From positions 1 through 37,839 of the forward strand of contig JACUUQ010000005.1 of the NCBI GenBank assembly GCA_014859175.1: a stretch of 37,839 bases of DNA. The letters are read 5' to 3'. Within the stretch, counting starts at the first letter, position 1. Every line of letters starts with the position of its first letter. The DNA comes from Lutibacter sp. Its GTDB lineage: Bacteria; Bacteroidota; Bacteroidia; Flavobacteriales; Flavobacteriaceae. Of this stretch, positions 1 to 37,839 are shown one piece after another. Made by a program: the position numbers and the translations under genes. The notes under the pieces were generated by a model. It was not told the DNA's origin and did not search any database. It was given only the letters and a program-made list of their open reading frames with translations.

Positions 1-1
1 A

Positions 2-2035
2 TTGATGACGTTGCCCGGCGTTAATAACAACAACGAATTAAGCACCCAATACAATGTGCGCGGCGGAAACTTTGATGAAAATTTGGTTTATGTGAACGGC
101 ATTGAAGTTTACCGGCCTTTTTTGGTGCGATCCGGACAACAGGAAGGTTTGAGTTTTGTGAATAGCGCCATGGTGCAAAACGTCAATTTTTCAGCAGGCG
201 GATTTCAAGCAAAATATGGCGACAAGCTTTCTTCGGTTTTAGACATTACTTACAGAACACCAACAGAATTGGCAACCACCATAAATGCAAGTTTATTGGG
301 CGGAAGCGCAACTGTGGAAGGCGTTATGCTCCAAAATAAATTAAGTGCTATTTTTGGCATAAGATACCGGGATAATAGCTTGTTTATCAACAGCAAAGAC
401 ATTATCACAACCGCAAATCCAAATTTTACAGATGCGCAAACATTTTTGTCTTATGCGGTAAATCCGAAGTTAAAAATCGATTTTCTGGGAAATTTTTCGC
501 TCAACAATTACAATTTTACGCCACAATCACGGAGAACAAAATTTGGAACCATCAGCAATCCGCAGGAATTGATTGTTTATTATGAAGGCCAAGAAAAAGA
601 CAAATTCAAAACGGTTTTTGGCGCTTTAAAAGGAAGCTATGCGGTGAATGAAAATTTGAATGTCATTCTAACAACTTCAAGCTATCACACCATTGAAGAA
701 GAACATTTCGATGTTTTGGCCAGTTATAATTTGGGCGAAGTGAACAGCGATTTTGGTTCAGACAATTTTGGGGATGTTGTCTCTTTAAAAGGAATCGGCT
801 CACAATTAAGTCACGCCCGAAACGATTTAGACGCTTTAATTGCCAATTTTGAAATTAATGGCGCCTTCAAAAAAAACAGCCTTCAAATAGATTTTGGCAT
901 AAAATATCAAAATGAAGACATAAAAGACCGCGTAAACGAGTGGGAAGTGATTGATTCTTTGGGATTTAGTGTGCGACCGCCTAATTTCGTTTCTAACAAC
1001 CAGCCTTATGAGCCTTTTACAGGCGAACTGCTTCCTTTTCAAAGTATCAATGCTAAAAATCACGCCAAAATAGACCGATTGGTTTGGTTTGCGCAATACA
1101 GCAAAAATGCTTTTTGGAACAATCATAAAATTTGGTATAATGTTGGTTTGCGTTCACATAACTGGAACGTGAATGGCGACAATATAGAAACTGTAAACCA
1201 AATTATTTATAGTTTGCGCGGGCAATTCGCCATAAAACCGGATTGGGAAAAAGATATGCTTTTCAGAATTTCTGGTGGCATGTACAACCAACCGCCATTT
1301 TACAAAGAACTAAGAAACCAAACCGGAACCGTAATTCCGACAGTGGATACCCAAAAATCATTTCAAATAGTTTTAGGAAACGATTATGGTTTTAACTTAT
1401 GGGAAAGGCCTTTTAAATTGGTTTCTGAAATTTATTACAAACATTTAACGGATGTAAATACCTATACAGTTGACAATGTAAAAGTGCGTTACAGCGCCGA
1501 TAACAATGCGAAGGCTTACGCTACAGGAATTGATTTAAGGTTGAACGGCGAATTTGTTCCCGGAACGGAAAGTTGGGTGAGCATCGGATTTTTAAAAACA
1601 GAAGAAAATAAAAATAACCAAGGTTATATTCCCCGTCCGACCGACCAACGTTTTAAATTTGGCATGCTTTTTCAGGATTATGTACCAAACATCCCAAACA
1701 TTAAAATGTACTTAAATTTGGTTTTTAACACTGGCGTTCCAGGTGGTTCTCCCTCCTATTCAAATCCGCACCAATTCCAAAACCGACTAAATGCTTACAA
1801 AAGAGCCGATATCGGAATTTCTTATGTTTTTACCGAGGCCAAAAACCAATATAAAAGTGGCTGGAAAAGCAACTTAAAAGATTTTTCTGTAGGTTTTGAA
1901 ATCTTCAATATGTTCGATGTGCAAAATGCCATCACAAATACTTGGGTTCGCGATGTGTATTCCAAACAATTTTACGGCATCCCAAATTATATGACCCAAC
2001 GTGTGCTGAATATAAAAATGGATGTGAAGTTTTAG
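2..2035 (+). CDS. TonB-dependent outer-membrane receptor, 5' end missing
   Basis: The reading frame is open from the window edge, so the signal peptide, any carboxypeptidase-like N-terminal domain and the TonB box lie outside. The visible part begins in the plug domain (NVRGGNFDENLVYVNGIEVY, then AGGFQAKYGDKLSSVLDITY, typical of plug domains), followed by about 550 residues of alternating polar/aromatic strands expected of a 22-strand barrel. It ends VLNIKMDVKF, a normal aromatic-terminated outer-membrane barrel end. The family takes up siderophores, vitamins, glycans or peptides using TonB energy. No SusD partner is adjacent on the visible side, and the substrate cannot be read from this part. 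The class is secure. Confidence 0.93.
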   Translation: MMTLPGVNNNNELSTQYNVRGGNFDENLVYVNGIEVYRPFLVRSGQQEGLSFVNSAMVQNVNFSAGGFQAKYGDKLSSVLDITYRTPTELATTINASLLGGSATVEGVMLQNKLSAIFGIRYRDNSLFINSKDIITTANPNFTDAQTFLSYAVNPKLKIDFLGNFSLNNYNFTPQSRRTKFGTISNPQELIVYYEGQEKDKFKTVFGALKGSYAVNENLNVILTTSSYHTIEEEHFDVLASYNLGEVNSDFGSDNFGDVVSLKGIGSQLSHARNDLDALIANFEINGAFKKNSLQIDFGIKYQNEDIKDRVNEWEVIDSLGFSVRPPNFVSNNQPYEPFTGELLPFQSINAKNHAKIDRLVWFAQYSKNAFWNNHKIWYNVGLRSHNWNVNGDNIETVNQIIYSLRGQFAIKPDWEKDMLFRISGGMYNQPPFYKELRNQTGTVIPTVDTQKSFQIVLGNDYGFNLWERPFKLVSEIYYKHLTDVNTYTVDNVKVRYSADNNAKAYATGIDLRLNGEFVPGTESWVSIGFLKTEENKNNQGYIPRPTDQRFKFGMLFQDYVPNIPNIKMYLNLVFNTGVPGGSPSYSNPHQFQNRLNAYKRADIGISYVFTEAKNQYKSGWKSNLKDFSVGFEIFNMFDVQNAITNTWVRDVYSKQFYGIPNYMTQRVLNIKMDVKF

Positions 2036-2049
2036 CTATTGTTGATTTG

Positions 2050-2077
2050 TTATATGTTATAAGTTAAATGTTAAAAA
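2050..2077. repeat. Degenerate 7-nt tandem tract
   Basis: Four exact-register heptamers TTATATG, TTATAAG, TTAAATG, TTAAAAA follow the TonB receptor stop codon. This is one of several heptamer tracts in this window; function unknown. Confidence 0.6.
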
Positions 2078-2166
2078 AAATAGCAAGTATTTGTCAATTA
2101 GCTAACTGTCTGATTTTTTTATGCTTAATCGATTATTTTATTAACTAAAGTTTAATTTACTTTAAA

Positions 2167-2194
2167 CTTCGGTCTTCTGACTTCTGTCTTCGGA
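2167..2194. repeat. Degenerate 7-nt tandem tract (CTTCKGW type)
   Basis: Four heptamers in register: CTTCGGT, CTTCTGA, CTTCTGT, CTTCGGA, just beyond the 3' end of bcp. The phrase CTTCGGTCTTCTGACTT occurs again at 15731-15747, beside the tRNA-His terminator. Confidence 0.65.
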
Positions 2195-2206
2195 CTATTT
2201 ATTACT

Positions 2207-2659
2207 CTATCCTAAAATCTGGCTCGAATGCTCTTTCGTTTTAACTTTTGTGATCATGTCCTCAATAATTCCATTTTCATCAATCACAAAAGTAACTCGG
2301 TGAATTCCGTCAAATTCGCGGCCCATAAATTTCTTTGGTCCCCAAACACCAAAAGCATTGATTACTTTTTTGTCTTCATCTGCCAATAACGGGAATGGCA
2401 ATTTGTATTTCTCCATAAAATTTTGCTGGCGCTTTGCCGAATCTGCACTAACACCCAAAATCTCATAACCTTTTGCCAAAAATGACTGATAATTGTCCCG
2501 TAAATTACAAGCTTCCATGGTACAGCCGGGTGTGCTTGCTTTCGGGTAAAAAAACAACACCAATTTTTTTCCTTTATAATCTGATAATTTTACGGTATTT
2601 CCCTGTTGGTCAAGCGCTTCAAAATTTGGCGCGGCGTCGCCTATTTTTAATGTTGTCAT
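2207..2659 (-). CDS. bcp: Thiol peroxidase, BCP/PrxQ-type peroxiredoxin
   Basis: 150 residues, the usual length of the BCP family. These cytoplasmic enzymes reduce hydrogen peroxide and organic hydroperoxides, with thioredoxin as the usual reductant. The active site reads FFYPKASTPGCTMEACNLRD: the peroxidatic Cys is residue 46 within the TPGCT motif and the resolving Cys is five residues on (C51), the intramolecular disulfide pattern of the alpha-helical BCP class. The ATG at 2657-2659 fits the family start MTTLKIGDAAPNF. It is monocistronic, convergent with the TonB receptor and divergent from nth. No regulator site was recognised. Confidence 0.95.
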   Translation of the reverse strand: MTTLKIGDAAPNFEALDQQGNTVKLSDYKGKKLVLFFYPKASTPGCTMEACNLRDNYQSFLAKGYEILGVSADSAKRQQNFMEKYKLPFPLLADEDKKVINAFGVWGPKKFMGREFDGIHRVTFVIDENGIIEDMITKVKTKEHSSQILG

Positions 2660-2667
2660 ATGTTTAA

Positions 2668-2695
2668 GTTAAAAGTTATATGTTATTGGTTAGGC
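2668..2695. repeat. Degenerate 7-nt tandem tract (GTTANNN type)
   Basis: Heptamers GTTAAAA, GTTATAT, GTTATTG, GTTAGGC in exact register, immediately upstream of the bcp start codon in the bcp-nth divergent spacer. Its position means it would be in or near the bcp leader. Confidence 0.55.
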
Positions 2696-2802
2696 ATTAT
2701 TTTTTTAAAAATTGAAAGTTAAAGCGTTAAAATGATAAATAAAAGAAATTGTTAATGAACCTTACAAAAATAAAGAAACTTTGTACTTTTAAACCCTGAA
2801 CG

Positions 2803-2826
2803 GACAAGTCGCGACTTGTCTCTACG
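2803..2826. repeat. REP-like palindrome with TCTCTACG shoulder
   Basis: An 18-bp perfect palindrome, GACAAGTCGCGACTTGTC (2803-2820), runs into TCTCTACG. The 13713 hairpin beside the RAYT has the matching shoulder CGTAGAGA on its left side. The shape (short perfect palindrome with GTAGAGA/TCTCTAC ends) is that of REP elements mobilised by RAYT transposases in Bacteroidota. Here the left shoulder has decayed. It sits 15 bp before the nth start codon. Confidence 0.6.
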
Positions 2827-2840
2827 TAAATAAATAAAAA

Positions 2841-3488
2841 ATGACCAAAGCCGAAAAAGTTCAATTTGTAATTGACACCCTCGAAAAAATATATCCAAAT
2901 CCGCAAATACCGCTTCACCATAAAGATCCTTACACCTTATTGATTGCTGTTTTATTATCGGCACAAAGCACTGATGTTGGCGTCAATAAAATCACGCCAA
3001 AATTATTTGCAAAAGCCGACAATCCTTATGATATGGTAAAACTTTCGGTGGAAGAGATTCGTGAAATTATAAAACCTGCGGGCTTATCTCCAATGAAATC
3101 TAAAGGAATATATGGCTTATCGAAAATATTGATTGAAAAACATAACGGACAAGTGCCTCAAAATTTTAAAGACTTGGAAGAATTGCCGGCTGTTGGACAT
3201 AAAACAGCGAGCGTGGTGATGTGCCAGGCTTTTGGAATTCCAACTTTTCCTGTGGATACGCATATTCATCGTTTAATGTATCGGTGGAATTTAACCAACG
3301 GGAAAAATGTGGTGCAAACAGAAAAAGATGCCAAAAGATTATTTCCGGAGGAATTGTGGAACAAACTGCATTTACAAATTATTTATTACGGTCGGGAATA
3401 TTCGCCTGCAAGAAGTTGGAATCAGGAAAAAGATATTATCACAAAAACAATTGGAAGAAAGGTATTTTTATCAAAAAACCCACTTTAG
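2841..3488 (+). CDS. nth: Endonuclease III-type DNA glycosylase/AP lyase lacking the iron-sulfur cysteines
   Basis: 215 residues. The helix-hairpin-helix LPAVGHKTASVV places the catalytic Lys at residue 121, and FPVDTHIHRL gives the catalytic Asp at 139, so this is a bifunctional glycosylase/AP lyase for oxidised pyrimidines in base-excision repair. In the E. coli enzyme a C-terminal loop holds four Cys binding a [4Fe-4S] cluster. The equivalent stretch here, YYGREYSPARSWNQEKDI, has no cysteine, so no cluster can form. From memory this variant occurs in other Bacteroidota. Start is the ATG at 2841; no better upstream start exists. The stop codon lies inside a terminator-like hairpin. Confidence 0.93.
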   Translation: MTKAEKVQFVIDTLEKIYPNPQIPLHHKDPYTLLIAVLLSAQSTDVGVNKITPKLFAKADNPYDMVKLSVEEIREIIKPAGLSPMKSKGIYGLSKILIEKHNGQVPQNFKDLEELPAVGHKTASVVMCQAFGIPTFPVDTHIHRLMYRWNLTNGKNVVQTEKDAKRLFPEELWNKLHLQIIYYGREYSPARSWNQEKDIITKTIGRKVFLSKNPL

Positions 3489-3504
3489 GTTATAAAGTGG
3501 GTTT
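3476..3504 (+). terminator. Hairpin terminator overlapping the nth stop codon
   Basis: Perfect 11-bp stem AAACCCACTTT (3476-3486) with AAAGTGGGTTT (3494-3504) and a 7-nt loop. The last sense codons of nth and its TAG stop (3486-3488) lie within it. The T-run on the plus side is short (TTT, then CC). The A-run on the other side (3473-3478) would serve as a T-run for minus-strand transcripts, including the small ORF at 3515, so it may act in both directions. Confidence 0.7.
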
Positions 3505-3514
3505 CCAAAGAACA

Positions 3515-3655
3515 TTAATTCAAATGTAATTCAATATGGTTGTTTTTGTTGGTTTTAACTATCCGCAATTGCTTGGAATAGTTGAGCAAATATTGAATTA
3601 TTTCGGGTCTGGGCTGCTCCATCATAGGAGACTTTTGAGCGTAAAGTTTCATCAT
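3515..3655 (-). CDS. Small conserved-looking protein of 46 residues
   Basis: An ORF between nth and the sigma factor, on the sigma-factor strand and 56 bp downstream of it: MMKLYAQKSPMMEQPRPEII, continuing QYLLNYSKQLRIVKTNKNNH and ending IELHLN. The composition is protein-like (amphipathic helix EIIQYLLNYSKQL, then a short beta strand), with no Cys and no signal peptide. I have the impression that a similar short protein accompanies ECF sigma genes in other flavobacteria, but I cannot verify that here. A downstream hairpin (3476-3504) would terminate its transcript. Possible roles, such as a sigma regulator or translation-related peptide, are not supported by any motif. The start could be either of the tandem ATGs (3655 or 3652). 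Confidence 0.55.
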   Translation of the reverse strand: MMKLYAQKSPMMEQPRPEIIQYLLNYSKQLRIVKTNKNNHIELHLN

Positions 3656-3711
3656 AAATAGTTGGTTTATACTACTTAAACGATAAAAATTTACCTTTAT
3701 TGTAAAATAAA

Positions 3712-4296
3712 TTAATTTACTAAAATAATATTGTGCTTTTCTATTAATTTTCTCAAATTAATTAACGCGTAACGCATTCTTCCTAAAGCTGTATTGATGC
3801 TCACATCCGTATTTTCGGCAATTTCCTTAAAACTCATGTCTCTGTACATTCGCATTAACAACACTTCTTTTTGATCGTCGGGCAATTCTTCAATTAAATT
3901 GCGAACATCTTCCAAAATCTGACTTTTAATAATCTGATTTTCAGCAGTTAACATATCATCACTCAAAACATCAAAAATATCAAAATCATCCGTATTGTTA
4001 AACTTTGGCAATCTTTTATTTCGTCGAAAATGATCAATTATCAGGTTATGCGCAATACGCATGACCCAAGGCAAAAACTTACCTTCTTCATTATAAGCAC
4101 CTCTTTTTAAGGTGTTTATGACTTTAATGAATGTGTCTTGAAAAATATCCTCGGCGACTTCCCTGTCTGAAACTTTAGACAGTATAAAACTAAAAATTCG
4201 TTGCTTATGACGAATTATTAAAATCTCTAACGATTTTTCATGTCCATTGATGTAATTGTTGACTAAAACGCTGTCAAGAATAGTTTTACTTTCCAT
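3712..4296 (-). CDS. ECF-family RNA polymerase sigma factor
   Basis: 194 residues with the two-domain ECF layout. Region 2 spans about residues 20-95 (VAEDIFQDTFIKVINTLKR, then FLPWVMRIAHNLIIDHFRR). Region 4 spans about 130-185 (LPDDQKEVLLMRMYRDMSFK, then a helix-turn-helix ending INTALGRMRYALINLRK). It directs core polymerase to a subset of promoters. No anti-sigma gene with a transmembrane segment follows, only the 46-residue ORF, so it is not the FecI/FecR arrangement. The ATG at 4294-4296 is preceded by a leader containing CCAACCCCTATAATG, which resembles the C-rich leaders of other genes here. Confidence 0.93.
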   Translation of the reverse strand: MESKTILDSVLVNNYINGHEKSLEILIIRHKQRIFSFILSKVSDREVAEDIFQDTFIKVINTLKRGAYNEEGKFLPWVMRIAHNLIIDHFRRNKRLPKFNNTDDFDIFDVLSDDMLTAENQIIKSQILEDVRNLIEELPDDQKEVLLMRMYRDMSFKEIAENTDVSINTALGRMRYALINLRKLIEKHNIILVN

Positions 4297-4510
4297 AATT
4301 TAAATACATTATAGGGGTTGGTTAATTGTGTATTTATCTAATTTTATAAAAAGTAATGTTGCAGAATAGGCGTTTTTTTAAGGATTTCTATAACAAATAT
4401 CAGTAATTATTTTCAGAAATACAATTTTTTTTGGATAAAATTAAAATTTCTCGCCGCTCTAAAAATTTAAATCCTTTGTTTATTGTTTTTTTTATTGAAT
4501 ACAAATAGGC

Positions 4511-4545
4511 TTTGCATAAATTTTAAAATTTTGTCAGTACCTTTG
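4511..4545 (+). promoter_or_regulatory. Candidate uvrA promoter
   Basis: TTTG at 4511-4514 and TACCTTTG at 4538-4545 (perfect TAnnTTTG -7 element), spaced 23 nt, slightly longer than the usual 19-21. Predicted start of transcription is near 4552, 17 nt before the uvrA ATG. The gene also has a rare SD-like AAGGA five nt upstream of its start. No SOS-box-like palindrome is visible. Confidence 0.6.
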
Positions 4546-4568
4546 CATTTATTCAGTTTTTAAGGAAA

Positions 4569-7352
4569 ATGACTCACAATATAGCGGCACTAAGTCCAAA
4601 GAAAAACATACTCATTAAAGGAGCTAAGCTTCATAATTTAAAAAATATTGATGTTGCCATTCCAAGAAATAAATTGGTGGTCATCACCGGACTTTCAGGT
4701 TCAGGAAAATCGAGTTTGGCCTTTGACACCTTGTTTGCGGAAGGACAACGACGTTACGTTGAAAGTTTATCGTCTTACGCTCGCCAGTTTTTGGGAAGGC
4801 TGAACAAACCAAATGTTGATTATATTAAAGGCATTTCGCCGGCCATTGCCATTGAGCAAAAGGTGAATTCCACCAATCCGCGATCTACAGTTGGCACTTC
4901 AACAGAAATTTATGATTATTTAAAATTGATTTTTGCAAGAATTGGGAAAACCTATTCGCCTGTTTCAGGAAATGAGGTAAAAAAAGAAACCGTAAGCGAT
5001 GTCATCAATTACATTAAAAGTTTAGCCCTAAACACCAAAGTTTTGCTTTTATCGCCCGTTCATATTCCGGAAGAAAGAAGTTCGCTGCAAACCTTAAAAA
5101 TACTGGCGCAACAAGGTTATTCCAGAATAAAATACAAAGGCGAAATTGTAAGAATTGAAGAAGTTCATACGGAAATTGAACACGATTTTTATTTGGTGAT
5201 CGACAGGATTGTGGTTCAGGATAACGAAGATTTTTATAACCGATTGGGAGATGCTGTGCAAACTGCTTTTTTTGAAGGAAAAGGAGAATGTATTATTGAA
5301 GACTTAAAAGCCGAAAAACAAACAACTTTTAACAACAAGTTTGAATTGGACGGCATCCAATTTTTGGAACCTAACACACATTTATTCAGTTTTAACAATC
5401 CTTACGGCGCTTGTCCGGCCTGCGATGGTTTTGGAAACGTAATTGGCATTGATGATGATTTGGTGATTCCAAACACTTCCTTGTCTATTTATGAAAATGC
5501 CATTTTACCTTGGAAAACAGATTCGTTTGCACAATATAAAAGCGACCTGATTGACAATGCGTACAAATTTGACATTCCAATTCACAAACCTTGGTTTCAG
5601 CTTTCTGAGGAACAAAAACAACTAATTTGGAACGGAAATATATCTTTCCAGGGAATTCACGATTTCTTCAAGTATTTAGAAGAAAAAAGCTATAAAATTC
5701 AATACCGCGTAATGCTTTCCCGCTATCGCGGAAAGACAAAATGTGCGGTTTGTAACGGAAAAAGATTGAGACCAGAAACCAACAACATTAAAATTGACAA
5801 TAAAAATATTAATGAGCTGGTTGATTTGCCGCTGAATGAATTGGCTGATTTCTTTAAAAACATACAACTTAATGCTTACGACCAACAAATTGCCAAACGA
5901 TTGCTGACAGAAATCAACAACCGATTACAATTTTTAAATGATGTGGGTTTAAGCTATTTAACCTTAAACAGAACTTCAACAACCTTGTCAGGCGGTGAAA
6001 GTCAACGCATTAACTTAGCAACTTCACTGGGAAGCAGTTTGGTGGGTTCTATGTATATTTTAGATGAGCCAAGCATTGGATTGCATCCAAAAGATACGGA
6101 ACGGCTGATAAAAGTATTGAAAGATTTGCGCAATTTGGGAAATACCGTTATTGTGGTTGAACACGATGAAGATATTATGAAAGCGGCCGATTTTATTATT
6201 GATATTGGCCCTGAAGCCGGAACTTTTGGCGGGGAAATTGTGGCCGAAGGAAATTACGAGGAAATTTTAAAATCCGAGTCGCTGACAGCAAAATATTTAA
6301 ATCATCAGTTAAAAATTGAAGTTCCAAAAGTCAGAAGAAAATCCAACCAAATCATTGAAGTGATTGGCGCCAGGGAACACAATTTAAAAAACATCAATGT
6401 TACTTTTCCTTTGAACAGTTTAACCGTGGTAACAGGTGTTTCAGGAAGCGGAAAAAGCACCTTGGTCAGTAAAATATTGTATCCTGCGATTCAAAAACAA
6501 TTGGGCGGTCACGGAGAAAAAGTTGGTCAGTTTACCGAGCTAAAAGGTGATGTGAAAACCATAGAAAATATAGAGTTTATCAACCAAAATCCGATCGGGC
6601 GCTCAAGTCGCTCAAATCCGGTCACTTACGTAAAAGCTTTTGATGATATCCGTACCTTATTTGCTGCAGAAAAATTATCAAAAATAAGAAACTATCAGCC
6701 AAAACATTTTTCTTTCAATGTGGAAGGCGGCAGGTGTGAAACTTGCAAAGGCGACGGAGAAGTGACCATTGAAATGCAATTTATGGCCGATGTGCATTTG
6801 GAATGTGAAGCCTGCAAAGGAAAACGATTTAAAAAAGAAGTGTTGCAGGTAACCTTTCAGGGAAAATCCATCAATGATGTTTTAAACAGCACCATTGACG
6901 ATGCCGTTACTTTTTTCACAAAACACAGAGAAACAAAAATTGCCAAAAAATTAAAACCGTTGCAAGATGTTGGATTGGGCTATGTTATGCTGGGGCAATC
7001 ATCTTCTACCCTTTCCGGCGGTGAAGCGCAGCGCATTAAACTGGCTTCATTTTTAGTGAAAGGAACACGGCAGGAAAAATCGCTTTTTATTTTTGATGAA
7101 CCAACTACAGGTTTGCATTTTCACGACATCAAAAAACTCCTAAAATCCTTTAATGCACTCATTGAAAACGGCCATTCCATTATTGTGATTGAACACAATA
7201 TCGATTTGATAAAATGCGCCGATTACATTATTGATTTGGGCAAAGAAGGCGGAAAATTGGGGGGTGAACTCATTTTTCAGGGAACGCCGGAAGCGCTCAT
7301 AAAATGCAAGGAATCTTATACGGCGCCATATTTGGCTGAGAAATTGAAATAA
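4569..7352 (+). CDS. uvrA: Excinuclease ABC subunit A
   Basis: 927 residues, near the usual length. UvrA is the damage-sensing ATPase of nucleotide-excision repair and hands lesions to UvrB. Two ABC modules are visible: Walker [10 protein letters not shown] at residues 41-49 with signature [12 protein letters not shown], and a second [11 protein letters not shown] with [12 protein letters not shown]. Zinc-binding pairs are complete: CPAC and CAVC in the first insertion, CETC and CEAC in the second. Walker B regions read [11 protein letters not shown] and [10 protein letters not shown]. It is monocistronic and convergent with the TPR gene. Bacteroidota often carry a second UvrA paralogue, and this could be either copy, but no active-site feature is missing. 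Confidence 0.97.
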
Positions 7353-7476
7353 GTGCCTATAGTTTAAAGTGCCTAAAATGCCTAAAGTTAAGCTGTTCTA
7401 TATTTTGTTATTAATTTAACTCGAAAAACTTTTAACTCTAAGTACTCCAAACTCTAGGCACTTTAAGTACTTTTTT
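7352..7476 (+). terminator. Convergent-gene spacer with inverted repeats and a weak terminator
   Basis: AGTGCCTATAGTT (7352-7364) is repeated inverted at 7450-7462 with one mismatch. Within the right half, AAGTACT (7440-7446) can pair with AGTACTT (7466-7472) and is followed by a T-run, so it may end uvrA transcripts. The rest consists of the 7-nt phrases seen elsewhere. The spacer separates uvrA from the convergent TPR gene. Confidence 0.4.
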
Positions 7477-7484
7477 ATTTAAAA

Positions 7485-8171
7485 CTACTGTTTGGTTTCA
7501 GCATTCAAAGCATCCAACTTGGTTTTTGCCAACACAAATTCAGGATACAATTTTATGGCACGTTCAAAACTTAGTTTCGCCTCATTGTTTTTATTCAAAT
7601 TTTGTGCAATTATTCCTTCCAAATAAGCAATTGCGGCTTTCAAATCAACATTTTGGTTATAATTTTTATTCACCTGAAAAGTTATTTTCACTTGCCCGTC
7701 ATCAGGAAGTTTGTCAGCTTTTTTAATAGTTGCATAAGCCTCTTCAAACTTATTCAAGCCAAACTGCAATCCGGCCAAATTATAGGCGTGATAATTGTTA
7801 TTTGTTTTGGAAAATAATTTTTGGTAGGCCTCCGCAGCTTTTTCCGTTGCCCCCATAGATTCCAGTGAAATAGCGTTCATCTCGAGAAATTCCAAATGAT
7901 CAGGCTTGCTTTTCAAAATATCGTTGGTAACCAAAAAGCAAGAAATATAATTTCGGTCGTTAAAATACAAATAGGCCAAACTGTCTTTATAAACACTTTT
8001 CGGACCTTCCAGCATAATCATGGAATACATGGCATTTGTGGCAACATTTTTATCGCCATAAGACAAAGCCTGCTTTATCTTTTGTTGTTCAAATTCAACA
8101 CTGCCATTATTTTGAGCTACTGCAGCAGCAGCAATTACAAAAGAAATTATGGTAAAAATACGTTTCATCAA
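7485..8171 (-). CDS. Secreted tetratricopeptide-repeat protein
   Basis: 228 residues. An N-terminal signal peptide (MMKRIFTIISFVIAAAAVAQ) suggests export to the periplasm. The mature part is all alpha-helical with at least three TPR-like helix pairs (around LEFLEMNAISLESMGATEKA, AYNLAGLQFGLNKFEEAYAT, and AKLSFERAIKLYPEFVLAKT). TPR proteins bind partner proteins. No enzymatic domain is present and the partner is unknown. It stands alone, convergent with uvrA. Start is ATG at 8171, or 8168 for the second Met. Confidence 0.85.
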   Translation of the reverse strand: MMKRIFTIISFVIAAAAVAQNNGSVEFEQQKIKQALSYGDKNVATNAMYSMIMLEGPKSVYKDSLAYLYFNDRNYISCFLVTNDILKSKPDHLEFLEMNAISLESMGATEKAAEAYQKLFSKTNNNYHAYNLAGLQFGLNKFEEAYATIKKADKLPDDGQVKITFQVNKNYNQNVDLKAAIAYLEGIIAQNLNKNNEAKLSFERAIKLYPEFVLAKTKLDALNAETKQ

Positions 8172-8343
8172 TTTTAGTTTAAATATTAAAGAGCGAAAAT
8201 ATTAAATTAATGCTAAAAACAACATATTTAACTAAATATAAATTCGTGATTTTGAATTTCAAACGGTCAATTGCTTTACTTCTTCGGAGAATATTTACTA
8301 AAAATGGCCAGGTTCTATTTAAAACAGCGTTTGTGCAGGAAAT

Positions 8344-8429
8344 GCGTTAGGGAGTGAAGTGAAAATCCTTTTATTGCCATTTCGCAATAAAAGATTGCAA
8401 CGAAAAGCCCGACCCTTGTGGGAACGCCC
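8344..8429 (+). repeat. Structured intergenic repeat, copy A (possible ncRNA)
   Basis: An 86-nt element in the otherwise gene-free stretch 8172-8649. It begins GCGTTAGGGAGTGAAG and ends with AACGAAAAGCCCGACCC, a short CCC/GGG hairpin and AACGCCC. The ends GCGTT and AACGC pair. Inside is a perfect 10-bp hairpin, CTTTTATTGC with GCAATAAAAG. Copy B at 14722-14811 on the other strand keeps the end blocks and pairing but has a different internal-hairpin sequence, which supports a selected RNA or DNA structure. I recall similar sequence between genes in many flavobacterial genomes. It may match the Flavo-1 RNA motif, but I cannot check that here. Confidence 0.7.
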
Positions 8430-8649
8430 AAAAAGTATAAATAAAAATTGGGGTACTTATTAGAATTAAACCATAAAAATCAACCATTGAAGTTAATTTA
8501 TTCAGCTTATGTAAAGAAATTTTTATTCATGTGTGAATAATGTAAATTATTACGATAATTGTGTAATACTTCATGTTTTGATAAAGGCCATCTTTGTTGT
8601 TCCTAAAAAAAATTATTAAACACAGTAAAACCACTAAAAAATAAATAAA

Positions 8650-8877
8650 ATGAAAAATACTAAAATGAAAAATTTCGTCGGGTTCTTTATTATAACTGTT
8701 GCCTTATTGATAATGGGCTGTAAAGAAACACCGGTGGAAAAAGAAGTCATCATTGTGCCCGCCAAAACTGTTGTAATTGAAAAAGAGGCGCCTGCAAAAT
8801 CAACTTCCATCAGCTTAGATAAAAAAGGTGTAGAGTTAAAATCGGAGGAATTAGATGTGAAAATAAAAAATGACTAA
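8650..8877 (+). CDS. Small lipoprotein of unknown function
   Basis: 75 residues: a positively charged start, a hydrophobic stretch and the lipobox LLIMGCKE (Cys 24), followed by a charged, Lys/Glu/Val-rich tail with two similar phrases (EKEVIIVPAKTVVIEKEAPA). It should be lipidated and anchored in the inner or outer membrane. The tail is probably disordered. ATG at 8650 or 8665; the second gives a shorter n-region. It converges on sbcC. No recognised family. Confidence 0.7.
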   Translation: MKNTKMKNFVGFFIITVALLIMGCKETPVEKEVIIVPAKTVVIEKEAPAKSTSISLDKKGVELKSEELDVKIKND

Positions 8878-9007
8878 TCTGATATCTTTCAATTCCTGGT
8901 TTAATTAACCTGATAAAGGGAATTAATAAAATCAGAAAAGCCACTACGCCAAACCGCTGCAAGCAGTTCGCCCGAATTTCGTTTTCTGTCTTTTGTCAGT
9001 TGCTTTG

Positions 9008-12000
9008 TCAATTTGTTATTTGAATTTTTGAGTGTCCGTTACCACTTGGGACAACTTCAACGTGTGTTGCAATTCTTTCTTTAAGTTCTGCCAGGTGAGA
9101 AATTACCCCAATTATTTTTCCTTCACTTTGCAAATTTGATAATGCATTTAACGCAATGTCAAGGTAGTCTGCGTCGAGAGTTCCAAAACCCTCGTCAATA
9201 AACATTGTGTCAATACTCAAATTTTTACTTGCCATTTTTGATAAACCAAGTGCCAGCGAAAGTGAAACAATAAATTTTTCTCCACCCGAAAGATTTTGTG
9301 CAGTTCGTTCATCGCTATTTTGGAATTTGTCAATTACGGATAATTCAAAAGGATTAGTTGGGTCTCCTGTGCGTTTGAGAATATAACGCTCAGACATTTT
9401 TTTTAGTTGTCCATTAGACAAACCAATTAAATGTTCAAAAGTTAATGCTTGGGCAAAGTTGCGATATTTTTTCCCATCTGCTGAACCTATTAGGTCATTT
9501 AATACAGCCCACTTGTTGTAAATAGCTTGTTGCTTTTCTTTGTCTATTAATTTGCTTCCGCTCGTCTTTAAGTTGTCTTCATTGGATTTTAATCTTTGTT
9601 TATTCGCACCAATTTTTTGAGAAAAATCCTCCGCCTTAATTTTCTTTCCATCAAATTCAGCTTGAAGTTCTTCATTAGTGCTTTCTGTAATTTTCTGTCC
9701 TTGTATTTTTAATAATTCTTCTTTCTTTTCGGTAACAATAGCTTTGTTTTTCTCAAGTTCTGTATTGGTGTCATTTTTATCTCTCTCGGCTTTTACTTTT
9801 GCCGATTCATAATCTTCAACTAATTTTTTCAATCGATTTTCTTCATCTTCAACAGATTTTTCTTCAAAAATCTCTTTACGTTCTTTTGATAGTTTTTGTT
9901 TATCAGTATCTATGTTTTGTCTATCTTTCTGTTTGTCGTTAAACGATTTTGTTAGATTTTTAATATCTTGTTTACTTAAAGAAATGTTGCTTTCTATAGT
10001 TGTAATTAGATTTGTTAAGTCGTCCTTTTGTTTTTTGTTATCGTTCCAAGAATAAAGACATCTTTTTAATGTTTCAATATTTTCAACTTCGTATTTTTTC
10101 AGCTTTTCCAAAAATGTTTCATTTTCCACATTGTGTTTTTCCTGTAATTTGTCCGCTGACTCTTGCCTAGTTTTTAGGTTTAGTTCTGCTAACTTTTGAG
10201 CCGTTATAGTATCAGTTTTTAATTTTTCTGCTTTTTGCTTTTCATCTTGCAACTTAGGAATTTCTTTATCACGAAGATTTGAAAGTTCTGTTTCGCTACT
10301 TGTTACTTTTGTAATTATCGAATTGATTACTTTGAATTCATCTTTGGATTTTGCTAAAATTTGTTCAAGTATTTCAATTTTATTTTCTCCTTTTGGAAGA
10401 GAAAAATTAGAGTTAATATTTTTTATTTCAGATAATATTTCTATTTGCTTTTTAGAATTTCCCAACAAAGAATTTTCTTCTTTTGCTTTATTCTTTAAAG
10501 CATTTCCATGGTCTGAAATTAACGTTGCAAGTTTTGTCTCGTTTTGTTGAACTGTTTTTGTAGTGTCTTGAAACTGTTTTTTTAGGATTGCCAATTCCTT
10601 TTCTTTTTCTCCAATTTCCGGAATATTTCCTTTTGCGAATGGGTGTTCTAATGCCCCACAAAGCGGACATTCTTCACCGTCTTTGAGGTTATGCCGGTGT
10701 TGATCTAAACTTTGAATGGTTTTAGTTAGTTTTATGTTCTCGTCAAGCAGAATGATTTTACTTTCAAGGGTTTCAACAGTCTTTTTATCGGCCTCAATAC
10801 TTTTTGAAATTTCAGCTTTTGATTTTTCAAATTGTTTTAATTTTTCATCAATTTCGTCAATTTCTTTTTGGCTTGAAAAAATTGCGTTCTCAACCTCAAT
10901 TAGATTTTTAAGTTGTATGCTAAAATTTACGATATTTTCTTTCTCAGTCTGAAGTTTTGAAAGTTCCTTTCCTCCTAAAATTTCTGCTAATTTTGTTTTT
11001 TTTGTTTCAAATTCTTTTGTTTTTTCAATTAAGTTTTTTGCTTTTTCATTAAAAACTTCTGTTGTATTTGTAACATCGGATTTTTTTGAATCTAAATTCT
11101 TTTGCAGATTAACGATTTCAGAATTTAGATTTTTTATTTCATTTGATGATTCAACCAATAATTGATTATCTTTTTCAATGGCGGAATAGTTAGAAATAAG
11201 ATCTTCGTATTTTTTATTCTCGGTTTCCCATTTCTGTTTATCAACTAACGATTTTTGAGATTTTTCTAAATCTGAATTTTGGCTTTCTAATTTTTTAGAA
11301 AGTCCTTTTATTCTTTCTTCCAATTCAGAAATTGCTGTCAAAACAGGTTTCAACAACTTTTGTTTTTCAGATATTTTAGTGTCTAGTTCTCTTACTTTCT
11401 TAAAAATAGGCTCTTGCTTTTTCTGTTCATCCTTTGCCGCCTTAAAAGCATTCTCTGATTTTTCAAAAGTTTCCTTAGCCGTCTTTGATTTTTCTTCCAA
11501 TTCAGGCAACTTTTCTTTCGCTACATTGATTTGAGTTTGAAGATTCACTAAATCAGAAAGCCATTTCTTTCCAGTTTCTATTTTTTGCAACTCATCATCT
11601 ACTTGTTTTTTATCTTTTTCTATTACAGCATTTTCATTTATCAAGTTTTCAATTTCTTCTTCCGATAGAATTTTTATCCCTTCAAGTTCTAATGCAATGG
11701 TTTTTAATTTTTCTTGTTCATTTCTATTGCGTTCAAAAACAATTTTAGATATTTCACCATAAATTTCTGTACCTGTAATTTGCTCTAAAAGTTGTCCTTT
11801 ATCATTTTTATCAGCTTGCAAAAAGGCAGCGAAGCTACCTTGTGCCAGCATTATTACTTTTGTAAACTGTTCAAATGTAAGTCCGATAATTTTTACAATT
11901 TCTGAATCGCAAGAACGAACTTGGTCTGCGATAATATTGCCATCATAATCTGAAATTACCCGATTTACGGGTTTTAGCGTTCCTGTTCTGGCACGTTCTT

Positions 12001-12289
12001 GCTTCCAAGACGATTTCCATTTTTTTCCTGCTACTTCAAAAGTAATTTCAGCAAAACAATCTTTTTCGCCCTTTGTCATTACTGCATTTTCGCTTCCTGT
12101 AATAACTACTCTTGGAGTTTTTCCATAGAATGCCAATGAAATTGCATCAAGTATAGAACTTTTACCCGCACCCGTTTTTCCTGTAATTACAAAAAGTCCG
12201 TCATTTGTAAAAACAGGTTTTGTAAAATCAATTTCGTTTTCGCCTGATAGCGAATTTATATTTTTGAATTTTAGGGTTAAAATTTTCAT
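9008..12289 (-). CDS. sbcC: Exonuclease SbcC, Rad50-like ATPase subunit
   Basis: 1093 residues. With SbcD it forms the SbcCD nuclease, which opens hairpins and trims DNA ends, cutting palindromes that arise in replication. Walker A GKTGAGKSS lies at residues 37-45. Two very long coiled coils (Glu/Lys/Gln-rich, about 180-530 and 560-930) flank a zinc hook CPLCG near residue 540. The ABC signature NLSGGEK is near 1000 and Walker B TMFIDEGFGTLD near 1025. The start is 6 nt beyond the sbcD stop, so the two genes are co-transcribed. Base composition appears more AT-rich than in the flanking genes, but the coiled coil contributes to this. Confidence 0.97.
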   Translation of the reverse strand: MKILTLKFKNINSLSGENEIDFTKPVFTNDGLFVITGKTGAGKSSILDAISLAFYGKTPRVVITGSENAVMTKGEKDCFAEITFEVAGKKWKSSWKQERARTGTLKPVNRVISDYDGNIIADQVRSCDSEIVKIIGLTFEQFTKVIMLAQGSFAAFLQADKNDKGQLLEQITGTEIYGEISKIVFERNRNEQEKLKTIALELEGIKILSEEEIENLINENAVIEKDKKQVDDELQKIETGKKWLSDLVNLQTQINVAKEKLPELEEKSKTAKETFEKSENAFKAAKDEQKKQEPIFKKVRELDTKISEKQKLLKPVLTAISELEERIKGLSKKLESQNSDLEKSQKSLVDKQKWETENKKYEDLISNYSAIEKDNQLLVESSNEIKNLNSEIVNLQKNLDSKKSDVTNTTEVFNEKAKNLIEKTKEFETKKTKLAEILGGKELSKLQTEKENIVNFSIQLKNLIEVENAIFSSQKEIDEIDEKLKQFEKSKAEISKSIEADKKTVETLESKIILLDENIKLTKTIQSLDQHRHNLKDGEECPLCGALEHPFAKGNIPEIGEKEKELAILKKQFQDTTKTVQQNETKLATLISDHGNALKNKAKEENSLLGNSKKQIEILSEIKNINSNFSLPKGENKIEILEQILAKSKDEFKVINSIITKVTSSETELSNLRDKEIPKLQDEKQKAEKLKTDTITAQKLAELNLKTRQESADKLQEKHNVENETFLEKLKKYEVENIETLKRCLYSWNDNKKQKDDLTNLITTIESNISLSKQDIKNLTKSFNDKQKDRQNIDTDKQKLSKERKEIFEEKSVEDEENRLKKLVEDYESAKVKAERDKNDTNTELEKNKAIVTEKKEELLKIQGQKITESTNEELQAEFDGKKIKAEDFSQKIGANKQRLKSNEDNLKTSGSKLIDKEKQQAIYNKWAVLNDLIGSADGKKYRNFAQALTFEHLIGLSNGQLKKMSERYILKRTGDPTNPFELSVIDKFQNSDERTAQNLSGGEKFIVSLSLALGLSKMASKNLSIDTMFIDEGFGTLDADYLDIALNALSNLQSEGKIIGVISHLAELKERIATHVEVVPSGNGHSKIQITN

Positions 12290-12295
12290 AAGACG

Positions 12296-13507
12296 CTATT
12301 CTTTAATGCTTAAACCTTCAACAATTTCTTTGTATGATACTTTCAAGTCTTCTTTTTGCTCATCAGATACATTTACTTTATCTAGAAGTTTATCAAAGAC
12401 TTCAAAAGCGTTGAGTTCGTCAAGTGAATCTGTTGTATCGTTTCTTGTTAATACTTCGTTTAGATGTTGACGGTTTTGAAGTTTTAACACTTCAATTTTA
12501 GAATTAGCTGTTTGACCATTTATCCACGAAGAAAAATCTGGGAAAATCTCATCGCCTTTGTAGATAACCTCTACCCAAACTGATGAACTCGATTGTTTCA
12601 ACTCTGTCAAACGTTTTGCAATAAAGTCTTTATCACCGACAATTGATTCTAATTTTTGAAAAACAGGGATTTCTATTGTTTTAATTGTATTTGCTTCTGT
12701 GTAATCAATTACATAAACACATTTTGTTTGTTTGGCTTCTCCAAAACCCATAGGAATTGGCGAACCACAATAGCGAATGTGATCTTTAATTTTAGATGGA
12801 ATGTGATAATGCCCAAGTGCAACGTATTCAAATGTGTCGGGAAAAATGTCGCTTCCAACCGCTTCAATGTTTCCGATATAAGTTTCACGCACACCATCGT
12901 CTTCATTTCGATGCCCACCGGCAACAGACAAATGCCCTGTGGCAATAATTGGAATTTGTTTTCCTATTTCTTTCCGCTTGTTTTCTGCAAGTTCAGCAAT
13001 TTGTTTGTAGTGTTTTTTAATGTTTTCGTTTATGCGTTTTGAGCGATCAGAATAATTTTCTCCTTCAGCAAATCGACTAATATCTCTTTCTCGCAAAAAC
13101 GGAACGCCACAAACAATAATTGCCGGATTCCCGTTATTGTCTTTAATTACAATAATTTCGTCTTCAATATTTTCAGTTGCGTTTCCAACTACTGAAATAT
13201 TTAGTGCTGCTAAAATATTTTTGGGTGCATTCAGAAAACTTGGCGAATCGTGATTCCCACCAACTACAATTACATTTTCACAACCCGCAGCTCTTACTTT
13301 AACAAGAAATTCATAATACATTTTTTGAGAAGTGCTACTCGGTGATGCGGTGTCAAAAATATCGCCTGCAATGAGCACTAGGTCAATATCGTTTTCTTTT
13401 ATTGTCTTTAGCAACCATTCTAAAAATGCTGTATGTTCCTCTTGTCGTTCTTTTTTGGAATAAAGCATCCTACCTAAGTGCCAGTCGGAAGTATGTAATA
13501 TTTTCAT
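12296..13507 (-). CDS. sbcD: Exonuclease SbcD, Mre11-like nuclease subunit
   Basis: 403 residues, normal length. Mn-dependent nuclease partner of SbcC. The metallophosphoesterase motifs are all present: I, HTSDWHLG (residues 5-12); II, IAGDIFDTASP; III, GGNHDSPSF; IV, ATGHLSVAGG; V, LGHYHIP. A C-terminal capping/coiled part follows. The ATG (13505-13507) is overlapped by the stop codon of an upstream 47-codon ORF in an ATGA arrangement, which suggests translational coupling. sbcC follows after 6 nt. Confidence 0.97.
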   Translation of the reverse strand: MKILHTSDWHLGRMLYSKKERQEEHTAFLEWLLKTIKENDIDLVLIAGDIFDTASPSSTSQKMYYEFLVKVRAAGCENVIVVGGNHDSPSFLNAPKNILAALNISVVGNATENIEDEIIVIKDNNGNPAIIVCGVPFLRERDISRFAEGENYSDRSKRINENIKKHYKQIAELAENKRKEIGKQIPIIATGHLSVAGGHRNEDDGVRETYIGNIEAVGSDIFPDTFEYVALGHYHIPSKIKDHIRYCGSPIPMGFGEAKQTKCVYVIDYTEANTIKTIEIPVFQKLESIVGDKDFIAKRLTELKQSSSSVWVEVIYKGDEIFPDFSSWINGQTANSKIEVLKLQNRQHLNEVLTRNDTTDSLDELNAFEVFDKLLDKVNVSDEQKEDLKVSYKEIVEGLSIKE

Positions 13508-13647
13508 TCTTTTGTTTCTTTATTAATTTGTTTTACTTTATCGGTTCTGGTTTTTAAGGTGACGCACAATTTTGGTGTGCCGTGAATTCCATCACCTAAT
13601 AAAGTAACAAGTTCTTCAAGTTTATATGTTTTCCTGTTTTGAGGCAT
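13504..13647 (-). pseudogene. hsdS remnant: 47-codon ORF with type I specificity-subunit N-terminus, overlapping sbcD
   Basis: An ORF of 47 residues, starting MPQNRKTYKLEELVTLLGDG and continuing IHGTPK. KLEELVTLLGDGIHGTPK is what I recognise as the opening of a type I restriction specificity subunit's target-recognition domain. After GTPK the protein should continue for about 380 residues, but here it diverges into a short Lys/Thr-rich tail and stops in the TGA that overlaps the sbcD ATG. It therefore appears to be a deletion remnant that now works at most as a leader peptide. With the HsdM fragment upstream on the same strand (14393 down), it preserves the hsdM-hsdS order. Confidence 0.6.
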
Positions 13648-13811
13648 TATGTTAGTTTTTTTTCAATATTATCTATCATCAATTTGTGTCGGCAATGTTG
13701 CGTATTGGTTGCGTAGAGAAAATTCATGAATTTTCTTTACTTTATATACACGGTTTTTGTGGCGTTGAATTGCGTCATGCTGTGTTGTATCACGTTGCAT
13801 TGCTACGTATC
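13648..13811 (-). repeat. REP-like hairpin and TTGCGT-rich spacer beside the RAYT
   Basis: Between the fusion gene and the hsdS remnant. At 13713-13740 a 28-nt sequence folds into a 14-bp stem with one G-U pair: shoulders GTAG and TTAC around a 20-bp perfect palindrome centred on TTCATGAA (13717-13736). The words TTGCGT, TTGCAT and GTTGCG recur at about 13699, 13709, 13765, 13792 and 13816. RAYT transposases bind REP hairpins near their own genes, and this is the expected place. The CGTAGAGA shoulder matches the palindrome at 2803-2826. Confidence 0.65.
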
Positions 13812-14393
13812 TTAGGTTGCGTTAAGATATTCGTTGTCATTACCATTTTTATTTTGTCCATCGCCACTATTGTTAATATCATGAAATTTATCATTCTCCC
13901 ATTTTACGGGATTATTTATAATGTAATGTTTTGTGCGTTCATACTCCTGACCATTTCTAATCACGTGATCGTGATAATTGGCCTGCCAGGTTTTTTGCCC
14001 TATTGTATTTCGCAAAATGTTTATATGTTTTGATGTCTGCATCTGGAATTTTCCGGTCAATTTTGGGATTACCATATTACGACGCAAACGGCGGTATTGT
14101 TTTATATCGTTTTCTTGGATTTTTTCTACAAAGGTTTCGGTTTCGGTACCGTGCAACGTAATGATACAATGAACATGGTTTGGCATAATTACCCATTCAT
14201 CCAAAACAGCGCGTTCATTGTAATACCCCATTTTTATGAATTCGTTTTGCACAATTTCGTAGCGCTCGCTCAAGTGCTTTAAAAACACCAATGGCAATAG
14301 GTAGTTCTTATAGTAATTATCTGATAAAGCGCCTCTTAATTCGTTTACTGCATCCCAAAATTCTTTCTCAAAATCAATATCTGCTTTTGCCAT
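13812..14393 (-). CDS. HsdM N-terminus fused in frame to a REP-associated tyrosine transposase
   Basis: 193 residues. Residues 1-46 (MAKADIDFEKEFWDAVNELR, then the region ending LPLVFLKHLSERYE) are the N-terminal helical domain of a type I modification methylase, HsdM. From about residue 47 (IVQNEF, then LDEWVIMPNHVHCIITL) it is a Y1/RAYT transposase: HUH metal site H73-V-H75, and the catalytic Tyr, probably Y157, in KHYIINNPVKW. A normal RAYT has some 45-60 further N-terminal residues including the first strand of the Y1 fold; those are absent here, replaced by HsdM sequence. The methylase catalytic domain (NPPF motif) is also missing. Despite this, all 193 codons are open. I infer a deletion or insertion junction inside a decayed type I R-M locus. 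Activity is doubtful. Confidence 0.75.
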   Translation of the reverse strand: MAKADIDFEKEFWDAVNELRGALSDNYYKNYLLPLVFLKHLSERYEIVQNEFIKMGYYNERAVLDEWVIMPNHVHCIITLHGTETETFVEKIQENDIKQYRRLRRNMVIPKLTGKFQMQTSKHINILRNTIGQKTWQANYHDHVIRNGQEYERTKHYIINNPVKWENDKFHDINNSGDGQNKNGNDNEYLNAT

Positions 14394-14721
14394 TTATGTT
14401 TTTGTCTGTCTTATATAGCTGTTATCCTTTAAGGTCACAATTTACCAAAGCCTCGCTTTTATGCGTGGTGCCATACTTGTTTGATGCGAATGAATAATGT
14501 GCCAATTTTTTTTAAAGGTTAAATGTACACAAAATGTGTTAAAAACCGAAGATAAACATGCAAGTTTGCTTTGATGCCGCAAAGCATTGTTAGCGGAGCC
14601 GCTTATTTGCAAAAAATTGTGCTTGTGAGAAGCGCTAACAAGTGCTGCCTTGGCGGTTCTTCTAAAAACTGTCATCAACTTATTTTCGGTTTAACTTTAA
14701 TAAGTACAGCAATTTTGATTT
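14394..14721. repeat. Gene-free stretch with a long imperfect inverted repeat
   Basis: No credible gene. TTGTTAGCG (14587-14595) faces CGCTAACAA (14633-14641), and the similarity extends outward to roughly 14571-14658 with gaps (TGCCGCAAAGCA against TGCTGCCTTGGCGG). GTTAGCG and CGCTAAC resemble integron attC core sites, but their order is inverted relative to a true attC. It looks like the remnant of a mobile element next to the hsdM start. Confidence 0.45.
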
Positions 14722-14811
14722 GGGCGTTACCCTGCGGGTCGGGCTTTTCGTTACAAACTTTTTTTCGGTAAAAAAACCTCAAAAAAGGTTTTCCTCTTCA
14801 ATCCCTAACGC
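14722..14811 (-). repeat. Structured intergenic repeat, copy B
   Basis: Reads on the minus strand: GCGTTAGGGATTGAAG, then an internal hairpin (CTTTTTT and GGT paired with ACC and AAAAAAG), then AACGAAAAGCCCGACCC, a CCC-GCA-GGG hairpin and AACGCCC. End blocks are nearly identical to copy A at 8344-8429, while the internal stem has changed on both sides. Copies A and B face each other and bracket the lipoprotein-sbcCD-hsd block. Confidence 0.7.
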
Positions 14812-14860
14812 AAATCCCATTTTAAACCGAACTTAGCCTTATTTACCAAGCAATAATCAC

Positions 14861-15430
14861 TTAAAGAACACCAAGCCTTTTTAATTCCCAGAAGCACTTC
14901 GCTGTAGCTTGAATATCCGCAGCTGCATTGTGCGCTTCTTCAAAATCAGTTCCAAATAATTTGTTATGAAGCTCTGATAATTTTGGCCATTTATTGCCGT
15001 AGTAATTTTTAATGGCACAAAATTCGGTTGTGCTTTGCATTGTGCATATACGATTTTTAAAAGGTAAAGGATCGCTGTACCCAGATCGAATAAATTCAGC
15101 GCCAAGTATCTTTTCATCGAACGCCATATTGTGCGCAACGAGATTTGTGGTTTTTTCTATGAGCTTGTAAAACTCATTTAACACCACCGAAAGCGGCAAT
15201 CCTTCATTAATTGCCATTTCGTTTGTGATTCGGTGTATGTTTGAGGCTTCTGCAGGAATTTTAAATCCGCTAGGTTTCACTATATAATCACCTTGCGCTA
15301 TTTCGGTTCCATCATAATCGTACAATACAAAAGCTAACTGAACCAAACGCGGCCAGTTGTTAGTATCATTAGCAGGAGCCTTGTAGTTTTTAGGAAGGCC
15401 GGTTGTTTCAGTATCAAAGAATAGGTACAT
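14861..15430 (-). CDS. DnaQ-like 3'-5' exonuclease (DEDDh)
   Basis: 189 residues, one exonuclease domain. Exo I is FFDTETTGLP (Asp 6, Glu 8), Exo II is VAHNMAFDEKIL, and Exo III is HNAAADIQATAKCFWEL, with His five residues before Asp as in the DEDDh class. Such stand-alone domains act as proofreading subunits, RNases or general 3' exonucleases; no polymerase or GIY-YIG domain is attached, so the substrate is open. The ATG at 15428-15430 follows the stop of a 47-residue membrane-protein ORF by 3 nt, so the pair is probably one transcript. Confidence 0.9.
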   Translation of the reverse strand: MYLFFDTETTGLPKNYKAPANDTNNWPRLVQLAFVLYDYDGTEIAQGDYIVKPSGFKIPAEASNIHRITNEMAINEGLPLSVVLNEFYKLIEKTTNLVAHNMAFDEKILGAEFIRSGYSDPLPFKNRICTMQSTTEFCAIKNYYGNKWPKLSELHNKLFGTDFEEAHNAAADIQATAKCFWELKRLGVL

Positions 15431-15433
15431 AGT

Positions 15434-15577
15434 TTATAATAGTTTTATGATTTGATTTGCGATAAAACCCAGTGCATCTAAAAATACTGAGACGCCAAGG
15501 GGAATTACAAATATACCCATACAGCTTAACCAGAACACTAAGATGATTTCATTTTCTTGGGATAAGTTTTTTAACAT
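15434..15577 (-). CDS. Small single-pass membrane protein, 47 residues
   Basis: Starts MLKNLSQENEIILVFWLSCM and continues GIFVIPLGVSVFLDALGFIA to end IKLL: a charged N-terminus, about 25 strongly hydrophobic residues forming one or a tight pair of membrane helices, and a short amphipathic end. The stop lies 3 nt before the exonuclease ATG, an operon-like spacing unlikely for noise. No family recognised; a toxin-like, leader or membrane-anchor role are all possible. The upstream stretch to the tRNA gene has a hairpin at 15669-15718. Confidence 0.5.
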   Translation of the reverse strand: MLKNLSQENEIILVFWLSCMGIFVIPLGVSVFLDALGFIANQIIKLL

Positions 15578-15668
15578 TTAAAAATTTATAAAGCGGTATT
15601 TACAATATAGGTTTACTAATGCACAGTTTTAGGCGCTTGAGCACTCTTCAAAAGTCGTTTTATAGGTT

Positions 15669-15718
15669 AAATCTGATGTCAAAAGCGTAAAAAATTTATG
15701 ATAAATGATATCAGATTT
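15669..15718. repeat. Inverted repeat, 13 bp arms
   Basis: AAATCTGATGTCA (15669-15681) and TGATATCAGATTT (15706-15718), complementary except one G-T position, with a 24-nt AT-rich centre. It lies between the small membrane ORF and the tRNA-His terminator. It could be an operator or a terminator; no T-run follows. Confidence 0.4.
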
Positions 15719-15754
15719 TGGATTTTAAACTTCGGTCTTCTGACTTTTCCCCAC

Positions 15755-15781
15755 AAAAAAAGGCCTGAAAAACAGACCTTT
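15755..15781 (-). terminator. Terminator of tRNA-His
   Basis: On the minus strand AAAGGTCTG pairs with CAGGCCTTT (9 bp with one G-U, loop of five T), followed by seven T. It begins 8 nt after the tRNA 3' end, an intrinsic terminator in the right place and orientation. Confidence 0.8.
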
Positions 15782-15788
15782 AATTTTG

Positions 15789-15863
15789 GGTGGAAGACCG
15801 GGTTCGAACCGGCGACCCTCGGTACCACAAACCGATGCTCTAACCAGCTGAGCTACAACCACC
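15789..15863 (-). tRNA. tRNA-His (anticodon GTG)
   Basis: Cloverleaf on the minus strand: D arm GCTCAGCTGGTTAGAGC, anticodon stem CGGTT/ACCG around the TTGTGGT region giving anticodon GTG, T arm GCCGG-TTCGAAC-CCGGT. An encoded extra G at -1 (15863) opposite discriminator C73 (15789) is the hallmark of tRNA-His. CCA is not encoded (CAA follows). As I pair the acceptor stem (GTGGTTG with CTTCCAC), positions 5 and 6 are U-U mismatches, unusual but outside the identity elements. Confidence 0.95.
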
Positions 15864-15915
15864 ATATAACTTGCGGATGCAAATGTAAAACATTTCTGTT
15901 TTTCTGCAAACATTT

Positions 15916-16632
15916 TTACACTAAATTATCAAAAGATTTTATGGCTACATAACGCTCTGTATTGAAGCCTTCTGCAGCCTCCACGCCTACCAGCCGGCCC
16001 AAATCCTGCGCCCTGTACAGCACGCTGTCCAAAAAGTTTTTGCTCGAAATTGGCGAGGTTGGCTCTTTACTGTTAGGGTCGTAGAACTGGGAGCTGTATG
16101 CTTTTACTGCTGCCATTTTTAACTCCATAAATCCCGAAACATCCACCACAAAATCTGGTTCCAAATTTTTCCACTGAATATAATGATACACAAACTTTGG
16201 CCGCCAAGCTTCTTGCTTAAAGCCATCCAGTTTGGTTTCAACTTTTACCAAACCCGACAAAAAACAAGCATCAGAAACCAATTTACTGCCTTTTGGATGG
16301 TCAATATGCCGATCGTCAAATGCATTGCACAAAACGATTTCCGGTTTGTATTTCCTTATTATTTTTATGATTTCCAATTGGTGTTTTTCATCATTCACGA
16401 AAAAACCATCAGCAAAACCTAAATTTTCCCTGATTTCAACTCCTAAAATTTTAGCGCCATTTTTCGCTTCTTCCGCCCTAATTTCAGCAGAACCTCTTGT
16501 GCCCAGTTCTCCTTTGGTCAAATCTAAAATTCCAACTTTTTTCCCCAATGAAATTTCTTTTGCGATAGTTGCGCCACATCCCAATTCTACATCATCCGGA
16601 TGCGCGCCAATGGCTAAAATTGCTAACTTCAT
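15916..16632 (-). CDS. bshB1: Bacillithiol biosynthesis deacetylase BshB1
   Basis: 238 residues. Removes the acetyl group from N-acetylglucosaminyl malate, second step of bacillithiol (low-molecular-weight thiol) synthesis. PIG-L/LmbE fold: zinc motif AHPDDVELGCG at residues 10-20, the FDDRHIDHPKGS segment with the other metal ligands, and the conserved KGELGTRG loop, which I associate with BshB1 rather than general LmbE proteins. The frame is open 23 codons further up, but the ATG at 16632 (MKLAILAIGAHPDD) is the family start and the extension is low-complexity. bshA and bshC are not in this window. Divergent from the LRR gene. Confidence 0.93.
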   Translation of the reverse strand: MKLAILAIGAHPDDVELGCGATIAKEISLGKKVGILDLTKGELGTRGSAEIRAEEAKNGAKILGVEIRENLGFADGFFVNDEKHQLEIIKIIRKYKPEIVLCNAFDDRHIDHPKGSKLVSDACFLSGLVKVETKLDGFKQEAWRPKFVYHYIQWKNLEPDFVVDVSGFMELKMAAVKAYSSQFYDPNSKEPTSPISSKNFLDSVLYRAQDLGRLVGVEAAEGFNTERYVAIKSFDNLV

Positions 16633-16792
16633 AAATAAATTTATTAAATTTTGTTGCAAAGATAGTACATTTTTCTGGCGCTGTTCATTTTGTAATAACA
16701 CAGTCTTTATAATGCCTCTAAATTAAAAATTTAAATAAAACGTGTATTTATATCAACAAACGGTGTTAATTTATAAATAAACGGTAAAAAAT

Positions 16793-16824
16793 TTTGGTCA
16801 ATTAAAATTATTTAATTACTTTAG
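16793..16824 (+). promoter_or_regulatory. Candidate promoter of the LRR gene
   Basis: TTTG (16793-16796), 20 nt, TACTTTAG (16817-16824; one mismatch to TAnnTTTG). Predicted transcription start is near 16831, leaving a 35-nt leader that contains AACCCCTAAATCCCAAAG just before the ATG. Confidence 0.55.
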
Positions 16825-16865
16825 CATAAGAAATTTAAAAAACTAACCCCTAAATCCCAAAGACG

Positions 16866-17726
16866 ATGAAAAAATTAGCGCTAATATTCGCATTTCTGTT
16901 GGCTATTTCGCCTATCGCCTATTCACAAATTTCAGCTATTGAAAAAAGTGCATTGTTGGATTTATATAAATCAACAAAAGGAACATCTTGGAACATTAAT
17001 TGGGATTTAAATAAAGATGTTGCTTCTTGGAACGGCATCACTGTTGAAAATAATTCGGTGACTGAAATTAATTTAAGCATGAATAATTTAACAGGTCCAA
17101 TTCCTGCCACTATTGGCAATTTAACTTCGTTGCGCCATTTAAATTTAGGTTTTAATAAAATAAGCGGCACAATTCCCGCAGAACTTGCAACCATCGAATC
17201 TTTGGTGACTGTGCAATTATTTATGAACCAGCTTGAAGGCCAAATTCCTGCAGCAATAGGAAATTTAAAAAACCTAAAAGAATTGGTTTTATTCAATAAT
17301 TTCATCAACGGAAATTTACCTGAATCAATTTATGATATTAAAAGTCTTGAAATATTGCATGTAAGCAGCAATAATTTATCAGGAACAATTTCACCTGCCA
17401 TTAAAAATTTAAATCAGTTAAAAACTTTGAGTTTGTTTGACAATACAATGAGCGGAATGCTTCCTAAACAAATTGGTGATTTAACAAATTTAACTGAGCT
17501 GTCTTTGGCCAACAATTCATTTGAAGGAACAATTCCTGCAGAATTTAGCAAGCTTTCAAAATTGGAAACATTATTGTTGATGAATAATAAATTTACTGGG
17601 CAAATAAGCCCTTCAATACAAAATTTACCTAAACTCTTAAATTTTGAATACAACAATTCTAATGATGTTCAAGTTTCATCAAAATATTCAAATCCAATAA
17701 CACAAGTCGTTTTAATATCCCAATAA
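16866..17726 (+). CDS. Secreted leucine-rich-repeat protein, plant receptor-like type
   Basis: 286 residues. Signal peptide (MKKLALIFAFLLAISPIAYS), then an N-cap like that of plant LRR receptors (EKSALLDLYKSTKGTSWNIN, then WNGITV). About eight 24-residue repeats follow with consensus LxxLxLxxNxLxGxIPxxIGNL, the plant-specific class. It ends without a Por/type IX sorting tail or transmembrane segment, so the location is periplasmic or secreted. LRR surfaces bind proteins or glycans; the ligand is unknown. A strong terminator follows. The gene is probably monocistronic. Confidence 0.92.
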   Translation: MKKLALIFAFLLAISPIAYSQISAIEKSALLDLYKSTKGTSWNINWDLNKDVASWNGITVENNSVTEINLSMNNLTGPIPATIGNLTSLRHLNLGFNKISGTIPAELATIESLVTVQLFMNQLEGQIPAAIGNLKNLKELVLFNNFINGNLPESIYDIKSLEILHVSSNNLSGTISPAIKNLNQLKTLSLFDNTMSGMLPKQIGDLTNLTELSLANNSFEGTIPAEFSKLSKLETLLLMNNKFTGQISPSIQNLPKLLNFEYNNSNDVQVSSKYSNPITQVVLISQ

Positions 17727-17755
17727 TAAATATTTGATTAATTAAAAAGAGAAAA

Positions 17756-17785
17756 GAGACTGTTCAAAACAGCCTCTTTTTTTTT
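17756..17785 (+). terminator. Intrinsic terminator after the LRR gene
   Basis: AGAGACTGTT pairs with AACAGCCTCT (one A-C mismatch, loop CAA), followed by eight T (17778-17785). The remaining gene-free sequence to 18038 shows only the efflux-operon promoter. Confidence 0.85.
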
Positions 17786-17989
17786 GATATTAATTATTTA
17801 TTGCAGGGATTTAATTTTATGCTTGATGCCTCTTTCTTTATGGTTTTCGTAAAATAATTATTAACAATGATTCCTGCCAAAATAGGGATAAAATTATCCT
17901 AATTTTTGATTTGTAAACCAAACAAATTTTATTTATCATACTATTGATTTTAAGTATAGTTGGGCACACAACAAATCCTTTTGTAATTA

Positions 17990-17997
17990 TATATTTG
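17990..17997 (+). promoter_or_regulatory. Candidate -7 element of the efflux operon
   Basis: TATATTTG, a perfect TAnnTTTG, 41 nt before the adaptor ATG. A TTG at 17960-17962 is the nearest -33 candidate but is 27 nt away, so the -33 part is weak, as for a regulated promoter. No regulator gene is adjacent. Confidence 0.5.
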
Positions 17998-18038
17998 CAA
18001 AAAAAATCAACCTTACTTAGGTAACACAAATTTAAACA

Positions 18039-19160
18039 ATGAGAAAAATAATTTCAATAGCATTGGCCATTTTGCTTTTAGTGGGCGCTATTTTATTGGC
18101 AAAATACTTAATTGATTCTAAGCAGAAACCAAAACCAAAAGTTGAAAAGATCATAAAAACCGTTTTTACTGAAACAGTAACCAATAAAGTAATTCCAATA
18201 GTTATTAGCGCAAGCGGAAATTTGGTCGCCAAAAACAAAATTGAATTGTATGCTGAAGTTCAGGGGATTTTAGAAAATACTTCAAAAGAGTTTAAAGCCG
18301 GCACAACTTATGGAAAGGGCGAAATATTGATCAGAATTAACAGCGACGAGTTTTATGCAAATTTACAAGCCCAAAAAAGTACGCTTTTTAATGCCTTAAC
18401 AGCCATAATGCCAGATATTCGGTTGGATTTTCCTGAGAATTATAACAAGTGGCAAAACTACCTGCAAAATTTCGATTTAAACAAAACCGTCCAAAAACTG
18501 CCGGAAACAACTTCGGAAAAGGAGAAATTCTTTATTTCGGGCCGTGGTATTTACACAAATTATTACAACGTAAAAAATTCTGAAGTAAAATTGAGCAAAT
18601 ATACGTTGCGTGCACCTTTTAACGGAATATTGACCGAATCATTGGTGAATCCGGGAACATTGATCAGGCCCGGACAAAAATTGGGGGAATTTATAAATCC
18701 GGCCATCTATGAAATTGCAGTTTCCGTCAAATCCGAATTTCGCGATTTGCTTCAAGTTGGCAAACAAGTAGAATTACAAAATTTAGAAAAAACAAAATCG
18801 TGGACCGGCAAAGTAATCAGAATAAATGGAAAAGTGGAAACTGCCACACAAACCATTAAAGCGATAATTGAAGTTGTTGGGACCGATTTAAAAGAAGGAC
18901 AGTATTTGGAAGTTGCACTTAGCGCCAAATCTGAAGAAAATGCTTTTGAAGTTTCCAGAAATTTATTGGTTGAGAACAATAAATTGTATGTTGTAAAAGA
19001 TTCCATTTTAGATTTAGTGACCGTAAATCCTATTTTTGAAAATCAACAAACTGTTGTAATAAAAGGATTAAGCGATGGCACAAAAATTTTGGCAAAACCT
19101 ATTCCCGGAGCGCATGCCGGTATGTTAGTTAAGGTATTTACTGAAAATAAAAAGCAATAA
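18039..19160 (+). CDS. RND efflux periplasmic adaptor (HlyD/MFP family)
   Basis: 373 residues. The membrane-fusion subunit bridges the inner-membrane pump and the outer-membrane channel. An N-terminal hydrophobic segment (residues 4-22) anchors it; there is no lipobox. The lipoyl-like half IELYAEVQGILENTSKEFKA with GEILIRINSDEF, a short helical hairpin, then LRAPFNGILTESLVNPGTLI (second lipoyl half) and beta-barrel/membrane-proximal domains follow. Its TAA overlaps the pump ATG by one base (TAATG). First gene of a three-gene operon. Confidence 0.93.
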   Translation: MRKIISIALAILLLVGAILLAKYLIDSKQKPKPKVEKIIKTVFTETVTNKVIPIVISASGNLVAKNKIELYAEVQGILENTSKEFKAGTTYGKGEILIRINSDEFYANLQAQKSTLFNALTAIMPDIRLDFPENYNKWQNYLQNFDLNKTVQKLPETTSEKEKFFISGRGIYTNYYNVKNSEVKLSKYTLRAPFNGILTESLVNPGTLIRPGQKLGEFINPAIYEIAVSVKSEFRDLLQVGKQVELQNLEKTKSWTGKVIRINGKVETATQTIKAIIEVVGTDLKEGQYLEVALSAKSEENAFEVSRNLLVENNKLYVVKDSILDLVTVNPIFENQQTVVIKGLSDGTKILAKPIPGAHAGMLVKVFTENKKQ

Positions 19161-22100
19161 TGAGAAATATAATCTCCTATTTTATAAAATTCCCGGTTGC
19201 GGTAAACATCTTTATTCTTGCTTTTATTGGTTTCGGAATTGCAGGCGCTTTATCTATGAAATCTTCTTTTTTTCCTTTGGTTGAATCTAGAAATATTTCT
19301 ATCAATTTAACTTATCCCGGTGCTTCTCCTGAAGAAATGGAAGAAGGCATCGTTTTAAAAATAGAGGACAATTTAAAAGGGATTGTGGGTATAGACCGAG
19401 TTACTTCTGTTTCAAGGGAAAATTCTGCATCAATCAATATTGAAATTGTTAAAGGAAAAAATATTGACGTTGTTTTATCTGATGTAAAAAATGCGGTGGA
19501 CAGGGTTCCCTCCTTTCCTACTGGCATGGAACCTCCCATTATTGCTAAAATTGAAAATATTAGGCCTACCATAAGTTTTACCATCAGCGGTGAAAACATT
19601 TCACTGGCAACTTTAAAACAATATGCCCGCAATATTGAAAATGAGTTAAGAAATATTGAGGGAATTTCACAAGTTAGCCTTTCCGGTTTTCCGGAACAGG
19701 AAATTGAAATAGCGGTGCGTCAAAATGATTTGCTTGCCTATAACTTGTCTTTTGAAGAAGTTGCGAATGCGGTCAGCAAATCGAATTTATTGATTTCCGG
19801 AGGAAATATTAAAACCGATGAAGAAGATTATTTAATACGTGCGTTAAATAAAAATTATTACGGAAATGAACTGGTAAATTTGGTGGTAAGGGCCGATGCT
19901 TCTGGAAACATTATCAGATTAAGCGATATTGCCGATGTTGCAGATACCTGGTCTGAAAATCCGGACAGGTTATATTTTAACGGTAAAAAATCCATTGATA
20001 TTACGGTAAGCAATACCAACAGCGAAGATTTATTATCGACAGCCGAAAGCGTCAATCAATATATTGAGAAATTTAACCAACAACACGACACGGTTCATTT
20101 AGACGTATCAAGTGATAGTTCAATCACCTTAAACCAAAGAACGGAATTATTAATCAAAAATGCCGTAATGGGTATTATTTTAGTGCTTTTCTTCTTAGCG
20201 CTATTTTTAAATATTCGTTTGGCTTTATGGGTTGCAATTGGAATTCCCATTTCATTTTTTGGAATGTTTATTTTTGCGGCCTATTTTGGAGTTACCATCA
20301 ATGTACTTTCGTTATTTGGGATGATTATCGTTATTGGTATTTTAGTGGATGACGGTATTGTGATTGGGGAAAATATTTATCACCATTATGAAAAAGGAAA
20401 AACACCCATAAGAGCCGCCATTGATGGAACTTTAGAAGTTATTCCTCCCGTAGTTTCAGCTATTTTAACAACCGTGATTGCCTTTTCTACCTTTTTCTTT
20501 TTAGATGGAAGAATGGGTGATAATTTTAGCGAAGTTGCAGCCATTGTAATTTTAACTTTATTGGTATCTTTAGTTGAAGCTTTAATCATTTTACCTGCGC
20601 ATATTGCACATTCAAAAGCGTTGGAACGAAAAGAAAAAAAGAGAAATAAAATCAATCAATTTTTTTATGAGGTAAACCAAAAAGCAGAAGTTATTTTATT
20701 TTATGTCAGAGACAACTTATATGCGCCTTATTTAAAATTCTTTTTAAGAAACAAAGCATTGGGTTTTGCACTTCCAATTGCCTTACTTATTGTTAGTATT
20801 GGCGGAATTGGCGGTGGCATTGTAAAAACTTCATTTTTCCCTTCGGTTGCCAGTGATCGTATTTCTATCAATTTAAAAATGCTACAGGGAACAAATGAAA
20901 AAATAACCGATTCCATCATTTCTGAAATTGAAAAAGTTGCTTGGGAAATTAATGAAGAATATACAGGAAAGCAATCCAGCGGTGAAGCCGTTATTCAAAA
21001 TATTATCAAACGCATTGGTCCGGGATCGGCAAATGGAAGTTTAGACATTAATCTGCTTCCTGGCGAAGCGCGCGACTTTTCTTCTCCCGAAATCACAAAT
21101 GCCATTCGTGATAAAGTTGGAAAAGTGAATGGCGTAGAAAGTTTAACTTTTGGCTCAGGCGGAAATTTTGGAGGAAGTCCGGTTGCAGTTTCTTTATTAG
21201 GCAACAATATTGATGAATTAAAAGCTGCAAAAGAAGAATTGAAAGTTATCTTAAGCAATAATGCACAACTTAAAGACATTTCCGACAATGATCCATCCGG
21301 AATAAAAGAAGTTAGAATTAAGCTAAAAGAAAATGCCCATTTGCTTGGGTTAAACTTACAAATGGTGATGGGTCAGGTGCGTTCAGGATTTTTCGGATTG
21401 CAAACACAACGTTTTCAACGCGGACAAGATGAAATAAAAGTTTGGGTTCGCTATAAAAAAGAAGACAGGTCATCGCTTAAAAATTTGGATGATATGTGGA
21501 TCACCACACCAACCAACCAAAAAGTGCCTTTCTCAGAAATTGCAACTTATGAAATTGAGCGAGGCGATGTTTTGATCAACCATTTAAACAGCAAACGTGA
21601 AATTCAGGTTACGGCAGATATGAAATCGCCTACGGAAAGCGCCACAGATATTTTAGATGACATTAAAACAACTATTATGCCCGAGATTTCATCAAAATAC
21701 CCAACAGTTAGTGCCATGTATGAAGACCAAAACAGGGAAGCGCAAAAAACAATCACTTCCGTAAAAAAAGTTGGTTTCATTATTTTAGCCTTAATTTATA
21801 TGGTTATTGCTTTTACTTTTAGATCTTATGAACAGCCTATTCTTCTGATATTGCTTATTCCTTTTAGTTTAATTGGCGTTGTTTGGGGGCATTGGTTTCA
21901 CGATTTTCCGATAAATATTTTGTCTTGGTTGGGAATCATCGCATTAATCGGAATTATGGTAAATGATGGTTTGGTTCTTATCGAAAAATTGAACGGCTAT
22001 TTAAAATCAGGGATGAAATACGATGAAGCGCTTATACAAGCCGGTGTTTCAAGATTTAGGGCCATTTTATTGACAACTTTAACAACTGTGGTCGGATTGG

Positions 22101-22342
22101 CGCCTTTGCTTTTGGAAAAAAGCAGACAAGCACAATTTTTGAAACCTATGGCAATTTCTATTTCCTACGGAATGTTGGTTGCAACCGTTTTAACCTTGGT
22201 CATGTTGCCGTTATTCTTGTCCGTTACAAATTCCATCAAAGTATTTATTAAGTGGATGATAACTGGCAAAAAGGTTACAAAAGAAGAAGTTGAAAGGGCT
22301 ATTATTGAATTAAAAAGTGAAAATGATGAATTACAAGAATAA
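19160..22342 (+). CDS. RND-family inner-membrane efflux pump (AcrB/HAE1-like)
   Basis: 1060 residues with the duplicated RND plan: TM1 at residues 8-28, a large periplasmic loop, TM2-6, TM7, a second loop, TM8-12. TM4 carries the proton-relay Asp pair in GILVDDGIVIGEN (about D397/D398). The matching second-half segment reads GIMVNDGLVLIEK, as in drug and small-molecule pumps, and heavy-metal CusA signatures are absent. Substrates are not predictable. It overlaps the adaptor stop by one base and the channel gene start by about 20 bases, so the three are translated from one message. Confidence 0.95.
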   Translation: MRNIISYFIKFPVAVNIFILAFIGFGIAGALSMKSSFFPLVESRNISINLTYPGASPEEMEEGIVLKIEDNLKGIVGIDRVTSVSRENSASINIEIVKGKNIDVVLSDVKNAVDRVPSFPTGMEPPIIAKIENIRPTISFTISGENISLATLKQYARNIENELRNIEGISQVSLSGFPEQEIEIAVRQNDLLAYNLSFEEVANAVSKSNLLISGGNIKTDEEDYLIRALNKNYYGNELVNLVVRADASGNIIRLSDIADVADTWSENPDRLYFNGKKSIDITVSNTNSEDLLSTAESVNQYIEKFNQQHDTVHLDVSSDSSITLNQRTELLIKNAVMGIILVLFFLALFLNIRLALWVAIGIPISFFGMFIFAAYFGVTINVLSLFGMIIVIGILVDDGIVIGENIYHHYEKGKTPIRAAIDGTLEVIPPVVSAILTTVIAFSTFFFLDGRMGDNFSEVAAIVILTLLVSLVEALIILPAHIAHSKALERKEKKRNKINQFFYEVNQKAEVILFYVRDNLYAPYLKFFLRNKALGFALPIALLIVSIGGIGGGIVKTSFFPSVASDRISINLKMLQGTNEKITDSIISEIEKVAWEINEEYTGKQSSGEAVIQNIIKRIGPGSANGSLDINLLPGEARDFSSPEITNAIRDKVGKVNGVESLTFGSGGNFGGSPVAVSLLGNNIDELKAAKEELKVILSNNAQLKDISDNDPSGIKEVRIKLKENAHLLGLNLQMVMGQVRSGFFGLQTQRFQRGQDEIKVWVRYKKEDRSSLKNLDDMWITTPTNQKVPFSEIATYEIERGDVLINHLNSKREIQVTADMKSPTESATDILDDIKTTIMPEISSKYPTVSAMYEDQNREAQKTITSVKKVGFIILALIYMVIAFTFRSYEQPILLILLIPFSLIGVVWGHWFHDFPINILSWLGIIALIGIMVNDGLVLIEKLNGYLKSGMKYDEALIQAGVSRFRAILLTTLTTVVGLAPLLLEKSRQAQFLKPMAISISYGMLVATVLTLVMLPLFLSVTNSIKVFIKWMITGKKVTKEEVERAIIELKSENDELQE

Positions 22343-23642
22343 ACTCACAATATTATTTCTATTAAGTTTTTCTGCCATTTTTGGACAAGAATTACTTACA
22401 AAAGAAAATGCAATTGGCATTGCTCTGGAAAATAATTACGGAATTAAAATAGCGGATAATTACCTTAAAATTGCCGAAAATAACAAAGGTGTATTAAATT
22501 CGGGTTATTTGCCCTCGCTTTCCGGAGTCGCCGGGTCAACATTTAACAGAGACAATACCGATGCCATATTTTCTAATGGAGATATAACAAGCCTAAAAAA
22601 TGCCAAAAGCAGCAGATACAACGCCTCAGTAAGTTTAAATTACACTTTGTTTGACGGACTTGGCCGACTTTATAATTACAAGCAATTAAAAGAGCAATAT
22701 AATTTATCTGAATTGCAAGCCAGAGAAACCATAGAAAAAACAATATTGCAATTGTTTTCGGTCTATTTTAAAGTGGCGCAATTAACTGAAGATGTTGCGC
22801 TGCTGAACCAAAGTTTAAAAATTTCGAAGGATCGATTGATAAGAGCCAATTATCAGTCAGATTATGGGCAAAGCACAAAACTTGCGGTTCTTAATGCCGA
22901 AGTTGATGTGAATAATGACAGCATTGCATTGCTAAATTCCATACAATTGTTATCAAATGCCAAACGAGATTTATATGTGGTGCTTGGCAAAAATGAAGAT
23001 CCTAATTTTTATGTGGACACACAAGTAACTTTTGTCGTAACAAAAAATAAACAAGAACTGTTTGAACAAGTTAAAGCAAATAACATTACGTTGCTTCAAA
23101 TTGAAAAGGATATAAAAATAAGTGATTTTCAGCTAAAAGCAAGCAAAACTGGTTATTTGCCCACCATTGGTTTAACAAGTACCTATGGTTGGACCAAAAG
23201 CAATAACAATTCGGCTTCTTTTTTAACAGAATCCACAAATACCGGTTTATCAACAGGTTTTAACTTAAAATGGGATTTATTTAACGGTGGCAAAACAAGC
23301 ACGCAAGTTCAAAATGCTAAAATAAATTATGAGACGCAACAATTTTTTAAACAGCAAAGTGAACTTCAAATTACCAGAGATTTCAACAATACTTGGGAAG
23401 ATCACAAAACCAAATTATTTATACTTCAAACGCAAGAAAAAAATGTTGAAACCAACAAACGTAACTTTTCCAGAACAGAAGAACAATTTAAATTGGGCCA
23501 AATAACTTCCATTGAATTTAGGCAAGCACAAGTAAATTTATTGAATGCGCAATCTAACTTAAACCAAGCGACTTTTGACGCCAAAAATGCGGAGTTGGCA
23601 TTATTGCAACTTACCGGAGAATTGCTGAATACGGAATTATAA
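22326..23642 (+). CDS. TolC-family outer-membrane efflux channel
   Basis: About 438 residues. Signal peptide (MNYKNKLTILFLLSFSAIFG), then two homologous outer-membrane-efflux domains of long helices and short beta pairs (LTKENAIGIALENNYGIKIA; LNYTLFDGLGRLYNYKQL; second half LKWDLFNGGKTSTQVQNAKI). The trimer forms the exit duct of the RND system. Start candidates are GTG 22317, ATG 22323 and ATG 22326. The last gives the cleanest signal peptide and overlaps the pump gene by 17 bases. The downstream minus-strand gene begins 7 nt beyond its stop. Confidence 0.94.
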   Translation: MNYKNKLTILFLLSFSAIFGQELLTKENAIGIALENNYGIKIADNYLKIAENNKGVLNSGYLPSLSGVAGSTFNRDNTDAIFSNGDITSLKNAKSSRYNASVSLNYTLFDGLGRLYNYKQLKEQYNLSELQARETIEKTILQLFSVYFKVAQLTEDVALLNQSLKISKDRLIRANYQSDYGQSTKLAVLNAEVDVNNDSIALLNSIQLLSNAKRDLYVVLGKNEDPNFYVDTQVTFVVTKNKQELFEQVKANNITLLQIEKDIKISDFQLKASKTGYLPTIGLTSTYGWTKSNNNSASFLTESTNTGLSTGFNLKWDLFNGGKTSTQVQNAKINYETQQFFKQQSELQITRDFNNTWEDHKTKLFILQTQEKNVETNKRNFSRTEEQFKLGQITSIEFRQAQVNLLNAQSNLNQATFDAKNAELALLQLTGELLNTEL

Positions 23643-23649
23643 TTTTTTT

Positions 23650-24552
23650 CTAATGCAATGGCCGTTTCTTGATCATTCCGCCTTTGGTGTCTTTTATCGG
23701 ATATTGGATAACAAATGCTTTTAGGTCAATTTTATCAACCTCTAACAGCACTTTAGAAACTTCAAGCCTGGTAACAACACAAAACAGTATTTTACGGTCT
23801 GCCATCGCATTCCCTTTGGTGCCATAACCTCCATCAGATCGAAATACGGTTACGCCACGCTCCAATTTTGTTGCAATCATTTCCTTTATTATTTCATAAT
23901 CATCAGAAATAATCATCACGCCTATGTATTCTTCAATCCCGTTGATGATAAAATCTACCGTTTTAGAGGCAGAGAAATAAGTCAGCATAGAATACATGGC
24001 CGTTTCAACACTAACAATGGTAGCTGCAAGTATAAAAAGAAGCACATTAAATACGGCAATAAAGTCGCCAACCGTTAAACTGGATCTTCGGCTTACAGAA
24101 ATGGCTAGCACTTCTGTGCCGTCAATCACTGCGCCGCCTCGAATGGAAAATCCAATGCCTGCGCCCAAGAAAAAACCACCAAAAACAGCAATTAAAAGCT
24201 TGTCGTCAGTAATTGTTGGCACTTGAATCATGTGCACCAATATAGCCAATGCAAAAATCGCCAAACTGCTTTTAACGGCAAAAGGCAAAGATATTTGTTT
24301 GGCACCCAAAAGTATAAATGGCAAATTGACTAAGACAATTAAAACAGAAAGGTTAAAGCCTGTTAAAATTTGAAGCAACAAAGAAACGCCCATTGCGCCT
24401 CCGTCCAAGAAGTTATTGGGAAATAAAAAACCTTTCAAACCAATGCTTGCCAAAATTACACCTATAAAAATAAAAATAAAATCCTTCAAATTGCTTTTAA
24501 GAACAACTTTACTTATCATTTCTACATCATTTATTCTGAAAAAATTTCTCAT
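23650..24552 (-). CDS. YitT/DUF2179-family membrane protein
   Basis: 300 residues. Five to six transmembrane helices over residues 20-190 (including DFIFIFIGVILASIGLKGFL, and GFFLGAGIGFSIRGGAVIDG with the conserved GGAVIDGTEVLA), then a cytoplasmic DUF2179 domain (VDFIINGIEEYIGVMIISDD, GVTVFRSDGGYG) of the PII-like fold. The family is widespread; its transported substrate is not established. The frame opens at a TTG (24564), but the ATG at 24552 (MRNFFRINDVEM) is preferred. It follows the cytochrome gene by 26 nt on the same strand, probably one operon. Confidence 0.9.
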   Translation of the reverse strand: MRNFFRINDVEMISKVVLKSNLKDFIFIFIGVILASIGLKGFLFPNNFLDGGAMGVSLLLQILTGFNLSVLIVLVNLPFILLGAKQISLPFAVKSSLAIFALAILVHMIQVPTITDDKLLIAVFGGFFLGAGIGFSIRGGAVIDGTEVLAISVSRRSSLTVGDFIAVFNVLLFILAATIVSVETAMYSMLTYFSASKTVDFIINGIEEYIGVMIISDDYEIIKEMIATKLERGVTVFRSDGGYGTKGNAMADRKILFCVVTRLEVSKVLLEVDKIDLKAFVIQYPIKDTKGGMIKKRPLH

Positions 24553-24578
24553 ACTATTTTCCAATCTTTAATTTATGA

Positions 24579-25163
24579 TTAAATTTTAACTGCTTTTTTA
24601 TTCGCGCTCACTATTTTTGAAATAATTCCCTTTTGATCGGTAAACTCCGACCATAACACTCCGCTAATATAAAGAATGATAAATGCCACCAAATAATATA
24701 TTGAATGCACATGTATATTTTGCATTTCCATTTTAATTGTTGATGGCCCAAATTTTATAAGTAAACCTGTAGAAAGAGATATTACCACACAACCATAAAA
24801 AACAAGATAAACAAAATTCTGAAACTTTTCTTTTAATAATAATTCTTTTTTAAATGGATTTTGGAATTTCATTTCTCCAAAAAACGGAAGTATAAATCTT
24901 AATCCGAACAATCCTGTCAAAACATATCCCAAATAAATATGCCAATCCCACATAGGCTGTCTAATTTTTTTTGCAAGTAAAATAAGTTGGTCTTGCGTTA
25001 AAGACTGATCTGTAGTACTTAGGTAGTTCTGGATAATTTCAGCCACATTATTTTTGTTCATCCAGGTTAACCTTAAGAAGATGGTAATTAATAATAAAAA
25101 CATACAAATGGCTATTGACCAATGTATTAATCTGTAAACTGCAGAATATTTCTTAATTTTCAT
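24579..25163 (-). CDS. Cytochrome b561-type di-heme membrane protein
   Basis: 194 residues, four transmembrane helices. Conserved His in YRLIHWSIAICMFLL (helix 1), WDWHIYLGYVLTGLFGLRF (helix 2) and NIHVHSIYYLVAFIILYISG (helix 4) are the expected heme ligands of the cytochrome b561 / Ni-Fe hydrogenase b-type family. It would pass electrons between a periplasmic donor and the quinone pool. No hydrogenase or dehydrogenase gene is adjacent; YitT follows. Start is ATG at 25163, preceded by an AT-rich gene-free stretch to 25371. Confidence 0.88.
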   Translation of the reverse strand: MKIKKYSAVYRLIHWSIAICMFLLLITIFLRLTWMNKNNVAEIIQNYLSTTDQSLTQDQLILLAKKIRQPMWDWHIYLGYVLTGLFGLRFILPFFGEMKFQNPFKKELLLKEKFQNFVYLVFYGCVVISLSTGLLIKFGPSTIKMEMQNIHVHSIYYLVAFIILYISGVLWSEFTDQKGIISKIVSANKKAVKI

Positions 25164-25371
25164 TGTAAATTATTTTATACAAGATGACTTAAACAAATAT
25201 TATTGAAAAGTATTGCTCAAAATATCAATTACGAACAAATAATATGCTGTCAAAAATAAGAAAAATAAAAGCCATAAAATAGCATGATTGTAGAAAGTTC
25301 ATTAATAGAAATTACCCAAATAAAGCTGTTTCTAAAACAATAAAAACCACTTTACAAAAGTGAAAAATTTC

Positions 25372-25429
25372 AAAAAAAAAAAAAAAAAAAAAAAAAAAAC
25401 AAACCTCGCTCAAATAACTAGCGAGGTTT
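25372..25429 (-). terminator. Terminator with a 28-T tract
   Basis: On the minus strand a perfect 10-bp stem AAACCTCGCT/AGCGAGGTTT (25401-25410 with 25420-25429, 9-nt loop) is followed by G and then 28 consecutive T (plus-strand A, 25372-25399). It terminates the lipoprotein gene 20 nt downstream of its stop. The T-run is several times longer than needed. Confidence 0.85.
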
Positions 25430-25449
25430 ATCATTGGTTTTGAAGGTCC

Positions 25450-25848
25450 TTATTTAAAAGCAGTCCTTGAAATTTCAATTCCAACAGGGTAAGAATAGTC
25501 CCCTTGATCTTCTGCAGTAATAAATATCTCTTTAACATCAAAAGGTGTAGATGTTTTTAATGATGCTGTTTTAGCATTTTTATTTACTAACATTCCAGCA
25601 TTTTTTGTTCCGTTATTTTCAGTAACAATCCATACATTATAATTTTTTTTAGATGGATCAACCCTGTCTGCACTTGCCAAATTTTTCGCAGTCACTTCAA
25701 TAACATAATTGTTGTTTTTGTCCTGTTTCTTTTTAGCTGTTATTTCTGCAGCTGGAGCAACACTCGAAACCGGAAATTTTGTTGTTGTTGCACAGGATGT
25801 TAAAAACACCAAAACTGTTACAAATAATAATTTTATCAATGATTTCAT
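25450..25848 (-). CDS. Small lipoprotein, beta-rich
   Basis: 132 residues. Signal peptide with lipobox FLTSCATT (Cys 19). The mature part has alternating beta strands (NNYVIEVTAKNLASADRVDP, NYNVWIVTENNGTKNAGMLV, PFDVKEIFITAEDQGDYSYP), an immunoglobulin-like pattern. I recall similar single-domain lipoproteins in flavobacteria without known role. It is monocistronic with its own strong terminator. Its upstream region (25849-25960) shows no clear TAnnTTTG element on the minus strand. Confidence 0.8.
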   Translation of the reverse strand: MKSLIKLLFVTVLVFLTSCATTTKFPVSSVAPAAEITAKKKQDKNNNYVIEVTAKNLASADRVDPSKKNYNVWIVTENNGTKNAGMLVNKNAKTASLKTSTPFDVKEIFITAEDQGDYSYPVGIEISRTAFK

Positions 25849-26251
25849 TATATTTTAATTTTAATTTGATTCCTACTCTATCGATTTTTCGGAAAACACC
25901 CCTTTTTAATGTTTGGTCATTTTTTAATTTTTTGTAAGATTACTTATACATTTTCATCAAATTCTATTTTGTCTGCGTTGTCTATTTTGTATATTGATTG
26001 GTCAACAGGTAATATAAAATAAAATTAGATCAATAATGGTCAAAATGGGTTACACAATTATTAAAATTAGTTACATTATTCACACCTAAATAGTTAGATG
26101 ATATATTTGTAAAACGTCCAAAAATTGTTTTTTAACCTAAAAATTGAAGCTGTTTTTATGAAAGCAAGTATTTCTATTTTATGATTATTTTTTTAGCCAT
26201 TGGTTTCTTAAATTAATGCAATCGCATTTGTAGGTCCTTTTTTCAAAAAAT

Positions 26252-26287
<36 letters not shown>

Positions 26288-26381
26288 GCAGCTACAAACA
26301 ATAAATTATATTTAATTTTTTTAACAAAAACAGAATAAATGTTAATTTATAACAATTTAATAAACATTTTGATAAATTATT

Positions 26382-26413
26382 ATTGATATTTTACAGATTT
26401 TATTGTACTTTTG
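26382..26413 (+). promoter_or_regulatory. Candidate ppdK promoter
   Basis: TACTTTTG at 26406-26413 matches TAnnTTTG perfectly; ATTG at 26382-26385, 20 nt upstream, is the -33 candidate. Predicted start is near 26420. Confidence 0.5.
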
Positions 26414-26682
26414 ACAAAATAAATTTCAGACCTTATAATTTTAATTATTTGGCCAAGTAAATTTGAAAAACTATAAAATGTACCGCATAATTTTATTGCT
26501 TTATAAAACGTTGTTTTAAATTAAAACCGGATTATTAAGTATTGGTTCACTTTGTAACAGAAGCAGAATTTAATGTCACAAGAAGCAGAATGATATAAAT
26601 CATTTAAAAATAAAACTTCCGCATTTAATTTTGTGTAAACAGCATTGAAAAAAAACTGATTATTAATATAAAACAACGCACT

Positions 26683-29403
26683 ATGGAATCGCTTGAAGTG
26701 GTAAAAAAAAGGGTATTTAAATTTGGAAATAAAACTGCCGACGGAAATACTAAAATGAAAAATCTGCTGGGCGGAAAAGGTGCCAACCTTGCCGAAATGA
26801 GCTTAATTGGAATTCCTGTTCCACCTGGCTTTACCATTACTACAGAAGTTTGTACGGAATATAATCTGCTGGGAAAAGAAGCCGTAATTGGCATGATAAC
26901 CTCAGAAGTTGAAGAATCCATAAAAAATATTGAAAAAATAATGGGCGCTAAATTTGGCGATAAAGAAAATCCATTATTGGTTTCTGTACGATCAGGCGCA
27001 AGAGCTTCCATGCCGGGAATGATGGATACGGTTTTAAATTTAGGCTTAAATGACGACGCTGTTATTGGCATTGCCAAAAAATCTAACAATGAACGTTTTG
27101 CCTGGGATTCTTACCGACGTTTTATTCAAATGTATGGTGATGTTGTGTTAGGGATGAAACCCGAATCAAAAGAAGATATAGATCCTTTTGAAGAAATTAT
27201 GGAGGATTTAAAAGAAAAAAAAGGCATTCAATTGGATACTGAATTTACTGTCCAAGATTTAAAAACCCTTGTAACAGCATTTAAAGATGCCGTAAAAAAA
27301 CGAACAGGAATGGATTTTCCCACAAATCCTTGGGACCAGCTTTGGGGCGCTGTAATTGCGGTTTTCAACAGCTGGAATGGAGACCGAGCTGTTTATTACA
27401 GAAAAATGCATGGCTATCCAGATGATTGGGGAACTGCCGTAAGTGTGCAAGCGATGGTTTATGGAAATATGGGAAACCATTCGGGTACGGGCGTTTGTTT
27501 TACGCGTGATGCCGCAACGGGCGAAGATCAGTTCAATGGGGAATATTTGGTTAATGCACAAGGTGAAGATGTTGTTTCTGGCGCGAGAACGCCACAGCAA
27601 ATCACCAAATTAGGTTCCATGCGCTGGGCAAAATTGGCCAGGGTTGAAGAAGCTGACAGGGCTGAAAATTATCCTTCCTTAGAAGAATTAATGCCTGAAA
27701 TTTATGCAGAACTAAATGAATATCAGCAAAAACTTGAAGACCATTACCGCGATATGCAAGATATGGAGTTTACCATTCAGGAAGGAAAACTTTGGATGCT
27801 GCAAACCAGAAATGGCAAACGCACAGGAGCTGCCATGGTTAAAATCGCCATGGACTTATTAAAAGAGAATTTAATTACCGAAAAGGAAGCGATTTTACGC
27901 CTTGAGCCAAATAAACTGGATGAATTGTTACACCCAATTTTTGACCCAAAAGCATTGAAAAAAGCCAACGTAATTGCGCAAGGATTGCCTGCTTCCCCCG
28001 GTGCAGCCAGCGGTCAGTTGGTTTTCTTTGCAGACGAAGCCCATAAATATAAAAATTCGATTTTGGCACGAATTGAAACATCTCCTGAAGATTTGGAAGG
28101 CATGAATATTGCCAACGGAATTTTAACGGCGCGCGGCGGTATGACTTCCCACGCGGCAGTTGTTGCGCGTGGGATGGGAAAATGTTGCATATCCGGAGTT
28201 GGCGCCTTAAAAATCGATTATAAAACCCGCACCATGGGTATTAATGGCAAAGTTTACCATGAAGGCGACTGGATTTCATTAAACGGTTCTGTAGGGAATA
28301 TTTATGAAGGAAATTTAGCAACGGTTGAACCTGAATTGTGTGGTGAATTTGCCGAAATTATGCTGTTGGCCGATAAATTTGCGACTATGAAAGTAAGAAC
28401 AAATGCCGATACGCCAAATGATGCAAAAATTGCCCGTAATTTTGGCGCTCAGGGAATCGGGCTCACCCGAACAGAACACATGTTTTTTCATGAAGATCGC
28501 ATTAAAGCCATGCGCGAAATGATTTTAGCCGAAAATGTGGAAGGAAGAAAAGCCGCTTTGGTAAAACTGCTCCCAATGCAACGAACTGATTTTGAAGGAA
28601 TCTTTGAAGCTATGAAAGGATTCCCGGTAACAATCCGTTTATTAGATCCGCCTTTACATGAATTTGTTCCTCACGAATTGTCGCAACAAAATGAATTGGC
28701 ACTAGAAATGAAAGTTTCTTTAAGTTTCATACAAAATAAAGTGGCTGAATTGGCAGAATTCAATCCGATGTTGGGCCATAGAGGTTGCCGATTGGGAAAT
28801 ACCTATCCGGAAATTACAGAAATGCAAACAAGGGCAATTATTGAAGCCGCCTTGAATTTAAAAGCTATCGGAATTAAAGCTGTACCAGAAATTATGGTTC
28901 CATTAATTGGAACGTTAAAAGAGTATATCGCCCAAGAAGAAATCATAAGAGCAACCGTAAACAAAGTTTTTGAGGAAAGAAATGACACCATTCCATATTT
29001 GGTTGGTACGATGATTGAAATCCCTCGGGCCGCTTTAACAGCCGATTTAATTGCGCAACGTGCCGAATTTTTCTCTTTTGGCACCAACGATTTAACCCAA
29101 ATGACTTTTGGCTATTCCCGTGACGATTCCGGAAAATTTTTGCCGATATACCTGCAAAAAGGAATTTTATCGGTTGATCCTTTCAATGTTTTAGACCAGG
29201 AAGGCGTTGGACAATTAGTTAAAATGGGTACAGAAAAAGGCAGAAGCACAAAACCAAACTTAAAAGTAGGTATTTGCGGCGAACACGGCGGCGAGCCAAG
29301 TTCTATCGCATTTTGCCACAAAACTGGTTTGGATTATGTTAGCTGCTCGCCATTTAGAGTTCCAATCGCAAGAGTTGCCGCCGCACAAGCTGCGATAAAG
29401 TAA
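26683..29403 (+). CDS. ppdK: Pyruvate, phosphate dikinase
   Basis: 906 residues, family length. It interconverts pyruvate + ATP + Pi and phosphoenolpyruvate + AMP + PPi in the cytoplasm, serving gluconeogenesis or PPi-linked glycolysis. The N-terminal ATP-grasp domain shows GGKGANLAEMSLIGIPVPPG and SVRSGARASMPGMMDTVLNL. The central phospho-histidine domain has GGMTSHAAVVARGMG with His 490. The C-terminal TIM barrel contains GLTRTEHMFF, MLGHRGCRLG, SFGTNDLTQMTFGYSRDD, and GICGEHGGEPSS with the acid/base Cys following in YVSCSPFRVP. No regulatory protein (DUF299 kinase) is adjacent. Long leader with upstream microsatellite. Confidence 0.97.
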   Translation: MESLEVVKKRVFKFGNKTADGNTKMKNLLGGKGANLAEMSLIGIPVPPGFTITTEVCTEYNLLGKEAVIGMITSEVEESIKNIEKIMGAKFGDKENPLLVSVRSGARASMPGMMDTVLNLGLNDDAVIGIAKKSNNERFAWDSYRRFIQMYGDVVLGMKPESKEDIDPFEEIMEDLKEKKGIQLDTEFTVQDLKTLVTAFKDAVKKRTGMDFPTNPWDQLWGAVIAVFNSWNGDRAVYYRKMHGYPDDWGTAVSVQAMVYGNMGNHSGTGVCFTRDAATGEDQFNGEYLVNAQGEDVVSGARTPQQITKLGSMRWAKLARVEEADRAENYPSLEELMPEIYAELNEYQQKLEDHYRDMQDMEFTIQEGKLWMLQTRNGKRTGAAMVKIAMDLLKENLITEKEAILRLEPNKLDELLHPIFDPKALKKANVIAQGLPASPGAASGQLVFFADEAHKYKNSILARIETSPEDLEGMNIANGILTARGGMTSHAAVVARGMGKCCISGVGALKIDYKTRTMGINGKVYHEGDWISLNGSVGNIYEGNLATVEPELCGEFAEIMLLADKFATMKVRTNADTPNDAKIARNFGAQGIGLTRTEHMFFHEDRIKAMREMILAENVEGRKAALVKLLPMQRTDFEGIFEAMKGFPVTIRLLDPPLHEFVPHELSQQNELALEMKVSLSFIQNKVAELAEFNPMLGHRGCRLGNTYPEITEMQTRAIIEAALNLKAIGIKAVPEIMVPLIGTLKEYIAQEEIIRATVNKVFEERNDTIPYLVGTMIEIPRAALTADLIAQRAEFFSFGTNDLTQMTFGYSRDDSGKFLPIYLQKGILSVDPFNVLDQEGVGQLVKMGTEKGRSTKPNLKVGICGEHGGEPSSIAFCHKTGLDYVSCSPFRVPIARVAAAQAAIK

Positions 29404-29441
29404 GTTTTCAAATAAAAAGTTAAAGGTTATTGGTTTTTTTT

Positions 29442-29476
29442 AACTTTGAACTTTGCACTTTGAGTTTTTGACTTTT
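29442..29476. repeat. Degenerate 7-nt tandem tract (ACTTTGN type)
   Basis: AACTTTG, AACTTTG, CACTTTG, AGTTTTT, GACTTTT in exact register, 39 nt after the ppdK stop. Confidence 0.65.
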
Positions 29477-29517
29477 ATTGGTTTTTATATTGGTCAGTCA
29501 GAGACCGTAAATCACTT

Positions 29518-29541
29518 CCTCAAAGTCTCCCGACTTTGAGG
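29518..29541 (+). terminator. Hairpin downstream of ppdK
   Basis: Perfect 10-bp stem CCTCAAAGTC/GACTTTGAGG with loop TCCC. The following T-run is short (GCTTTTAAC), so it may be an RNA-stabilising hairpin as well as a terminator. A CTTTTAA heptamer tract (29549-29576) follows directly. Confidence 0.55.
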
Positions 29542-29548
29542 AGCGGGG

Positions 29549-29604
29549 CTTTTAACTTTTAACTTTTAACTTTTTAAAATTCCCCCTTCGGGGGTTAGGG
29601 GGCC
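29549..29604 (-). terminator. CTTTTAA tract and GC-rich hairpin after the UXS gene
   Basis: Heptamers CTTTTAA x3 then CTTTTTA (29549-29576), then a hairpin CCCCC-TTC-GGGGG (29582-29594) and TTAGGGGGCC. On the minus strand it lies about 13 nt beyond the UXS stop. An almost identical hairpin cassette lies directly beyond the LolC/E gene at 33797-33823, so it is a repeated terminator-like element. Confidence 0.6.
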
Positions 29605-29606
29605 AT

Positions 29607-30551
29607 TTAACTTTTTGTAAGAATTTCCTCAAAATAAGCAATTGTTTTGCCAAGGCCTTCTTCCAGCTGAATTTTAGGTTCCCATCCGTTTAACTTTTCT
29701 TTGGCAAGTTCAATGTTTGGCTGGCGCTGTTTGGGATCGTCTTTTGGCAAGGGCATAAACACAATTTTAGAAGATGAACCCACCAATTTAATAATGGTAT
29801 TCGCCAGTTGAAGCATGGTAAACTCGTTTGGATTGCCCAAATTCACCGGCCCCACAAAATTGGGGTCGGCATTCATCATTCTAACCATCCCTTCCACCAA
29901 ATCGTCCACATATTGAAACGAACGGGTTTGCGTGCCGTCGCCATAAATGGTGATGTTTTCGCCTTTTAAAGCCTGCACAATAAAATTGGAAACCACCCTC
30001 CCATCGTTCACATTCATATTGGGGCCATAAGTGTTGAAAATACGGATGATTTTGATGGCCACTTGGTTTTGGCGGTGGTAATCCATAAACAACGTTTCCG
30101 CGCATCTTTTGCCTTCGTCATAACATGACCTGATGCCAATGGGATTTACATTGCCCCAATAAGCTTCCTTTTGCGGATGCACAATGGGATCGCCATAGAC
30201 TTCGCTGGTGCTTGCCTGCAATATTTTTGCGTTTAGGCGTTTTGCCAATCCCAACATATTGATGGCGCCCATGATGGAAGTTTGTATGGTTTTTATGGGA
30301 TCGTGCTGGTAGTAAATAGGACTCGCCGGACAGGCAAGATTGTAAATTTCATCCACTTCGGCAAAGTAGGGCTGAATGATGTCATGCCGCACCAATTCAA
30401 AAAACGGATTTGATGTTAACCCTATAATGTTACTTTTGTGGCTTGAAAAATAATTGTCGAGACAAATGACTTCGTTGCCTTCGTTTAACAATCTTTCACA
30501 CAAATGTGATCCGATGAATCCGGCGCCTCCGGTTACTAGTATTTTTTTCAT
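29607..30551 (-). CDS. UDP-glucuronate decarboxylase (UXS-type NAD-dependent sugar epimerase family)
   Basis: 314 residues. Converts UDP-glucuronate to UDP-xylose, a precursor of surface polysaccharide. Short-chain dehydrogenase fold: NAD-binding [16 protein letters not shown] near residues 7-22, the [13 protein letters not shown] segment and active site [13 protein letters not shown] (YxxxK), both diagnostic of UXS over GalE or RmlB. The upstream ATG (30560) gives MKLMKK; the ATG at 30551 starts directly at the Rossmann strand and is preferred. It lies 325 nt downstream of the export permease on the same strand, consistent with a polysaccharide locus. Its coding sequence looks more GC-rich than that of the genes before it. 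Confidence 0.9.
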
Positions 30552-30566
30552 TAATTTCATTTTTTT

Positions 30567-30872
30567 GTCTTGCTGTCGTTCAGTCTTGCTGTATTAAATT
30601 TCAGCCTTTCAACTTTTGATATTTTACTTCTTTCTTCGGTCTTCGTCTTAATATTCTGACTTTCAGCTTTCAGTTTTAACTTCTGCTCTGCTCAGTTATC
30701 TATCTTTTGAACTTTCACCTTTGAGCTTTTATCCTACCCCCAGCCGCTACCTGGCAGATAAACTTTCCCAAGGAAAATGGGCTTGATTTGGGTTATAATA
30801 TTTTATAAAACTATAAACGTACGCTTTCAGCTTTCATCTTTCACCTTTGAGCTTAGAGCTTTCAGCTTTAAA
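30567..30872. repeat. Gene-free spacer built of 7- and 8-nt periodic tracts and a REP-like hairpin
   Basis: Octamers GTCTTGCT, GTCGTTCA, GTCTTGCT (30567-30590). Heptamers CTTTCAG, CTTTCAG, TTTTAAC (30660-30680) and CTTTTGA, ACTTTCA, CCTTTGA, GCTTTTA (30704-30731). A GC-rich element at 30731-30793 (CCCCCAGCC, then CTTTCCCAAGG, then GGGCTTGATTTG) is related to 33692-33735. Finally CTTTCAG, CTTTCAT, CTTTCAC, CTTTGAG, CTTAGAG, CTTTCAG, CTTTAAA (30824-30872), seven units in perfect register. No ORF is credible here. Confidence 0.75.
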
Positions 30873-30875
30873 CTT

Positions 30876-31745
30876 CTATATTGTATCAATAAAATTCTTC
30901 TCTGCCCTGTTAAAAATTAATATCCCCAAAAAGAGCACTATGGTGGTGGTAATTAAGGCGTAAATGAACATACCAACATGAAAAACACCGGTATCCAAAA
31001 GCATATAACGCACGGACTCTATGACAAATGACAGCGGATTGTACTGCACTATCCAGGCATATTTTGGAAGTTTTTCCACAAAAAACGAAACGGGATACAT
31101 CACGGCCGAAATATACATCAACAGCTGCATGCCAAATCCCACCAAAATGCTTAAATCCCTGTATTTGGTAACCATGGCAGAGATAATCATTCCCAAGCCC
31201 AAGCCCAGCACGCCCATAATGATTACCATGACAGGAAACAAGATGGCGTATTCATTAAGCCTTATTTCCGCTCCTTTATAATAGTAATAGGCAAAAAATG
31301 CCATAAAAATAAAGAGCTGGATCCCGAAGCGCACCAAATTGGAAATTACTGCCACCAACGGCATAATCAGTCGCGGAAAATACACTTTTCCAAAGATACC
31401 CGCATTGGCGGAAAAAGTGCTTGAGGTGCCAGAAAAACAAGCCGTGAAATAGTTCCAGATGGTAATTCCTGCCAAATTGAATAAAAACGGCGGCACGCTT
31501 CCCGTTGAAATATTGGCGACATTGTTAAAAATTAACGTAAATATAACCGATGTGAACAAAGGTTGAATTAAGTACCATAAAGGTCCGAGGATGGTTTGTT
31601 TGTAGGCTGTGATGATGTTCCTTTTCACAAAAAGCATCAGCAAATCACGGTATTGCCAGACTTCCTTTAAATTTAAGCTGAAAAGTTTGTTTTTTGGGGT
31701 TATTTCAAACAACCAATCGCCGCTATTTTCCGTGTTGTTATGCAT
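30876..31745 (-). CDS. Polysaccharide-export ABC transporter permease (Wzm/ABC-2 type)
   Basis: 289 residues, six transmembrane helices after a 45-residue cytoplasmic N-terminus. Landmarks of the ABC-2/Wzm family: LNLKEVWQYRDLLMLFVKRN, TILGPLWYLIQPLFTSVIFT, and the PLSFVIESVRYMLL loop near the C-terminus. It exports lipid-linked O-antigen or other polysaccharide across the inner membrane. The partner ATPase (Wzt) normally lies directly downstream, but the next gene is the UXS gene and no ATPase is within the window, so it must be elsewhere or lost. The membrane protein itself is intact. Confidence 0.9.
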   Translation of the reverse strand: MHNNTENSGDWLFEITPKNKLFSLNLKEVWQYRDLLMLFVKRNIITAYKQTILGPLWYLIQPLFTSVIFTLIFNNVANISTGSVPPFLFNLAGITIWNYFTACFSGTSSTFSANAGIFGKVYFPRLIMPLVAVISNLVRFGIQLFIFMAFFAYYYYKGAEIRLNEYAILFPVMVIIMGVLGLGLGMIISAMVTKYRDLSILVGFGMQLLMYISAVMYPVSFFVEKLPKYAWIVQYNPLSFVIESVRYMLLDTGVFHVGMFIYALITTTIVLFLGILIFNRAEKNFIDTI

Positions 31746-32281
31746 ATAAATAGGTTAATTCTCAACGCTTTTACTGTTGTGATTTGTGTTGATTTACTTT
31801 TTTGGTTTTTATTAAGCAATTTAACGTGGGTAAATATATGGTATTGTAAGAGAATTTGGAAATTGTTTATTTTATTTTTTGTTTGGTCGTGCGGTTTTGC
31901 AGTCTTGCAATCTTGCGGTCGAGGAACTTTTGAATGTTGGATTTTAAATGTTGAATTATTAATTATCAACTTATTGTCATGCAGTCGTGCGGTCACTTTT
32001 CCATTTTTCCCCAACCCTCCCTTCGAATCCGCTCAGGGTGACATGGGTGATGAAAAAGCAGGTGTTCATATTTTCTTGAAATAAATCCCTCTCTTTAGGG
32101 ACGGGGTAAAGGATTTATTTTTGATAATTTTGTTTTATTTCATGTTTTTTACACCCCCTAGGCCCCTCTCATAAAGGGAATTTGATTGTTTGTACTTCAA
32201 ACTTTCAACTTTTATTGGTAGTCGGTTGTAGGTTTTCAGAACTCAACTTATAAACTCACAACTGATAACCCTTCAACTTTT
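31746..32281. other. 536-bp gene-free spacer with octamer tracts
   Basis: Octamers GTCGTGCG, GTTTTGCA, GTCTTGCA, ATCTTGCG, GTCGAGGA at 31886-31925, and GTCATGCA, GTCGTGCG, GTCACTTT at 31976-31999. A CCCTCTC/AGGGAC region at 32087-32110 and a CCCCCTAGGCCCCTCTCATAA element at about 32152, followed by AGGGAATTTGATTG, belong to the GC-rich repeat family. Heptamers ACTTCAA, ACTTTCA, ACTTTTA lie at 32194-32214. ORFs that cross it have repeat-derived composition and are not credible. Confidence 0.7.
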
Positions 32282-33643
32282 CTATTGAATCGCCCTGATC
32301 ACATCGTGTTTGGTGATGATGTGGAATTTATCATAACCAAGGTCCACCAGCACAGCGCCGTTGTCGCGGTTGATCAATTTTGAAATCTGGTCGATGGACG
32401 TGTCGCTTTTCACGATGGGAAAAGGCGCCCGCATCACTTCTTTGATGGGTTTGCTGGCGATGTATTTATCGGCGAAATACAAACGAAACAAATCACTTTC
32501 ATCCACAGAGCCCACAAATCCGTCCACATCGGTCACCGGTATTTGTGAAATGTCGTTATTTCGCATACGCTCAATGGCGTGCGACACCAGTTCTTCTGTT
32601 TTTACGGTAATCATTGGAGTATCAATCCGGTCTCTGATCAAATCGATTGCCACCTTTTTTTCATCATCCAGAAATCCGCGTTCCCGCATCCAGTCGTCAT
32701 TAAAGATTTTGGCCACATAGCGACTGCCATGGTCGTGAAACAGCACTACAACGACATCATCTTTGGTAAAATGTTCTTTGAGCTGCAACAAACCTTTCAC
32801 TGCGGAGCCTGCAGAATTCCCTACAAATATACCTTCCTCTTTGGCAATTTTACGCGTATATACTGCCGCATCCTTGTCGGTCACTTTGGTAAATCCGTCG
32901 ATAACGCTGAAATCCACGTTTTTTGGCAAAATATCTTCCCCAATACCTTCGGTGATGTAAGGGTAAATTTCATTCTCGTCGAAAATACCCGTTTCGTGGT
33001 ATTTTTTAAATACCGAGCCATACGTATCTATGCCCCAAATTTTAATGTCCGGATTTTTTTCCTTTAAGTATTTTCCCACGCCCGAAATGGTGCCTCCAGT
33101 GCCCACGCCCGATACAAAATGGGTGATTTTCCCATCGGTCTGTTCCCAAATTTCCGGTCCGGTTTGTTCATAATGCGCCAAAGAATTTGACGGATTGTCA
33201 TATTGGTTTACGTACCAGGAATTTGGCGTTTCTGATGCCAGGCGTTTAGAAACGGAGTAATAGGAGCGCGGATCATCAGGTCCCACATTCGTTGGACATA
33301 CCACCACCACGGCACCCACGGCTCTTAAAATATCCATTTTTTCTTTGGACTGCTTGTCGCTGATAACGCAAATCAATTTATAGCCTTTGATAATAGCCAC
33401 CAAAGCGAGTCCCATGCCTGTATTTCCCGAAGTGCCTTCAATGATGGTGCCTCCAGGCTTTAATATGCCCTGCTTTTCGGCATCCTCAATCATTTTTACC
33501 GCCATTCGGTCTTTTACGGAATTTCCCGGATTGAAGGTTTCCACTTTGGCCAATACCAAAGCGTCTATTTCTTTTACGATTTTATTTAGTTTAACCAAAG
33601 GGGTATTGCCAATGGTTTCCAGGATGTTTTTAGCGTAGTTCAT
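32282..33643 (-). CDS. Cystathionine beta-synthase with CBS-domain pair
   Basis: 453 residues. PLP enzyme that condenses serine and homocysteine to cystathionine (transsulfuration), or may act as a cysteine synthase. The PLP Lys is K44 in NPGNSVKDRM; the substrate loop is TSGNTGMGLA (71-80); the phosphate-binding loop is GVGTGGTISGVG; SAGSAVKG follows. Residues about 335-453 form two CBS modules (MITVKTEELVSHAIERMRNN and APFPIVKSDTSIDQISKLIN), as in eukaryote-like CBS. The frame is open 34 codons further upstream, but those are translated repeat sequence; the ATG at 33643 (MNYAKNILETIGNTP) is the family start. Confidence 0.93.
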   Translation of the reverse strand: MNYAKNILETIGNTPLVKLNKIVKEIDALVLAKVETFNPGNSVKDRMAVKMIEDAEKQGILKPGGTIIEGTSGNTGMGLALVAIIKGYKLICVISDKQSKEKMDILRAVGAVVVVCPTNVGPDDPRSYYSVSKRLASETPNSWYVNQYDNPSNSLAHYEQTGPEIWEQTDGKITHFVSGVGTGGTISGVGKYLKEKNPDIKIWGIDTYGSVFKKYHETGIFDENEIYPYITEGIGEDILPKNVDFSVIDGFTKVTDKDAAVYTRKIAKEEGIFVGNSAGSAVKGLLQLKEHFTKDDVVVVLFHDHGSRYVAKIFNDDWMRERGFLDDEKKVAIDLIRDRIDTPMITVKTEELVSHAIERMRNNDISQIPVTDVDGFVGSVDESDLFRLYFADKYIASKPIKEVMRAPFPIVKSDTSIDQISKLINRDNGAVLVDLGYDKFHIITKHDVIRAIQ

Positions 33644-33691
33644 TTTTTTAGTTTGAAGGGCTAAAGATAGTGATTTTGGGTGAAATTGAAT

Positions 33692-33735
33692 TCCTATCCC
33701 CAGCCCTTTCCTAAGGAAAGGGAGCTTGATTTGAA
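33692..33735. repeat. GC-rich hairpin repeat upstream of the CBS gene
   Basis: CCCTTTCC (33704-33711) pairs with GGAAAGGG (33715-33722) around TAA; flanks TCCTATCCCCAG and AGCTTGATTTG are shared with 30731-30793 and in part with 32152. A dispersed family, three members within 3 kb. A heptamer tract (CTTTGAG, CTTGCAC, CTTTCAC, CTTTGAG, CTTTATC) follows at 33762-33796. Confidence 0.65.
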
Positions 33736-33796
33736 GTAAACACAAAATATTTACCTAAAACCTTTGAGCTTGCACCTTTCACCTTTGAGCTTTATC

Positions 33797-33823
33797 AATT
33801 CCCCCTTCGGGGGGTTAGGGGGC
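33797..33823 (-). terminator. GC-rich hairpin directly after the LolC/E gene
   Basis: AATTCCCCCTTCGGGGGG followed by TTAGGGGGC, near-identical to 29578-29604 (one extra G here). In both places it starts within about 15 nt of a minus-strand stop codon. The CCCCC/GGGGG stem would terminate or stabilise the message. Confidence 0.55.
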
Positions 33824-33824
33824 T

Positions 33825-35060
33825 TTACTCAAACTTAATGGATTTTGCCGGACTTATTTTTGCGATGATGATGGAAGGAATAAGGAGCATGGAAAGGCAC
33901 AACAGCAGGGTTCCGATGTTTAAAAGGGCGATATAACCAAAATCGATATGGACCGGGACGGTATTTACGTAGTAGGTTGAAGGATCAAGCGTTAAAATAC
34001 CAGAGTATTTTTGGGCAAACAATAGGGTGAGACCGATGAGGTTTCCCCAAAACAGTCCTTTGATTATAAGGTAGCCCGCATTATACAAAAATATTTTTCT
34101 GATGCTAAAATTGGCGGCACCCAGGGCTTTTAAAATGCCTACCATTTGGGTTCTTTCTAAAATAAGCACCAACAAAGCAGTAATCATATTGATGCCGGCC
34201 ACCAATATCATAATGGCGATAATGAGCGCCATATTGTTGTCGAACAAGCTGATCCATTCAAAAATGGAAGGGTATTTTTCGATGACACTTCTACTGTTTA
34301 ACACGGAAGCAGTTTCCAAATATACCTGGTCGCTTTTTTCCTGGATTTCGTCGAAATTATTCAGCAACACCTCAAATCCGCCTACTTCATCATCTTTCCA
34401 GCGGTTCATTTTTTGGATGTGCCTGATATCGGCCACCACAAAATTTTCATCAAACTCCTGAAATCCGGAATTGTAAACACCCACAACATTAACCACGCGA
34501 ATCCAAGGCGCTTTTGCCGGATCTTCTTTTACAAACAAAATGTTAAATTCATCACCCAGATGAATGTCGAGTCTGTTAGAGATTTCTTCTGATATCAGCA
34601 CTTCATTGACAACATCTTGGGAAAAATCGGGCAACCTGCCTTTGGTAAGGTATTCTTTAAAGAAAGTCCAGTCGTACTCCTGCCCCACACCTTTAAAAAT
34701 AATGCCTTCAAAATCGGTTTCGGTTCTGATAATCCCTGCCTTAGTGGCAAAAACCTGCACATTTTTGATGCCGTCTATGGTGGTGAATTTCGGATAGAAA
34801 TCCTGCTTATTAGACACCGGATTTAAGGTGATTTCCGAATTATTGTCGTCGAAATTCGTGATTTGTATATGCCCGTTAAAGCCCGACAGTTTTTCGCGTA
34901 TTTTTTGCTGAAGCCCAATGCCGGTGGCCACAGAGACCATCATAATTACCATGCCCATCGCAATGGCGATAATCGCTATTTTTATTATCGGCGAGGAAAT
35001 GCTACTTTTGTATTGCTTTGCGGCAATAATGCGTTTTGCAATAAATAACTCGTAATTCAA
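33825..35060 (-). CDS. LolC/LolE-type ABC transporter permease (FtsX/MacB fold), TTG start
   Basis: About 411 residues. An N-terminal helix (PIIKIAIIAIAMGMVIMMVS) is followed by a large periplasmic domain (residues about 50-260) and three C-terminal helices (NMALIIAIMILVAGINMITA; RKIFLYNAGYLIIKGLFWGN; FGYIALLNIGTLLLCLSMLL). Together with a LolD ATPase, not in this window, this type extracts lipoproteins from the inner membrane. No ATG exists near the N-terminus. TTG at 35060 gives LNYELFIAKRIIAAKQ, where I expect family members to begin. TTG at 35087 is further upstream but overlaps a TATTTTTG promoter-like element and the opposite gene. Confidence 0.88.
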   Translation of the reverse strand: MNYELFIAKRIIAAKQYKSSISSPIIKIAIIAIAMGMVIMMVSVATGIGLQQKIREKLSGFNGHIQITNFDDNNSEITLNPVSNKQDFYPKFTTIDGIKNVQVFATKAGIIRTETDFEGIIFKGVGQEYDWTFFKEYLTKGRLPDFSQDVVNEVLISEEISNRLDIHLGDEFNILFVKEDPAKAPWIRVVNVVGVYNSGFQEFDENFVVADIRHIQKMNRWKDDEVGGFEVLLNNFDEIQEKSDQVYLETASVLNSRSVIEKYPSIFEWISLFDNNMALIIAIMILVAGINMITALLVLILERTQMVGILKALGAANFSIRKIFLYNAGYLIIKGLFWGNLIGLTLLFAQKYSGILTLDPSTYYVNTVPVHIDFGYIALLNIGTLLLCLSMLLIPSIIIAKISPAKSIKFE

Positions 35061-35092
35061 TTGGTCTATGATTTCTATGCGGTTCAAAAATA
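35003..35092. promoter_or_regulatory. Head-to-head promoter region lying inside coding sequence
   Basis: Plus strand: TACTTTTG at 35003-35010, a perfect -7 element 58 nt before the NamZ-type ATG but inside the LolC/E coding region. Minus strand: TATTTTTG at 35085-35092, inside the NamZ-type signal sequence. The -33 elements are weak in both directions. The start codons are 7 to 16 nt apart, so promoters must overlap coding sequence. Confidence 0.35.
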
Positions 35093-36300
35093 CATATTTC
35101 TTGTCGGTTTTAACCTTGTTTTTTATTTTGATTTCCTGTGCCGCAAAAACTGGGACAGCAATTACGGTTTCGTCTCAAATCGATCCTTCACAAACCCAAG
35201 CCCGGGAAATTGCGGTTGGCGCAAACAATACGGCAAGTTATTTGCCTTTATTGGCTGGCAAAAATGTGGCTTTGGTCACAAACCAGACCAGCGTTATTTT
35301 CAAAAAAAACGGCTATACGCATTTGGTGGATTCCCTGCTTTCGAATAAAATAAAAATTTCAAAAGTATTTTCACCTGAGCACGGATTTAGGGGCGATATG
35401 GATGCGGGCGAAACGGTGGCAGACGGATTTGATGTAAAAACGGGCTTGCCTATTGTTTCATTATACGGGAAAAACAAAAAACCAACCAACGAGCAGCTTC
35501 AAGGAATTGAAATGGTAGTTTTTGATATTCAGGATGTGGGTGTTCGATTTTACACTTATATATCTACGCTCCATTATTTGATGGAGGCTTGTGCTGAAAA
35601 TGGCATTCCGCTCATCGTATTGGACAGGCCAAACCCGAATGCACATTATATAGACGGACCAACCTTAAAAATGGAACACACCTCTTTTTTGGGCATGCAC
35701 CCTGTACCGCTGGTTTACGGGATGACCATTGGAGAATATGCACAAATGATTAACGGAGAACATTGGCTCAAGAACAAAGCAACCTGCAATTTGACCGTGA
35801 TTCCCCTAAAAAACTATACATACCAAAGCGAATACCACCTACCGATTAAACCTTCCCCGAACTTGCCAAACGACAAGGCCATCAATTTGTATCCGAGTTT
35901 GGGCTTTTTTGAAGGCACCAACATCAACGCCGGAAGGGGAACTGAAAACCAGTTTCAGCAATACGGCGCGCCATTTTTTCCTGAAAGCGACTTTTTTTAT
36001 ACGCCACAGCCCAATGCCGGCGCCAAATCACCAAAGCACATGGGTAAACTGTGTTATGGCGTGAATTTAAAAAATACGGAACGATTGAGCAGCGTTAACA
36101 TCTCGTGGTTGCTCGATGCTTACGCAAAAACACCGAAAACCGAAACCTTTTTTGGACCATCCTTTAGTGCCCATGCCGGTAACAACGAACTGAAAATGCA
36201 AATAAAGGACGGAATGCCCGCCAAAAAAATTCGGGCTTCTTGGCAGCCCGAAATTGAAGCATTTAAAAAAATAAGGTCAAAATATTTGTTATACAACTAA
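35068..36300 (+). CDS. NamZ-type exo-beta-N-acetylmuramidase lipoprotein (DUF1343)
   Basis: 410 residues. The characterised member, B. subtilis NamZ, removes N-acetylmuramate from the non-reducing end of peptidoglycan fragments. Signal peptide and lipobox FFILISCAAK (Cys 24) place it on a periplasmic or outer-membrane face. Family blocks: KNVALVTNQTSV; VFSPEHGFRGDMDAGE (EHG at 104-106); VVFDIQDVGVRFYTYISTLH; IVLDRPNPNAHYIDGP; and LYPSLGFFEGTNINAGRGTE. It thus likely belongs to cell-wall recycling. ATG at 35068 or 35077 (MRFKNT). Head to head with LolC/E. No murein uptake genes are adjacent. Confidence 0.92.
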   Translation: MISMRFKNTYFLSVLTLFFILISCAAKTGTAITVSSQIDPSQTQAREIAVGANNTASYLPLLAGKNVALVTNQTSVIFKKNGYTHLVDSLLSNKIKISKVFSPEHGFRGDMDAGETVADGFDVKTGLPIVSLYGKNKKPTNEQLQGIEMVVFDIQDVGVRFYTYISTLHYLMEACAENGIPLIVLDRPNPNAHYIDGPTLKMEHTSFLGMHPVPLVYGMTIGEYAQMINGEHWLKNKATCNLTVIPLKNYTYQSEYHLPIKPSPNLPNDKAINLYPSLGFFEGTNINAGRGTENQFQQYGAPFFPESDFFYTPQPNAGAKSPKHMGKLCYGVNLKNTERLSSVNISWLLDAYAKTPKTETFFGPSFSAHAGNNELKMQIKDGMPAKKIRASWQPEIEAFKKIRSKYLLYN

Positions 36301-36674
36301 TCATCAACTTAATTTTAATGGGTTTCAACTTATCAAAAACCAAAATTTAAGGATTTCACAAATTCACCCAAATCATAAGGATTCCTGTTATTTCCTCGAT
36401 TAATAGGATCTTATGCAAGCATAAAGCAAATCGACTTCATACATTCCTTCGCTTCTATTTACCTCCATCTCCTTGAGCACCATTTATTTGAAGGTAGAAC
36501 AAATCGAAGGCTGCTAATTTTTGGTCAAAAAAACGACCAATTAAACACTTATCCTAAATCATCCTTATTAGACCTTTTGCACAAATTGGGCCGTTTTACG
36601 CTTTTTTGTCTCCAAAACCGACTTCAAAAAAGCGAATTTTTAATGATTTTGGCACTTTTTATGTCTGTTTTTCC
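36301..36674. other. Gene-free spacer after the NamZ-type gene
   Basis: No credible ORF. TTGGTC/GACCAA forms a 6-bp hairpin around 36519-36541. CGCTTTTTTG (36599-36608) and CAAAAAAGCG (36625-36634) form a perfect 10-bp stem with a 16-nt loop, a possible terminator or attenuator. The motif array starts just beyond at 36675. Confidence 0.5.
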
Positions 36675-36800
36675 AAATAAATGGTAAGTTTTTTTAAATA
36701 AATGGTAAATTATTTTGCATTCACAAACCCTTTAAAATCAGACAATTTGTTGTTTTTTATAAACAAATAGTATGTTTTTCACAACAAATGGTAAATTTTT
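36675..36800 (+). promoter_or_regulatory. Four-copy motif array upstream of the CAP gene (candidate operator)
   Basis: Four direct copies of AAAYAAATRGTAWRTTTTT begin at 36675, 36696, 36761 and 36782. Both pairs have a 21-bp spacing, two helical turns, so the sites in each pair lie on one face of the helix. The last copy ends 12 bp before the -33 element of the predicted CAP promoter, the position of an activator or architectural protein. It is not explained by simple AT-richness because GGTAA/AGTAT is kept at the same place. Confidence 0.6.
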
Positions 36801-36811
36801 TATAATTTTTA

Positions 36812-36842
36812 TTTGCACATTAAATTATTCTTGCTACATTTA
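36812..36842 (+). promoter_or_regulatory. Candidate promoter of the CAP lipoprotein gene
   Basis: TTTG (36812-36815), 19 nt, TACATTTA (36835-36842; last base differs from TAnnTTTG). Transcription would start near 36849, giving a leader of about 115 nt rich in ACCCCAAA words and ending GCTAACCCCAAACCCC before the ATG. Confidence 0.6.
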
Positions 36843-36964
36843 CAATATCAGAAACGAATAACCCAAAGTTTAAAACTGTAAAGTACCAAAACCCCAAACC
36901 CAAAAAAAATAAATCAACCCCAATTTGATTAAAAAATTACCGCTAACCCCAAACCCCAAAACAA

Positions 36965-37468
36965 ATGAAATCCTTAGCCCCAAAATTATTCGCATTACTC
37001 CTTTTAACTACCATTTTATTTTCCTGCGCTAAAGAAGAAGACGGCGTTTACTTTAATGACAATAGCGAAGTATTAAATGCCAAAGTTGTTTATTCCCCTA
37101 TCGAATCTGAAATTATAAGTCTGGTAAACGCCCACAGAACAAGCTTAGGCTTAAATGTATTAAACACTTTAAACATAGTTTCTGGCGTGGCAGACGGCCA
37201 CACCAACTATATGATTGAAATTGGTCAGGTAAATCACGACAACTTTGCACAAAGAGCACAAATTTTAATGAATGAAGCCAGTGCAAAAACAGTTGGTGAA
37301 AATGTTGCCTACGGATACAGTACTGCAGAAGGTGTTGTAAAAGGCTGGTTAAACAGTGACGGACACAGAAAAATTATTGAAAATCCGGATTATACCCACT
37401 TCGGGATTTCCATGGAACCCAATGCTGACAACAGAAATTACTTTACAAATATTTTTATCAGAAAGTAA
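36965..37468 (+). CDS. CAP/SCP-domain (PR-1-like) lipoprotein
   Basis: 167 residues. Signal peptide and lipobox LFSCAKEE (Cys 21); mature protein is one CAP domain: LVNAHRTSLGLNVL (residues 54-66), His 79 in ADGHTNYM, VNHDNFAQRAQI, VGENVAYGYS (GEN at 111-113), VVKGWLNSDGHRKIIENPDY (GH at 133-134) and a final FTNIFIRK strand. The His/Glu/His set of the CAP cavity is present. Bacterial CAP proteins are exported and of largely unknown activity. The four-copy motif array upstream implies dedicated control. Same strand as the 62-residue ORF, 64 nt further on. Confidence 0.93.
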   Translation: MKSLAPKLFALLLLTTILFSCAKEEDGVYFNDNSEVLNAKVVYSPIESEIISLVNAHRTSLGLNVLNTLNIVSGVADGHTNYMIEIGQVNHDNFAQRAQILMNEASAKTVGENVAYGYSTAEGVVKGWLNSDGHRKIIENPDYTHFGISMEPNADNRNYFTNIFIRK

Positions 37469-37532
37469 TTTAAAAATACATTCAATCCCACAACAAATAA
37501 GCAGTTAATTTTTAACCCCTAAATTAAACAAG

Positions 37533-37721
37533 ATGAAAGCAATGCAATTAAAACAAACCGACACTACCCCTTTCTTAAAAGTCGTAAACAACACTTTGGC
37601 CAAAACAAATGCCATTACAGAGCAGGTTAACAGAATTTATATCAACACGCTAATGCCTGGCTTCAACTATATCAACAGTGAAGGAGAATCAATCACGCCA
37701 AAAAAATGCGCTTTGCTATAG
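37533..37721 (+). CDS. Hypothetical 62-residue protein
   Basis: No recognised family. MKAMQLKQTDTTPFLKVVNN is followed by a helical, Asn/Thr-rich middle and ends SITPKKCALL. No signal peptide or transmembrane helix. Support for translation: protein-like composition, an ATG preceded by TAACCCCTAAATTAAACAAG, a leader of the same kind as the LRR and CAP genes, and location 64 nt after the CAP stop. It may be expressed from the CAP transcript. The tandem repeat begins 19 nt after the stop. Confidence 0.5.
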   Translation: MKAMQLKQTDTTPFLKVVNNTLAKTNAITEQVNRIYINTLMPGFNYINSEGESITPKKCALL

Positions 37722-37740
37722 CGGTAAAATAATGACGACC

Positions 37741-37839
37741 GTCCCCACAACGGTTTTAGATTAAAAGTTCAAAACAAAATCATTGTCCCCACAACGGTTT
37801 TAGATTAAAAGTTCAAAACAAAATCATTGTCCCCACAAC
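37741..37839. repeat. 44-bp tandem repeat, open at the window end
   Basis: Two identical 44-bp units (37741-37784, 37785-37828), each beginning GTCCCCACAACGG, and the first 11 bases of a third. The base before the first unit breaks the period, so periodicity is exactly 99 nt and then the window ends. The unit length is not a multiple of 3, so it is non-coding. No variable spacer is present, unlike CRISPR. GTTTT and AAAAC within the unit can form a weak hairpin. The copy number is unknown. Confidence 0.9.

Follow-up and report, generated by a model that had tools for sequence, protein, structure and literature searches.

A 44-nucleotide tandem repeat at a Lutibacter contig end and its possible relation to a genus-wide family of hairpin elements

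The stretch of DNA analysed here (the window, 37,839 nucleotides) corresponds to contig C239 of a Lutibacter sp. genome assembled in 354 contigs and 99% complete. Towards the end of the window lie a NamZ-type gene, a gene for a CAP-domain lipoprotein-like protein and a 62-codon gene, followed by a perfect tandem repeat of period 44 that terminates with the contig (Table 1). This repeat (2.2 copies, 100% match) obtained the highest Tandem Repeats Finder score in the window, 198, and its length is exactly 99 nt, given that base 37740 is a C and the base 44 nt further on is a T; a 44-bp periodic run of 99 nt up to the window end, reported in the first-pass annotation, is thus confirmed. The repeat unit includes a core that reads ACCGTTGTGGGGACRAC on the minus strand. 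The whole 44-nt unit repeats identically, so that the unique spacers that separate the repeats of a CRISPR array are missing. A search for the unit elsewhere in the same genome, which had been suggested as a check, has given one other match of the 99-mer, at the start of contig C345, where a gene with a CxxCxxCC domain and then argS follow; the array is therefore located between the CAP-lipoprotein/62-codon gene pair and these genes. The repeat exceeds chance, since related repeats are found at the same place in relatives. Other simple tracts of the window are a series of nine perfect ATCA units (26252-26287), flanked by divergent or neighbouring ORFs and possibly phase-variable, and a nearly pure A run of 32 nt (25372-25403).

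Table 1. Coordinates of the features at the end of the window.
Feature	Position	Strand	Remarks
Two copies of AAATAAATGGTAA, 21 bp apart	36675..36708	.	
Another pair of related boxes, again 21 bp apart	36763..36794	.	
Promoter-like TTTG-N19-TACATTTAC	36812..36843	+	upstream of CAP gene
CAP-domain lipoprotein-like gene	36965..37468	+	PF00188, E 3.3e-14; upstream partner of the small gene
62-codon gene, small-protein family (47-62 aa, IYINTLxPxFxYxNxxG)	37533..37721	+	convergent to the candidate RNA element
Tandem array, period 44	37741..37839	-	cut by contig end; other side at the start of C345, same genome
Core copy 1, GTTGTGGGGAC on minus strand	37741..37751	-	
Core copy 2	37785..37795	-	
Core copy 3, at contig end	37829..37839	-	

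The 62-residue ORF and the CAP lipoprotein-like gene, beside which the array had been placed, are both borne out as genuine neighbours. The ORF looks like a genuine gene because, among the 62-aa versions of 11 relatives, pN is lower than pS in 55 of 55 pairs, with a median dN/dS of 0.215. Among the loci examined, 31 distinct members of the small-protein family have been collected, and in a sample of the bacterial family it occurs in 6 of 299 genomes and 3 of 236 genera. The protein has no Pfam, NCBIfam or PHROG family beyond chance-level matches (such as HAT1_C from Pfam, E 0.0029, in one of 19 members), and is absent from plasmid, PDB and PADLOC searches. A C-terminal CaaX or thiolactone-like cysteine was considered and dropped, the cysteine not being invariant. 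A second CAP gene exists in the same genome, with no visible adjoining small-protein gene or core. In a related genus (G333, L161) two CAP genes and two small-protein ORFs were observed, and the 21-mer core described below is unmatched there within 2 mismatches. Upstream of the CAP gene, between 36675 and 36794, two pairs of ATGGTA-type boxes, each spaced 21 bp apart, precede the promoter-like sequence, which we take to resemble Bacteroidota promoters, and similar pairs are located upstream in several relatives. LytTR-regulated promoters carry direct repeats 21-22 bp apart that are bound by a LytTR regulator, and the spacing seen here may be of this type.

The way in which the contig breaks bears on the size of the array. 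When a path in a de Bruijn graph runs into a perfect array, the resulting contig carries k nt of the array at its end, plus one further period if the path has made one turn of the loop. The first-pass annotation had attributed the contig stop to an assembler with k = 99 running into a tandem array; the encounter with the array holds, and the value of k is rejected, as the run lengths fit 55 and 99 is 44 + 55 (period plus k). In a survey of 109 ends sampled from 62 contigs of the same genome, a perfect periodic run (by our own criterion) was found at 11 ends, and the run minus its period equals exactly 55 at five of them, namely this end (99-44), the 3' end of C345 (L010), which is a 7-nt microsatellite (62-7), C6 (151-96), C11 (143-88) and C15 (157-102). 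The end of C28 is a run of exactly 55, and the remaining five ends misfit this value (58, 59, 96, 48 and 22). In addition, exactly the first 55 nt of C345 belong to the perfect run, and the unit that follows them is a variant. Because of the period-plus-55 ends and this 55-nt start, k is most likely 55, with a path that has gone once round the 44-nt loop, and the contig break is most likely a consequence of assembling at this k. Exact overlaps of fixed length were not found at the other sampled contig ends, but only between C239 and C345 (37 nt, end to end), so that k = 55 rests on the run lengths. At the opposite end of the window, its first 94 nt (1-94) overlap the reverse complement of C27 with a single mismatch, and this resembles strain variation or a repeat more than a k-mer overlap. 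Since C345 carries the other side of the array, about four copies suffice: the arithmetic requires no more than a 117-nt perfect run and four core copies, and the array probably has about this number of copies.

Matches to the array have been found in 15 of the 38 genomes of the genus, this one included. In the 11 complete arrays, that is, those with both the small gene and a far hairpin in view, the core counts are 4, 4, 5, 4, 4, 4, 5, 3, 3, 3 and 5. That the array is long, as had been suspected ("the real array may be long"), and was collapsed by the assembler is unsupported and very unlikely: the number of loop turns is unreadable from contigs, but both ends are accounted for by k = 55 with four copies and the relatives hold only 3-5. 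The lesson is that a contig-end repeat whose length is period plus k can mislead, 99 having resembled a k-mer size. Two matches are weak (L019 and L021), one region having two decayed cores and the other none. Across species, the core-to-core spacing varies from 20 to 101-115 nt and the core is kept. Of the 16 array pieces that contain cores, 13 also show a second, conserved hairpin (HP-C), with the plus-strand tip TTGTAAGGGGTTACAA, 108-195 nt past the last core; the three pieces that lack it are the window and L017, which are cut by contig ends, and the decayed L019. In L013 and L024 the genes past the array differ (a transposase-like ORF and an aldo/keto reductase-like ORF, by eye), and the array and the second hairpin stay together. 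Within one strand, the loop of this second hairpin is complementary to the array loops. As a speculation, the opposed CCCC and GGGG loops of the array hairpins and of this second hairpin may form a kissing contact.

The core is not restricted to arrays. A variant of it (plus strand GTCGTCCCCACAACGGTAGTA) is found again at other places of the same genome. With a 23-mer around the core and up to 3 mismatches, 118 matches were obtained in 35 of the 38 genus genomes, including 29 of 29 good ones, and a reversed-pattern control gave 2. A model of a covarying stem-loop capped by a close core variant (R1) found the element in 37 of 38 genus genomes and again in 29 of 29 good ones. In wider samples, R1 detected it in 7 of 397 genomes and 3 of 237 genera of the family, and the 21-mer with up to 2 mismatches matched only one of 395 genomes in a phylum sample, the genome under study. 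The exact 21-mer is present in 69 stretches of GTDB genomes, mostly of Lutibacter; the remainder come from other Flavobacteriaceae, or from ones named less precisely, and from one MAG named Urechidicola. There were no exact 21-mer matches in IMG/VR, and a viral link is unsupported. This distribution bears on the idea of a functionless minisatellite that has grown by slippage. The units of the window are identical, and the duplication is therefore recent, and the period varies between species; nevertheless, the core is kept across species as the spacers change in length and sequence, and it is common to dispersed elements in nearly every genome of the genus, so we regard this explanation as very improbable.

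The structure of the dispersed elements has been studied on 75 deduplicated instances, whose exact 21-mer conservation results from the selection of matches. Eight of them failed the rule used to find element ends, of which five lie at gcvP/pdhA and have another outer stem, two are truncated by contig ends and one is mutated. A further four repeated element sequences, which left 63; the alignments of 61 rows omit L134 and the second L145 copy. In the 61 elements, 75 cells have changed on both sides of a pair, compared with 30.7 expected, and none of 500 shuffles reached this value. Double-sided change affects 11 of the 16 pairs (8.0 in shuffles; 5 of 500 as high), and the count of further pair types is not above that of shuffles (250 of 500). 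A consensus computed by RNAalifold, with the core paired to the 3' arm, was discarded, since none of its 6 pairs is double-changed and the nested structure scores far better. Regarding the strand, the outer stem has 69 G.U pairs on the minus-strand reading, spread over several pairs, versus 3 on the plus strand, where the other 69 cells become A.C; the element ends had been set by regular expressions that allow both kinds of pair, and the wobble and covariation cells are not independent. For 53 of the 63 elements, the minus strand has the lower mean folding energy. The array mini-hairpins show the same bias, with 23 minus-strand against 3 plus-strand wobbles in 57 core copies. Because of the G.U asymmetry and the folding energies of the elements, the RNA strand is most likely the one opposite to the CAP and small-protein genes, with the tip GUUGU-GGGG-ACGAC. 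A single-strand account is countered by the second hairpin at the arrays, for which the plus strand gives the better fold in all 13 copies examined. The gcvP elements have a different outer stem and failed the boundary rule.

These data also serve to judge whether the dyad TTGT-CCCC-ACAA represents tandem operators for a dimeric DNA-binding protein. Operator clusters are common, and the array core is a near-perfect dyad with a fixed spacer. On the other hand, the elements are placed after genes and not before them, the dyad is imperfect in the dispersed elements (GTCGT/ACAAC), and a covarying outer stem with wobbles on one strand is unexpected for double-stranded DNA binding, all of which makes a DNA site rather unlikely.

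The dispersed elements are intergenic, and in 64 of the 68 cases where an upstream ORF of 100 codons or more was found, the closest such ORF points towards the element. In BLAST-based counts that have no random-locus control, an OmpA-family gene reads towards the element in 33 of 75 instances, a thioesterase gene reads away from it in 21 of 75, and a pdhA-like gene is present in 4 of 75; likewise without such a control, 31 of 75 instances have a CAP gene on the plus strand no more than 1.5 kb upstream, 19 of 75 a small-protein ORF and 9 of 75 both. This organization could be that of conserved 3'-end or terminator hairpins, the array cluster and the second hairpin mainly ending or protecting convergent transcripts and the loop mattering little. 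In agreement with this, many downstream genes also read towards the element from the opposite side, runs of A and T flank the stems, and HP-C has a strong stem with a T-rich flank. However, termination would need neither a 21-nt conserved apical sequence common to unrelated loci, largely kept also in other genera, nor a dedicated promoter-like sequence such as the one described next, and the array mini-hairpins are just 4-5 bp long; we consider terminators an unlikely explanation, albeit one to be kept in mind.

The promoter-like sequence TTGG-N19-TANNTTTAC is found on the minus strand, 178-229 nt upstream of the element, in 23 of the 24 instances of the AACAGYTG-stem subtype and in none of the 51 others, and these 23 are all the matches in the L079-L147 set (1.03 Mb, both strands counted). 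The alignment of this subtype shows the GTGGGGACGAC core once more, in a second hairpin further on. Owing to its own promoter-like sequence and this second hairpin, the subtype looks like a stand-alone sRNA. An AAGTTCA box common to arrays and stand-alone RNA was dropped, since its 9 occurrences in arrays (0.29 expected) are in related copies; the stand-alone copy of the genome under study has no such box. The stand-alone type aims at the end of a 47-codon gene, tens of nt away, and this, together with the purifying selection on the small genes, recalls a type I toxin-antitoxin-like pair in which a convergent RNA overlapping the mRNA 3' end holds down a small protein. Yet the small-protein ORF accompanies only the minority of elements counted above, no evident membrane segment is seen in the proteins (by eye) and no toxin family of PADLOC, Pfam or PHROG was matched, so such a pair is highly improbable.

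Whether the window array belongs to the family has to be judged from several features. The array contains the family core GTTGTGGGGAC and has been scored weakly by R1 (20.3 bits, E 0.16), as has C345 (21.2 bits, E 0.098); the array of the best relative reached 31 bits (E 6e-4). The outer stem RCAGYYGYAA/TTRCRACTGY is missing by sequence from the window array, the arrays in general being devoid of it, and the promoter-like sequence of the stand-alone type was not seen there. The window array folds no better than shuffles (z of -0.25 for the minus and -0.01 for the plus strand), and three arrays of relatives gave minus-strand z values of +1.47, +0.17 and -1.60, with -4.64 for the plus strand of the third. 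The proposed link between array and family is based on the shared core, position and orientation, and the explanation that includes it is one to which we give about an even chance.

According to that explanation, the short array, of about four copies, would be a diverged, tandemly duplicated apical part of a genus-wide structured-RNA family, its hairpins forming a multivalent binding site. Comparison of sequences shows the motif and its conservation, the covariation of the stem-loop, the asymmetry between strands, a promoter-like sequence and the low number of copies in relatives; from them we infer transcription, a partner and an effect. The hairpin motif, ACC-GUUGU-GGGG-ACRAC on the minus strand, would be intergenic and just past the CAP lipoprotein/small-protein pair, and other members of the family would be a promoter-bearing sRNA-like gene convergent with a small-protein gene and elements just after OmpA-family genes. 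Each hairpin would offer its GGGG loop to one trans-acting partner (another RNA or an RNA-binding protein). Several copies in tandem might constitute a multivalent site, which either influences what becomes of the convergent CAP/small-protein mRNA or titrates the partner. A broader proposal, which we regard as doubtful, is that Lutibacter and close relatives possess their own RNA control system, comprising a promoter-driven sRNA with GGGG-tetraloop hairpins, post-OmpA copies of its hairpin, decoy arrays, one RNA-binding partner that reads them all and the tie to the CAP/small-protein pair. If this were true, the biological significance would lie in an unnoticed structured RNA family, universal in the well-assembled genomes of one genus, whose strand is clear, which includes a subtype bearing its own promoter-like sequence and which has a conserved protein gene as its partner. 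It would also provide a compact test system for Flavobacteriaceae, where RNA regulation is little explored, with a partner other than CsrA to be found.

The family is apparently undescribed; Rfam gives no match at threshold in the loci scanned. In the open-access literature, nothing was found joining Lutibacter with structured RNA, and with small RNA only unrelated-looking work. At the gathering score, Rfam 15 matched only tRNA and Flavo-1 in the window, L038-L041 and six array loci, always elsewhere than the elements, and a search of parts of L039 and L040 at permissive E-values added nothing at gathering. Flavo-1 (RF01705) is also a dispersed hairpin of Flavobacteriaceae, and the array and elements differ from it in sequence and structure and are unmatched by it. 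Intergenic Flavo-1 copies were noted at 8341-8418 (+) and 14733-14816 (-) of the window, and another near a dispersed element in L041 (5206-5287).

Several known systems invite comparison. The array shares with sponge RNAs of the CsrB/RsmZ type a set of small hairpins whose G-rich loops contain GGA, although the Lutibacter loop is GGGG and not ANGGA. A strict CsrA sponge was rejected because the CsrA gene was not found in any of the 38 genus genomes, in a search whose control was positive in 3 of 14 known genomes. Another example is the GUCCY-hairpin, a Bacteroidetes motif that appears in Table 1 of its source with no Rfam number (PMC2864571). Compared by its name and table row, it is likewise a Bacteroidetes hairpin, and the plus-strand core of Lutibacter contains GUCCC, but the strand supported in Lutibacter is the other one. 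The paralogous sRNAs FopS and GibS of Bacteroides, FopS having 12-15 copies per genome, a single-stranded conserved 5' seed and an Rfam entry (PMC11697453), also form a multicopy family of related RNAs in Bacteroidota with a terminator-like hairpin. Judged by the description of FopS, the Lutibacter family differs in its fewer matches per genome (0-7), in having its conservation in the apical hairpin, in the additional occurrence of copies behind protein genes and as tandem arrays, and in its lack of an Rfam match at threshold. Finally, Rfp18 is a Flavobacterium sRNA that acts on protease mRNAs (PMC9723704) and, as far as its description allows the comparison, it is similar in being a conserved sRNA of the same bacterial family with several stem-loops.
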